Assembly: GCA_030077755.1 (NCBI GenBank)
Contig: JAQJZZ010000014.1
Location: 1,674,001-1,738,000 of the forward strand
Origin: Filosporella fistucella
Taxonomy: Eukaryota; Ascomycota; Leotiomycetes; Helotiales
Length of the DNA: 64,000 nt
Reading direction: 5' to 3'
The notes beneath the pieces were generated by a model. That model ran no database searches. It saw only the letters and a program-made list of their open reading frames with translations, and was not told the DNA's origin. A program made the translations under genes and the position numbers. Positions 1 through 64,000 of the stretch are shown one piece after another (the first letter of the stretch is position 1; every line of letters begins with the position of its first letter).

Positions 1-309
1 CAGGATATTGATCCGGGTATCACGGATGAGAGATTCAAGAAATGGTTAGAGGAGGTACAGAAAGCTGGAAATAATCCACCTGGTACCACATTTGTTTCTG
101 CGCATCAAATGGGCAGTAACCGGATGTCAATACATGAAAAAGATGGTGTCGTTGATCCCAACGGCAAGGTTTGGGGTTCAGAAGGTTTGTATGTTGCTGA
201 TGCAAGTGTATTTCCTTCCGCCAGTGGAGTCAACCCTATGATTACGGTCATGGCTATAAGTGACCACATTTCAAGAGGAATAGCTAGAGAGTTGGAAAAA
301 GAGAGGTGA
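1..309 (+). CDS. GMC oxidoreductase / long-chain alcohol oxidase, C-terminal end (partial)
   Basis: The reading frame is open from base 1 and stops at TGA 307-309, so only the last ~102 residues are present. Visible motifs are SAHQMGSNRM, then VDPNGKVWG..GLYVADASVFPSASGVNPM and ITVMAISDHISRGIA. In GMC-family flavoenzymes this C-terminal block holds the active-site His (here in SAHQMG) and the FAD-contacting Asn-Pro (GVNPM). The spacing and the SxHQMGxxRM form match long-chain fatty alcohol oxidases, which oxidise fatty alcohols to aldehydes using O2. The family call rests on motif memory; substrate is inference. The N-terminal FAD-binding region lies outside the window. Compartment (peroxisome or ER membrane) cannot be judged. 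Confidence 0.85.
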   Translation, partial: QDIDPGITDERFKKWLEEVQKAGNNPPGTTFVSAHQMGSNRMSIHEKDGVVDPNGKVWGSEGLYVADASVFPSASGVNPMITVMAISDHISRGIARELEKER

Positions 310-1287
310 GCAATTGAGGCGTTATTGCCTGTGTAATTTTAAAGCATGGGTGGAGCTTGGAGAACAGGTTGTGTAGTGACTATCGTTATATGGTCGCACT
401 GAACGAAGAATTAACACAACTCTCGACAACAGATGGTGATTTGCTAGGGTGAAAACGATGGAACTACTGGTTGAATCAACCGACGGTAAGCAGATTTCCA
501 CTGCAATCAGCGAAATGCATTGGCATCGTGTCCAATACACCCACAACTGTGTACATCGTTGGTGACCGGGAAGTCCTCAGCGACTTGCTTTTCTGGACAC
601 ATTCAGCTGCCATAGAGCTAGATCACATGGACCAACAAACATTAACTGCACGCAAACACCATGGGGTGAACATCATTTCATTTTCTCCATCTATGTAATC
701 ATAAACCATGCCTAGGATTTCTTAACGACCCGGCCAATGAACCATGCACCCTTCCCATATATGGCATTCTCGTATGACTTCGAAGACCCTTTTCCCAAGC
801 TTTTAAAAGCTATGCATTGCCACCGTTACGCCCGAGAAAGCAATGGTATCTTCCAAACTCCATGCTGATGACGCAATATTTCAGCGCAGCGGTCCCTCCC
901 ATATGGACCAAAGCAATTGTTGACAAAAAAGAAAAATAGGAAATTTGTTGTACAATTAATGATGAGGCCAAATTATTCCTTCCGCAGAGATGTATTGCGG
1001 GATGAGGCATGAGAACTAGATCGATGAACTCCTCGTCCGTTTCTTGCGTCAACGATCTCCTTCTCAGCCCAATTTGGAATGCGAGGGGTGGTATTCTTTC
1101 GGTGGGTTGAAGTCATCTCGGTCTGACGCTCATTTCTTCTATGATTTTGATGCAATGTACTGGAATCTCGCCTCTGTGGAGGTCTAATGGGTATTTGCGG
1201 TCTAGCAACAGGAGTTCGCAAAGATTGCACAGGACGATTCGGCTGCCTTGCCATTGCAGCATACATTTCGGACTAGAATTGATAAAA
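310..1287. other. Intergenic region between convergent genes, with a possible extra C-terminal exon
   Basis: No independent gene is convincing. On the minus strand, 973-1266 is open for 97 residues rich in Arg, Pro and Ser and reads like a disordered tail. An acceptor-like CAATTCTAG directly precedes its frame near 1276. It may be the true last exon of the SNF2-like gene, but the only in-phase GT donor I find upstream (GTCGAT, about 1350) is weak. The remainder probably holds the two convergent 3' UTRs. Confidence 0.4.
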
Positions 1288-4200
1288 TTAGCCATTTGTT
1301 GGAGAAATTCTAAAAGCATCCGTAATATGCTGGAGAAGTGGACGCTTATCGACAGGCAGAGGTGAAGCTGCATTGGAATTGGATACGACGTTGGAGGTTG
1401 TGTCGGCAACGTCACTTGTGATGCTTTGCTCCATAAGATCGGTTTCTGTAGTCATTCTTCCTTCGATGCCCGTCTGCAGGTCTTGCACCTCACATTGAGC
1501 ATCTTCACTTGGAGAGCTCTGTGACAGGTTGAAAGTTGATGCAGTGCCACCTTCTTGCGGGGCTGTATCCAATGCCTGCAGATTTGTCTGAGTAATGTTG
1601 TCGCTCTGTCTGTTTGGTTGGACTAGTATATTTTCGGTCTTCTCAGTGCCCATATCAAATTCTTTTGCAGCAGTGCGGAATGACTCGTTAGTTGTGCAGC
1701 GTTGCTCATCGAGACCTTCCATAACTGCCTCTGCTAACATGAGCTCATTTGAATAGTTCTCAGTGTCAACCCTAGCGACTTCACTTGTTGTGCTTGGTTC
1801 CTGACCAGACATCAAATCTGCATTTGCGTCTCTCGAAGTGCTTGACCCTGGGTCTTGCGCATCATGCATTTCGTTGCCGACCAAGGTGTTGTTTTGCTGC
1901 ACCAGTTCATCAATTTGCATGGACTTGCCTTCGCCACTTTGAAGATGAATACCAGCTTGCAATACTGCTGCATCAGACAGATCTGGCTGCCCAAGAACTG
2001 CCGCAATTTGAGGCTTCTCAACTTCGTTCGATGGCTGCAATATTTGACTTGAGGGAAGAGTTTGGGAGTTTGAAGAATTTTGAGAAATGCATACTTTGCC
2101 AATTTCTTCCTCTGCATTGCTGTTAGAGGAGGTTGGTTCCGCTGGAGTACCTGTAAGAGTACGGCGTACGAATTCTTTGGCCGTAATCGACGAACTTAAC
2201 AGTTCACGGCCAGGATTTGGACTCCTCGCAAGAGCATTCCAGAGAGACCCTCTAGCAAATGTAAGCTTTCCGAATTCCGGATTCTTTTGTATCTCAGTCT
2301 CAATCTCTCGCGTGATTCTGTTGGCGCGGTTTGATAGCACCCGAGATCCCAAAGAAGACAGCTCATCTGAGCCATTTGCAGAATGAACGATCACTGATTG
2401 GATAGTGAGGAGAGACTTTCAAGCAAATTAGCGAAACCATGTAACATAGAATGGGGATAACCTACTTTGCCCGATCGCCCTTCATCGGAGATTTCACCGC
2501 TCGAACCTCCACTTGGAATGCGGACATTCGGATTTGATCCTGACGCGTTTGTCGACCTCTTGGCAACCCGAATATTGTCTGTCGGAGATCGAGTATCTGA
2601 TTCAGGAGTTAAGGACTGAGCTTTGGTGTTTGCTCCAAGTATAGGTCTGCTGAACTGAGATTGAGGGGTGACTCTGGAAGGTCGCTGTTGATTACCTTGC
2701 AATGGAGTCAACTTTGGCCTACTAGAACCTGCGATTGAGGCATTTGGAGTCCCATTTGGAAGTTGATGTGGCTGTGGCTCAATATCATTTTCGGGAGATG
2801 GAGACACCAATTCTCTTTCACCTGCATCGTCATTTCGTTCGTTAGCTTGGGCATCTGTGGGTTTAAGAGGATTGATCTGCTGATGGGCCTGCTGAAGTGA
2901 AGCATTCGGTGGGTTTTGGTTAAGTTGATCTCTGGCTGGTGGTGTACGACGATAGCCACCAGGAGCAGACAAAGTGATTCGGCTGGCCGTCTGTTGAAGC
3001 CTAATTGGATTACTAGGACCTCGATTTGGAGGCGGCACATTCGTCATGCGGACTGGTATAGCTTGGCGTGATTGAAGATACTGCTGGGCCTGCTGCTGGG
3101 CCTGTTCTTGGGCTTTGATTCTCTGTTGTTCCTCCCATTTTCTAGGATTGGTCCTCTTGAGCTTCTCCTCGTCAGCCATTTTTTGCACTTCCACAAGTTC
3201 CTCTGCGGTGAGGTCATCTTTGTCCACAATTTCGAATGAATCCATTTCCACAATGGCTCGGATCGTAGGTTCCCTATCTTGAGTGTCCAATATCTTATCC
3301 AATACTTTCGGGTCCATTCCACGATATTCGGACAGGTTCTCTTGTGGAACCTCTTTTGGCTCGAATAGAAAATCGCCTAGCTTTTTGTGAGCGTAAGCTA
3401 GAGGATTCTTCTTGTCCACTACTCGAGATGCCAGTTGTGTTTTGAAAACGGTGCGGTTGTGTACTGAACTCTCAAAAGTCCCACCAGCAACGAATCTGTA
3501 GACGAAGGTCTCTTTTCGTTGACCAATACGATAGGCTCTTCCGACTGCTTGTTCTTCCATTATAGGATTGAACTTGAAATCGAAAATGACAACACGATTT
3601 GCACCATAAAAATTCAAACCAAGACCACCTGCTGTTGTCGAAATGAGGTAAATATCAGTGGAACCAGTATTGAACTGTTTCACGAGGTTCTGGCGTGTAC
3701 CCATCTTCGTTTTGCCGTCCAGTCTTCCAAATTTCCGACCTTGCCTATCAAAAAGAGCTTGCAAAAAATCGAGAGTTGGAAGTGATTGAGAAAAGATCAA
3801 ACATTTGTCCTCAGCTTCCTTCGCAGCGTCCAGGATTTGGCAGAGAATCTTGACCTTGAAGGAAAGCTCGACGGATAGCATATCGGGTTCCTTGCTGAAG
3901 ATTTCCGTTTCGGCATCCACAAGGGATTTCGAGACACCTACTTTCCAAACTGGTGCATTCATATCCACTGGGGCATCATCTGGATCTTCAACTGGTAGGG
4001 GTGTTGATATCCCCGAAGCAATTTCTTTTCTCGCTTCCTCTCTTCGCTCGTTAAGCTTGGCATTGAAGCATTGCGGATGATTGCAAAGGAGAGACAGTAC
4101 AGCTAGCCAGTGCCATAATGTTGCTTGCGTAACTTCACCACTCTTCGTTTGAGAGTAGGCATTGCCCTCCATCATAGAATTCACATAGGTTGTATATGCT

Positions 4201-7200
4201 TCCCGTTGTAGCTCTGTCAAAGGAACAGTGATGACAAATTCTCGTTTCTTTGGAAGATCGTGTCGAAGAACTGACATGTTTGCTCGGTGGACCTTAGGAG
4301 CGAGATCTTCCTTCAGAACACCCAACATCTTCATCGATTTTCGCTTTTCGTGTGGTTGACTGTCGGTATACAGTCCCGCCTTGATAGGCTCTTCATACTT
4401 GGATTTAAATTCTGCTAGAGGGCCTGTAATTGTCAGTACAGATCTGAACTCGCAGGGTGAAACTTACCTAAGTAATTCGGAGCCACCCATTCAATCATTG
4501 TATGGTACTCCAGAATATTATTGGCCAGCGGTGATCCAGTTAATGCAATGCGGCTCATTGATCTGAATTGACCTGCTGCTTTTGTCACACCAGCATCGGC
4601 ATTTTTCATTTTATGAGCCTCGTCTGCAATGATAATGTTTGGACCCTCGAGTAAGTGTTGTAAGACCTCTTCATGTTGTTCGTCTGTCAGCGCTCTGCCT
4701 CGCTGTTTCTTCTCCTTGTTGACGACGAGATCACGGAACATGTCGTAACCAATGATCAGGACTCCGCCGTCGTGGTACCAATCTTTGATGATTTCCAAGC
4801 GAGTGAGTAGCTTCTTTGAAGAGTCTACCTTTCTGAAATCTCCGAGAACGAAGTCTCCCCTGTTGTCGCAGGGTGTCCAAATTAATAATTCGTCCATCCA
4901 ATTATCGATCAAAGTAGGAGGGCACAAAACAAGAGTCTTTGAGACCTTTAAGCTAGGTGGTATTTGGGAATTGATTCTTGGATCGATGGAAGCTGCAGCA
5001 TCTGCAATTGCTACAAGAAGGGTGATTGACTGAGCAGTTTTTCCGAGGCCCATTGTGTGAGCAAGAAGACAACCTTGCATATTTGTCTCATCTGTGGTGA
5101 CGATTTGATTCCATAGAAAACGGACTCCTTCGACCTGATGTTTCTTGATGCGACGGGCAATATAAGGGTTAATGTAAACAAACCCCTCATCTTCTGCTGC
5201 AGCATCATTGATGATGATCTTGCCGCGGTCTTCATCATCGGCATGGCCTGATTTTGCTAAAATTGCCTGGAGCTTGTTTCGTCTCTCTGCTTGTTCTTGA
5301 AGTCGTTCACGATCTCTTTCTCTTTGTTGGCGAGCGTTGGCATCTTCAAAGATCTTACGTTTCCGCTTCCTTGGGGTCTCCTTTTCTGTGAGATCATCTT
5401 CGCTATCCCTGAATTGGTGAGCATTTACCTAACATAACAAAAGCATTACTTACGATGTATCTTTGGAACGACGTCTCTTGGACGTAGATATTGGTTCCTC
5501 GTCTGAAGAGTCATCACCTGCTACAGAAACAGGCTCTTTTGGTTGAGATGGAGAAACACTGTTGACTGGGGTCTTGCTGAAATACTCCTCCAACCTCGAG
5601 CACAATACGTAAAAGGGAGTAAAGAATTTCTCCTTGTTAGTATGGATTCGCTGTGTATCAAGCTCCTTCGAATCCTCGCTCCAAATATGCCATCTGCAGT
5701 CGGCATATATGCTGAAAAGCCACGCCAGGCGGTGCAAAATTTTGAAAGTTGGGGCATCCATCCCTTTAATTGACTCCTCCTTGGCTTTGATTGCGACCAA
5801 GACTTTATTCATATTTTCCCAGAGGGCGAACTTGCCGACTTCTGACATGAATTCGAAAATTTCTTTCTGAAGACTTCCATCCAAAAGGTAGAAAGCCTTG
5901 ATCAGCAGTGAATCTTTATTGTATGTTTTAACCCAAAACTCCGTGGATGTCTTTGCAATAGCTCGTGGATTGCTTAATGGAATAGGAGGATCCTTGGCAC
6001 TCGGCTGCTTTTCTTCGTCTGTTCCCGATGAAATAATATACGTTTCATGGACTTTTTGAAGAAGGCTGTCACGGTTCAGAATTCTAATCTTCCGAGTCTG
6101 CCTGTGTCCGTCTGGTTTCTCTGTTGTGGTCAAACTGTAGAACTTCTTCGGAGGCGAAGTGTCTGAGGAAGTCATCGTTAGATCAATCATATCCGGTGGT
6201 GCCTGTGGATTTAAGGGTTTCTGTACGGCCGGAGGTTCATTCTTGACAAGGGTGCTGGCGTTGTGAGCAGACATTGGAGAAAAAAATTCATCGCTCGTCG
6301 GAGATGCACTCCGCTGCTTTTTTGTTCTGATCTTGATTATACGACGAGCTGAGCGTTTCTCAGATCTGACAGATGGGCTTGCATCGGGTATTGGAATGTC
6401 ATCGATATCGTCAAGTTCCTCGCCATCGAGCATTTCGTCCTCCGAGTCCGCAAGATTTAGCTCATGAAGCTCTTGCTCGGTGGTTGGAAGAGCATCATCG
6501 GGATCTCCGATCACGAAATCGTCCAGGCCATCATCAGAACTATCAGCCTCGCTCTCAGTGTCAAGAGATTCTCCATCTTCTCCGTCATTGGGTCGAGCTG
6601 CGGATTTCTTGGATCCTACCATCGATGGGACTTGTGGTGGTCGATCAGGACATTTCTTCAGTTCAAGTACAGATATCTTCCATTGGAGATCCTCTTGACT
6701 TGAGATGCTTGGTTCTATGATCTGCGCTTGCCGTCGTACATGTAACTTGGTGGTCCACAAATCACGACATATTTCCTCTCGCAATTTCGCAATTCGTCGA
6801 TGAATATGATCGAGATCCTTTTGGGCACCCACAATCTGTTCGCGCTTGCTGTTCTCTTTCCTAGATTTTCTCCAAATTTTGTATGCCTTGAGCCGGCGTT
6901 TGGGTAGGATTTTGAGGCTCCATTTGGAAACGAATTCGGTTATTGCTTCGTCAACAGCGTCTTCGACCTCTTCACGGCTGAGTGTTGGTTTCTTGACGCG
7001 TCTCTCGGGTCGGTTCAATTCTCCACGCTCCTCTTCAATCTCTTTCCATGTCTGCATGTCATACTCATTTTCGTCATCTGACTCGCCATAGAGAGGAAGG
7101 ACCTTGTCACCACCTTCAATGTTCTTGTACTTCTGTAAGGACTCCGGATCCCACGTATCAGATAGATTCGATAACATGTCTGGTCCCACAGGATTGAAAG

Positions 7201-8650
7201 TGACGGAGCGGTCATTCAAGGTCGTTTCGGTCGTTTGAGTAACTTCAGGATCAATTTCCGGCCAAGATGAAAGCGATTCACGTCTGGCTCGGATTTGTTC
7301 GTCGGGAGAAGAATAGTAGAGAGTGAAAGAGGGTTTTTGAAAACGTGGAGCGAGCTTTTCGGAGTATGGTCGGATAGCAGAAAATAGATTACTTCCACGA
7401 CGAATAACCTGATGTTCGGTCCGGAAGAAATGCTTCATCATATTATGCACATAGATTCGTTGTCCGGAAGGGCAATGACTAGCAATTTGTGAGAATTCTT
7501 TAGACTCAACAGTATCAAGGATCTCCTCTCCAAGTTTGACCCCTTTATAGAAGATGCCATCGACACTCATTTTTGGTCGGCCGAGGTATGGCTGAACTTT
7601 GGTTATCAACTTGTTAGTAGCCTTTCGTGGATCGTTCATCGATTGCTTATTAGGTGTGATTGCCGCGGCAGTGTCTTGAGCTCCAGGAGCAGCAGCAGCA
7701 TCTTGATTCCCGTGATCTCCCGATGATACGGTGAAAGGTACAATTCGTTTCCTGCCTTCTTTATCAACAAATTGGGTACCGGGTTCGGCGTTGTGTAGAG
7801 GTGATTTAATTGTGGCTGGCGAAGTGTATTCCTGGCGACACAAGTCCGTGTCTCCAGGCCGTTCCGTCCAAACATCTTCAGCATCATTCGAAATCTCTCC
7901 ATTCCCGTCCGTGTCGATCCCAGTAGATATGAGGGTTGGTGCAATTCTCTTTCTCTTCTTGTCATTGGCTTGAGCCGCAGCGGTGCTTCCAGGCTCAGAA
8001 AGTAGAGTACTATTCACTTCATCGGCTCCGAGAGAAGGCGCTGGATTATGGAATAATGCATCTTCATCATTTCCTGAGAATGCCTCAGACAGCTTACGTC
8101 TCTTACTTGCCGATTCTTCTGATGTTACAGGGCGTCCTTCACCTTCCACTGGCGGGGCAAGAGAAGAGTGAAGCCCTGTCAATTGCTGATCATGCGTGAT
8201 TCCGATAGCTGATTGGCCAGGAAGTAGAAGAGATTGCGGTGGATGTGCTGGTGTAGGAGTACGTGGTGCTTGCTGTCGAAAGCCTTGCTGCTGCATATAA
8301 TCATGTATGCTTCGACTAACTTGGGTAGCAATCATGCTCTCAGGTTGATGTACAAGCATGTAATCTTGATACTTTGCACTCAATACCTGAAGAGCAGAAA
8401 TTGCAGAGCGAACAAATGCTCTTCGACCAAGGATTCTGAGACCTAAATCTTCCTTCAAAAATACATCATCAACATCCACGAGAAGAACACTCCCAGTGAT
8501 CTCTTGCTCACGTAGAGCACGCTCAAGAGCCATAGGGTCTGGCCTTGACATGGTCTTTGATCTGAGTTGCCATGATCGCTCGTCTGTGCATAACTCTTGT
8601 ACCACACGATCGACGCCCCAATCCCATGGATCATCTGCGGTTTGTGCCAT
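1288..8650 (-). CDS. SNF2-family chromatin-remodelling ATPase/helicase (ATRX/ARIP4-like), ~2401 aa
   Basis: Model: exons 8650-5454, 5408-4468, 4423-2462 and 2393-1288, total 7206 nt in phase. Start is the Met of MAQTADDPWDWG; an in-frame upstream Met exists at 8869 but its sequence looks like UTR. Residues ~5-90 resemble the SAM-like fold found at the N-terminus of related fungal proteins (WGVDRVVQELC...LREQEITGSVLL). A long acidic, Ser-rich disordered region follows. The SNF2 core begins near residue 1150: Walker A AHTMGLGKT (Lys ~1189), DEAH motif IIADEAHKMKN (~1327), ALTGSPLANN. The helicase C lobe has STTAGGLGLNFYGANRV and AVGRAYRIGQ (~1672). A Gln-rich stretch and a long low-complexity tail end the protein. 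Expected nuclear DNA translocase. SNF2 membership is certain; the ATRX/ARIP4-like assignment is inference. The third intron uses an unusual GTTATC donor to stay in frame; the canonical GTAGGT two bases earlier would give an immediate stop. Confidence 0.88.
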
Positions 8651-9586
8651 GTTGAGTGGTGAAGGTGTAGTTGGATTTGTCGAGAAGGAAGGAGGTGGTA
8701 AAGGTATTTGATCAAGCCAGAGCGCAACAGAAGCGCCTTGACCTATGAGTCTAAAGTTAGTCATGGAAACGGAGTGAATTTCCTGACAGCCTTGAAAGTG
8801 ATATGGAGGGGTTGTATTGGTTAGAGAGGGGTAGAAATTGTTGTGTAGGATAGCAGAAGGAAGTGACACAGAATAGAATAGTAAATCGAGTCAATATGAT
8901 CAAGCTCCCATTATCAAAATGTGAAGGTAGAGGATGGCAATTGAAGCCAATGGGGATAAAAATAAAGGTCAGGCTTACCTCTAGCACGGAAGGAATGTGG
9001 TTTGTACTACCGCATGGGGATTCAATTTCGACATGGGGAAAGTGAATTCCTTGCTTCGAATTTAAGAAGATCGCTTTAACTCTGAAGGAAAAGACTGGTT
9101 GTCGAGATCTGGATCTCGAAGGGTCGATCTTGGGAGAGAGTAGGTGGGGTTGAGGATAACCAAATATCGCAGGAATTTGAGGTTGAAACTATTTTGAAAG
9201 TTGTGGGTAGCTGAAATTTCGTATCAAAGAAAGCTGTAGTAGAAGAAAGAAGGGTTGGAGATGGAATCGGATTGAGGTGTCGTCGATCAAGTTCTTGTGA
9301 ATTTGAGAACGCGGTCTGCGGCGCGTAGGCTGCTTCCTTATCTTATCTTAGCGTGGTTTTGCTTCTCCCGCTTCTCCATGTGGAGTTGAGACAGCAATAG
9401 AAATGTCTTACAAAGCAGGAATTGAATTTAGCCAAAGGCTGGTCTGGAATTCGCTTCTCTCTTGATTATACCCTGCTAAATGCTTCATGTCTTTTAAAAA
9501 TCATTGTCATATTCAGAAGGATTGATATTTGGGGAAATTTTTCAAAATTTCCTCTGCAATTACCTTCATCCGAACCTGCACACAAC
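8651..9586. promoter_or_regulatory. Divergent promoter region between the SNF2-like gene and glutathione synthetase
   Basis: About 0.94 kb separates the two start codons. No convincing ORF or RNA gene is seen. The part next to the minus-strand gene may carry its 5' UTR and possibly a UTR intron. The part near 9330-9590 has TTATCTTATCTTAG and pyrimidine-rich runs typical of fungal promoters. No specific operator can be named from sequence alone. Confidence 0.45.
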
Positions 9587-11313
9587 ATGGCATCCAATGA
9601 AACCCCACCTTCAGACGAAACCTATCCTCCAAATTTGAGTGCATCGGAATCTCAACATTTACTCTCCACAATCAAAGACTGGTCAATAGCTCATGGGCTT
9701 GCTGTGAGACCACCTCTTTCTATAGTCTCATCCGAGGCAGATCCTCAAGGAATTTTAGCAACCACTGCTCCTGTCACGTTGTTTCCAAGTCCTTTTCCTC
9801 GAATATGCTTCGAGCAGGCAAAGTCGATTCAAAAGTCCTATAACAAGCTATATGCCGCAATAGCTCAGGATGAAAATTTTCTGCGAGACATTGTCCAAGA
9901 GTAAGTCGATTGTTGAAAATTTTGTAAAGTAGCCTGGTTTGAATGACGCCATTCGGCCTTCGGCATTCTGACAATAAACAGAATCATAGAAGTCGACGAG
10001 TTCATAGCCGAGCTATGGCAGGTACACTTGAAGGTTAAAGAGGAGGGATATGTTCAGGTAGAACATTTTCTATCTCATCTTGACCTTACTTACTCTGTTT
10101 AGAATCTATCTCTTGGTCTTTTCCGATCAGACTACATGGTCCACCAAGCTGCTAGTACTGCTCCAACTATCAAACAAGTGGAATTCAATACGATAGCATC
10201 TTCTTTTGGTGGACTATCTGCTCAGACATCAAAGCTTCACAAGTGAGTTCCTAGAACTTCCTGGGAGTCCTTTGGTTATCACGTGACTGACCCCGAATCA
10301 GGGCGCTTTCAATTAATGATTACCCTCTGTTAGAAGCTGGGCTTAGGAAGCTTGATTTGCCTGAAAATGAGAGTACTAAAGGGCTAGCTTCTGGCCTCCG
10401 TGCTGCTTTTGAGGCATATCCCGGATCTGAAATAGGGAAAGACAAGTGTATCATCTTTCTGGTTCAAAATCCGGAAAGAAATATATTTGACCAGCGACAT
10501 CTGGAGTATGAATTACACGAAAAACATATCCCAGTCTTTCGTCTACCTTTCGCAGATATCCTATCTCAAACTACCATAGCCGATACAGCAAAAAGGCAAC
10601 TTCTATATCACCTTCCCAGCAATCCCTCAAAAATATTCGAGGTTGCAGTGGTTTATTTTCGGTCTGGTTATGGACCAGGGGATTACGAGAATTCAGATGC
10701 ATGGAAAGCCCGTTTACAAATCGAGCGATCAAATGCTATAAAATGTCCAACCATTCTGACGCAACTGGCTGGTGCGAAGAAGGTTCAACAAGTCCTTGCA
10801 ACTCCAACCTCGCCATCCACTCCCTCGATATTGAAAAATTTCTTGAACACCACACAGACTGAGATTGACGATTTGGAAAAGACTTTCACAAATATCTTCC
10901 CTCTGGATGACTCTCCAGGAGGTCTTAAAGCCAAGAAGCTCGCTACTGATCCTGAACAGTGCAAAGGCTATGTATTAAAGCCTCAACGTGAAGGTGGAGG
11001 AAATAACATCTATCGTTCAGCCATTCCTCCATTTCTCAACTCTCTTCCAGAATCTCATTGGAAGTCGTACATTTTGATGGAAATTATTACCCCTCCACCC
11101 GTACACAACATTATTCTGCGAAATGGTGCACTGGAGCAAGGAGGTGTCATTTGTGAGCTTGGTGTTTATGGGACTTGTCTCTGGAATCAAGTGACGAAAG
11201 AAGTCATTCATAATGAGGAAGCCGGATATCTGTTACGAACGAAAGGGGATAAAAGTGAAGAAGGTGGTGTAGCTGCAGGATTTGGCAGCATGGATAGTGT
11301 GCGGCTGGTATGA
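9587..11313 (+). CDS. GSH2: Glutathione synthetase, 513 aa
   Basis: Exons 9587-9900, 9982-10057, 10103-10242 and 10302-11313 give 1542 nt in phase, with GTAAGT, GTAGAA and GTGAGT donors. The enzyme joins gamma-glutamylcysteine and glycine using ATP, the second step of cytosolic glutathione synthesis. Diagnostic eukaryotic GSH-synthetase motifs are KQVEFNTIASSFGGLS around the third junction, VVYFRSGYGPGDY, the ATP-grasp segment YVLKPQREGGGNNIY and the C-terminal AGFGSMDSVRLV ending at the stop. Length fits the family (about 470-520 aa). Start: first ATG in the frame (MASNETPP) after a non-coding leader; the upstream in-frame sequence looks like UTR. All key blocks are present, so it should be functional. 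It is transcribed divergently from the SNF2-like gene. Confidence 0.96.
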
Positions 11314-12937
11314 GTTGTAGTTTTGGGGGAGCTTGCTATAAACTTCGCTATCCTCTTAATTAGAGCTGTAGTGCCTAGGGATCTGCATGAATTATTCTAG
11401 CTTGTCAAAATTCGTAGGTGAAGTCTCCCAAGTCATACCAAGTAGTCCAATTGTGAATAGTATTCTTCTTATTGTGCATCAAAGTTCGCATTCTTGGACA
11501 GTTACTTGAATCATGGGATAATAGTATCCGCCAGAATCAATAGATTGGAGGTAACTGAACTGTCTTCATTGTACAGCTATACATGCTTTTTAGTAAGTGG
11601 AATATACTCATTGTCTTTGGCACATTATCCTATAATCCTCATCAAACTCTTCCAACATTTTCGGGACAATCATGCTTCATAAAGATATATTAATCTCAAG
11701 AATCGCTGGTAACAAAGGCACCACTACGAAGCCTTATCTATAGATTGCCACATACAATGTTATGCGGAGTGTCCGCCCAGTTACAATTCCCTATTCGGGA
11801 TGAATCTGGTCATCTAGCCTCAAGTTTCAGCGACATGTCTCCCGAAGCGATTGGCAGACGACGTTAACAATATCTCATCCAGCCTCTGTTGCAATGCTAA
11901 ACTACGACTTACCATCTGGAATGTGCGAAGGAAGTTGATTGCCCTGTCAAACAAATTTGAAAGCTACACATTGTCAAACTGCTGAACAAAAATAACGGTG
12001 TCTACAAGCACAACCCCAAATTAGACCTCAACAAACTTGCTATAGAAAGCCGTTGAATATTGAAGAGAGGTGAATTACTAAACTAAATTTATCGGAGGGG
12101 TTTTGTGATTGTCCTTGCGGCATGTTCGTTTTTGGTGCCTAAACGCATTGCCAGTCCAAATCTCAAATCTTAGGTGACATCAACGAATGACGACAGGAAT
12201 AGCCTACAACCAATTCACTTTGCAATAAGTGGGCATGAGATAAGAATAATGACTTTTACTGACTGCTTGCTATTCTCCTTCATGGTACGTTTAGTAGCTG
12301 CTTGGTTCGTGTGCGGTAGCCTGATGGTTTTTGAAAGACTAAGAAGCTCCTCTCAGTTCGAATAACAATACTCGGTCCCCAAAAAAAAGCCGGTTGATAG
12401 TGAAAGTTGAATCAACTAATCGCAATTGCAACAACCAGAGCATGCTAAACCTGTTATATCAATGGGTTGACAGCCGTCGTTTTTCAATTTGTTAGCATCG
12501 TGCCTTCCCAGCGGGGCTAGAATGAAACTCTTGATTTAGAAGTCAACCGTCAACTTCTAGCAAGGACAAAATGGTGATTAATTCAGCCTTGACCAATTCA
12601 AATTGCAAAATAAAGAGCATATAAGTCTAAAAATACAAGAACATTGGAACCCACAAGTTAAATATCTAGCTGCTATCCCTAAAATAGCCAGTCTTGTGGA
12701 CTTTGTGAAAAGCCTTGTAGAGTAATGACATTCGCACCAGACTTAGTGAACCGTAGGTATAGCAATTGGGATACACTGGCTATAGTATACTTATATCCAG
12801 CTTCCTTCCAATTCTTCTTCTCAAATATTCATACATACGCACACATTCTTCTTCGCTTCCGTCCTCATATAATTCAATATCTTCTTATATTGGTAGCAAA
12901 ACATCTTCACCACCTCGTCAGCCATTCTTGGTTCAAA
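11314..12937. other. Intergenic region, no gene recognised
   Basis: 1.6 kb holding the GSH2 3' end and the upstream region of the next gene. Short ORFs here (up to ~63 codons) have no coding character. Pyrimidine-rich, TTC/CTT-bearing sequence at ~12790-12920 just before the next start looks like a fungal 5' UTR. Confidence 0.4.
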
Positions 12938-13963
12938 ATGGCCAGAATCCCTACAAAAAGTGTGGCCATTAACGGTTTCCAATCTGGCAATAATCATCCA
13001 AGTCAACCCTCATCATCTGTACGAACATCCTCGAGGGTTAACAGAAGAGGTCGACACCCTCTACCATCGACCCCAATGGCCGTAATTCAACAGAACCAAA
13101 TACAACAAACTCCCTTGTTCTCTTGCGTCTATGGTAAATGCCAGGATATGGATTGGATTTCAGTTCCAGAGGACGGCTCATATCCACCATGGACATACAA
13201 ATACAGCCCAGGAATGCTGCCTGTACTTGGACTCCGAAAGGGCGTTGTCCCACGTTGCTCTCAACATCCCGGAAGAGAATTTAACCTCAATGTCCACCGC
13301 AACATGGGCACATGGAAATACTTCTATGTTATCCTGCAACATACTCCAGGTGGATGTATGTCCGGTCCAGTCCTTCGAGAAACTCTCAAAGAATGGATGC
13401 CGGAACTTAAATTATGCAAAGGTCAATCCTACCGAGCCTGTCTCACTCACGCCAAAAAGTGGATCAAATGCTTCCATGACCCTCATACCAAGAAGGATAT
13501 GTGGAAACTTGTACCTATCATTCCGACCAGGAGTGTCGAAGGACCCAACAATGTGGTGGCTGAAGCTGCAATAGCTTCTTCAACTCCGGCTACTGTCGAG
13601 AATGGACCTGAACTCGGCAATGTGGTTCCTAGAGCTGAGGTAGCTTATCCACGGGCCCTTATGGAACATCATCCAGCACATTGTGGTTGTCCTCGACAGG
13701 CTGCGCAGCATGAATGTAGACACAATCTTCCACCAATAATCTCAAGAGTCCAAAGACTTATGAGTGTGTCTTCGCTGTTGAATATGCCCGCACTGGAAAT
13801 GGTAGCTCAAGAGGCCCTTGCCATTCATCAAAACAACCCCAGTCAACAAACGCAACATATGGGTCCTCCTGCTTCGCTTCTCAAGCGCAAAGCTTCTCTC
13901 CAGGAAGATGATGCAGGCTCTCTTCGCAAGAAGATGGTCATTCGTGTGTTGAGGTGGGAGTAA
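12938..13963 (+). CDS. Hypothetical protein, possible degenerate forkhead-like/winged-helix segment, 341 aa
   Basis: Intronless ORF. An in-frame leader reaches back to 12725, but MARIPTKSVAING is preferred: it follows a pyrimidine-rich leader and the context TTCAAAATGG is good. I do not recognise the family. Residues ~25-55 are Ser/Arg-rich. A Cys-containing block (FSCVYGKCQDMDW ... VPRCSQHPG) comes next. Then TWKYFYVILQHTPGGCMSGP and YRACLTHAKKWIKCFHDPHTKKDMWKL appear; length, a Tyr-rich first helix and a HNLSLNKCF-like helix followed by ...W.L recall a forkhead DNA-binding domain. A second Cys/His cluster (HPAHCGCPRQAAQHECRH) lies at ~235-255. The C-terminus is basic (LLKRKASL, LRKKMVIRVLRW). 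A transcription-factor-like role is inference only. Confidence 0.7.
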   Translation: MARIPTKSVAINGFQSGNNHPSQPSSSVRTSSRVNRRGRHPLPSTPMAVIQQNQIQQTPLFSCVYGKCQDMDWISVPEDGSYPPWTYKYSPGMLPVLGLRKGVVPRCSQHPGREFNLNVHRNMGTWKYFYVILQHTPGGCMSGPVLRETLKEWMPELKLCKGQSYRACLTHAKKWIKCFHDPHTKKDMWKLVPIIPTRSVEGPNNVVAEAAIASSTPATVENGPELGNVVPRAEVAYPRALMEHHPAHCGCPRQAAQHECRHNLPPIISRVQRLMSVSSLLNMPALEMVAQEALAIHQNNPSQQTQHMGPPASLLKRKASLQEDDAGSLRKKMVIRVLRWE

Positions 13964-14763
13964 CGAAAAAACAGAAAAACCCCAAAAAAAGTTGAAAATT
14001 CAAAATCATAAAACAATACTCTTGTTCAACCGCTTGTTTGATCATCTGGGTCCGTCATCTGAAGGCTATTGCAGAAGTCTTCGAACAAATCAGCGCTGTC
14101 GACGTCGATCTTTCGCTATTGAGCTATCCAGTTGTCTGCTCTTCCGCGAGTGGGTGGGCAGGCACCAGGTATTGGAATTTCAGTACATGGTTCAACTGCT
14201 AGCATGTACTGGCTCTGGCATTACACTTAATTTGAAGTGTATAATCTTGGAAAGTGAAGGGGTTGATGGGATAAATTGTACAGTGGATGGACCTGGAGTT
14301 GTATTTTTGCTCGTTGTTTGCTTTTTCCTTGCAGAAGTTGGGCCTGACTTCAGAAGCTGGCGCCGAAGGAGTTCTCTACACAGCGAACGATACCATTGGT
14401 GCTGTAAATTGGTTGCCAGCGGTCAAGGAGTTGGAATCTGGCTAGGCATCAGCGTTCTCTAAATTATTTTGCAGTGTATCATTGTCTCCTTTTCCATTGC
14501 ATGTGAGTGTGCTTAATGTGAATTGGACAAGACCTCGGAAAACAATTCAAGTACGATTCGGAATAGAATAGAGTACAATAGAGACGAGTGTATTGGCTGC
14601 ATATGTAGACGCATCCTCCATCCTGACACCGACCCATCCTTCATTCTTACAAAACATCATACAGTGACGTGAAATCACACATGAACGCCTGGCCACCGGA
14701 AAACTCGTAATTGCTGATAGACAAATGAAACATGTGGGCAACCCATCTTGTGCTAGGAGAGAT
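13964..14763. other. Convergent 3' intergenic region
   Basis: 0.8 kb between two convergently transcribed genes. An ORF of 156 codons (13992-14462, plus strand) has irregular, Cys/Trp-rich composition and starts in the poly-A-rich 3' flank of the upstream gene, so I do not call it. Most of this is probably UTR. Confidence 0.4.
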
Positions 14764-15316
14764 TTATTGTTGAGATTTCTTTGGGGAGAGGACTTCGAGT
14801 TTTTCTGTTTGAAAGTTAGTAGTGACATTGAGAATGCAGAGGAAACTTACGTTGAACAAGATTCAAAGCACTACGGTTCTTGCCCTCTGCATCTGCATAT
14901 TGGGACATTGATGCTTCACCTTCAACATAGACCAAAGTTCTGTTGCCTCGTCAGCACATATTCTAATTTCCGCCTAAAACCATCTGAACACCAAATTCTA
15001 GAACAAGCTCAGAAATTTAGAGGCGCAAGGATAAAACATACCCCTTGTCTAGACTGGCAATGAAATCTCTTTGTGGTCCCTCAGGAAGGAAACTTGTGAC
15101 TCTGAACCAGCTGGTTTTTTGGTTCTCTCCCTTTCCACTATTTGTACCAACTGCGTATCTGAGGATCTCTTGTCCGGTGCTTGTAGCATGCACCTCAGGT
15201 GTATCTGCCAGTCTGCCTACGATGGTCATCTTTGCGAAGGAAGATTGAGAGGTGGATGTAGAGAAAGTGCGGGTTGAGGGAGCGCGGAGAGCGCGTCGAA
15301 GGAGGAAAGAGCTCAT
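14764..15316 (-). CDS. RIM1: Mitochondrial single-stranded DNA-binding protein (Rim1/mtSSB), 134 aa
   Basis: Exons 15316-15042, 14939-14851 and 14804-14764 (275+89+41 = 405 nt, in phase). Donors are GTATGT and GTAAGT; acceptors are CAACAG and AAACAG. The N-terminus MSSFLLRRALRAPSTRTFSTS is a clear mitochondrial presequence (Arg/Ser/Thr-rich, no acidic residues). It is followed by the SSB OB-fold: MTIVGRLADTPEVHAT, ILRYAVGTNS, TSWFRVTSFLP and, in exon 2, KGTLVYVEGEASM. The short tail LEVLSPKKSQQ ends the protein without the acidic tip of bacterial SSB, as usual in mitochondria. It should bind ssDNA during mtDNA replication and recombination. Length matches yeast Rim1 (135 aa). The start is the first Met of the presequence. 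Confidence 0.94.
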
Positions 15317-18300
15317 TTTCAGGGCTGTGGTGGGTGCTAAGGTATTTCGAGGGAGCGCAGGGTAGTGCTGGAGATGATGAGATGGATATAGAAGTTGCAG
15401 AGGTACAAGATGAGAGATTGTGGTTTAGATGGATCTGGCGCAAAGTAGTTGTCGTTCATTGAGGCTCTTGATCTCGCGTTTTTTGGTGATAGGGGATGCC
15501 AAGGCTGGGGAGCATCGGGTCACATGATCAATGTGTGGACGGGATCTTCTGAAAAGTACCTATCCTTCGCCACCAATATGGCATGGCTGTCTCACTCCGT
15601 ACTCAAAATCTCGAAGGGGACTCAAAAATTGTTCTAATTATGATGAGTGACGGCATCGTTGTGGTAGCTCTTCGCAGACCACCAATTATCCCAGCCATTT
15701 CAAAGCCATGACTAACTGAAACCTCTCGATAGTATAAAGCAATTTTCGAACAGTTATAAAGTCCACTGCCTGCGTTAGCTTTTATTTTTGAGACAAAAAG
15801 TCTAAGAGCAATGGTTCTACAGCAGAGTTTCATTTCTTTCTCATATTGCGTTTTGCGGGGATATTCATACCAAATTTAAATCTGGTTCTCGTACCCGATT
15901 CTTGGAAGATATCGCAGCTTTTGCAACACGATAACGAGAGACGGTGGAGGTAACACATTATCAGCTTGCCATACACTACATCATTTCCACGGTCATTACC
16001 GAGTGTTGCGCATAATCTCGTCTAATTGATTTGAATTGATTACAATGAATTTTTGTTTTGGAGATGTGAGGATATCAGTTGGGCTGTTCTGATCGTTCAT
16101 AGTTGCATATGCCTGTGCTTGAGAGTGAGCCAGAGTAGAGTTACTGTGACTAGGCATTCTAAAACACGTTTGATACTGCTATTGGGTACCATTTGAAATG
16201 CGGGGGTTAAGAGTGGTCCAGGGATCTGAACAAGAAGGATGTTGTGCTGCTCGAGGGAGATATACATTGAAGATGACGGCTATGAAGAATAACATGGCAA
16301 CATAAACTCGAGACTTTGTCACGGATAGCTGCATAGAGAGAATTGGCGCCGAAGAAAAAAGAAATGGAAAAGGTAGGACAAAAAAGCATGGATACCATAT
16401 ACATTAGGTAAATATTGGTTTTTGCGGGCAATACTCGGTTGATTTGATATTTGAGGAAGTTGAGTAAGCAGGAAAAGTACATGGTAAATCAAATTCAAGA
16501 AAGCAAGACGATGATTGAGGTCTAAAATAACGATAACAGGGAAAATACTCCTTCAAACCAATATCGCCACTTGACGGGTAATATTGCCAACTGTTACCAA
16601 AACACGAAACTGAAGCAAGTGCAGTATCTTCGTGAAAGGTAGTGTTGCACAGCATGATGCAAAAAATACGGTTCGACCCGCACAAGCTTATCTCAACCAC
16701 TGCCCGCCTGTTCGGACAATCGGACGACAATCGGATTATCAGCCGTTGTTGTGCACAGTACAGTTGTTGCACCGTGAGGTGGAGTTCGATCATCTGATGT
16801 GGAGCTTTTTGTAATCGATAGAGATAGACGAGTAGGTAAGAAGTCGAAGGAAAGATTTCATCATCTCAACCTCGTCTGATTGAAGTTCATGCGGATCTAA
16901 TTAGGCCAAGATGCAGCAGAAGGAAGCTTACAAAGTGGTGTTGCCGGATATCCAGACTTCCACGCGTGTTACCTTACCTTAGCCTTTGGTAGGTACGTGA
17001 ATGTTGACGCGAAAAAGTACAAGGCTGCAGTGGAGGGACCATTCGGCGGTCTAAGTTTTTAGAAGGGGCGTCCAATCCTTCGGTGCGGAGAATTTTCACA
17101 AGCGTTGCATTGGTTCCTGAACTTGACTCCTTTCAGATGCGTAGATAGACGGATCGAGAACCCTTGGAAATTACACATGAGAAGAGTAACACACTAAGGT
17201 ATCTTCAAGAAGCTGGATCCCCGCATCTGGGCAGAGGTAATGGGCGAGGTGAGAGGCAAGATTGTAGAGCTGAAAGTGCTTTATTGTAATGTCTAATTAT
17301 AATGATTATATCTACTTGGGAAAAGAAAGTCTGTCACAAAAGGGGAGATCATCGTCGCAACAAAAAAAGGAGAGATTGGAATGAAAGGGTGAGGGTGAGG
17401 CAGAGTAGACCTGGAGGGTCAGCTCAGCTCAATTCAGATCAGTCGAATCGGCCATGTCGGGTCAGGGTTGTCGTCGTCCTCCTACACTCACAGCCCCATC
17501 CTGGTTTATGCGTTAGCCATATGTGAAGGTACCCGGCGTCGTTACTCTCTAGCCACCCATCTACAAGTGGATCAGACCATCTGGGCAACCAAGCAAGTGC
17601 ATCTGACTTGCACTATGCAATCTCGCTTAACCACCTCAATTTTCTCGAAGCGGCAGCATCTCCTGTCCTCCTCTCCTCTATCGACACATCACCAGCAACG
17701 ACCATGCACAACTACAACCACAGCTTACCGTGCGCGAAGAAAAAAAAAAAATTCAAGCACGAAGACGGAGTACGGATATAGAGGTATCTAGTCGATTACA
17801 GCTCCAAGCTCTTCCCGTCTACGATCCGTTTCTTATGCTGCAAAGCTACCTTCTGTGCCACGACCGCCTCTCCCACTTCCACTTTCACTTCCACCTCCGC
17901 CGCCTCCCTTTTCTTTCCGCCCAGAGAACCTTCCTGGACGATTTGAACCGAACTGAACCTGGCCTGTCGAACCCCCAATCTACGGAGTTTTCGTCCAGTC
18001 TAGTCAAGCCAAGACCAGCCTTCCAATCCACGTTGATGGACTTCGAGCCCCTCCCTCCTTCTTCCTCCCTACAGGTACCATCGACGTACGAGTACCTTAC
18101 CCTCCTTCGTATCCGCCAATCTGTGGCTTTGACTTTTGACTCTCCTGAATCTCAGCTCAACGTTGTGGCAGCTTCCAAAGCATTGCGGTAATTCCAACAC
18201 CCAATTGATGCAAGACCATTTCCACATTGTGAGATGCGAGTGGTCTGAAAACCTAGACACCACCACGTCTTCCATCGCTGGCGGTCTGGAGTGCCACGCC

Positions 18301-19219
18301 GAATGTTGCAGCTCAAGTGCTTCACAACTTCTCATTCCCGGCTAATAATGATTGGTACAGTACAGCTCAATGTGGACGATGCGTCACGATACTACAAATG
18401 GTAAAGTAAGGTACTAGACGCGCAGCATTGGATTCATCCTTGCCATGCTTCCAAGAATATATGCAGGGCTACTGAACTTCTCGTGAACCTGGAAGCAGAT
18501 CACCACCCCATGGAACATTTGGCTGGCTCTGCCACTCTCGAGACCAAAAAGTGGCATGGCGGCCATGCAATCATTTCAACCAGGGCCAACAACCCACCAC
18601 TCTGCGGTCGACCTCTAACGAGCAGACTTCTTTCTCCAGGCGACTTCTCGTGGGACATCGTAATCTGCTTTTTACGCCTCGCGCCTCCATCGAGATAATT
18701 TTGGGGACCGGGCTGGGTTATGTAAAACTGTAAGTACCAAAGCTGCTCTGAGGTTCGCACTTCGTCTGGAGCTTGACGCGCTACTCTTCTCTTCATCTCA
18801 TCTGGTCCGTCCTTTCTCCACCACTCTGATTCATCCCATGTCAAACCTTCTTCATCCATTCTCCTCGATCTTCCAATCGGGTCACTTCTCATCCTGGTGG
18901 GCATTGTTGCCGGATCGGCACTACTTACTTACCCAAGCCCACGCTTAGCAGCAACCAGCTTCCTCTCATCACCTCACTCAAACCTTGTCTTGCCTCTTCT
19001 CAAACTTCGGAATTATTCCCCTCTACATTCATTTTCTTCAACCAATGCCTCAAATTTGTTTTGCTTGAGTACTGCCAGCAGGTACTGCGCCAATGCAACC
19101 TACATTCGTTTAATCAGCAAGACACCTTCGACCTCTCGTTCTTCAACTTTGGAGAACTTTCTTACCCATCCTTATATTGTACAGGCTTTAAGCTGTGGAG
19201 AAGTACCCACAGCGTCAAT
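15317..19219. other. Long non-coding divergent region (3.9 kb)
   Basis: No gene could be supported. Small overlapping ORFs on both strands (for example 16404-16793 minus, 17468-18191 plus) lack motifs or consistent coding bias. The right half (17400-19200) is strongly pyrimidine-rich on the plus strand, with repeated TCCTCC/CTTCC runs and an A12 tract at about 17741-17752. This fits a long promoter and 5' leader for the membrane-protein gene at 19220. An unannotated lncRNA cannot be excluded. Confidence 0.4.
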
Positions 19220-22200
19220 ATGGTTTATGCGATGCGGTCGAAGATTTTGGTTGTTCTATTAATCTGCTGCTGTATCAACCTTACAGTTGCAAATAGATGG
19301 GCAATTCATTTACATGGGCGTGATGGACCTACAACTCCATCAAATACAAACGTGGAATCTACCACAACCCAGACCAACAAGCCGTCGCAAACTGCAAGCG
19401 GGGAAAATGCTTCAACACAACGGTCTGGCTCTGCAACAGCAACTATCGCCGCAACTAACTCAACATTGAGTTCTGTATCAAGCTCAGCAACTGCTACTTC
19501 AGCTACTGTATCACCGGTAACCTCGAATATCAATGGAGCGATACCAACGTCTCCCATTAATCTTAACTACTCTGGATTCAATTGTAAGTGAAGAATCTGT
19601 TGAGAGACATCCTTGCTGATGTAGGACAGCCACGAAAACCCCAGACAAGCTTCCAATCACGCCTCAAATAACCCCGGGATTCGCTGTTGCTGGAGTAATA
19701 TTGATGCTCACGGGAATCGTATATACACTTGTGGGAATCAAGAACAAATGGCTACACATCTACCTTTCTGCTGGTTATCTCGCCAGTATCGCGGTTACGG
19801 TTTTGATACTCTATGTTATGAATCCACCAATTACCAATGCTGTACAAGGAGCATATGTTGTTGCAGCGGTTATGACGGGACTAGTTTTGGGTGGAGCCGC
19901 GATTATTTTCACTGAAATGACTGAAGGTTTAGGTTGCCTATTGGGAGGTTTTTGTTTCAGCATGTGGCTTCTCGTTCTTAAGCCAGGCGGACTTTTGACA
20001 GCAACCAGTAGCAAAGCTATCTTTATTGCCGCCTTTACGATTGCGGTGTTCTCAACATCATTCAGTCATTACACTCGACCTTATGGATTGATTACTTCGA
20101 TTTCATTCAGCGGAGCTACAGCTGTCGTTATGGGAATCGATTGTTTTAGTCGCGCTGGGTTGAAGGAGTTTTGGGCATATCTCTGGGCCTTGAATTCGAA
20201 CCTGTTCCCTCTTGGTGCTACCACCTATCCGTTAACCCGAGGAATTCGTGTCGAAATTGCAGCAATCATTGTCATCTTCTTGGCTGGTATTGTATCTCAA
20301 ATGAAGCTCTGGAAAGTTATCAAGGAACGCCGGGACAAACGCGCTACTGAGAGGTTACAAGATGAACGCACAATGGAACAAGAGGAGGAGAATGTGGGCA
20401 GACGAATCGAGCACGCCAATGCTGAAGAACGAAATCAATGGGAAGCTGTATACGGTGACAAAGATGCAGTAAAGTCTACTGGAGCTTCAATACGTGATTC
20501 CGGGGTCGGCGACATGGACAGTCAGAAAAAGGGCGCCAACAGTACTGTTACTTCGAGACGTTCCGGTGAAGAGGAAATTGAAATGTCAGATATGTCCTCG
20601 CCAACTCTAACTACAGGCGCCGGACTTGTTATGACTGGCAAAGATGGAGGGCCTGTAATTGTACGGGTAGCTCGAGATGTAGAGCCACCACCGGAGCTTG
20701 ATGCAAATGGAAACATCATCCCAAGAGAAAAGAATCGTGATAGCATGATCTCGCCAAGGAGTTCGGTCCATCAGAAAAGAGACGATGAGAATATCTGGGT
20801 GGTAGGCGCCGATGGTGAAGCTCGTTTGGAGAGACGACCTTCAACACGACATACCAAGAGAGCATCAAATTCGAAGGTCTCTGTGGCTCCTGATGTCGTT
20901 CCACTACCGTTCAAAGTTCCCGAAGGAGAGGAAGCAGATGATCGATCGTCTGTTGCTACTTTTGCAGATGAGGACCAGGAGAGACGACCTTCGAGACCGT
21001 TTTCACCAGCATCCATGATTATGCGAAGATTATCGAAGAGATCGCAGAGAAATTCAACACCAAGACATTCAAGGCATTTCTCTATGGGAGAAGCTGGGAA
21101 TAGCACTGAAGATTTGGTTATTCCTCGAGGAGTTGAGGATGATCGTGCAAGCTCAATTGCTGCGACTATGGATGGTCTAAGCGACGATGAAGATATGAGA
21201 AGTATTCGATCATCAATCAGACAAGCACCTGATACAGCCGAGGCTGCCCGAATTGAAAAGGATACTGATGCGACAAAAACCCCGGATATCAATGCAGAGA
21301 CTTCGGGAACTACAGATAAACTTTCCGTCCCAACCGATGAAACCAAAACCCGGCCGGTTTCTGAAGCCACCATTGCAACCGCCATCCTCGAGCCAGAACC
21401 AGAAGTTAAAGAGCCAAAGAAGTCAAAAGGCAAAGCCAAAGAGATCGTTGAGGAGGATATTATCAAGTCCTTGACCTCAAGTACAGATCCAAAGGAGGTG
21501 GAAGCAGATGCAGAAAAGGAACCAGAGGCTGCTTCGAGGCGAGCACCATCAATTGCATCAGTTGCTCGCTCTCGTCCAGCAAGCATTTCTAAAGACAGAT
21601 TACCAGCCCAAATGTCAAAAGTTGTCATGTCATATAGAACAAACGAGTGGGCGAAGCATCTCAGTAATGCCGATGCACCAGAGTTTGAAGAGCTTCAAAT
21701 TGCGGAATACCCGGCTCAGGAAGCTGTTCCAGAGGCCCCTGCACCAGTAAACGTTGTCGATCTTCAACAAACAGCCGAAAATGCAATGCCTCCTCCGATG
21801 CCTAGAAGTGTTTCTCAAATGTCGAATCCTAGTCCTGCGTTGACCAGATCGGGGTCTGCGCAGTCGAAAACTTTTCCTTCCAAGGGAGAGTCAAACACCA
21901 ATCCACAGGACCCTGGACTCATTCGCAGCTTGTCACAACAATCGTTAACACAAAACTCACAACAAAGTGTAACTCCTGTTCCTCGTGGTTTCCGTTCAGT
22001 ATCAAATCCAGCCATTCCACAACCGATTGTTGAATCGCCAATTGAGGAAGATTTTCCCGGCCACTCACCGAATATTCCGTCGACTAGCAAGTTCTCCCCT
22101 AATCCTAATGTACCTTTTGGATCGACAAATACCTTGATTGGCAAGCGGGACAGCATCTTACGGAATAAGTCCAGCTACAGTGTGGCTTTACCCTCAACCC

Positions 22201-22757
22201 CTGAAGTACCTTATCAATTCCCTACAACATATAATTCTCAATTTCAATACCCACAATATACGAGCGGACCAACATCAAGAGCGGGCAGTGATGCAGGTTC
22301 GATATATAATTACCCAAATGTCAACGCTATCAATTATGACGAGGATAACATGTCCCTTTCAGCTCGTCGTGATCTAATTCGACAAAACTCTCTTCAACAA
22401 ATATCTACACCGATTCCTCCACCACTCCAACAGACTCCTATTCCCTTCGATTCACATCAACCACGTCGTCAATCATCGGGTCCTTCTCCAATGGTACGCG
22501 AACAACAACTGGCATCTTGGAGAGCAAGCGTCGCTCATGATTTGCAAAGTGCTGTAATTCCAAAGCACACAATTGAAAGGCAGCGGAGTGCGTTGTGGAG
22601 TGAGAGGCAACAAGAAGATCATAGAAAAGCTATGGAGGAAAGGAAGAGGGGCGAGAGAGATAGTGCATTTGATGAGCGAATGAGGAGGGGAGATATGTTA
22701 GATGCCCATAGAGAGGCATTAAGGAGGATGCAAGCTACTGCTAACAAGCACGCTTGA
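19220..22757 (+). CDS. Fungal TM7S3/TM198-like (DUF4203-type) membrane protein with long cytosolic tail, 1163 aa
   Basis: Exons 19220-19583 and 19630-22757 (3492 nt in phase; GTAAGT donor, GACAG acceptor). Start MVYAMRSK is followed by a signal peptide core (ILVVLLICCCINLTVA). Residues ~30-120 are Ser/Thr/Ala-rich and probably O-glycosylated outside the cell. Then come about seven hydrophobic segments between residues ~140 and 360 (GFAVAGVILMLTGIVYTLVG, YLASIAVTVLILYVM, AYVVAAVMTGLVLGGAAIIF, LLGGFCFSMWLLVL, AIFIAAFTIAVFSTS, ITSISFSGATAVVMG, VEIAAIIVIFLAGIV). This Gly-rich pattern matches the TM7S3/TM198 domain. The remaining ~800 residues are hydrophilic, Ser/Pro/Gln-rich, with basic RRxS sites, and end in a charged coiled-coil-like segment. 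Function is unknown; plasma-membrane or endomembrane location is inferred. Confidence 0.85.
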
Positions 22758-23572
22758 ACAATTATTCAAAGTTTTAAGTATGACCTTATATCTTTCTAAT
22801 CTTAATATTGGAGAAGGGAACATTTGATGATTATGACCATCAATACGAGCGTGGTCCATGGAAGTCATGAGATTTGTATATAGCAAAATATGTGCGCATG
22901 AATCTGGTGTTCTTGTTTGTAGAGGATGGGAAGATGGCACAGCTGCGAGGCAAATGGGCTTCTGTACATAATGTAAGAGTTTTTGACTTACATTTGATTG
23001 TACGTGCAGGATATATTCGGTAGATAGGATCATGATATCTATTATCAAGTTTACCAGATGAACCGTGCATTTTCCTCTTTCAGGTTATCATCCCCGACAG
23101 AGAGATCCACATCCATCATGAACTGCCGCAACATTACACGTGATAGGGCTGAGTTGGCGATCCAGGTTCAGGTCCTTGGGCTGAGGACCCTGCTCTAGCT
23201 CCAGCAGTTCCTTGATTGTACGGTCCAATGTGTGATTCCCGCTTTTTGCATTGCAACATCCGAAAACCCTCCAAATTTTTGTTTAGGATGTTGTGAGGAA
23301 GAGAAGAGTTTGTAGATCTTCAAACCCACAACAAAGGTGCGGCACAATTTCACAGTAAGCTCGTGGTCCATCTCTTAATCAGCGGCTATGCAGTAAGCGG
23401 CCAATTTGAGTTCAAGCGGGCAGGCTGGACTGAGCTCCGCCAAACCCGGTGCAAGGATCCAGTGACCGAAGCACGAGAACCTCTTTACGGATTTTCCTCT
23501 TTCAAGAACATCATGATTATTTTGTTTTGAGAATCTATTCCATGATTCGGCAATACTGGAGCCCTTATCAAG
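22758..23572. other. Intergenic region, no gene
   Basis: 0.8 kb between two same-strand genes: 3' UTR of the membrane protein gene and upstream region of the histidine kinase. The sequence just before 23573 (23375-23570) carries an open minus-strand frame with no motif, which I treat as a shadow. Confidence 0.4.
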
Positions 23573-26500
23573 ATGTCCTGCATGGCGAAATGTACCGCTA
23601 CAGCTCGCGAACGGGAGCTGTTTAGGTGAGTGGGACAAGATAAATGTAAGATGTGACTGACAGTTTCAATCACAGATACTTCCAACCTGCGACATTGAAT
23701 GACCAAGGCGAAGAAAAATCCACACCACGATCATCGAGCGATCCATGCCTTACTGCCTTTGCTCAGTTAGGAGCTCTACGACTTAACGCGAAGCGGGGTT
23801 TGATTACTCTGTCAACAAACTGTACAGAGTACATACTGGCAGAGTCGGGACAACGACTTTCTTTACAACGAGATGATGATGAGAATGATCGATTATGGCA
23901 TGGAGTTGGCATGCTAAAACGAAACGCGGGAATAGGACCAGAGATAACGAAGCTTTTCAGTGGTCCGAATCCACCTACACACGTAGTCATCGATGATTTA
24001 TCGAAGGATGAAAGGTTTAAGGATCAGGAAGTGGTTGTTGAAGAGCCTCATGTGAGGATGATAGCATGCGTACCTTTGAAGACGCCCCTACATTCCATGG
24101 TTATTGGACAATACATCGTTGTGGATGATCAACCGAGAGATGGATTGCTAGATTGCGAGTTACAATTTTTGGAAGATATGGCAGTGACCGTTATGGATTA
24201 CCTGGAAGCTGGGCGTGTCAAGAAACAACAATATCGGGCAGAGCGAATGGTAAAGGCAATCGGCCTATTCATCGAGGGCAAGACAACATTACGAGAGTGG
24301 TGGTTGGAATCGGGTCATAAATATCAACATTCTTCAGTCAAGAAGCGCGTTCGAGATGCCACTCCGCTGGAACGTCAAGCAGATATTGAATTTGGGGTTC
24401 AGGAGACTACGGATTACTTTTCAAGAAATGGATTAAATGGTTTACAAGACGGTCATTCTACTCCACAATCGCCATCTTCTTCAACAACACCATCAATCGC
24501 TGGCCGTGGAGATGGTAGGCCTCCAATACCGAGTCGAGATACAAATTTCACATCTTCAGAGACAACAGTAACTTTCGGACCACAGCTCGGCGCGTCAATT
24601 CCGAGAGGAGAGACAGCGTCGTCGGATACAACGCCATCAACCCTTGTTTCCAGGTCGTGGCAAGAACGAAATAGCTCGGTAACTACTTTTGATACTATAC
24701 AAGACCCAACTCCAGATCCTGAAAAACATTCTGTCTCTTTTGACCTACCACCAGATCCTGAAGGTGCTGATGTTTCGAAAGAGTTACAGAATGCCTTACT
24801 TTCATCTGATGTTAGAGGTGTTTTTGCCAGAGCAAGTAATCTGATCAGAGAGGCTATTGGTGTCGAGGGTGTATTATATCTAGATGCAAGTGTCGGGTCA
24901 TTTGGTGGCAGTTCGGACAAGAATGTGATGGAAGAAAAGGCACCCGGAGCTTTCCATCCAGATCAGCAAATTACAACAAGTGAAGATGATTTGGCACGAA
25001 AGTCATCTGATACTGATGCTGAACCGAAACAATCGGCCGTCTTACAAGATTCCGCCGGGCCCTCCGAAAAACATTGCAATATTCTGGGATTCAGTACGCG
25101 TCGTCGGTCTACTTTGAAAGGGCATGCTGCTCCTCAAGAGCATCAACAGATGCCCGAAAGTGTTCTAAGAAGACTTCTCAAACGTTACCCGCATGGAAAG
25201 GTATTCAACTTTGACGAAGATGGTTCATACTCTTCAAGCGAGTCTGATAATCATCCTGCAAATAATGTAAAAGAAGCTCAGGCAAATCCAAATGCTAGGA
25301 GACCTCTCTCTGAATCTGCCTCGAAACGACAACGGATTACCAGAGAGGTAGAAGCAGCAGCTATTCTTAGTGTACTACCCGGTGCTAGAAGCGTTTTCTG
25401 GTTTCCACTGTGGGATCAAAATCGTGAAAGATGGTTTGCCGGATCACTGGTTTGGTCGACTTGTCCAACTCGGACTCTTTGTCCAGTCGAGGATATTACG
25501 TATCTCGCTGCATTTGGTAACAGTACAATGGCTGAGATATCTCGATTATCTGCACAAGTATTGTCCAAAATGAAGACCGATTTCATTTCCAGTATTTCGC
25601 ATGAGCTTCGATCACCTTTGCATGGTGTCCTGGCTAGTGTTGAATTTTTGCAGGAAACACAGATGACTGAAGTTCAATCAGATATGGTGAGCAACATTCA
25701 TGCATCTGGAAAGGTGTTGCTGGATACAATCAATCATGTTCTCGATTTTTCGAAAGTCAACAGAAAGTCAAAGAACAAGAAACGAATGCCAAAGAAGCCG
25801 CCGAAAAGGTATGGACGAAGAGAAAGTGTTGATGAAAGCGGAGAGGAGAAGGCGGATATCTGTGTGCTATCAGAAGAGGTTATAGAGAGTATATACGCTG
25901 GTCAAAGTGTCAGTAAGAAGGCTTTAGGTCTCGCAGGACATCGACGACATGCTTCGGTATCGACGGATCCACTTGTTACCGTTATTGTGGATATACACTG
26001 GCGACCAAACTGGACATTTGAAATTGATGCGGGAGCTTGGAGGAGGATATTGATGAATCTTTTCAGCAATGCGATGAAATATACGAAAGCTGGTTTCGTC
26101 AAAATTACCCTTGAGGTTGAGGAGGATGTTGCATCACACAACAAAAAGACGAGATCAAATCTCGTTTTAAAGATTAAAGATTCTGGCAAAGGCATCTCAC
26201 AGGAGTTTTTGAAACATCAGTTGTACAAGCCTTTTACACAAGAAGACACTCTAGCGACAGGGGCAGGTCTAGGACTCAGTATTGTCAAGGCAATATGTCA
26301 AGATTTAGGTGGAAGGATTGATTTCACAAGTGAGCCAGGAAGTGGTACAGAGGCGACAGTCAGGATACCATTGACAGAACGATTGGCGAAAGCTGATAGC
26401 TTGAAAATAATAAATGATGTCAAGGAGGTAGTCAAGGGTCGAAAGTTCAGGCTAGAAGCTTTCGATAGGTATCCGGATATTGCTGAAGCTCCAACTGGAA

Positions 26501-27583
26501 TCTTATCTTCGGAAGCAGAATCTGCTATGCTTTTGAAATCAACTATTGAAACCACACTTGTGGAATGGTTTGGTATGGAACATATACCAACATATATGCC
26601 TGATCAGGCAAGAGCCGATATTTTGGTAGTTATGGAAGGTGGGCTTGGGGATAAAACTTTGGATGATGCTTTAGATGAATATCATCAACGTCATCCACAG
26701 GCCGAAGGTGTACAATCAGTGGCTATTGTTCTTACAAGTAGCTATCACTCAGGTCCAAAGGTGGATAAGCATGATCATTTCAGGATATTCTATCTACAGC
26801 AACCGTTAGTACCAACTCATTCATGGATTTCAAATGCTAATCAATTGCAGGTATGGGCCCCACAAAGTCGGTAAAATACTCCATCAGGCTTTCGTTCACG
26901 ATGATCATATCCCTGAGGTAGAATTGCCCAGTTCTGTTGAACCCATTACACCAATTTCTCCAGAAATTAGTACATCGCCCACAGCTACGAAAGATTTTGC
27001 TTCTTTGGTTCCTGAATCAATTCCTGCCACGCCAGAGCTCTCTACACCTGTGCCTGATATCTCAACTTCACTTATACCACCTACTACTTCTACCGTTGAT
27101 AAAGTTGAAACAAATATTAATGGAGACAAAAAAGCCACAGGTATGCGTGTTCTTCTGGTGGAAGATAATGAAATCAATCTGAAGTTGCTCGTTGCGACTA
27201 TGCGGAAATTAAAACTCGACCATGCTACTGCCAACAATGGATTAGAAGCCTTCAATTGTTACAAAGATTGCGGAGGCAATTTTGATGTCATATTCATGGG
27301 TATGTCTTCTCTGCCTCTATTGATACACACTAACAATCCAGACATATCTATGCCCGTAATGTCCGGTATCGAATCTACTCAGCATATTCGTAGATTTGAA
27401 AAAGAGAAAGGACTAGATCCAGTTGCATTAATCGCGTTGACAGGTGCAGCCAATCCTAGTACAAGACAGGAAGCTTTTAGTAGTGGAGTGGACCTATTTT
27501 TGACAAAACCTGTACCCATGAAAGCATTGCGGGGTATGCTGGATGATTTGAAGAGGGAAGGGAGAAGTGCTTTTGCTGGGTGA
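23573..27583 (+). CDS. GAF-containing hybrid histidine kinase, 1290 aa
   Basis: Exons 23573-23625, 23676-26804, 26851-27299 and 27342-27583 (3873 nt in phase). The first exon encodes 17 residues ending RERELF and joins to RYFQPAT; a second ATG at 23582 is an alternative start. Residues ~30-210 form a GAF-type sensor (FAQLGALRLNAKRGLITL, PTHVVIDDLSKDERFKDQ). A second GAF-like stretch (~400-640) is interrupted by disordered sequence. Then come the dimerisation/H-box FISSISHELRSPLHG (His ~660), N-box WRRILMNLFSNAMKY, G1 KDSGKGIS and G2 GAGLGLSIVKAI. The receiver has RVLLVEDNEINLKLL, phospho-Asp ~1211 in FMDISMPVMSGIE, and LTKPV. Autophosphorylation and His-to-Asp transfer are expected, feeding a Ypd1-type phosphorelay. 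No membrane segment, so cytosolic. The signal sensed is unknown. Confidence 0.93.
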
Positions 27584-28894
27584 AAGTATTAATAATGATT
27601 GATGAAGGATGGATGATACCGGTATATAGGAATACTCTCTGTATATGGCCTGGAGTTGGAGGCATTTTGTGGATACAGAAAATTGTCTGTAACCAGGCTT
27701 TTAGGCTTATAAAGTAGCACAAAATTTGGAGACTTGAACCAAGATAAATCTGTAGTCATGCTGGCATCTCGACATGATACGAGAGGGCCAAATATATGCC
27801 GAAGTGGATTTGCCCAAACACCGGGTTCAGATAGTGCACGCCTCAACACGATAGCTAGTCGACGTTAAATTGAGCTGTATCTAGCCTCGTGACGATATTC
27901 CTTATGGACCCCCTTAAAAGCCACTTGGCACAGCTTCGGAAGCACAGACTTTGCTGGCGTCATGCTAACTCCAATTCCGTGGCAACGTCCTGATCCTTAA
28001 ACCCTAATCAAAATTATCCACTATATTTTATAGACAGCTGAGCATTTGACCTGCCTCACCACAGATGCAATCAATATATACATGGACCGGGTTTTATATT
28101 GATGCCGAAAATATAATCCCGACAATACGGGGCAGTCAATGGGTTTTCTGGAATTTTCTCAGTCAGGTTATGCCTGTCAATCCAATCCCCCTTTTCCTCC
28201 TCCCACTTTGACGGTTCTCCCTTCCTGCAAGGGACATTCAACCGTCAATGACTGCATGTACACACACCTGAAAGGAGTTTTGATACATCAAGAGCCTCAA
28301 GAATGCATGAAAAGAGTAATATCACATATAATCACCTCACCCAAACGGTAACGCTTTGACATGGTCAGCACACTACGGCAGATGCTGCCCAAAGCGATCC
28401 CAAGAAAATGCTGTGCAAAAGGAGAATATCATGGTGTGTACTCTCTATCCTCGGAGCAGGGCGAAGTTTTTTTTTAAACGGACTCTCTCTTCAGCCTGCT
28501 GATAGGAAGAGAGCTAGAAAAGGTGGCGATCCACCGGACTTTCTTTGAGGCTTGAGCGATCATCGTGGTTACCATGGATTCAGCATTACTAGCACATCTC
28601 GGGTTCTCCTTGGTGTAATACACCCGCGTGGCAGAACGGCGAGCAGGGAAATTGAGTAACGCGAAAATTGATTGATTGATTGATTGCTTAAGTGATGCTT
28701 AAGGACGATTTGAGACGCGACAGGCCAGAGCGGAGAAGTGTTGCTTTGTATACATAACAGGCCCGTCCGTTCTCTGACAGTCTGTGAGACCTGCATCTGA
28801 ACACTTACCTTGGCCATCTGCTTACCGGACTTTTCTCTTTCAAATTCTGTTTATTGTTTTCTTAATCTTCCGCAAGGAGCAGGATGAAGGAAAC
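27584..28894. other. Intergenic region, no gene
   Basis: 1.3 kb containing the kinase 3' UTR and the promoter of the Erf4-like gene. It contains a short ATTG tandem repeat (28667-28686), annotated separately, and a T9 run near 28469. No ORF has recognisable motifs. Confidence 0.4.
28667..28686. repeat. (ATTG)5 microsatellite
   Basis: Five perfect tandem copies of ATTG lie in the promoter-side region of the Erf4-like gene, about 210 bp upstream of its start codon. Likely a simple-sequence repeat with no known function. Confidence 0.85.
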
Positions 28895-30663
28895 ATGAAG
28901 AAATCCGGATTCGAAGGTTCTGATTCTGTCGAAACTGATTTCTCAGGCATCACACATTCAGCGCTTAACCCGTTCCTGAGTACGGAGAACATAACGGAGT
29001 CCGCATCTGAGTGTGCATCAGACTTGCCTAGTATCAACACTACCAGCACGAACCAATTCCCAGACTCACCACCCAATCCACAATCAACCATAATCGCATT
29101 GCGACGTCGTCCTCCCTTTCACGACAGCCCTCAACGACATCAGCTCGCCGTCAAGGCACCGTTGAAACGGCGTCGCAAGGAGGTCAGTCTTCTGCCCGTA
29201 ATTACTCGGCATCCGCCATAAGTCCCAACCCGCGAATCCCATCGCCCAGTTTCCAACCGCCTTACCCATCTCCTTCGCCAATTGCCCCGAGTCCTGAACC
29301 ACAGGTGCGAGTCACAAGCCCGACGCGCTGGAGTCTACGAAACGCTTTCATCGGTGGTGGGAACCCGGATTTTGCTTCTCCTTTTCGCTCTCGATCTGGT
29401 ACAGGAGGAAGTAGTATTGCGAGAGGTCGACCGAGAAGACCTAGTGCAGCTCGTCTGTGGAATCCGAGTAATTCGACACCAAGAGGTCCGTCTAAAGGTG
29501 CTGAGAGAAGACAGAGGTCACCGGAGGTTATTGCAGTTCCACTTGAGCATCCTGATTTGAACTCACCCCGAGAGGGAGCTGCTGGTGGTGGTGATTATCC
29601 TTTATTGACATTACCGGAACAAAGACAGAGTCGACATTCATCTGCTAGAGCTAGTTTACAGATTGAAAGGAGTGGGAGTTCAGGTGAAAATACGAATAGG
29701 ATCTCGTTACCAAGGAGTGTTAGCATCGATTATTCAAGGAGGAAAAGTGGTGATTCACCAACGAGCTTGAAACTTGATAAAGGGAAGGGTATTGCGGTTG
29801 AGGATTCGCCGATTGTTGAAGGGAAGGTTACCGGGTTACGGAAAAGAGGTCAGAGTGCTTCAGGAGAAACATCTGGACTTTTTTTTGATAAAGGGAAGGG
29901 TAGAGCAAGAATGTCTGCGGATATTGAACGTGGACCGGATACACAGTATGAACCTGGTGGGACATCAAATCTTCCCAATGCCTCGGATACCTCTCTGCCA
30001 GCAGGTATTGGTCCTGCTATGTCGGATAATACATCAATAATAGGATCAGATGGACCTCCGATAGATCCAGCGGAAGAATGGGGACCTCAACATCCTTGCT
30101 TTCCACATATGAATCCTCACGTTCCGCTATCATCACCTTTATATCAGACTACACGCATAATTCGGATCCGACGAGACTGGATGATTGAGGGGGATTTGGC
30201 ACCTACATTTTCGAATCTCTACCCGGAAATTTTGGACCCAGCTGGGGTTTCTGAGCAGGATTTCAGGATATTGGTGGAGAGAATAAATAATGAATTGGTA
30301 CCAGCATTTAGTCCCTGGGGTTTGAGGAATATTGTTGATGGCGTATTGGGATTGTTGACAGGATGGATATGGGATGACATGGGGTTTACGGCTGTGAAGA
30401 GTCGGCTAAGTAATTTAGAGAGATATCTGGAAGACTGGAATAGAGAGATGGAGGGGAGGAGTAAGGAAGGACCTGGTGCTGCACCGAGGATTGTTCCATT
30501 GAGGAGGACGGGATATATGAATGTGAGTATGCCTATGAATTGGTAGAATGAAGCTAATATTCTGCAGCTTGACATTCAGGTTCCTGATCCAGAGATCTCG
30601 TATCCTTCGTCTATTCCTCCAGACGAGCGTACTGCTACTGGTCTTTCCAGAATCTCACAATAA
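28895..30663 (+). CDS. ERF4: Erf4/Golgin-A7-like subunit of Ras palmitoyltransferase, 556 aa
   Basis: Proposed exons 28895-29010, 29064-30522 and 30568-30663 (1671 nt in phase). The last intron is clear (GTGAGT ... GCTAAT ... CTGCAG). The first (GTGTGC donor, TTCCCAG acceptor) is inferred, because the frame opened by MKKSGFEGSDSV must shift to the frame holding SSSLSRQPSTTSARR. Residues ~1-390 are Ser/Pro/Arg-rich and disordered. The C-terminal ~130 residues match the Erf4/GOLGA7 domain: TRIIRIRRDWMIEGDLAP, FRILVERINNELVPAFSPW, LTGWIWDD, LERYLEDWN, RIVPLRRTGYMN and, across the last junction, LDIQVPDPEIS. In yeast Erf4 partners the DHHC enzyme Erf2 to palmitoylate Ras at the ER. Domain call is strong; start exon uncertain. 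The protein is much longer than yeast Erf4 (237 aa). Confidence 0.8.
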
Positions 30664-32956
30664 CGCCTGCAAGCAAACTTTCTTTATCACAATGTATAAT
30701 AATCGGAGGGAGGAAAAGTTGGTGGATGATATACCCAGGCCTGAGCGAAGGTTCGTTTTCTTGCGTGGGCGTTTGAGTGCAATTTGGTCGATTCATGAAT
30801 ATGCATAGCATAGCATAGCGTTTTAATTGCGTGCGGCAGAAATAATTAATTTTATCTATTGAGAGTTTTCGTCTACTTGTGTAGATTCTTACTGAGATGG
30901 ACTTGAATATGACGAGGAGGAATGTGGTAAGTGGTCATTCTCTTGATGATTCTCTTTGGGGTGGAAGTTCATTCATCAGAGACATAGAATCAGACAAAAT
31001 CTGCCGATCGTCAACCGTTATGTTGCACGATAGTTCTTGAACACATTATTCATTTACTTCTCTATTTGCATTATTTACTGTCACTTATAATTGTTGAAGC
31101 TCTGAGATACGTTCCTATCAATCAGCAGTTTTTGGAGAGGTATTGGTGGCAATCATTATAACATTTTTGGGTCTTTGGGAATGATGTCGCTGAGCTGTTT
31201 ATCGGGAAAGATCAGCTTCTATGCTGTGCAGTGAACATCGTAAAACACAACCCAAATATGTCTATATCCCTATCTGTCTCGTGAGTACTCGGAGAGCGAC
31301 TCTGCTGCTCCTGTTGTCGATACACCAGTGCCAGGTTTATTGGGCTGGAGTTCAGGTCCAGCAGGTTAATCTCCCAGACTGGCTCATACTTTTTCTGATC
31401 TTCTGGGCGTTCCAGTATAGGCAGCAATTCTACTGCTATTCCAATATTAGCCTCTGGCTCCGGATATCTTTAGACTTTCTAGTCCTTGGTAGCACCCTGT
31501 TTCCATTCCAACCTCAGCCTCTGACTCTTGATATTGACCTCCTTCAGACTCTCTGACCTGGAGAGGTGATCGAGGCTGCTCGACAAAACCTGCGTCGTGT
31601 ACGCCTCCGATAACGCGTTATGCAGCTTAGCCAGTGCTTTTGAGCTTTGTGGTGGGAATCTACTCCGGAACTCAATAGCTAAGAAGGAATTGGTAGCAGG
31701 ATTGTTATTATTAAGGCGAATCGAGTCGTAATTCATCAATTTGCTTTCTATACTGCCGTTATGGACACAGACGGCACTCCCTGGGAAACCATACTTCAGA
31801 GGGTACGCATTCCAGGAAGGTTATTGAGAGTAGTCAAGATGCAAAGTTCGATTTCAAAGTCGTGTTGACATTCCGATGATGAGCTGGTACAATTCGAAGC
31901 TGGTACACATATCGATTTAATCGCCCAGATCATTACGAATTTAAACCCTGTACTAATCCAGCTTAATGCAATAGCCAAATTCTCCCAATATTGTACCGAG
32001 GGAGAAAAACGCTACATCCTCCAGAATTTAATATATTGAGATGTCCTGGTACAAATATCACGAGAGATCTTTTGGACACTTTGGAGATTCAGAGTTTCTT
32101 AGACGGTGTAGATTAGCTGGAGGTTCAGAAATGTCCGAACTTCTGCAGGCCGCAGATATCGAAGACGCTTAATGCATTGTAATCAAGTCTCGGGACATTA
32201 CGAGGCTTTCAATAAATAGAAGGCTCGCTGGGAGAAACACGTACATACTGTGAGACAAGAATCTTGAATCCCTTTAGAAAAATTGGATTTAATCATGTGG
32301 CAGTTGCGTTGTTTGTAATCCAATGGAACACGCTATGTACTGAATACACCTGAACGTAACACCTCAGATGGCACGATTATCCGACCAGAAGCCCTTTTCA
32401 ATCTTGGAACGACATCTAATCTGGAGAAGGTGGCTTCCCGAACTCCCGATATCAAAGTCCAGCTTTGCCAAGGTGGTGCCAAGAGCAGCAGTTTACTCCA
32501 CATTACGACATGCCGAAGACCCTGAAGACCCAAGGTATCAGAGCATCTGGTTAGATTTCAGCCTCCCAAGACTTCTAGAAGCCTTGGTTGTTCATGATGG
32601 TTGTTTTTGTGTTTGGGGTGACGATCGCCAAGGATATATTCCATGCATCCAGAGATTGTCAAGAGCCTGTAAGTGTTGGCTGACGTTGGTACAGTTGGTC
32701 TCGACTCTTGGACTCTTGAACATAGTGATAATTGGGTATATATAACTCGAGATTTCCTCCTTCATAGACTACTTTATGCCTCACCCAACTTCTCAAATAA
32801 CATACTTGTATTTCTACAACGCAACCAAAAACATCGACGATAGACGCAAATCTACAAATTCTCCTCAGCAACACAAAGACATAGCAGTGTTCTTAAACAC
32901 GTTCTCGCCGAAGCACGATTGAACTCCTTCAATCTTACAACCAATTAATATATAAA
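30664..32956. other. Gene-poor region with possible decayed coding sequence
   Basis: 2.3 kb with no intact gene. On the minus strand, 31212-31739 has two interrupted frames encoding related segments (ESEAEVGMETG and EPEANIGIAVELL), suggesting an internal repeat in a decayed gene. A 125-codon plus-strand ORF at 32368-32745 has no recognisable domain. A short GCATA tandem repeat sits at ~30803-30817. I see no transposon motifs. Confidence 0.35.
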
Positions 32957-33148
32957 ATGGGTGCTTGCATGTCCAGCGGACGAAGACGAGGTCACTATGG
33001 TGCTGGCTCACGGATGGTAGTGTATAAGCAAGCTCCAGGCAGAGGTTGTGGAGGGTCAACGATGATGGGAGGTCGAAGAGGATATGGCGGATATGGTGGA
33101 GGTTATGGAGGTGGCTACGGAAGCAGAAGAAGGGGAAGAAGGTGTTGA
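32957..33148 (+). CDS. Small Gly/Tyr/Arg-rich protein with N-terminal acylation motif, 63 aa
   Basis: A short intronless ORF preceded by a leader with AATTAATATATAAAATGG context. It starts MGACMSSG, where Gly2 with Ser6 fits an N-myristoylation signal and Cys4 is a candidate palmitoylation site. The rest is low complexity: basic SGRRRGHYGAGSR, KQAPGRGCGGS, then GYGG repeats (GGYGGGYGGGYGS) and a terminal SRRRGRRC. The composition suggests an RNA- or membrane-associated disordered peptide. No family is recognised. Isolation in a gene-poor stretch is a caution, but the strongly biased and non-random codon pattern supports a real gene. Confidence 0.5.
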   Translation: MGACMSSGRRRGHYGAGSRMVVYKQAPGRGCGGSTMMGGRRGYGGYGGGYGGGYGSRRRGRRC

Positions 33149-35970
33149 TTGTGCTCATGACTGATGAGGTTGGAAGGGGCTAGGTTCTTTAAAGGTGGGA
33201 AAAAGGTTCGGAGGAAGATGATCTTGGGGATGTATGGCTACCAGGCTGGACAAGTAAAGTTACGATTGTCGATGGCGCGATACGTTTGTATTATTAAACA
33301 GACCACACTGTATCTGCTTTTCCATGTATCAATATATGGAGTACGTTGCAAATCAGTTTGATTTGACCTTATTTTTGACAAAAGCGATATTCAAGTCATA
33401 TTCAATGTAATATCTTCAAAGTGTGCTAACTTTATTGTCAGAATTCGAACTTGGCAAAGAAATATGGATGAGGCTATTGTGAATGAAATTCTAGAAGATG
33501 CAGAAGATGCTGATGCTGGTTTCCATATAATTTGGATGGAGTCTCAGAAGTAGATGCGATACTAGAAGCAGAGGAGTTTTGAATTATACTAATTAAGGCA
33601 GCAATAACCTATTTAAGAAAGCCTTTTGATGATGAGACCTCCTTGGCTAGCACAATCTGAACACCTTTTGCAGCGTTGTTAACTTCAATCTCTTCAGAGT
33701 GCTCGACTCGGGCGACAACAGACCTACACATTTGCTCCTTTTGTATATATTCTGCAAGCAAAGTAGTCGAAAAGACAGCGAGGTGCGACTTCAATATAAT
33801 CTGTCCCTCCCATTGAACTTCACACTCATTGGACAACAATCCTGCTGCCAACTCATTTTCAGCCTCCGAGTCGGCCCAAATATGCTCAATGGTTTAGCCC
33901 TGACTGCGGGCAGAACTGCCTAACACTGCACTGAAGCTCATGATGGTGATGGAAACGATCGTATCGAATTGACAATTCCCCATCCAGTGGCTCAGTGTCT
34001 TCCTCGAATCTATCCCGATTCTCCGGGGGCGGCATGTCATATCAAGAATTGGAAAGCAAATACAACATGTCCAAACTCTAAAAGAATGAACTGAGCGATA
34101 CGATTTCAAACCAGCACATCCAATATCCAGAACAAGTAGTGTATAGGCAAATTCGCAGGACTGTTTCGAACCAATAAGGACAAGATTTCGATCGATCGTG
34201 TTCAGTACATGGACCAGACACTTGCTCCCTCCACCCCTTACTGTAATTCCACCTGACAATCAAACATTCGGCGTGGCCAGGCTATGAACGAGGTCAACTT
34301 CGATGTGCAGCAGTTGTGATTCTTTGCCAAAAACTCGAGACTAAAGTAAATTATGACGACTCCAGCGACAAGAACTTCTAGAGTTTGACACACCCATACC
34401 TGTCGGTCTGATGAACAATGATAATATTGATATTAAGGGAATCGAGCTTTTTTCCGTTCCAGGTCAAATTCTGTAGGCTCATAATCGCTACCTTAAGTGA
34501 ATGAAAAATGGGAATGCAATTATTATATCCGTTTCACAGAACACTTTCTGCATAACTCAACATTCTATTGCAGCGACTTGCTGCATTATTGGATTAGAAA
34601 AATGGCAAGTATAATCTAAAGGCAGTCAAATATCAACTGAAGGGTATTCAGGTATAGTTTCCTGTTATCATCTAATCTCCCTACCTCTTGTCGCTTGAGA
34701 TTGCTCATTGCGAGTAGTAATTGGAGCATCTCTTGAGCACAATCTATGAGACAGTACAACCTACACTGTCTGATACTATTTGGCACAAGGCTGATTTATA
34801 ACCTTACCGCCTTTAGATTGAGACTTGATCATTGAGCTAAAGTAATGACACGTGATTGAAAATTCGCTTGTTGCGCGATCTTGGTGGATATCAACATTGA
34901 GATGTCTTCTTTTTGAATTTCTTCCTTTCCTTCTACAACCCACTCATAACTGAGAATCTTTTGTAAGTCTTTCCACAATTGTCGAGCACATCAAGATAGG
35001 TTATTACACACATTTCTATCCTTCAGACACGTCATAAACGAGTTTGCCCATCATGCGCAGTCCTCCGCACATGCCAAGTTTGGCCGCATCCACGTCGATC
35101 ATCCTCGAATCTACGCGCATCTACATACTCCTCTATCATTCTTCAATTGACAGAATACTTATACGAATCATATCCCAATCTATTCTACACTTGTTTGGGC
35201 GTCTTGCGCAGGTCTGCGCAGACGTAAGCATTCATCAAGCTTGACAGCCAGCCGCATCCATCGTCAACCTGCCCCCTCACACACTCCTGGATCAAGACAC
35301 CATCTATACAGCTCATTTACATATCATCTACGGAAACTTATGCCCTTGTTTGAGCATCTCACGCAGACCTACGCCTTCGCCAAGTTTGGCAATCACCCCG
35401 CATACATCCTCTATCTTCCTCTTTACTTACACATACTCCGCTATCGCAATTCTTTTTACACAGTTTGTTTTAATTTTCATTGCAGTTATACAAAAACCTG
35501 CGCAAGCGCCTGGTTTGGCAATCACACCTGTCCTCTTACTTCCCCTTTCCTACACACTCTTACACACTCCATTGCACTCATTCATTATATTCTTCCATCA
35601 TTCATTCAGCTATCCTAGTCATACATCGTACCTTCATCATAATTAACCATCATCTATCCATTATCTATCAATCATCCCTCAATTATACACTTGGTCGTTT
35701 ATTTCTATGCATTTCTCTATCATACCCCTCTATCTCACATTTCATTACATTCTTTTATCTTGACCCAGTAGTACTCCATCTTCACTTCACACCACTCTAT
35801 CCTAATTTCTTATACACATCAAGCCTCAATTTAATATTTCCTGTTTTTACAATAATATCATTTTTCTCTGTTGGTACCGTATCATGGTTTCAGGCTAACG
35901 TCACGTGATCTAGAAACACTCACTGCGTCTTCTGTCTTTTTTTCAAAAAGTTAGTCGTAATTTACTTTCA
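33149..35970. other. Gene-poor region upstream of the helicase gene
   Basis: 2.8 kb without a supported gene. The left part (33150-34900) shows scattered short ORFs. The right part (35000-35900) is strongly C/T-rich on the plus strand, typical of a fungal 5' leader, and contains the degenerate tandem array annotated at 35040-35545. The leader contains CGTCACGTG at ~35898. Confidence 0.4.
35040..35545. repeat. Degenerate tandem array, about four units of ~140-155 bp
   Basis: Four related blocks share the core GCGCAG/ACGCAG ... CCAAGTTTGGC (or AAGCTTG / TGGTTTGGC) followed by CGCATCC, CGCATAC or similar, then a C/T-rich filler. Core positions are about 35055, 35206, 35361 and 35500, a spacing of 151, 155 and 139 bp. 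Units 2 and 3 also share TTGTTTG(G/A)GC(G/A)TCT just before the core. Divergence is high, so it is an old duplication. It lies in the presumed 5' leader of the helicase gene, 425-930 bp before the start codon. Confidence 0.6.
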
Positions 35971-38900
35971 ATGACAGGGCCGGGGCGACCTGGCGGCCGT
36001 GGTGGCTGCGGTAATGCGACAAATTCAATTACCAACTTTGCCGCTGGCATAGTTAGTAACAACCCTCCTCGTGGAAATATTCCACAAAATAATGCTGCTC
36101 CTCCTCTGGTTGATGCTGATATTCCAAGCAGATCACCCTGGGGTTTCGATCCTTCCACAGCCGTTGGCTCAGGAAATGCTCGACCTTCTTTCTCCATCGC
36201 CGCTGGCGCCGGAAATCAATCCTCCCTCTCGACTGGCCCAACCCTTACCACTGGGCCTTCGTTGCTTGTTGCTCCCTCTTCATCTGAAGTCAGTTCAGTC
36301 AACCTTACAGCACAGGAGAAAACTCATATTGGAAATCACAGCAAGAATCACAAGCCAATGAAGAATAACCTTTCCAAGATTCAGAAGATTGGTTTCAGCA
36401 ACACCACTGCAGCAAACATCACGAATTTCCAGAGTCATATTAGAGGCAAAAATGCAGGCACATTTCAGGGAAAGCTAAATAGAGATCCAATCAACCGGGA
36501 TGAATGGATGCAGCAAACTCTGCCTCTGTTTTATTCTGGTCCACCTCGAGGTCAAGATTTTCCTCGTGGAGACAATATGAATAAGATCAACGGGAATACT
36601 CCTGTGGCACTTGTGATTCTTGGGAAAACTTCTTCACGAACATGCCCAGACTTCAAGATGAAGTACCATATATCCACTCAAAATCCTTGCATTCAACTTT
36701 CTGCACAAGGAGAAAATGCCTATCTAACCATTGGTTGTGAAGATATGATCCTTCGTGAAGGAAAGGATAAGAATAAGTTCTTCTTGGCACGTGCTTCTAT
36801 TACTCCAACGATAATTATTCCCGAAGTTTTAAGTGCCTGCAATGATACACTGCAATGTCTTGGTGCCAGTTCACAAACTGCACAGTTCCTGACCGATTGG
36901 ATGGTAAATCATGACGGCAATGATATCAAGGGAGCCGAACTACTTTCATTCCGAGTAAAGACAGCCCGGGATTTCAGGACAAAGACAGTAGCTGGTGAGG
37001 AAATTGCCTCGTTTACTTTAGCAGGTCCTGTCGATGTTATCGTCATCCGCTCTTCATGGAGAGTTAAGGCCCCCCTCGACGAGATGATTGATTGTATATT
37101 TCGTGAATGCGCAGACGGAGGTGCTTACTGGTGGTATACAAGACAGCTCGTCAAGCAGTTTCCAAATGCAATCAAGGGAGAAAACTTGTACGCTCTTCAC
37201 GTCAAGGGATTAAGTGACGGGACGTCACGACCTATGGATTACCCCTTTTGGCTAGCCCCGGTCGACGGATCAGCTCCGACGACTCCTGATGTACCAAACA
37301 AGATATACGACAGTCAAATTGACTTTTACCATTGTATGTCAATTGGTATTGTACGTGAGTTTCAGAATTCGCAAGCCTTTGCCAATACTGCTTTTGGGAT
37401 TGACAAGCCTCACACCGCCAAGATTATTTCCGTCAGTGCTACCCAAGTGACGGCGGATTTCAAAATTACACGACCAGTCAAAGTCAAAGAACAAGGACAG
37501 CAAGGTCAACAAGTTCAACAACCTGCTGGAGATGCTGGTGGTGATATGGAAATTGATCCCGATGATCTTATGGAAGTACTTCCACCTATTCCATCAGATC
37601 GAGTGAGACTTCGCCTGGTAGCTTCAAATCCTTACACGATCAAGAAAGTCAGTCGTGAATTTTCAACCTTTGCCTTTGGCGTTGGTAAATCATCTCCTTC
37701 CACTGCTCCAGCTACTGCATCGGACAGTATGGAGGTAGAAGGCTCTACACCAGAAATTGATACTGCACAGGTCGACAAATTCTGGCCTGCAGATATTATC
37801 GACAGCGACAAGGATTCTGGTTATGATTTCAGAGTCTCATTCACTATCAAGGAAGATGAGAGATCTCTTTTCTTGGAAGGAGCCAACACTCAATTTACTA
37901 TCCAGGTCCTGACTCATGCGCTTCCTGTTCTCCGTCAGCTCAAGGCAATCAACCGGTTTTCCAAGCCTCTTCGACCATTGGACAAGCTTTACAATATTCA
38001 AAATCTGATCTTCTGTAAAGAAAATGCAGAAGGACGATCGTTGTGGGATATCTGCCAAACAGAGCAACTAAAAGTTATTGCTCGAACCTATTACCACAAC
38101 GTTTTGCTCAATCAGCTACAGGCCGAAGTTGTCCAGAAATCCTTCTTGGGTAATAAGTTGCTCACACAGGTATTAGGTCCGCCAGGAACTGGTAAAAGCT
38201 CCACCAATTCTGTGTGTGCCATGCTGTCGGCTATCTTGGGCTTCAGAACTCTTGTTGTTGCTCCTGCAAACATACCTGTCTATGGTTTGTTTGACAAGAT
38301 TGTGAATCAGAAGACACAATTCGAGACCAATCTCCCAGCTTGGCGAGGATTGGTTCAGGTCATCTACTTCCAAACTCTTCACACGACCAGGGCAGCTTTA
38401 CTTGCCAAGCAGGATCCCCAAAATTCATTCAACCAATACTGTCACTGGTATTACATCAAGGAATATATCAGATCCATCGCCGACGGAAGAATTGGCAGTG
38501 AAGCTGAGGTTGTCGCAAGTTGCTCAGGCTGGATGGCTTGTTTCAATCACATTCAAAATGGAGAGACACTCACGGCACAAGATGAGAAGTCGTATCTTGA
38601 GCTCGCCATGATGAAAGACATCGTCACCGCCTGCTTTAAGAACACTGCTCAGACGCTCATCGTATTGACAACTTCGAATAATGCCGCTCAGCTCATTGAA
38701 TGGGGCATCGAATTCCAAGTAGTTGAAACTGACGAACTCGCATATGGCCTCGCACCAGACAGCATGATCCCATTGGCTTGTGGTCCAATCAAGATCATTG
38801 CCAGTGGTGATCGACACCAGCTCACTCAGGCTCTTCAGGGGACACGAAGCAATGAAAAGGCCAGGGAGCTGACATTTACTCTGTTCGAGAGATGGTATCA

Positions 38901-40158
38901 GGTGTTCAAGAATTCCGTGACCCAACTTCAGATCAATTATCGTATGCATCCTCGTATCTGCAAATTCCCCGCTATGGCTCGATATAAATGGTTGGGATGT
39001 GGACAGGATCTCTCGACTGAGACTTTGCCATATAAATTCATGAAGGCATTTTGGAATTCAGAGCATGGGGAATCTTTCCGAATAGCTCGCCGTGAGCTAT
39101 ACGGGCTGAAACCAGAAGAAGAGGCACAGCTGGATTGTCGTCGACTTGTATTCGATTTCCCCAGTGCAGTCTCCGCTCCTGCCGAGGGTGACACATCTCA
39201 GCGCAATTTTATGATCATCAAATTCATTGTGATGGTTCTCAAAGTGATGTCGACGTTCGTCACCAAAGATGGCATTGCATTTGACAAGAGTTGGTTCCCG
39301 ATTGCCGCACCTTACAAAGCCGAGCTTACGCTTCTCCTCGAGCAACTTGGAATTCACATCAAAGTGATTGATTTAACAGACATGAAGTCTGGTACAATCA
39401 TATCCATGCAAGGTGATGAAAGTGCCATTGTGATATTTGCATTCACACCTGCCAATCCCGTAAACCCGGCCTCCATTGGTTACCTCGCGGATTGGAGACA
39501 AGGAAATGCCGTACTTACCCGCGCAAAGGATTGTGTCTGGACCCTTGGCAACTTCTCGAAACTCGAAGAGCAGTTGTACATCATTGGTACCGATCCACGA
39601 GCCAATGGTACAAAGAATTGGGCACTCTTCCTCATGGACGTGGAGAGACAGAAGGACAAGATTCCTGTCAAATTCTGGCCAAATAAGCTTGCCAAAGATG
39701 ATGAAGAAGCCGCCAAACCTCCTAGTGATTGGACTCGACGACTTGAGAAAGTGCCCGAGGAAGCTCGCGAGTTCAAAGCCAAGTGGCAACAGGATAGACG
39801 CGATTCGGTATCTTCAGTCTCTATGGCCAATTCTCAGACAAAGACTGCCCTCTTGCTTGAGCTTGATCGTATGGAAAAGGCCTTTGACAAGGAGGAGGAG
39901 AAATTCCAGCGCACTCTTCGTGTGAAAGCCAATGAAGCAGCCGCTATCGCGCTCTTCCAAAGATTTGAGAAGGAGGCTGCTGAGAGAGACAAGCTTGCTA
40001 GGGAGGAACAAGCAAAGAATACAGAGGAAGCAAAGTTGAAATCTCGTCAGCGCAAAATGGCTAAAGACGCCCGTGAGACTGCTGAAGATAGCTTCTCAAA
40101 CATCAATCGCTTTGAGCCTCTGTTAGAAGGGGATATTGATCATATGGATATCGTCTAG
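35971..40158 (+). CDS. UPF1-like superfamily 1 helicase (DNA2/NAM7 type), intronless, 1395 aa
   Basis: A single uninterrupted ORF. The N-terminus (MTGPGRPGGRGGCG) is Gly/Asn/Ser-rich and low in complexity. Helicase motifs appear in order: Walker A LGPPGTGKSS (~736-743), motif Ia LVVAPANIPV, motif II VVETDELAYG (Asp ~921), motif III ASGDRHQLTQ (~945), motif IV-like INYRMHPRIC (~987), motif V GDESAIVIFAF and motif VI AVLTRAKDCVW (~1180). This is the UPF1/SEN1/DNA2 superfamily, ATP-driven nucleic-acid translocases. Motif II reads DELA rather than the usual DEAx. The ~300-residue insert between Ia and II lacks recognisable Zn motifs. The C-terminus is a charged coiled coil (EKAFDKEEEKFQRTL ... 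KLAREEQAKNTEEAK). The specific role (RNA decay, silencing or other) cannot be assigned. An in-frame open stretch follows the TAG stop. Confidence 0.9.
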   Translation: MTGPGRPGGRGGCGNATNSITNFAAGIVSNNPPRGNIPQNNAAPPLVDADIPSRSPWGFDPSTAVGSGNARPSFSIAAGAGNQSSLSTGPTLTTGPSLLVAPSSSEVSSVNLTAQEKTHIGNHSKNHKPMKNNLSKIQKIGFSNTTAANITNFQSHIRGKNAGTFQGKLNRDPINRDEWMQQTLPLFYSGPPRGQDFPRGDNMNKINGNTPVALVILGKTSSRTCPDFKMKYHISTQNPCIQLSAQGENAYLTIGCEDMILREGKDKNKFFLARASITPTIIIPEVLSACNDTLQCLGASSQTAQFLTDWMVNHDGNDIKGAELLSFRVKTARDFRTKTVAGEEIASFTLAGPVDVIVIRSSWRVKAPLDEMIDCIFRECADGGAYWWYTRQLVKQFPNAIKGENLYALHVKGLSDGTSRPMDYPFWLAPVDGSAPTTPDVPNKIYDSQIDFYHCMSIGIVREFQNSQAFANTAFGIDKPHTAKIISVSATQVTADFKITRPVKVKEQGQQGQQVQQPAGDAGGDMEIDPDDLMEVLPPIPSDRVRLRLVASNPYTIKKVSREFSTFAFGVGKSSPSTAPATASDSMEVEGSTPEIDTAQVDKFWPADIIDSDKDSGYDFRVSFTIKEDERSLFLEGANTQFTIQVLTHALPVLRQLKAINRFSKPLRPLDKLYNIQNLIFCKENAEGRSLWDICQTEQLKVIARTYYHNVLLNQLQAEVVQKSFLGNKLLTQVLGPPGTGKSSTNSVCAMLSAILGFRTLVVAPANIPVYGLFDKIVNQKTQFETNLPAWRGLVQVIYFQTLHTTRAALLAKQDPQNSFNQYCHWYYIKEYIRSIADGRIGSEAEVVASCSGWMACFNHIQNGETLTAQDEKSYLELAMMKDIVTACFKNTAQTLIVLTTSNNAAQLIEWGIEFQVVETDELAYGLAPDSMIPLACGPIKIIASGDRHQLTQALQGTRSNEKARELTFTLFERWYQVFKNSVTQLQINYRMHPRICKFPAMARYKWLGCGQDLSTETLPYKFMKAFWNSEHGESFRIARRELYGLKPEEEAQLDCRRLVFDFPSAVSAPAEGDTSQRNFMIIKFIVMVLKVMSTFVTKDGIAFDKSWFPIAAPYKAELTLLLEQLGIHIKVIDLTDMKSGTIISMQGDESAIVIFAFTPANPVNPASIGYLADWRQGNAVLTRAKDCVWTLGNFSKLEEQLYIIGTDPRANGTKNWALFLMDVERQKDKIPVKFWPNKLAKDDEEAAKPPSDWTRRLEKVPEEAREFKAKWQQDRRDSVSSVSMANSQTKTALLLELDRMEKAFDKEEEKFQRTLRVKANEAAAIALFQRFEKEAAERDKLAREEQAKNTEEAKLKSRQRKMAKDARETAEDSFSNINRFEPLLEGDIDHMDIV

Positions 40159-40275
40159 GATGATAAAGTTTCCCAAAAACCTTCTAATACGCAGGAGGAG
40201 ATGGGGATTGAAGATAGCGATAGCGATGGTGATGACGATATCGATGGAGAAGGCGACGCCGCGATGAATCTTTGA
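40159..40275 (+). other. In-frame acidic extension after the helicase stop codon
   Basis: Directly after the TAG at 40156-40158 the same frame stays open for 38 codons to TGA 40273-40275. It encodes DDKVSQKPSNTQEEMG followed by an Asp/Glu-rich tail IEDSDSDGDDDIDGEGD. The biased acidic composition looks like a protein tail rather than 3' UTR. It may be translated by stop readthrough, or the TAG may be a recent truncation, or a sequencing error. Confidence 0.45.
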
Positions 40276-41500
40276 GCCAGAGGGTTGTATGACCCCCCTT
40301 TTTAGATAGCACAATAATAACCTATTTTCTCTACCTTGCCCTCTCAGAATATGCTGTGTGATATGTGATAACATGATGTGATACCAACCAAAATGTTCCC
40401 CTAGTACTAACGTGACTTCTCTGGCCATTTTAATCTATGTAGACCTTTATAGAACCTTACAAATCTTTTCCTTGGCTATCGACGGCGTAAAACCCATAGT
40501 ATTGAGCCGTGCTGATGCGTTAGCCATGGTCCGACAACGAGTTTGTACTATCATGACCCAGACGGGAATGATATTGAGACACGAGTGGACAATTTCGACA
40601 CCAATGAAGAGGCGGATAGATTCATGCGCAGTCAGAGCTTCGCTGATAATCCTATTGGAGTGGATTTCGACCCAGATGATATCATCAAGAGGCTTGAAGC
40701 AGGTGAAGATGAGGCAACTGTTAAGGAGAGAAATGAAATTGGGAAACGAGGATTACCAGTCCTTTGAAGATTAGGTGATTCTGCACAATCAATATTGGAT
40801 GGAATCATATCGATGGTATCATGGAACACTATGCTGTTCAAATTCGTCAGATTGAATCACATCTGATCTGTGGGGAAATATTGTCGTCTGTTACTTGAGT
40901 TCCATTGGCAGTTGAACTTTCAAGGATGTGAGATAAAGCCATAACATACTTGTACAAGCAGCAAAGTCGAACCAGTCTTTAAAGACCCTCGAATCCACAT
41001 GGTTGTGAGATTTTTGATATTTTGACCATCCGTCGACGTTACGAGGCTACAGCAAAGTGAACCGATAGAGCAAAACAGCAGCTCATCCGTCACTTGTTCA
41101 CTTGCCACTTGGCTGTCACTTTCAACTTGCATTTTGAATTCAATCCAGGCTTAATTCTAACAAATGAACATCTTGCATTATCACTTTAATAGAACAACCA
41201 CTCCTGTCAACCAGCCAGGAGTGGCAAAGTCTCCATCTCGCTTCCAACAAGATAGGTAATGATTCTTCCAAAAATAACGCCCAAAGAATGCCAATGATCG
41301 ATACCAATTTAGAGTAACATAAAATGCCCCGTTTTGTATTACCAGGAGTCCAAAGACCAAATATGGGTATCGCTATCAATCCTCCAAGAAATACTCTTCC
41401 CGGAGCCGTCAAAATGAATCAAAGAAGCATATGTGCATTAAAGGAGTGCAACCGCCAACATCCGCCCAGAAAAGAAGATTTGCCTCTTATGAGTAGTAGA
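40276..41500. other. Convergent intergenic region with a coding-like fragment
   Basis: 1.2 kb between convergent genes. A plus-strand frame ending at 40767 (coding-like from ~40546) reads YYHDPDGNDIETRVDNF, DTNEEADRFMRSQSF, NPIGVDFDPDDIIKRLEAGE and ends KRGLPVL, which looks like a real C-terminal fragment (acidic, regular codon use). It has no clear start codon or upstream exon. I recognise no family. It may be a small spliced gene or a relic. Nothing else is seen. Confidence 0.4.
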
Positions 41501-42986
41501 CTAGTATCTATTGACACTACTAGAAATCATATCTGCTCGCTTGACCGGAGGAGGTGGTGGTGGCTTCTTTGATCTGCTAGGTGGTGGTGGTGGAGGTCCT
41601 TTTCGGCCATTTGTATTCGTAGTATAACTTGTAGTCCTACTGGCAGAACTTCCGTGTGATGTAGCAGGACTGACTGAACGATCTCCATATGATCTATCAG
41701 GACTAATACTATTCAAAGTTGAATCATCTGATGGATCACCGAATACATCTGAACCAGTATTGACTCGATTAGAAGGTCGAAGTTGTGCTCTCATTGAAGC
41801 TGGATCGTGAGGAACAGAATTCTTGCGGAAACCATTGACAGGAGTTGTTTCGCGATGGATGGCAATTGGACCTTGAAATGTAGAAGATCGGCCAAAATTT
41901 GGCCGTTGAGGAGATTCTGGGTATTCGTCCATGGTATTGAGACGTGAAGATGACGCAACTCTGCCTTGAGATCGAATGGATGGTCTAACTGGTTCTGGTT
42001 CTGGCATTGGTGGAGGTTCATCGTAACTGCTATATCTCTCACTGTATGAATGAGCAGTGTTTGATCTCGATCGAGGGTTTGGTCTTCTGTTGTCCCGTTG
42101 AGGAGATGATGTTTGTCTGCAACAATTAGCAACGTTTTCAAAGGCGCAATTAAAACATACCCAGCAGGCCAGTCCCTCTTCAAACGCAAAAGCTCATCAC
42201 GACATCTATCATAATACTCAAGTTCCGCATCCAAGAATTGTCCAAGATCGGCAACACTGTCTGCCTCTGCCTCCTTGATATCTTGCATACGTCTGAGTAC
42301 ATCTTCACTAGACTCTTCGTATTTAGCTTTTTGAGAACGGAGCTCCTCTTCGACTCTGAAATCTTCCTTCTTTGCTTTCTGCATTTTCGACAGAGAAGCA
42401 TCATATGCAAGTCTTCTTTGTTCCAACTTCTTTCGTGCAGCCTACGAATATTAGACAAATTCCAAAAAGTGATAGAAATCCTACCTGGTATTCCTTCATC
42501 ATCGCCAAAGATCTCTCCAAGGATTCCAACCAACCATTGGTAGCGTTTGAGACATAGCTCTCTTGTGTTCTGGCAATCCTCTCATTGGCTCTACCCATAC
42601 CTATCTGAATCAGTATACACAATTGTAAATTCGCAGTTGTACCTACTAATAAGACAATTACCAAACTCAGAATCCGGCTCAAAATCTTCACCATGATGTA
42701 TCATTGTCTGCCCCAAATATCCAACTGGAAGAATCTTTTCCTTATCCTCGACTTCATTGCGCTTCGAAAGGGATTTGACGTAGACAGTCATTGACTTTTG
42801 TAGCTTCTCCATCCCTATAATCTGTTAGAATGTACAAAAATAATATGCAGACGTCATACCTTCATGTCGAAGTGTCATCTCCATTTCCAAAGCTTTGAAT
42901 TCATCTGATACGCCCGTCTTGGACTCTGCTCCCATCTTCTCCCCAGCCCATTGCTTGACTCTATCGAGTTTCTTGTTGATATTCAT
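41501..42986 (-). CDS. Endophilin-like BAR-domain protein with polyproline tail, 435 aa
   Basis: Exons 42986-42860, 42814-42647, 42600-42485, 42441-42161 and 42116-41501 (1308 nt in phase). Residues ~1-235 form an N-BAR-type helical bundle: MNINKKLDRVKQWAGEKMGA (amphipathic N-terminal helix), EFKALEMEMTLRHEG, MGRANERIARTQESY, WLESLERSLAMMKEYQ and a long charged coiled coil to ELLRLKRDWPAG. BAR dimers bind and bend membranes during endocytosis and vesicle traffic. The tail is Ser/Arg/Pro-rich and ends with GPPPPPPSRSKKPPPPPP, a likely ligand for SH3 domains or profilin. No SH3 domain follows, unlike animal endophilins. Cytosolic and peripheral-membrane location expected. The junctions restore family-like sequence, for example ISMGRANERI. 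Confidence 0.9.
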
Positions 42987-45245
42987 TTTTGCGGATGATC
43001 GTGGTGTGCGAGGATTCGATTGATGTCTGCAGATTTGATCTTCTCGAATTCGTGAACTGTGAAACTATGCAATCTGCAAGTAGTTGATTGTTGTCGAGGT
43101 GCGTGATGTATTAACAAGCCACCAATTTGTGTATTTATCCAAAGGACAGGCAATGTCACACTGGAAAAGTGGCAGAAGCGACAGTGGTGGGAGTAGTGGA
43201 CACGGGATCAGAAACAGTCCAATACGGTTGATACGATCCTGGAAGAGATGATCGTATTTGTCTCGTTGGTGGAAGGAAAGGAAGGTCCGAGGTTGGTGGG
43301 TGGAAGAGTGGGTTGGAGTCAAGAGATAACGCGGATGCAGGCCAGGAAGGGATATGGTGGAGGCAGGAGAGTTGGAGGGAAGTCAGTTCATGCGGAAGGA
43401 GAATTGTAGGTAATGCGATCGATGGTTTGGTATGACGGAGACGGATCAGACCAGTTCGAGAGTGTGCTTTATGAGGGAATTTGTAGAGTCAAGTTGTAGA
43501 ATGGAATTAGGATCGAGTCGCGGCTTGCTGGGCAGGTACTGGGTATTTGATCTGTGTTGAATTTTAATATTATTGTTAGTTTCTGGACATCCGGTAACCC
43601 AACAACCAGTGCAAGTCAGTCATCTCAATCAAGTCAGGGCCAAGGCACGCCACCACACCTGCATTTATCCCCTTGTACCAGCCCCTGCCAAAGATCCAAT
43701 GTCTTGACTCTTGAGTTCCATTGTCTTTGGCCGGGCCTATCCCATCTCTCTCCTTTTTCTCTCGATGCGCCAACTACTGCAATGTCTGGGACCATAACCA
43801 CCACTCTCCCACCACTTCCACCACCATCACCACATTTCCTGGAGAAATCGGCTTTACAAAGACGCATCCCGAAAACCCTGGCATCCTGCTCCCTGCTCTT
43901 CCCTCCACACCCAGTCATCTTCACCACTCTCTCCTTCCCAAACCTCACACAGTCTGCGCCACGATTTCGGTGGATGAAACTTTTTCTCTCGGGTTTTGGC
44001 TAAAGTGCCGCCGGCCAGCCATTTCCATGTCTTACGCGGCAATAAAGCACGCGCGGAAACACGACAGCCCTGAGTGGCAACCTCATCAAGCGCTGCTGAT
44101 TACGAGTGAGCAAACAAACTCTCTGCGGTGTCACAGACCATGGATCTGTATTTTGGGTGACCGGTTAGCAGACCAGATGAGGCCTTGACAGATGCTCGTT
44201 GAAACGTTATATTCGGATATAAATAGCAGAACCCTTTGTGATCTTCACAACCGCCAAGTTTCACCCCGGATTGTAAGCCAATTGAATGCTTTCCTCAACA
44301 AGTTTCCGCTGCTTAAATTTGGGTGAGGCCACCGACATGACACCGTCTCAATTGTATGGAGTTAGTTCAACTCTACTTTACCGCTAGGATTTGGTTCCAG
44401 GCCCAGAATCGGTTGATTGATTCTAGACTGTTGGATCTTCATAAGGGATATTTCGGATATCGTGACTACAATTTAAAGCTATGAAGCTTTTCATGGGGGT
44501 TTGAGGTGGAGATCAGACCGATATTTCTGATACCGGAACTGGCCAAGGATCTTGGAGATGGGTGATCATGTATTCAAGGTTTGGGCTTCAGGAAACTTTG
44601 AGAAATATCCCACTGATGTCACTTTGTATCAAAAAGAGGTAGATCCTTGTCATGAGACCTTAGAGTGGTCGATAATGACCGTTCTTAAAGATGACAGGAG
44701 CTTTATTGAATGAACGATGAGTTTGTTAAAAGTGAGATGTACGGAAATCTCGGATGATAACATCGAACGCAACGAGGTATCGGGAGGGAACGGGCGTGAC
44801 GAGCGAAGGGGACGTGAATGCCGAGAGTATGAAGCAAGAAATCTAGGTCGTTGTGAAGCTTGAATCTCCCCAGATGCGTCTCAATCTCACAGACAATATT
44901 CGACATCGCCAAGTATGGGGTTGCTTGAAGTTTTCGATTTGGGTCTATGCGGGTCTGATTCGACTGTGAGTGTGAAGGTGGAAGCCTCCTTCGAGGATCA
45001 AATTTTGCTATATAGATGTATGACGGGTTGCCATATCCCATCCAACCATTGCCAAAGCCCAGTGATTACAAGAAGGTCAACGAGAAGCATGTAGACGTGA
45101 ATTCTGATATATTGAAACTCAGCCAGGTGTATTATCGATAAGGGCTGGAAGCGGAGCTCGCCTAATTGACACGCACAACCTCGGCAAGGGGTCAGCAGGT
45201 TTAGTTATTCAAATAGCTGCCCCGGTGACAACAAACCACATCAAA
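42987..45245. other. Intergenic region upstream of the BAR gene and the tRNA gene
   Basis: 2.3 kb with no supported protein gene. The stretch 43330-44000 is rich in CCACC/CTCC on the plus strand; ORFs there (for example 43554-44003) overlap on both strands and are composition artefacts. The part adjoining 42987 should hold the BAR-gene promoter. Confidence 0.4.
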
Positions 45246-45283
45246 GACTTTGTGGCTCAGTTGGTTAGAGCGTTGGTCTCATA

Positions 45284-45316
45284 CGCAGTATGATGAGTTT
45301 GGTAACAAACTTGGCA
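45284..45316 (+). other. tRNA intron 1, canonical position 37/38 (33 nt)
   Basis: Lies directly 3' of position 37. It contains GTATGA, complementary to the anticodon-loop bases TCATAC, the usual anticodon-intron pairing. It also contains a perfect 6-bp hairpin AGTTTG/CAAACT capped by a GTAA (GNRA-type) tetraloop. It should be cut by the tRNA splicing endonuclease. The exact cut is ambiguous by one A. Confidence 0.8.
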
Positions 45317-45325
45317 ATCCAAAGG

Positions 45326-45375
45326 GTAAGTTTAATCATGTCACACACAACAACTTGTAACTAACAAGTAATTAG
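45326..45375 (+). other. Second, spliceosomal-looking intron in the tRNA variable loop (50 nt)
   Basis: Begins GTAAGTTTAA, ends AAGTAATTAG, and carries ACTAAC (45360-45365), a perfect RCTRAC branch motif about 10 nt before the terminal AG. Removal rejoins AAAGG to TCGAG and gives a normal variable loop and T-arm. A 6-bp hairpin ACTTGT/ACAAGT (45353-45369) overlaps the branch motif. The cut point is ambiguous by one G. Length and signals match the protein-gene introns in this window. Confidence 0.7.
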
Positions 45376-45413
45376 TCGAGAGTTCGAGTCTCTCCAAGGT
45401 CAGCAAATCCAAA

Positions 45414-45419
45414 TTTTTT
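45414..45419 (+). terminator. RNA polymerase III T-run terminator
   Basis: Six consecutive T residues 12 bases after the tRNA 3' end, the standard Pol III stop signal. This supports a Pol III unit covering both introns. Confidence 0.8.
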
Positions 45420-46644
45420 GCATCTGTTTTCCTTTTCAAAATTTGCATGTCTTCTTTCGTGAAACAAACTATTCTACTTTTGTTTAGCCGAGCTATTCCC
45501 ATAGCCCCCTTCCAAGCCTGAGGTAGGTCATATTTTTAATATCAATCACATTGTATCCTCGTTATCAAGAGTTTTGATTCTGTCCCTCAATCTTAGAAAT
45601 CAAGTTCTGACTATTTCATTATCCATGAGAGCAAATATACTAAGGTTCTTCAGGTATATAGAGCCTATCGCCAGCCCATTGCAACTTTGCAGGCATTCCT
45701 GACACGAAAATTGTGCTAACTTACTTCCAGCCGTTCCCAGGCGGCGATGTTGGTTGTAGACATAAGTTTACTACGGTTGTTTGTAACTTAAACTTTGTTC
45801 AAGATCGTCAATCAATGTCAATCGCAGAGCCTAAGCAATATCAACGATGCATTGTCCGCTTCCCTCGAAGCGTACAATAAATGGATGGCTGAGGGATAAC
45901 AAGGTAAATAGGCCACCCCTATCAACAATAGCATGCTTTACTCTCAATTTACTGCTATCCTTGGCTTTGTTGGGACTTTTGTTTTGGCGCAAGCTTCCTG
46001 TATCCGTCTTAGATGTGTTTTCTAGATTAGCAGCGCCACCGGTTCATTATCTAGTTATCTAGCATTATTTGGCACTTTTATCTTCCTTTGTCGGATCAAA
46101 TTTATAATTATTGTATTCAGCGGGAACATCTAAACAGATAAGATGCGTGGGCCATCGCCGAGCCTTTTGAGATGCTCCATTTTGAGCCTAAGCAAGCTAG
46201 TCCTCTTTTTCTGAAATGTTTATGATGGGAAAATTTTCCTCGATACAGTTGCTATTTATTCGAAGGGCATACGATCCCTCCTTGACGCTCCGTATCACAG
46301 CAACACGACCGCCAACTTAGAACAATAGACACGAAAAGGAGAGATAATAGTAAGTGTTCAATACTTGACTTCCCCGCCATTTCGGAAACATACAGCGCGA
46401 GTAAACGCTGACTATGAAAGAGGGTTCGAATACCTTAGTGTGATAGATGCAGAAACTCGACCACCTTCTCCACATTCTGACGACTCCTCTACTAGCGATA
46501 GAGGTGAGCCATACAATCTGCAGCCAAGACCAGAACCGACTATACCTTTAAATCACCAGTCGAAACTCAATCCATCTCCAGGGGTGGGAGGAAGAGGCTT
46601 AGTTCGAGCAATGATAAATGTCCAGTCACAGCAGTCCCTGATTG
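45420..46644. other. Intergenic region / uncertain 5' part of next gene
   Basis: 1.2 kb between the tRNA and the hypothetical gene. An open plus-strand frame without a good early ATG (46365-46706) overlaps the next CDS in another frame. It contains a well-formed intron-like stretch starting GTAAGTG at ~46350 and ending ACATACAG at ~46376, so a spliced 5' UTR is likely. Confidence 0.4.
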
Positions 46645-47571
46645 ATGTACAACGAAAGGACTTCTCTCCAAAAGACCCGCAAATATCCCATCACAACCGA
46701 TACTGATTCAGAATTGGGTTGGAAAATGAGGATGAGATTGTTGATGTTACTTTTGGCTACGGTTCTACCATTGTTTCTTCTTGCATATCCTATGCGACTT
46801 TCATTCTTAGCTCCTACCGCTGTCTGTTGGATCACAGCATTATTCGCAACGTCTTTCACGCGTAGCCTCAGGAGAAAGCCCACTACACTTAAAAAAAAGC
46901 TGCGCAGGGGTAGTCTAAAGGTTTCGATGCCACCTTCAATCTCCGAAACTGGCTACACAAAAAATTTGGTTGCCCGCCACGCTCAGGACGTCGGAACTGT
47001 GACCGGAAAACTCGCCCAAAGCCGACGAAATGGACGTTTTCAATACCGCAAAATCACTATACCTCGAGCAATCCGTGTCAAGCGAGGTGATATTGAAGAA
47101 GAGCACGCCTCAATGATAGTGATCTGCAGATTCCTTGATCATTGCGTTGTGGAGCAACCACAACAGAGCTCGGAAATTGAACATAAAAATTCTGGGGAAA
47201 CTCTTGGACTTGAAGGAACCCATAAAACTTTCGCGGTAGACTATCAAGATCTAACACTCCAAGCTTTATTACGACTTTCCATTTGTCTTTCCATGATGGA
47301 TGACAATATCGATTATCTCCAACAGTATCATTGTTTGTTACTGCGAGAAGATTTCCGGCAAGACCTAGAGACTGTAGGGATTGCTACAGATAACGAACAA
47401 TGTGGACTTGAGGAGCTGTTGGACAAGATTCTGCAAATGGAGACTGTGTTGAATGGAGTTGTAGAAATGGAACGTATTGTAACAGAGGAATTGCGAAGCA
47501 AAGTACAGAAGAGGAAAGCGCGGGAAGAATTGGAGTGTGAGGTTCGGAGCTGCAAGAGACCGAGATTGTGA
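46645..47571 (+). CDS. Hypothetical membrane-anchored protein, 308 aa
   Basis: ORF from ATG 46645 to TGA 47569-47571; the 5' end is uncertain because an overlapping frame (46365-46706) also looks partly coding. After a hydrophilic start (ERTSLQKTRKYPITTDTDSE) come two hydrophobic stretches: MRLLMLLLATVLPLFLLAYP and LSFLAPTAVCWITALFATSF. A basic segment (RSLRRKPTTLKKKLRRGS) follows, giving a hairpin membrane anchor. The C-terminal half is soluble, with a helical region LLDKILQMETVLNGVVEMER and the basic end CKRPRL. No family is recognised. A frameshift or missed intron joining the upstream frame would add ~90 residues rich in Pro/Ser/Asp. Function unknown. Confidence 0.5.
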   Translation: MYNERTSLQKTRKYPITTDTDSELGWKMRMRLLMLLLATVLPLFLLAYPMRLSFLAPTAVCWITALFATSFTRSLRRKPTTLKKKLRRGSLKVSMPPSISETGYTKNLVARHAQDVGTVTGKLAQSRRNGRFQYRKITIPRAIRVKRGDIEEEHASMIVICRFLDHCVVEQPQQSSEIEHKNSGETLGLEGTHKTFAVDYQDLTLQALLRLSICLSMMDDNIDYLQQYHCLLLREDFRQDLETVGIATDNEQCGLEELLDKILQMETVLNGVVEMERIVTEELRSKVQKRKAREELECEVRSCKRPRL

Positions 47572-48548
47572 GGTGCAAGATTGCTGAGCATCTGTTGCAA
47601 TTACAAATGACGTAACGAATGTGCTCCATTAGTGTACTGTGTGCAGCAATATGTTTACGGGATAGAAGAAATTTCGTAGTAGAAAAGGCAACAGTTGAAG
47701 CCATCGGTCACTCTTTGATTATTTGTCTTTCTGATCCGCTGCTCATAGGTGAGTCATCCAGGTCCAGTAATTCAAGCGAGGTCCGATCTATATATAAGTG
47801 TATGATGTCAGAATAACGCTGACCTCTTCATCATGGAATGTATAACTTACCATCTTCTGCCACACAGATCCCTACAGTTGGAATCTAGACACCTTCCAGT
47901 GAATGTAAATGATCGCCCACATAACCCAACCATGTCACAATCCCACTTCATAAACTGTCCGTGTGTGCAGTCGAGTCTCTCCTCTCCATACTTCTGTGTG
48001 CAACCCTGGAAGAGTTTCCAAAGTTTCAAGAACGTATTTCTTCGAAGAGAGATTCTGTAGAGGGACAACTACGCTCAGAGACATGTGGGAGTTGAGTGTT
48101 GGTTATGTGTCTGATTGAAGTAGAAATTTTGGAACACAGTGAGCAAATGAAGACTTATTTGATAAAGAGAGTCAGAGATTGGAGGTAGGGGCGAGTGGAG
48201 TGGAATGTTGTTTTGCAAGTTGAGCTGGAAAGAGCACCTAACTTCCGACAGTAAGAACATAAATGGCTGGAAGTATGGCAGGAACAATCGAAGGTTGTAG
48301 GTTCTGGCAGATGACAAGTTATCATGATCAATTTTCAAAGAGGCGGTACATAACTTTGCTGGTCGAGTGTTTTGCGTCACTGGTTATCACGTTCATCGCC
48401 AAAAATACAAGAGAGAAGATCCTGGCAACCAAATGCTTTCCCCCCATATATACAACAAGCCACTTCAACCTATATCAACAAGAATGAATGTACTAATTGA
48501 CCTCCCTATGCATCTCCGACTGCATCCTACCACAGAACCTATATTAAC
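47572..48548. other. Convergent intergenic region, no gene
   Basis: Nearly 1 kb between convergent genes. Several short ORFs overlap on both strands without motifs. Likely the two 3' UTRs. Confidence 0.4.
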
Positions 48549-51500
48549 CTATACTTGTACACATTGAGAAAAGTATGGGTTGGAGACTACACAACTCCAG
48601 CCTGAAGGGCATGCCGTGGGACCAGTCCAGTTCACTCCTCCACACTATATCATGTTAATACCACTCAAACAGAAGAATCAAGAAATCATACCTGACCGTA
48701 AGCTGCTGCAGTACTGGTTGCGGGTGAACTATCAAAATATAAGTATCATACAAGCCTTGGACTTAGTGCACTCACGCAGAGGTTGTGGTACTGGTGGCTT
48801 TGATTGTGGACGAGCTTGTTGATACCTTGGTGCTGGAACTTGTAGTTGAAGCCCTAGAGCTTGTCGTGGCAACAGCACTGGTTGAAGCTTTTGATGAAGA
48901 TGTCGTCACGACACTGGATGAGGTTCCAACAGAGCTGGTTGCAGTTGATGACGTGGTAGTCTTGCTCACCGACACTGTAGCAGGGGGGAGGGTACCTGAC
49001 GGAGTACCATAATAGATACCACGACCATTTGTACCAACATAAACCTTACCATAAACTGCCATGTCTGCCTGAACAACATTTGCTGAAGCTGCACCAAAGC
49101 CGTGGGTAGCATCGCTAATCATTGCCCAATTTGAACCAGCATCCTCTGTCTTGAAGAGTGCAGTCACACTATCTACGGTAAAGAAACCATAGATTACTGG
49201 ATAACCTCCTGTAGTAGAGGCCGCACCAAGACCTGAAAATTTGTTAGAAATGTTGAGGAACTGAAGGATCTACTTACCAAAGCTATAACCAGCTGTTACG
49301 CCGCTAGCAATCTTTGTGAAAGTTTTGCCGTAATCGGTAGAGTGGAACAGGCCAAGTTCAGTGGTTGCCCATACATCACCTGCTACAGTAGGATGGACAC
49401 GGATTGCGTTGACTGCAGTAGAAGCACCAAGCGAAACAGTCTTGGTAAAGGAGACACCAGTGTTGGTTGAAACGTAGAAGCTGGAATGATTAGCATTATT
49501 TCGATCCAATACATGAAACTCACCTTCCAGCTGATCCTCCGTAGAATACTGTACCATTCCTCTTGTCAGATGCAATTACAGATCCTGATGGGAGAGTAGG
49601 AATGGCACTGAAAGTAGCCTGGTATTTCGAAATCAAAGAACCATTTGTAGAAGACATGAGCAACACTGTGTCTGCGTCTGCAGAGAAAGCGACCTTTCCT
49701 GGGCCCGTAGTCAATGAACCACCATAGTATGGGTTCCAACTGGCACCGTAATCTGAAGATGTAGCGATTTGAATGGCTGTCGAACTTTCTCCAGACCGAA
49801 CGACATTTGCTGGTTTATTTCCAGCATAGTCCAAATCACGAGTGGTACCATAAGTTGGCGTGTGGAATGCTTGCGAGGGTGCAGTATCCAAACTTGTATG
49901 TCTGAAAGCGCCGATATCTCCAACGGCGGACAGTAGAGGGGCACCACCTGGAACAACCAATAAAGCTTGAACGGAAGTCTCCTCGATACCATTTGCCAAT
50001 GACTTTATAGTTACCTTGCTATTGAAAAATTAGTACAGAATTGACGACGTGACGTGCCAGTAGCATTCAAATGTTCAGCCGCCCATTTGATCGTCGCTGA
50101 TATGGGAATAGTAACTTACTGAGTGGTATCCCAGGAAAGCAAATCGTGAGATCCATAGATAGTTGCGCCAGTTCCATATAACCCTAATCATGTCAGTGGT
50201 GTCACTGCAGGAAAGAATCTCCTACAGTGGTTTGAATCAAAGGGATCAATCGCTAATGCCTCCACCATCCATCCAATCTTTGATACAAACTCCGCGGTTG
50301 AGGTGGTATCAACGAGCCATGGAGCGTTTGTAATATCGTAGGTATAGTAACTAAGTAGGATTAGAGACGGATTATAAGCTAGCATAATCGACCTACAGAT
50401 TTTGCGCAGGATATCCATTCCATTCCCTTCAATTGTCAGTAAATCAACCACTCTGATTGAAGTAAGCATACCAAATTGGAGACCAAGTCACACCATAATC
50501 GGTACTTCTCCACATAATCTCATCTGGCCACCAGCAGTTGAGTGCAGCAACCATGATAGTTCCAGGCTTTTGAACATCAACAGCAAAACCACCATAACCG
50601 TAATATGTAGAACTCAATGGTGTAGGGGAAATATCAGTCCAAACGCCACTGGTGACATTATACTTATGAACTGTTCCATTGGTTCCATCATAAGGTCCGA
50701 CACCGTTGGCATAAGTCACATATAGCGCTTTGTCGGCAAGAACACCTTTATGTGGGATGAAACCATATTGAGGCTCACCAGAAACCCAAGCCCAGGTTAC
50801 ACCACCATCCTCTGATTTGAAAACGGAATGTCCAGCATCTACAACACCAACGAATATTCTCGGAGTTGCGGAGCCTTTGGATCCGGTTGTTGGGTCAAAT
50901 GTAATCCATGCAATTCCAACAGGATCCGATGTGTAACTAGAATCACTACTTTGGAAGTAGGTACCTGGCCAAGTGAAAGATGTAACCTTTGCCCAGGTAG
51001 CACCATAATCTGTACTCTTGTACAAACCATTTCCACTTCTAGTCCCAAAGTAGATGATATTGTTACTGTGAGGGTCGATGACCAAGCGCTTCAGAACGTT
51101 AGTAAATCCTTAACTATCTAATCATTATCATACTTCGCCTATGCCACGCCCAGGCATGTTTCCTCCAACTTTAAAGGGAAGCTTTGTTTCCGCCCACGTG
51201 GCACCTTGATCGGTTGATCGTAGAATTGATCCAACATTTGGATCCCAATCATTAGTATACATTCCAACAGCAAGGTAAAGGCGACCCGTGTCGATGGGAT
51301 CGGTAGCTAGGGCATCAACACCCCAGTTATGCCTATGAAATATGATCAATATCAAGCTTCTCTTGCAGATGTTAACATACCAGTTTGAACTGTTGACACC
51401 TTCTAGGAGGGGAGTCCATGAATCATCAGCAGCGTTCAGGCGATATGCCCCTCCAATATCGGTTCTAGCATATGCTAAACCCTTGAGAGTTGGGTTGAAG

Positions 51501-51681
51501 ACAATGCCTGGAACAAATCCACCACCGCCTGAGTAGAATTAGTATGGCTATGGTAACATAATTTTGTCAACATACCTCCAATTTTGACATTCTTCCAGGT
51601 GAAAGTTTGAGAAGCAGCAGCGTTGACGGAGGCTGAAAACAAGCCGGTAGCTAGCACCGCAGCACCTTGAAGTAAATGCAT
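48549..51681 (-). CDS. Secreted GH74 xyloglucanase with C-terminal CBM1, 858 aa
   Basis: Twelve exons close in phase: 51681-51576, 51528-51381, 51332-51134, 51088-50472, 50426-50397, 50350-50226, 50183-50120, 50018-49524, 49480-49278, 49232-48776, 48728-48692 and 48644-48549. Signal peptide [21 protein letters not shown]. The GH74 twin beta-propeller shows [18 protein letters not shown], the [13 protein letters not shown] junction, and repeated BNR/Asp-box turns ([45 protein letters not shown]). GH74 enzymes hydrolyse the beta-1,4-glucan backbone of plant xyloglucan outside the cell. A Ser/Thr linker ([13 protein letters not shown]...) leads to a CBM1 cellulose-binding knot, [18 protein letters not shown]...YFSQCV. 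Exon 5 is only 30 nt. Endo- versus reducing-end-specific action cannot be decided. Part of a plant-cell-wall degrading repertoire. Confidence 0.94.
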
Positions 51682-53306
51682 GGCGATAACAGATTCTCAA
51701 GAAGTGTGCTTAGAATCTGGTAACGAGAACGGGAGCGATATTAACCTTATACAAAGGTAGGAAATTGGAACTACCTTTCCCCTCTCCCAGAATTCCACGT
51801 CGGCAACTTACATTCGGATAGTATGGAACGAAGGGACGTATACCGTGAGAGAAACTCAGGTACATCGTCTACCACACCTGTAGTGCATTGTTCCTTGCGT
51901 ATTTGACTGGAAGAAAAATGCAAGGTACCCCACAAAGACGGCTGTATGACCTCCTCTGGGACACGTACGGGAAAATATGCCAAGTTATTTTCGACTTGAG
52001 CGAGATTCTTCAGCGGGACTTGATGGTCCGGACCGATCAAAGAGAAAGGGGACAATTGAATCAATCGCAAGATTATTGATGCGCGTGATGAGTCTACCGG
52101 CCCCTTCTCCCGATGTTTTTAGCCGGAAGAACCTCATAAACTTTTATGCCCCAGTATCCAGGTTCTCCGGTGGAACATTTTTATGTATTCTCCATATCAT
52201 ATGTAAGGCGTGCTTCTGGAATGTATTCAATGGTGCAAAGAGAGGTATAGCGTCAGTCACCACTACTGGCGGAATCATAATCACGGTCTCGTGAGATCAT
52301 AGATCAGTTTCCAGTGGACAATACTCCATAAAAGAGACAACCCGGATTTGCACCTGCAGTCATCCGACGCAGATGAGATGATATACTTTGAGGAATTGTA
52401 ATGATGGAAAAATCAATTTTCCGGAAGCGGGACTTCTAATTTCGAGTATCCATCAGTGACATAAGGTGAAACCGAGGCTTGAAGGATCAATAGACCGAGA
52501 GGTAGATGAGCCCATAATGAAATTTGGAAACATTTGCAATGATTGAGGCGGATGGTTAAGATTACCAAACATGGCCGATGTTGTTAATCTGAAGTTGAGC
52601 AACGAGCGGCATGATCAGCAGAGGCGCAGCTAGGGATCTACGATTGGAGATATTTCACGTGATGTGCACGTGGCAAGCCAAAACGGCAAGTACTGACCTT
52701 CATGGTCTCGTCTTCAATCGGCGTCGTCTGTTCTTACACTACGCTACGTAGTGTCTATGTGAAACATATATGTCTCACTTTCGGTGCTATTTTAAACCTT
52801 CAACTTCCCCGCTTCTTCCCGCCTTTCCATTTTTATCATGAAGCGTGCCCTCTTAGGGTTCAGCTTGAGCGGCTCAAGGTCAAAGCTATGGTAGCCTCAA
52901 TGGATCGAGGGCTGAGGCTGATCAACTAGCATCATTCGAGCTTAAAACCCTTCCAAACCAAGAGCTTACGAAACTCATCACTACCTCCTAATAGCACTTT
53001 ATATGAAATGTGACTGACCCGCTTTTGGGTCGAAGGAAAATTTAACATTCGCCGATAACTTAGACCTCACTAAAGGGCCATCTTAATCTCGGAGAATTAT
53101 ATTCGATTTGCAACAAAGGAATGTGAATGTCCTTCTCGACTCATGCTGACAGGGAGCCAAGGACTTAGTCGTTTGAAACTGAGTACAAAGTCGATGGGGC
53201 TTGATGGACGGATGGAAACATTTGAGCCGCTTCGAGCTTGAAAAGGGAATTGGAACTTGTGGACTGTTTAATTAGAATTATTGGTAACTAATATGATAAC
53301 GCCAAA
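51682..53306. other. Promoter/intergenic region, no gene
   Basis: 1.6 kb upstream of the xyloglucanase and downstream of the next minus-strand gene. No ORF with domain content was found. Binding sites for cellulase regulators cannot be asserted from short motifs. Confidence 0.4.
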
Positions 53307-55522
53307 TCAAATGTACCTCCCTCCCTTCCTTAGCATCACAACCTTACCCTCTAAACCAAATGCTGCTCTCTCCACCTCGTCCCCTCTACAAAGTCTCTCT
53401 GCTGGATTGACCTTGTTTGCCCCAAACATAAGCTTTGTCTGTTGTAAATCCTCCTCAATTGCGCTCATGCTTTGTCCTACGCTCAACCTATCAATATCGG
53501 GATTTCGAGTAGTTGTCATTATAGCAGAAAAGCTTGTATCATGACTGATGCCATTGATACGAAATATTATCAAGCCAATAACTGTACAAAGCAGGGTTGA
53601 GAAAACCCCAGCACCGTAAGATATCAACAATTTTGGGCTATCATAATTGTAAACGTTAGGGAGGGTGTAATATGTTGCGTTTACAGTCTCTTTGACTGGG
53701 TGGAATTCAGACCTAACGTTGTTAGCTCAGTTCCCAAGAGAGATTAGAAACTTACAGATCAAGGCCCAACATCCCAATTGTGATATTAACAGCAAGATCT
53801 TCAATCGCTCTAGCCACAGTCTTATTCCGACACATAGAAGACTGTGTCTCAAAACTGATTGCAGGACTCTTGTGAGTGGCATTCAATTTATCGATGTTCC
53901 TTTCCCACCAGCTACTTGAAAACTCCTCACAAGCACCAATACCTGTTTGAAGAACTTGTGACGATGTCCCACCCAGCACATAACATTCTCCAGAAGTTCC
54001 GTTGCCAATATCGCATGAATAAGGGAACATGGAAACATTTCCGTAAAGCAAAGGTGCTAAGCTAGCCATGACGCCTAAATAATTGGCCGAACTATTATTA
54101 GCGCTCATGGTCCATTTGTTCAGGTGAGTGATCTTGTGCTGAATGACGTTCTGAGTTCCATTGATGAATTGGAATCCGATTTCAAAGCTTGCATTGGTGA
54201 GCGAGCATACAAGACTATCGCCCGCAAGCTGGATCCAAATCTCTGCCCCTTCAGCTATCGATCCGCGATTTGTGGCGTTTCGTGGAAGCATAGCTTGCCA
54301 GTTATTATAATGATCAGAAGTGTCGTTTGGTTTTGGAATTGCATCATTTATATATCCATAAAGTTGAGGTGAAAATGCGGAGAAAAATTGGAGGAAGTCG
54401 TAACCATGAGGAAGGTTTCCCTTTTGCAATTGCGATACTGTGACCGTCCTCGTCTGATTGTAGTTTGCTTCGTTATAAAAATCGAATGCTACCTGTTGTG
54501 ATGGCGAAGCAGCATTACATTGTAGAGCTGGTCCCAAAAATTGTTGCGTGTATGAAGAATTCGGGCGTACTCCAGCAGGTACAGATACAAACATGTCTTG
54601 TGCTACCTGCGAAGCAATGCGACTTGTATGAGGGCCAGGATATGCAACTGTCGCACCTGAATCGAAGTGTTCAAACTGCAACAGACCCTTGTTGTCTCCA
54701 TGTGCGGAAGTCCAGTTGAAGTTCGAAACTGTGATTGGCGTGAATGATGGTTTGGGAGTTGTTCCAGGAATGACCGATATTGTGCCTGGCGGTATTACTG
54801 CACTCAAAACCATCGACCTGTTATCAATAAGCTGGTGCCGTAATTCCAGAATGAATATCATACCAGACAATGAAAGCCACAAATATAGTGAGCTTCGCAT
54901 ATTTCAAAAGCTCAAAATTAATAAAACCGGTAATATCGTTGGAAATACCAAATAAGCTATCGAGGGCTCCGACCGTCAAAGCTCGACGCTTAACGGTACG
55001 CCATATGCATTGTGTGAGCGAAATTCCGTTTGCTGCATTCAAACAATACAAAGTGAAATTGTTGAGGCCCGTTCCAACCCATATAACCCATTGCTGCTTC
55101 GTAGTATTTCCAGCTGTAGAGCCTTCAAGGCCAAAGTAATAAAAGTGATGGCAGAGAGCAGACGTCAGACCCAAGAGGCAAAACGATACCATTAAAATGG
55201 GCTGTCTAAGGCTAACACCCCAAGAAACATAATTCTGAGCGCGAGAAGAGATTTGCGGACCAGTGGAATTAGGAAAAGAAAATTCTTCATGAAAGACCCC
55301 TGAATATGGTATCGGGGGTGTTGGCAATAAACCATCGAGTTCCTGGTCTGAACCAGCGGGTGTAGAGCTGCGGCTTAGTAAAGATGTCTGAGACGTTGTA
55401 TCGCCTATTTCAGACCCGTAAATATTAGGACTTAAAAATGGAAAGGTGTAGGCATGATTTCGTTGAGGTTGGAACAACTCATCCATTTCCTCTTCTGAAT
55501 CGGAATCGTGAAGTGAAGACAT
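53307..55522 (-). CDS. Fungal multi-spanning membrane glycoprotein of unknown function, 708 aa
   Basis: Exons 55522-54864, 54817-53756 and 53712-53307 (2127 nt in phase). The cytosolic N-terminus is acidic (SSLHDSDSEEEMDELF). Three hydrophobic segments lie at ~110-235 (PILMVSFCLLGLTSALCHHF, WVIWVGTGLNNFTLYCLN, LTIFVAFIVWSMVLSAVIPP). A ~370-residue domain with about a dozen N-x-S/T sites and paired Cys (FPYSCDIGNGTSGECYV, GIGACEEF) is presumably extracellular. A last membrane span (LLISYGAGVFSTLLCTVIGLIIF) is followed by a short cytosolic tail. The layout matches a fungal family sometimes named 'formylmethionine deformylase-like', with no evidence of such activity here. No catalytic motif is seen. 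Function is unknown; cell-surface location is inferred. Confidence 0.82.
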
Positions 55523-56415
55523 AACGACTGTTGTGAAGAAAAGGGAGACTGAAATACTTAGTACCAGAAACGAAACCCGAAAATAATTTAAAATTTTGAA
55601 GAATACCGCGAGGAATAGAGTAACGAATGTTATGAATATGAAGTCTGTTGTACATGTCCAAGAGCGGCGATATGCGACAACTTATACCATATCGTAGCCG
55701 CTCAAGGATGTAAGAAGTCTCACATGGCAAGCAGCAATGTCATACCCTTGCAATAAATAGAACAAATCGCGATTGCATTACCGAAAATTATTATTGGACG
55801 GTGTCAAGTCTTCACCTTGATAGCCCCACTGATTAGGTGAGAATTGAGGCTCCATTGGGACCTACTAAACCCAGACTCAAGACGAAAACGTGGCTGGGTG
55901 TAATCCGCAATTTTGATTCGCGCTCGCAACGATGTTCCTATAATCACTGCCTGTACAGGATGAGGCGAGGCTCTTTACACCCACTTCCTCTACAGATTGC
56001 TGTCAGAATCTGTCAGAACCATCACGTGCAATATAATTTTGAGATTCAAGCTGACACTTCTCCAAAAATAGCACACCCAATGATGATGCTCCGCCTTGAT
56101 GAAGAGCAATCAGGTCAGATGACTGATATATTGGGAGCAACCATTCCATCAAATTATCGTAAAAGTCCTTTCCTCTCGTTCCCTTTCGGTAGAATTTGGA
56201 TTTGGCAAAAGTGCATGCTCGTCGACCGGCTGGATTCTTTCCGGACTAGGGTCTCGCCTTGCCTATGTCGATTTTCGAGGGCATTTCGTCTTCTTGAAGC
56301 GCCTCGACACATCGCCTTGTTGTGGATGTATTCGTGGAATGGCGAAGCGGGTCATTCAATAATCTCTCCTTCTTTCACCCGAGGTTCTTTCAAACTCTCA
56401 CGATTGTGATTTTCT
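55523..56415. other. Intergenic region, no gene
   Basis: 0.9 kb. A plus-strand ORF of 190 codons (55837-56409) is Arg/Cys-rich with irregular composition and no motif, and overlaps the 3' side of ELP3; I treat it as chance. Confidence 0.4.
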
Positions 56416-58248
56416 TCAAAAGTCATCATCACTGTCGTCTTCAGCCCTAGGCTGCAAATTCTTGCTCATGTATGGCCCTATTACTGTTAGAAATTATATG
56501 ATAGACCAAAAATAACATACCATCAAGCCAGTAACCAAGTCTACGATAGTAATCCCTAGTCCCAACTCCAGAAATGACAGTAATTTTAGTACTGCCATGT
56601 TCATCTCTTGCAATCCTCTCAGCTTCTTCCATGAGTAAAGTGCCATAGCCTTGATGCTGGAACTTTCGAGGGTCACGTCCATGAACCGGTACAGCCGATC
56701 CGTAAACATGAAGCTCACGAATAAGACTTGTAGGCTGACCTGTGAGTTCTGGTCGATACGTGTACTTGGCAGAACATTTCCTCAGACGTAAAAGACCGAT
56801 GAGAATATCTTGTTTTGGATCTTCGTAAGCCAAAAATGTTTCCCAGCCACCATTTGCAGTGTAATCCCGACGAACTAATTCCACTTGAGATGGTCGAATC
56901 TTATTTTTGACCTCGTTAATGCCAACCTCTCGTGTACGTACATCTCTACAGGTTGTTCCAAAATCCTTCATTCGGCTCAGAGCTAGTTCTCGTAAATTAC
57001 CATTCTCAACACCTGAAGTAACCAGTGGCATTGGAATATCTCTCTGAACGCGATAAATGCGAGTCCACGGAGGAACAAGAGCCAATATACGAGCAACGAT
57101 ATCAATGAGCGCATTTGGCGTATAATTCTTGTACCTCCCAGTTCGCCAGAGCTCATAAAGTCCTGTTCCGCGGATGACCAATGTAGGATAAATTTTCAAG
57201 CCGTCAGTCCTGAAGGCAGGATTTTCGAAATACTCCCGGAATTGATCCAAATCTCGTTCCATTCCAACATTCGGCAGATCTGGCATCATATGACTAACCA
57301 CTTTGAATCCAGCATCTTTTGCAAGGCAAAATGTTTCTGCCACTGATGCAACTGTGTGTCCTCTGTTTGTATCACGAGCAACATCTTCGTAAAGTGATTG
57401 TACACCTATCTCAAGTCGAGTACAGCCGTATCGCAACATGTCGGAAAGATGTGGTTGCAGACAGTAATCTGGTCGAGTTTCAATTGTGATCCCCACACAC
57501 TTGATATTACTCATTTCTCCTGCTTCTACCGCCTCATCCACATTATTACCTTGGTATCCACTCAAAGCATTATGTAATTGTGATATGAAACTTTCTCGAT
57601 AGCTGGGTGCTAATGACATGAATGTTCCACCCATGATAATATATTCAACCTTGTCCACGCTGTGCCCAAGTGACTTGATCTGGTCTACACGTCCTCGTGC
57701 CTGTTCGAAAGGATCGTATCGCGCTCGAATAGCTCGCATAGAGGTTGGCTCGTATCCAGTGTATGATTGTGTAGAGTATTCGAAATCAGAATCAGGACCT
57801 CCTGGACAGTATACGCAAATGTTTCCTGTATATGCGATATGCGGGCATCGATGGGGTTTACACATTACAGCTACAACTGCAATACCAGAAGCACTTCCTG
57901 GGACTGTTAGTTGTGAAGGTAACTTAAAATCATTTACTTACTGATCGGCTTTGCTATTAGCTTTGGTAGAATATATTTCTTGTAATGTTCTGGTATCGCT
58001 GCAATGATCGCAGTCAATGGTGGAATATTGCTTAGTTTGTGCTTCTTTGACATTTTCGCACGTAAACTATTCAAATTCACGTCCTTCCTGGGGGCAGATG
58101 GATCTTGTTGAGATTCATGCTCTTGAACAAGATAGCTTGCTATATCTGAACATGCGCGAATGTATCGTTCATTCTCTGGAGGGAGGTTCATTTCCTTTGG
58201 CTTCTTCTGTCTCTCTGACAGACTCATGGTGAGCGTCTCGGTGGCCAT
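56416..58248 (-). CDS. ELP3: Elongator complex protein 3 (tRNA uridine C5-modifying radical SAM/acetyltransferase), 581 aa
   Basis: Exons 58248-57942, 57897-56521 and 56477-56416 (1746 nt in phase). Start [17 protein letters not shown]. The first junction uses the second CCCAG acceptor, restoring [15 protein letters not shown], an ELP3 hallmark. Radical-SAM cluster cysteines are in [17 protein letters not shown]. Further ELP3 signatures: [47 protein letters not shown]. The C-terminal GNAT domain has [42 protein letters not shown] and [14 protein letters not shown]. The last exon gives the acidic end EDDSDDDF. Elp3 is the catalytic subunit of Elongator and adds the cm5 group to wobble U34 of tRNAs; cytoplasmic and nuclear. 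Length is close to yeast Elp3 (557). Fully intact. Confidence 0.98.
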
Positions 58249-58537
58249 GTTGAGGATATCAATTCCCCAAAGCCTACTAGCGGCAAGATATGTGAGGTGC
58301 AATCAGATACTGAATATCTGGTTGTGAAATGCTGAATGTGAAATAATGGCGGGGTTTGTGAGTCTGAAATTATTTCAAGGGTTTCGTCGGCAACCAGAGC
58401 TTGGAGCTAGTCGGTTTTCGCAAATTCACGGAAGCTTTAGCGCGATCTCCGACACCTTCCCAGAAGTTATTCAACCTCAAAATCATCTCAATTTTCCTTC
58501 CAGCTTTTCCTTCCTGACATCAATTGTCTTTGACAAG
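58249..58537. promoter_or_regulatory. Short bidirectional promoter region ELP3 / succinyl-CoA ligase alpha
   Basis: Only 289 bp separate two divergent start codons of housekeeping genes, so both promoters and 5' UTRs must share this sequence. A pyrimidine-rich stretch with CTTCC/TTTTCC (58490-58525) precedes the plus-strand start. Confidence 0.6.
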
Positions 58538-59833
<1,296 letters not shown>

Positions 59834-60157
59834 GGTTATTGTGAATTAGATGATGGGTCAGTTGCACATGGAGCGTAATGCATTTGTTTCATGGGTTTAT
59901 GGTCAATACCTCGTTCCTGTACAGCTAGTAAATTACCCTTGAAATGAATAGTGGATCATGAAGAAGTATGTAACGTAAAAACAGCTTCCATTGTGTGAAT
60001 TGATTACTGTAGAAAAAAGTCAGGTATACCCCTTAACTCGTCCATTTTTGATAGCTCGGCAAATCCCGCAAATGTTTCGAGCCAGCTCCCCACATCAACA
60101 ACAACAGCTTAGAAATACCCCTCCGCATTCAAATCATCAACATATTGCTTCGACAAG
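59834..60157. promoter_or_regulatory. Short intergenic/promoter region before AP-2 mu
   Basis: 324 bp holding the LSC1 3' UTR and the promoter and 5' UTR of the AP-2 mu gene. CAACAACAAC-type leader sequence lies just before the start. Nothing else is seen. Confidence 0.5.
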
Positions 60158-61564
60158 ATGCTATCCGGCATTTTGATATTCAATCAAAAGGGGGAAAATC
60201 TCATTTTCCGCGCCTTCCGCAATGACTGCCGGCCACGTCTTGCTGATGTATTTCGAATTCAAGTCATCTCGAATGCTCAAGTACGATCACCGATCCTTAC
60301 GTTAGGGAGTACCACTTTCAGCCATGTCAAGCATGAAAATATTTACCTTGTAGCAATCACGAAAAGTAATGCCAATGCTGCGCTGGTCTTTGAGTTCTTG
60401 TATAGATTGATAGCATTGGGGAAGGGATACTTTGGAAAGTTCGACGAAGAGGCAGTCAAGAACAACTTTGTGTTGGTTTATGAGCTTTTGGATGGTCAGT
60501 CTTCTTAAGTTGAGGTTTGGCGCTGCTAATGCTGCTGTAGAAATCCTAGACTTTGGATATCCTCAAAACACCGAAACCGACACACTCAAAATGTATATTA
60601 CCACGGAAGGGGTAAAGTCAGAGCGGACGATGGAGGATTCTGCGAAGATTACCATGCAAGCAACTGGCGCATTATCATGGCGAAAGGCAGATGTCAAGTA
60701 CCGCAAGAATGAGGCATTCGTGGATGTAATCGAAGATGTGAACCTCCTTATGTCTGCGACGGGAACAGTACTACGAGCAGATGTCAATGGTCAGATTGTC
60801 ATGCGGGCATATCTATCAGGAACACCAGAGTGCAAATTTGGACTGAACGATCGACTTCTCCTAGATGGCGACAGCTTGTCCTCGTTGCCTTCAGGAAATA
60901 GGATGGGAACTAAAGCTACAAAAGCCGCTGCAGGCAGTGTCACACTCGAGGATTGCCAATTCCACCAGTGTGTCAAGCTTGGGAAATTCGACACCGATCG
61001 CATTATATCCTTCATACCTCCAGACGGAGAATTCGAATTGATGCGATATCGAGCTACCGAAAATGTCAACCTTCCATTCAAAGTACATGCTATTGTCAAC
61101 GAGGTAGGAAAGACAAAGGTCGAATACAGTATAGCGATCAGAGCAAATTATGGAAGCAAGTTATTTGCGACAAATGTTGTTGTTCGAGTACCCACTCCGT
61201 TGAACACAGCTCGAATCACCGAAAGATGTACACAAGGAAAAGCGAAATACGAACCCAGTGAAAATAACATTGTGTGGAAGATCCCACGATTTACTGGTCA
61301 GAACGAGTTTGTCCTGAGTGCGGAGGCAACATTAACGAGTATGACGAATCAAAAGGCATGGTCGAGGCCTCCGTTGAGTTTGAATTTCAGCCTTTTGATG
61401 TTTACAAGCTCTGGGCTTTTGGTTCGATATTTGAAAGTGTTTGAAAAGAGTAATTACTCATCTGTAAAGTGGGTGAGATACATGACTAGAGCTGGGTCAT
61501 ATGAGATTAGGTGAGTTCTTGAAAACCTTGAAAGAGCTTTTGCTGACTGAAATTTAGGTTTTGA
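60158..61564 (+). CDS. APM4: AP-2 adaptor complex subunit mu, 437 aa
   Basis: Exons 60158-60494, 60541-61510 and 61558-61564 (1314 nt in phase). The first donor is GTCAGT. The last exon is only 7 nt and adds the end of Arg, then Phe and the stop, restoring the conserved terminus SYEIRF. The N-terminal longin-like domain reads MLSGILIFNQKGENLIFRAF, QVRSPILTLGSTTF, YLVAITKSNANAALVFEFL. The linker is EILDFGYPQNTETD. The mu-homology domain follows (WRKADVKYRKNEAFVDVIE, SGTPECKFGLND, PFKVHAIVNEVGKTKVEYSI). Mu subunits recognise YxxPhi sorting signals; the NQKGENLIFRAF N-terminus and YPQNTETD linker favour AP-2 over AP-1. It acts in clathrin-mediated endocytosis at the plasma membrane. Length is typical. 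Confidence 0.95.
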
Positions 61565-61820
61565 TATAGTCATCCTGGCGTTTGGGTTTTGTAGCGCTGC
61601 ATAGCATTTGTAAGGGCGTCGGAGGAATATGGTACATAATACAAGTTTATTGATGGTTTTGACTACCGATACTTTAAGAGGTACTCAATTATCGCCATGC
61701 ACATGAATTGGCGCCTCCAAATCAGAACATGCTGAAAGGCCGTGGATATCTGTTGCTCATACACTGTCCAAGATTGGTTGGGGAAAAGCACCCTCGCATC
61801 GCCTGTTCCCTCTAACGTCC
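61565..61820. other. Convergent 3' region
   Basis: 256 bp between two convergent stop codons; both 3' UTRs must lie in it or overlap. No other feature seen. Confidence 0.4.
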
Positions 61821-63604
61821 TTACTGGCCCCGTCCTCTGGAATGCCAATTTGGAAAAATGCTTCCGAGTCCTCTGGTAGGCACCGGCTTTCTTTCCTCAA
61901 TTGGAGGTATATCCACGAAAATCGCGGCGTGAGAATATTGCCAAGCTAAGCTGGCCTCATTGCCATACTTCAAGTTTACCATCGCAATTTCCCAGCCCTC
62001 GTGAATGGCTGAGTTGAGCCATAGCACGTCTTTGAACTTTTCAAACTGGTAGTATTGATTTATGAACTGTTTTGTTCGGTTACGGACAGCAATCTAAAGT
62101 GAAAGATTTGCTTACCTTTCCAGGATCCTCACTACTATCCATTTCCTTATCAACCATAAGTATCTTCTGAAATTTCCGCCCAACTCTGGTCGGTGTCAAT
62201 TTTTTTCTAGTCGATTCTCCCGCGATAGAATCGTCATTATCAGAATCCATCTCCACATCTCCCGATTCATCTTCGTAATCGTCCCAAGCTTCTGTCCCCA
62301 GCATAGGTCTAAGGGTGACTGTAACATCTAGGGCATTGAAGACGGAGAAGATGACCGAGTCGATTCCTTTCAGAGAATATGGCATTAATGAATCTGATAC
62401 TTTACGAGTATGGGCATAAGTATGAGCACAGTGGAAGCCAAGTTTACCTCCTTCAGAATAATCTGTCAGTCTAATAATCCAACCGATTAACAAGAAACCC
62501 ACCCTCCTTTAGGAATTCTGGCTGCTCCAGCATCTTCTTAGCACTCTCAAACAGAGGATAAAGCTCTGGATCTGTCGATGGGTATCGCTGCAACAGGCCT
62601 CCGACTTGCTCGGAGACGAACAAGTTGTATGTGAGTGTGATTCTGTGACCAGATGTTACAGGAAGCACTTCATGCTCACAATCACTATAAAATGCTACCC
62701 ATTTAATTGAAGAGGAGTCAGTATTGCTCCAGTCAAAAGTTGAGGTATGGCCTTTATGAGAGACCTTCAATTCACCACCTGTATAAGGTCAATCAACGAG
62801 TCGATGTAGAGAAAAACGGAGAGGACCTTGGTGTGGACTTGGCAAGCAGACTACCAGACTTCCAAATTGTGTTACACCTCGTGGGGTATCAACATTCTCT
62901 TTAAATAATCCGGATGGTGCAGCATAAATCTATTTTCCCAGTGAGTAAAGTTCAGAGAAATCATTGAGACTCACGTTGAGTTTATATAGTTCTGCTCTCA
63001 CACCCAGATGCTCTTCCCTCTCGTACAAGGGGGGTCTTCTCCCTGGCAGTAAACCTTGCGCTATGGCATCTATAATTCCAAAATCATGAGGGTGAAAGTC
63101 TGTGCTGAATTTGCCTCTGTCCAGCTTGCCGGCCTTGCGATAGGTTTCATCCAGCACATCTCTACCTCCACTCCCAAATGTAGCTGGAGAACAGGCCGAA
63201 ATAAGCTGTTGTAAAGGTAGGTTTACATTGGATACATCATCAATTGGGACAGACTGAGGAAGTATGACTTTAGATACTGATTTAGGTGCACCGGATGAGT
63301 CAAATCGCAATGTGATAGGTAGGGATATCTTTGGTGAATGTGAAGAACCAATCTGACTGATCGAAGGAGAAGTAGAAATTGGGATCGAGCCTCCAAGACA
63401 ATAAGATGCGATCGACTGGTAACCCTTTACTGCTGTGATCAAATTGGCGATGAGAGTATCTGATATTGGAAGTTGAGGAGTATCAGATTCAGGGGGTTGA
63501 GGGGGATCTAGGATGGTGGAGTTGAAATCATTTCGACCAGCTGATGCCCCTGGACGAGGTGGTGGTGGCATGAGCGTGGAAGCAGAGAAGGCCCCAAAAG
63601 ACAT
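61821..63604 (-). CDS. 2-oxoglutarate/Fe(II) oxygenase-like protein with altered HxD motif, 529 aa
   Basis: Exons 63604-62975, 62929-62827, 62778-62503, 62450-62116 and 62066-61821 (1590 nt in phase). The N-terminus is Pro/Ser-rich. LYKLNIYAAPSGLFKENVDTPRG, then QFGSLVVCLPSPHQGGELKVSHKG, TFDW, WVAFYSDCEHEVLPVTSGHRITLTYNL follow the pattern of a fungal 2OG-Fe(II) dioxygenase family. In the relatives I remember, the segment after LFK reads HVDTPR, where His and Asp bind iron; here the first ligand position is Asn (AAT). The distal His and the Arg of GHRITLTY are present. The C-terminal half has an acidic stretch (DDYEDESGDVEMDSDNDD) and FEKFKDVLWLNSAIHEGWE. It may have lost activity or use other ligands. 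Substrate unknown. Confidence 0.82.
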
Positions 63605-64000
63605 TTTGGCTAAGTAGATTTGAAATCAATTGACATGCAATGTGAAAACCATATCGTTGTGAAAGCTCAAGATCTGGGGTTTCTTCCACTGATATACCTT
63701 TGTCAATGTCCGTTATATGATGATACGAAGGCACCCACGCGCCATAGCACACGAACTGAACGCCAGGGCACATGATCTGTGAGATTCATCAGGTGGGTAT
63801 TTCTAAATTGAGTGTTAATGCTATTAGAAAACGCCAAAGCTGCCTGAAAATGATGCCAGGGTGTGTCACGTGGTACAGGCAGAAGTGTTATATCCAGGCA
63901 GGAGGCAATCATTGTCTGCAAAAAATATGTGATGAGATACCACTTACAGAAAGGATCTTTATAATTGAAGTGTAGGTTGCCATTCCACCCCCTGTATTTA
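63605..64000. other. Upstream region of the oxygenase-like gene, no gene seen
   Basis: About 400 bp to the window end. Open frames (63703-63921 minus, 63772-63975 plus) are short and carry no motif. Confidence 0.4.

What the first reader, a model, noticed from the sequence alone, without database searches (positions are those of the whole stretch)
45246..45402. tRNA-Met gene interrupted by a second, spliceosome-type intron in the variable loop
The gene gives a perfect elongator tRNA-Met only if two insertions are removed: a normal 33-nt intron at 37/38, and a 50-nt insertion between variable-loop bases (45326-45375). The second insertion begins GTAAGT, has ACTAAC about 10 nt before its end, and ends TAG, like the 42-60 nt introns of protein genes in this same window (GSH2, ELP3, LSC1, AP-2 mu). 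Boxes A and B and the T6 terminator argue it is Pol III transcribed, so a spliceosomal-looking intron in a Pol III tRNA would need an unusual removal route: spliceosome acting on a Pol III transcript, a Pol II transcript, or tRNA endonuclease using a non-canonical site. I know ectopic tRNA introns in archaea and some algae; I do not know of a GT-AG one in a fungal tRNA variable loop.
Basis: partly seen in the sequence, partly recalled or inferred. Interest (0 to 1): 0.93.

Follow-up and report, generated by a model that had tools for sequence, protein, structure and literature searches.

The report
Spliceosomal introns inside fungal tRNA genes
In this mould the genes for the tRNA that carries methionine are interrupted by an intron of the kind that belongs in protein genes, and both copies found have one, so its protein synthesis probably needs the mRNA-splicing machine to make a tRNA.

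Summary
Window 45246-45402 is an elongator tRNA-Met(CAT) gene (Rfam tRNA, 44.6 bits) with a normal 33-nt intron at 37/38 and a 50-nt GTAAGT...CTAAC...TAG insert between bases 46 and 47. (1) Exon probes with up to 3 mismatches find one other elongator tRNA-Met gene in the genome. It has a GT-CTAAC-AG insert at the same base; exons are conserved, two acceptor pairs changed on both sides, insert interiors diverged. (2) One of two tRNA-Cys(GCA) genes found has a 56-nt insert of this type at 53/54; the other has none. (3) The U6 gene holds three GT-AG inserts, whereas 27 of 27 listed 5S genes and the one SRP RNA match show none. None of 52 other tRNA matches carries the signature. Best explanation: spliceosomal introns in Pol III pre-tRNAs, removed in the nucleus, with tRNA endonuclease removing the 37/38 intron. 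Removal is inferred; no RNA data were available. Ten searches of open full texts (numbers in the Full report section) listed no spliceosomal intron in a tRNA.

The parts
45246..45402 (+). elongator tRNA-Met(CAT) gene, 157 nt with two introns (74 nt after both are removed)
   Evidence: RF00005 44.6 bits; stem check
45246..45283 (+). 5' exon (acceptor 5' strand to A37)
   Evidence: probe match
45253..45264 (+). A box TGGCTCAGTTGG
   Evidence: sequence; box consensus recalled
45284..45316 (+). canonical 37/38 intron, 33 nt; pairs with the anticodon loop (TCATAC/GTATGA; TCATAT/ATATGA in the second copy)
45317..45325 (+). middle exon ATCCAAAGG (bases 38-46)
45326..45375 (+). spliceosomal-type intron between bases 46 and 47: GTAAGT ... 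TAG, 50 nt, no T run longer than 3
45361..45365 (+). branch-site motif CTAAC, starting 15 nt before the intron end (15 in the second Met gene, 16 in the Cys gene)
45376..45402 (+). 3' exon (U47, C48, T arm, acceptor 3' strand, discriminator A)
45382..45390 (+). B box GTTCGAGTC
   Evidence: sequence; box consensus recalled
45211..45216 (+). upstream TATA-like element AAATAG; a TATA-like match lies at -55..-25 in 28 of 44 nuclear tRNA genes held, against 3 of 44 at -115..-85
45414..45419 (+). T6 Pol III terminator
58699..59693 (+). comparator: region holding six LSC1 introns (58699-58756, 58786-58840, 58968-59019, 59083-59130, 59157-59205, 59650-59693; 44-58 nt)
   Evidence: spliced alignment to P0154 and P0158
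9901..10301 (+). comparator: region holding three GSH2 introns (9901-9981, 10058-10102, 10243-10301; 45-81 nt)
   Evidence: spliced alignment to P0241 and P0244
30523..30567 (+). comparator: ERF4 intron, 45 nt
   Evidence: spliced alignment to P0001

Best explanation
A U2-type spliceosomal intron sits in the variable loop (46/47) of both elongator tRNA-Met genes found in a fungus of the order Helotiales, and another in the T arm (53/54) of one of the two tRNA-Cys genes found. RNA polymerase III transcribes each gene from its internal A and B boxes and stops at the T run. In the nucleus the spliceosome removes the GT-AG intron by the same signals as in mRNA introns, as it would have to do for the U6 RNA of this genome. 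The tRNA splicing endonuclease and ligase remove the ordinary 37/38 intron, probably afterwards. The introns most likely arose by reverse splicing into a Pol III RNA. Shown: gene structure, site, signals, sharing by both Met genes, conserved exons with compensatory pair changes, GT-AG inserts in U6. Inferred: transcription, removal by the spliceosome, order of events, origin.
For: Both elongator Met genes found have the insert at the same base. The splice signals are kept (GTAAG; CTAAC starting 15 nt before the end; TAG) while the interiors differ. Exons differ at 4 of 74 bases, all four forming two acceptor pairs changed on both sides, as expected of working tRNAs. A Cys gene carries an insert of the same class at another site, with 21 of 21 pairs formed and 7 of 8 changed pairs changed on both sides against its insert-free paralogue. 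The strict signature is in 0 of 52 other tRNA matches held and in 67 of 4,000,000 random segments. Inserts resemble protein-gene introns of the window in length, donor letters beyond GT, and branch distance. U6 has three GT-AG inserts; joining its exons raises the alignment score to the Rfam consensus from 83 to 122. A and B boxes, T runs at +12, +6 and +32, and a TATA-like element in both Met genes point to Pol III. No T run above 3 in any of 6 inserts of Met, Cys and U6 genes, against runs of four in 5 of 10 protein introns (Fisher p 0.09, suggestive only). [quoted passage not shown]
Against: No RNA evidence of removal. No other species could be compared. 27 of 27 listed 5S matches and the one SRP RNA match show no insert, so it is not general to Pol III genes. 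The tRNA inventory is incomplete: 63 of 1,940 candidates were scored. One U6 insert ends AAG and 1 of 3 U6 inserts meets the strict signature. Pattern searches built round CTAAC-AG gave fewer matches than their backward controls (23 against 71; 31 against 80), so such motifs alone carry no weight; the tRNA context does. The TATA-like pattern did not match the interrupted Cys gene.
Confidence: 0.85

Rival explanations
1. The insert is a non-canonical tRNA intron cut out by the tRNA splicing endonuclease, as in archaea, red algae and nucleomorphs; the GT-AG look is coincidence.
For: Non-canonical tRNA introns at places such as 45/46 and 53/54 are known in archaea, and in D, T and anticodon arms of nucleomorph tRNAs and in C. 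merolae (PMC4090602, passages).
Against: The inserts carry donor, branch and acceptor motifs at mRNA-like distances; the signature occurs in 67 of 4,000,000 random segments, and the second Met gene, found by exons only, has it. In a crude scan no 4-bp helix of a bulge-helix-bulge motif recurs at the same place: one in C13, none in C4, one in Cys. That scan also found none at the known 37/38 introns of both Met genes, so it is weak.
Confidence: 0.05
2. The genes are transcribed by Pol II (alone or as well), and the spliceosome acts on that capped transcript.
For: Would make spliceosomal removal ordinary.
Against: Complete A and B boxes, a T run of at least 6 after all three genes, and in both Met genes the TATA-like element seen in 28 of 44 nuclear tRNA genes held. 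U6, whose homologues are Pol III genes, has inserts of this kind. Open frames of 50 aa or more overlap the tRNA on the plus strand at 45108-45293 and on the minus strand at 45341-45535; neither was searched for homologues, and no evident protein gene spans the tRNA.
Confidence: 0.06
3. The genes are pseudogenes, or the insert stays in the tRNA as an enlarged variable loop or T loop.
For: Predicted folds of the unspliced Met transcripts keep acceptor and T-arm pairs (the C4 gene was entered there two bases short).
Against: These are the only two elongator Met genes found, so at least one should work. Stems are kept by compensatory changes. A retained insert would not need conserved splice signals while its interior drifts, and at Cys 53/54 it would enlarge the T loop about ninefold.
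Confidence: 0.04

Closest known systems
mRNA-type introns in U6 snRNA genes (Schizosaccharomyces pombe; other fungi by the title of Canzler et al. 2016, seen in a reference list only)
   Same: mRNA-type intron in a Pol III RNA gene, removed by splicing, thought to arise by reverse splicing (PMC10484740, passages). This genome's own U6 has three GT-AG inserts.
   Different: Here the host is a tRNA, which is no part of the spliceosome and also holds a second, protein-spliced intron and internal promoters.
Spliceosomal introns in fungal U3 snoRNA genes
   Same: Normal spliceosomal introns in a structured RNA gene, present in one paralogue and absent from another in some species, Leotiomycetes among them (PMC5832005, passages)
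   Different: Not a tRNA; [quoted passage not shown]
mRNA-type introns in fungal nuclear 18S rDNA (Rogers et al. 1993; title seen in the reference list of PMC11782384)
   Same: mRNA-type intron in a structural RNA of fungi
   Different: Pol I transcript; not examined here (one search failed)
Non-canonical tRNA introns of archaea, Cyanidioschyzon and nucleomorphs
   Same: Extra tRNA introns outside 37/38, several per tRNA; elongator Met and Cys tRNA genes of the Guillardia theta nucleomorph have three each (PMC4090602, passages)
   Different: Attributed to tRNA endonuclease or an unknown route; the word stem 'spliceosom' does not occur in that review's text
Canonical eukaryotic 37/38 tRNA introns
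   Same: Present in the same genes; cut by the tRNA endonuclease
   Different: Different site, structure-defined, no GT-AG or branch motif

Membership tests
U2-type spliceosomal intron | 5' GT donor of the local consensus, YAG acceptor, branch motif about 10-20 nt upstream | tested here: met
   3 of 3 tRNA inserts (one an unbiased find), 7 of 10 protein introns, 67 of 4,000,000 random segments, 0 of 52 other tRNA matches
U2-type spliceosomal intron | length within the range of the host's own introns | tested here: met
   49, 50 and 56 nt against 44-81 nt in 10 protein introns; the aligner allowed only GT-AG introns of 38-130 nt
U2-type spliceosomal intron | signals conserved, interior free to drift between paralogues | tested here: met
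   two Met genes, one pair only
U2-type spliceosomal intron | removed by the spliceosome through a lariat | not testable with these tools
   no RNA data
BHB-type non-canonical tRNA intron | bulge-helix-bulge structure at the exon-intron junctions | tested here: inconclusive
   no shared 4-bp helix across the three genes, but the scan was crude and found none at two known 37/38 introns
functional elongator tRNA-Met gene | cloverleaf, CAT anticodon, A and B boxes, terminator | tested here: met
functional elongator tRNA-Met gene | stems under selection (compensatory change) | tested here: met
   2 of 2 changed pairs changed on both sides
Pol III transcript | transcribed by Pol III | tested here: inconclusive
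   promoter and terminator signals only
tRNA pseudogene | decayed stems, or an intact functional copy elsewhere | tested here: not met
   stems intact; no insert-free elongator Met gene found at up to 3 mismatches

The most novel reading that the evidence does not exclude
Spliceosomal introns have invaded nuclear tRNA genes in this fungus and are fixed in both elongator tRNA-Met genes, so every internal methionine in every protein depends on a tRNA that must pass through two unrelated splicing machines, the spliceosome and then the tRNA endonuclease. Translation is thereby tied directly to the spliceosome, and the sites mark past reverse splicing into Pol III RNAs.
Probability: 0.8. Interest if true: 0.95.

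Novelty: new variant of a known kind. Interest (0 to 1): 0.92.

Why it matters
tRNA introns are taught as the class that the spliceosome does not touch; a 2026 review files tRNA splicing as spliceosome-independent (PMC13149111, passages). A tRNA that needs both machines would break that division. It would show the spliceosome acting on a short, uncapped Pol III RNA that is not part of itself, and would give datable sites of intron gain. It also warns that tRNA annotation is blind here: the session's ARAGORN setting found no tRNA in the window, and with anticodon-loop introns allowed it reported both Met genes with one wrong 75- or 79-nt intron and missed the Cys gene.

Tried and rejected
IMG/VR scan for the exon-insert pattern: 3 matches; read by eye, none a tRNA of this type (two are one coding-like stretch, one a bacterial-type tRNA). 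Pattern CTAACN{3,15}AGN{5,8}GTTCRANNC in the own genome: 23 matches, 71 in the backward control; 3 are tRNAs (2 Met, 1 Cys); the other 20 gave no RF00005 match (3, 17). Pattern CTAACN{3,15}AGTTCRANNC: 31 matches, 80 in the backward control; the same 3 tRNAs, 5 already checked through, and 23 new ones fetched (20, 3), none with both an A box and a pairing T stem or, for the last 3, none with an A box. These two patterns see only inserts near 45-48 and 53/54 with a CTAAC branch; inserts elsewhere would be missed. Of the 54 RF00005 matches, 52 were scanned for the signature: 0 strict matches, 3 loose ones that are ordinary tRNA letters; the other two are the window gene and one mitochondrial match. 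An initiator tRNA-Met probe recalled from Neurospora gave 0 matches at up to 3 mismatches: divergent, or itself interrupted; unresolved. rDNA was not examined (one search failed). A first ERF4 'intron' at 28999-29063 was dropped as an artefact (no donor or branch consensus). The Fisher test on T runs was not significant. A covariance model of 15 spliced tRNAs was built but could not be used on this genome.

Full report
What was checked. Rfam's tRNA model covers window 45246-45402 from first to last position at 44.6 bits, needing one insert in the anticodon loop and one in the variable region. The coordinates of the finding are exact. The window is G000:C13:1674001-1738000 of a 45.77-Mb genome in 19 contigs. 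Best named protein matches are Helotiales: ERF4 75-77% to Rhexocercosporidium, Cadophora and Oculimacula, GSH2 79% to Mollisia scopiformis. The order names are recalled.

The gene. Removing 45284-45316 (37/38 intron) and 45326-45375 (GT-AG insert) leaves a 74-nt elongator tRNA-Met with 20 of 21 stem pairs; the open pair is U31-U39. The 37/38 intron can pair with the anticodon loop in both Met genes, with different but matching letters (TCATAC/GTATGA and TCATAT/ATATGA; sequences, folds).

The second gene. A DNA search of the genome gave one more place. Probes of 32 nt (5' exon) and 22 nt (3' exon), up to 3 mismatches, each match two places, the same two, with 0 in the control; the tool calls its counts lower bounds. 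The second gene, C4:243644-243804, has a 49-nt insert at the same base (C4:243729-243777). Exons differ at 4 of 74 bases; all four make two acceptor pairs changed on both sides. The inserts keep GTAAG, CTAAC starting 15 nt before the end, and TAG; the rest differs by substitutions and small gaps. That is what two working genes with an intron would show, and not what decay would show. This gene was found through its exons, so its splice signals are an unbiased test.

A second tRNA family. The pattern search brought up tRNA-Cys(GCA) at C15:2033899-2034037: RF00005 33.5 bits, a short 37/38 intron (11 nt by my reading), and a 56-nt GTAAGC...CTAAC...CAG insert between 53 and 54 (C15:2033962-2034017). 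Because the pattern asked for CTAAC and AG, only its donor and its site in an intact tRNA are independent evidence. The insert falls inside the B box, but the AG of the acceptor restores the box in the DNA (AGTTCGAACC). A Cys probe with up to 3 mismatches finds two genes: this one and C9:3169519, which lacks the insert (L032). Between the two, 8 of 21 pairs changed, 7 on both sides, and all 21 pair in each.

How common. Of 54 RF00005 matches in the genome (63 of 1,940 candidates scored), 52 other than the window gene and one mitochondrial match were scanned: none has GTRNG...CTRAY...YAG, while the two Met genes and the Cys gene do. Neither the second Met gene nor the Cys gene was among the 54, so further interrupted tRNAs may be missing too.

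The same class as mRNA introns. My spliced alignment of Helotiales proteins to the window gave ten introns (three GSH2, six LSC1, one ERF4), 44-81 nt; one further ERF4 row was dropped. The program admits only GT-AG introns of 38-130 nt, so those ends and limits are built in; donor letters beyond GT and the branch are not. Seven of the ten meet the strict signature, against 67 of 4,000,000 random segments. Branch-like motifs start 12-16 nt from the end in nine protein introns and 23 in one; 15, 15 and 16 in the tRNA inserts.

Other Pol III genes. U6 (C7:2968184-2968282, minus) scores only 46.7 bits because it is interrupted (47 of 3,079 candidates scored). Three GT-AG inserts of 49, 54 and 51 nt have CTAAC or CTAAT; removing them raises an alignment score to the Rfam consensus from 83 to 122. 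The SRP RNA search gave one match, 275 nt for 293 model positions at 141 bits, hence no room for an insert. The 5S search listed 27 matches, each 120 nt (47 of 1,964 candidates scored). So the invasion is selective.

Promoters and ends. A TATA-like element lies at -55..-25 in 28 of 44 nuclear tRNA genes held, against 3 of 44 at -115..-85; both Met genes have it, the interrupted Cys gene does not by this pattern. T runs of 6, 8 and 7 follow at +12, +6 and +32. None of the six inserts in Met, Cys and U6 genes has a T run above 3, against runs of four in 5 of 10 protein introns; p = 0.09, only a hint that Pol III terminators are avoided.

Mechanism. The simplest account is Pol III transcription, nuclear removal of the GT-AG intron by the spliceosome, and removal of the 37/38 intron by tRNA endonuclease and ligase. 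The order is inference from the cytoplasmic site of tRNA splicing in budding yeast (recalled). Reverse splicing as origin is inferred from the same idea for U6 (PMC10484740, passages).

Literature. Ten full-text searches over 5.39 million open papers listed no paper on a spliceosomal intron in a tRNA gene; only listings and abstract openings were seen for most. Passages were read in seven papers. Canzler et al. 2016 on U6 introns is not held. Subscription papers and preprints are not covered.

Limits. No RNA data; no relatives' DNA; a partial tRNA inventory, so the share of interrupted tRNAs is unknown, and an elongator Met gene with more than 3 changes in both probes could be missed.

Noticed in passing
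L054 about 1382-1639, minus strand (G000:C7, around 2968184-2968282): U6 snRNA gene with three GT-AG inserts at L054 1575-1623, 1481-1534 and 1418-1468 (49, 54, 51 nt); one ends AAG.
   Followed up: yes
L055 (G000:C6:601060-601162, +): A divergent, uninterrupted U6-like sequence keeping ACAGAGA and with TATATAAAT upstream; 44 bits, not listed. Possible second U6 or a pseudogene.
   Followed up: partly
L034 301-459 and 599-700 (G000:C14:2021080-2021838): Two neighbouring tRNA-like genes with shared D arms and long inserts in the anticodon arm; isotype unclear.
   Followed up: partly
G000: No initiator tRNA-Met found with a recalled Neurospora probe at up to 3 mismatches; it may be divergent or itself interrupted.
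   Followed up: partly
upstream of window 45246 (-33 to -23) and of L072 1398 (-24 to -14): The interrupted Met and Cys genes share the motif ATAGCTGCCCC just upstream.
   Followed up: no
window 45326-45375: The insert holds a perfect ACTTGT/ACAAGT hairpin with the branch motif partly in its loop; those letters are not in the second copy.
   Followed up: no
L041 301-387 (G000:C13:1596301-1596387): tRNA-like match with two broken acceptor pairs and no T run of four within 60 nt downstream; looks like a tRNA pseudogene.
   Followed up: no
G000:C8 (37,812 bases): Looks like the mitochondrial contig: a dense tRNA cluster at 7-18 kb.
   Followed up: no
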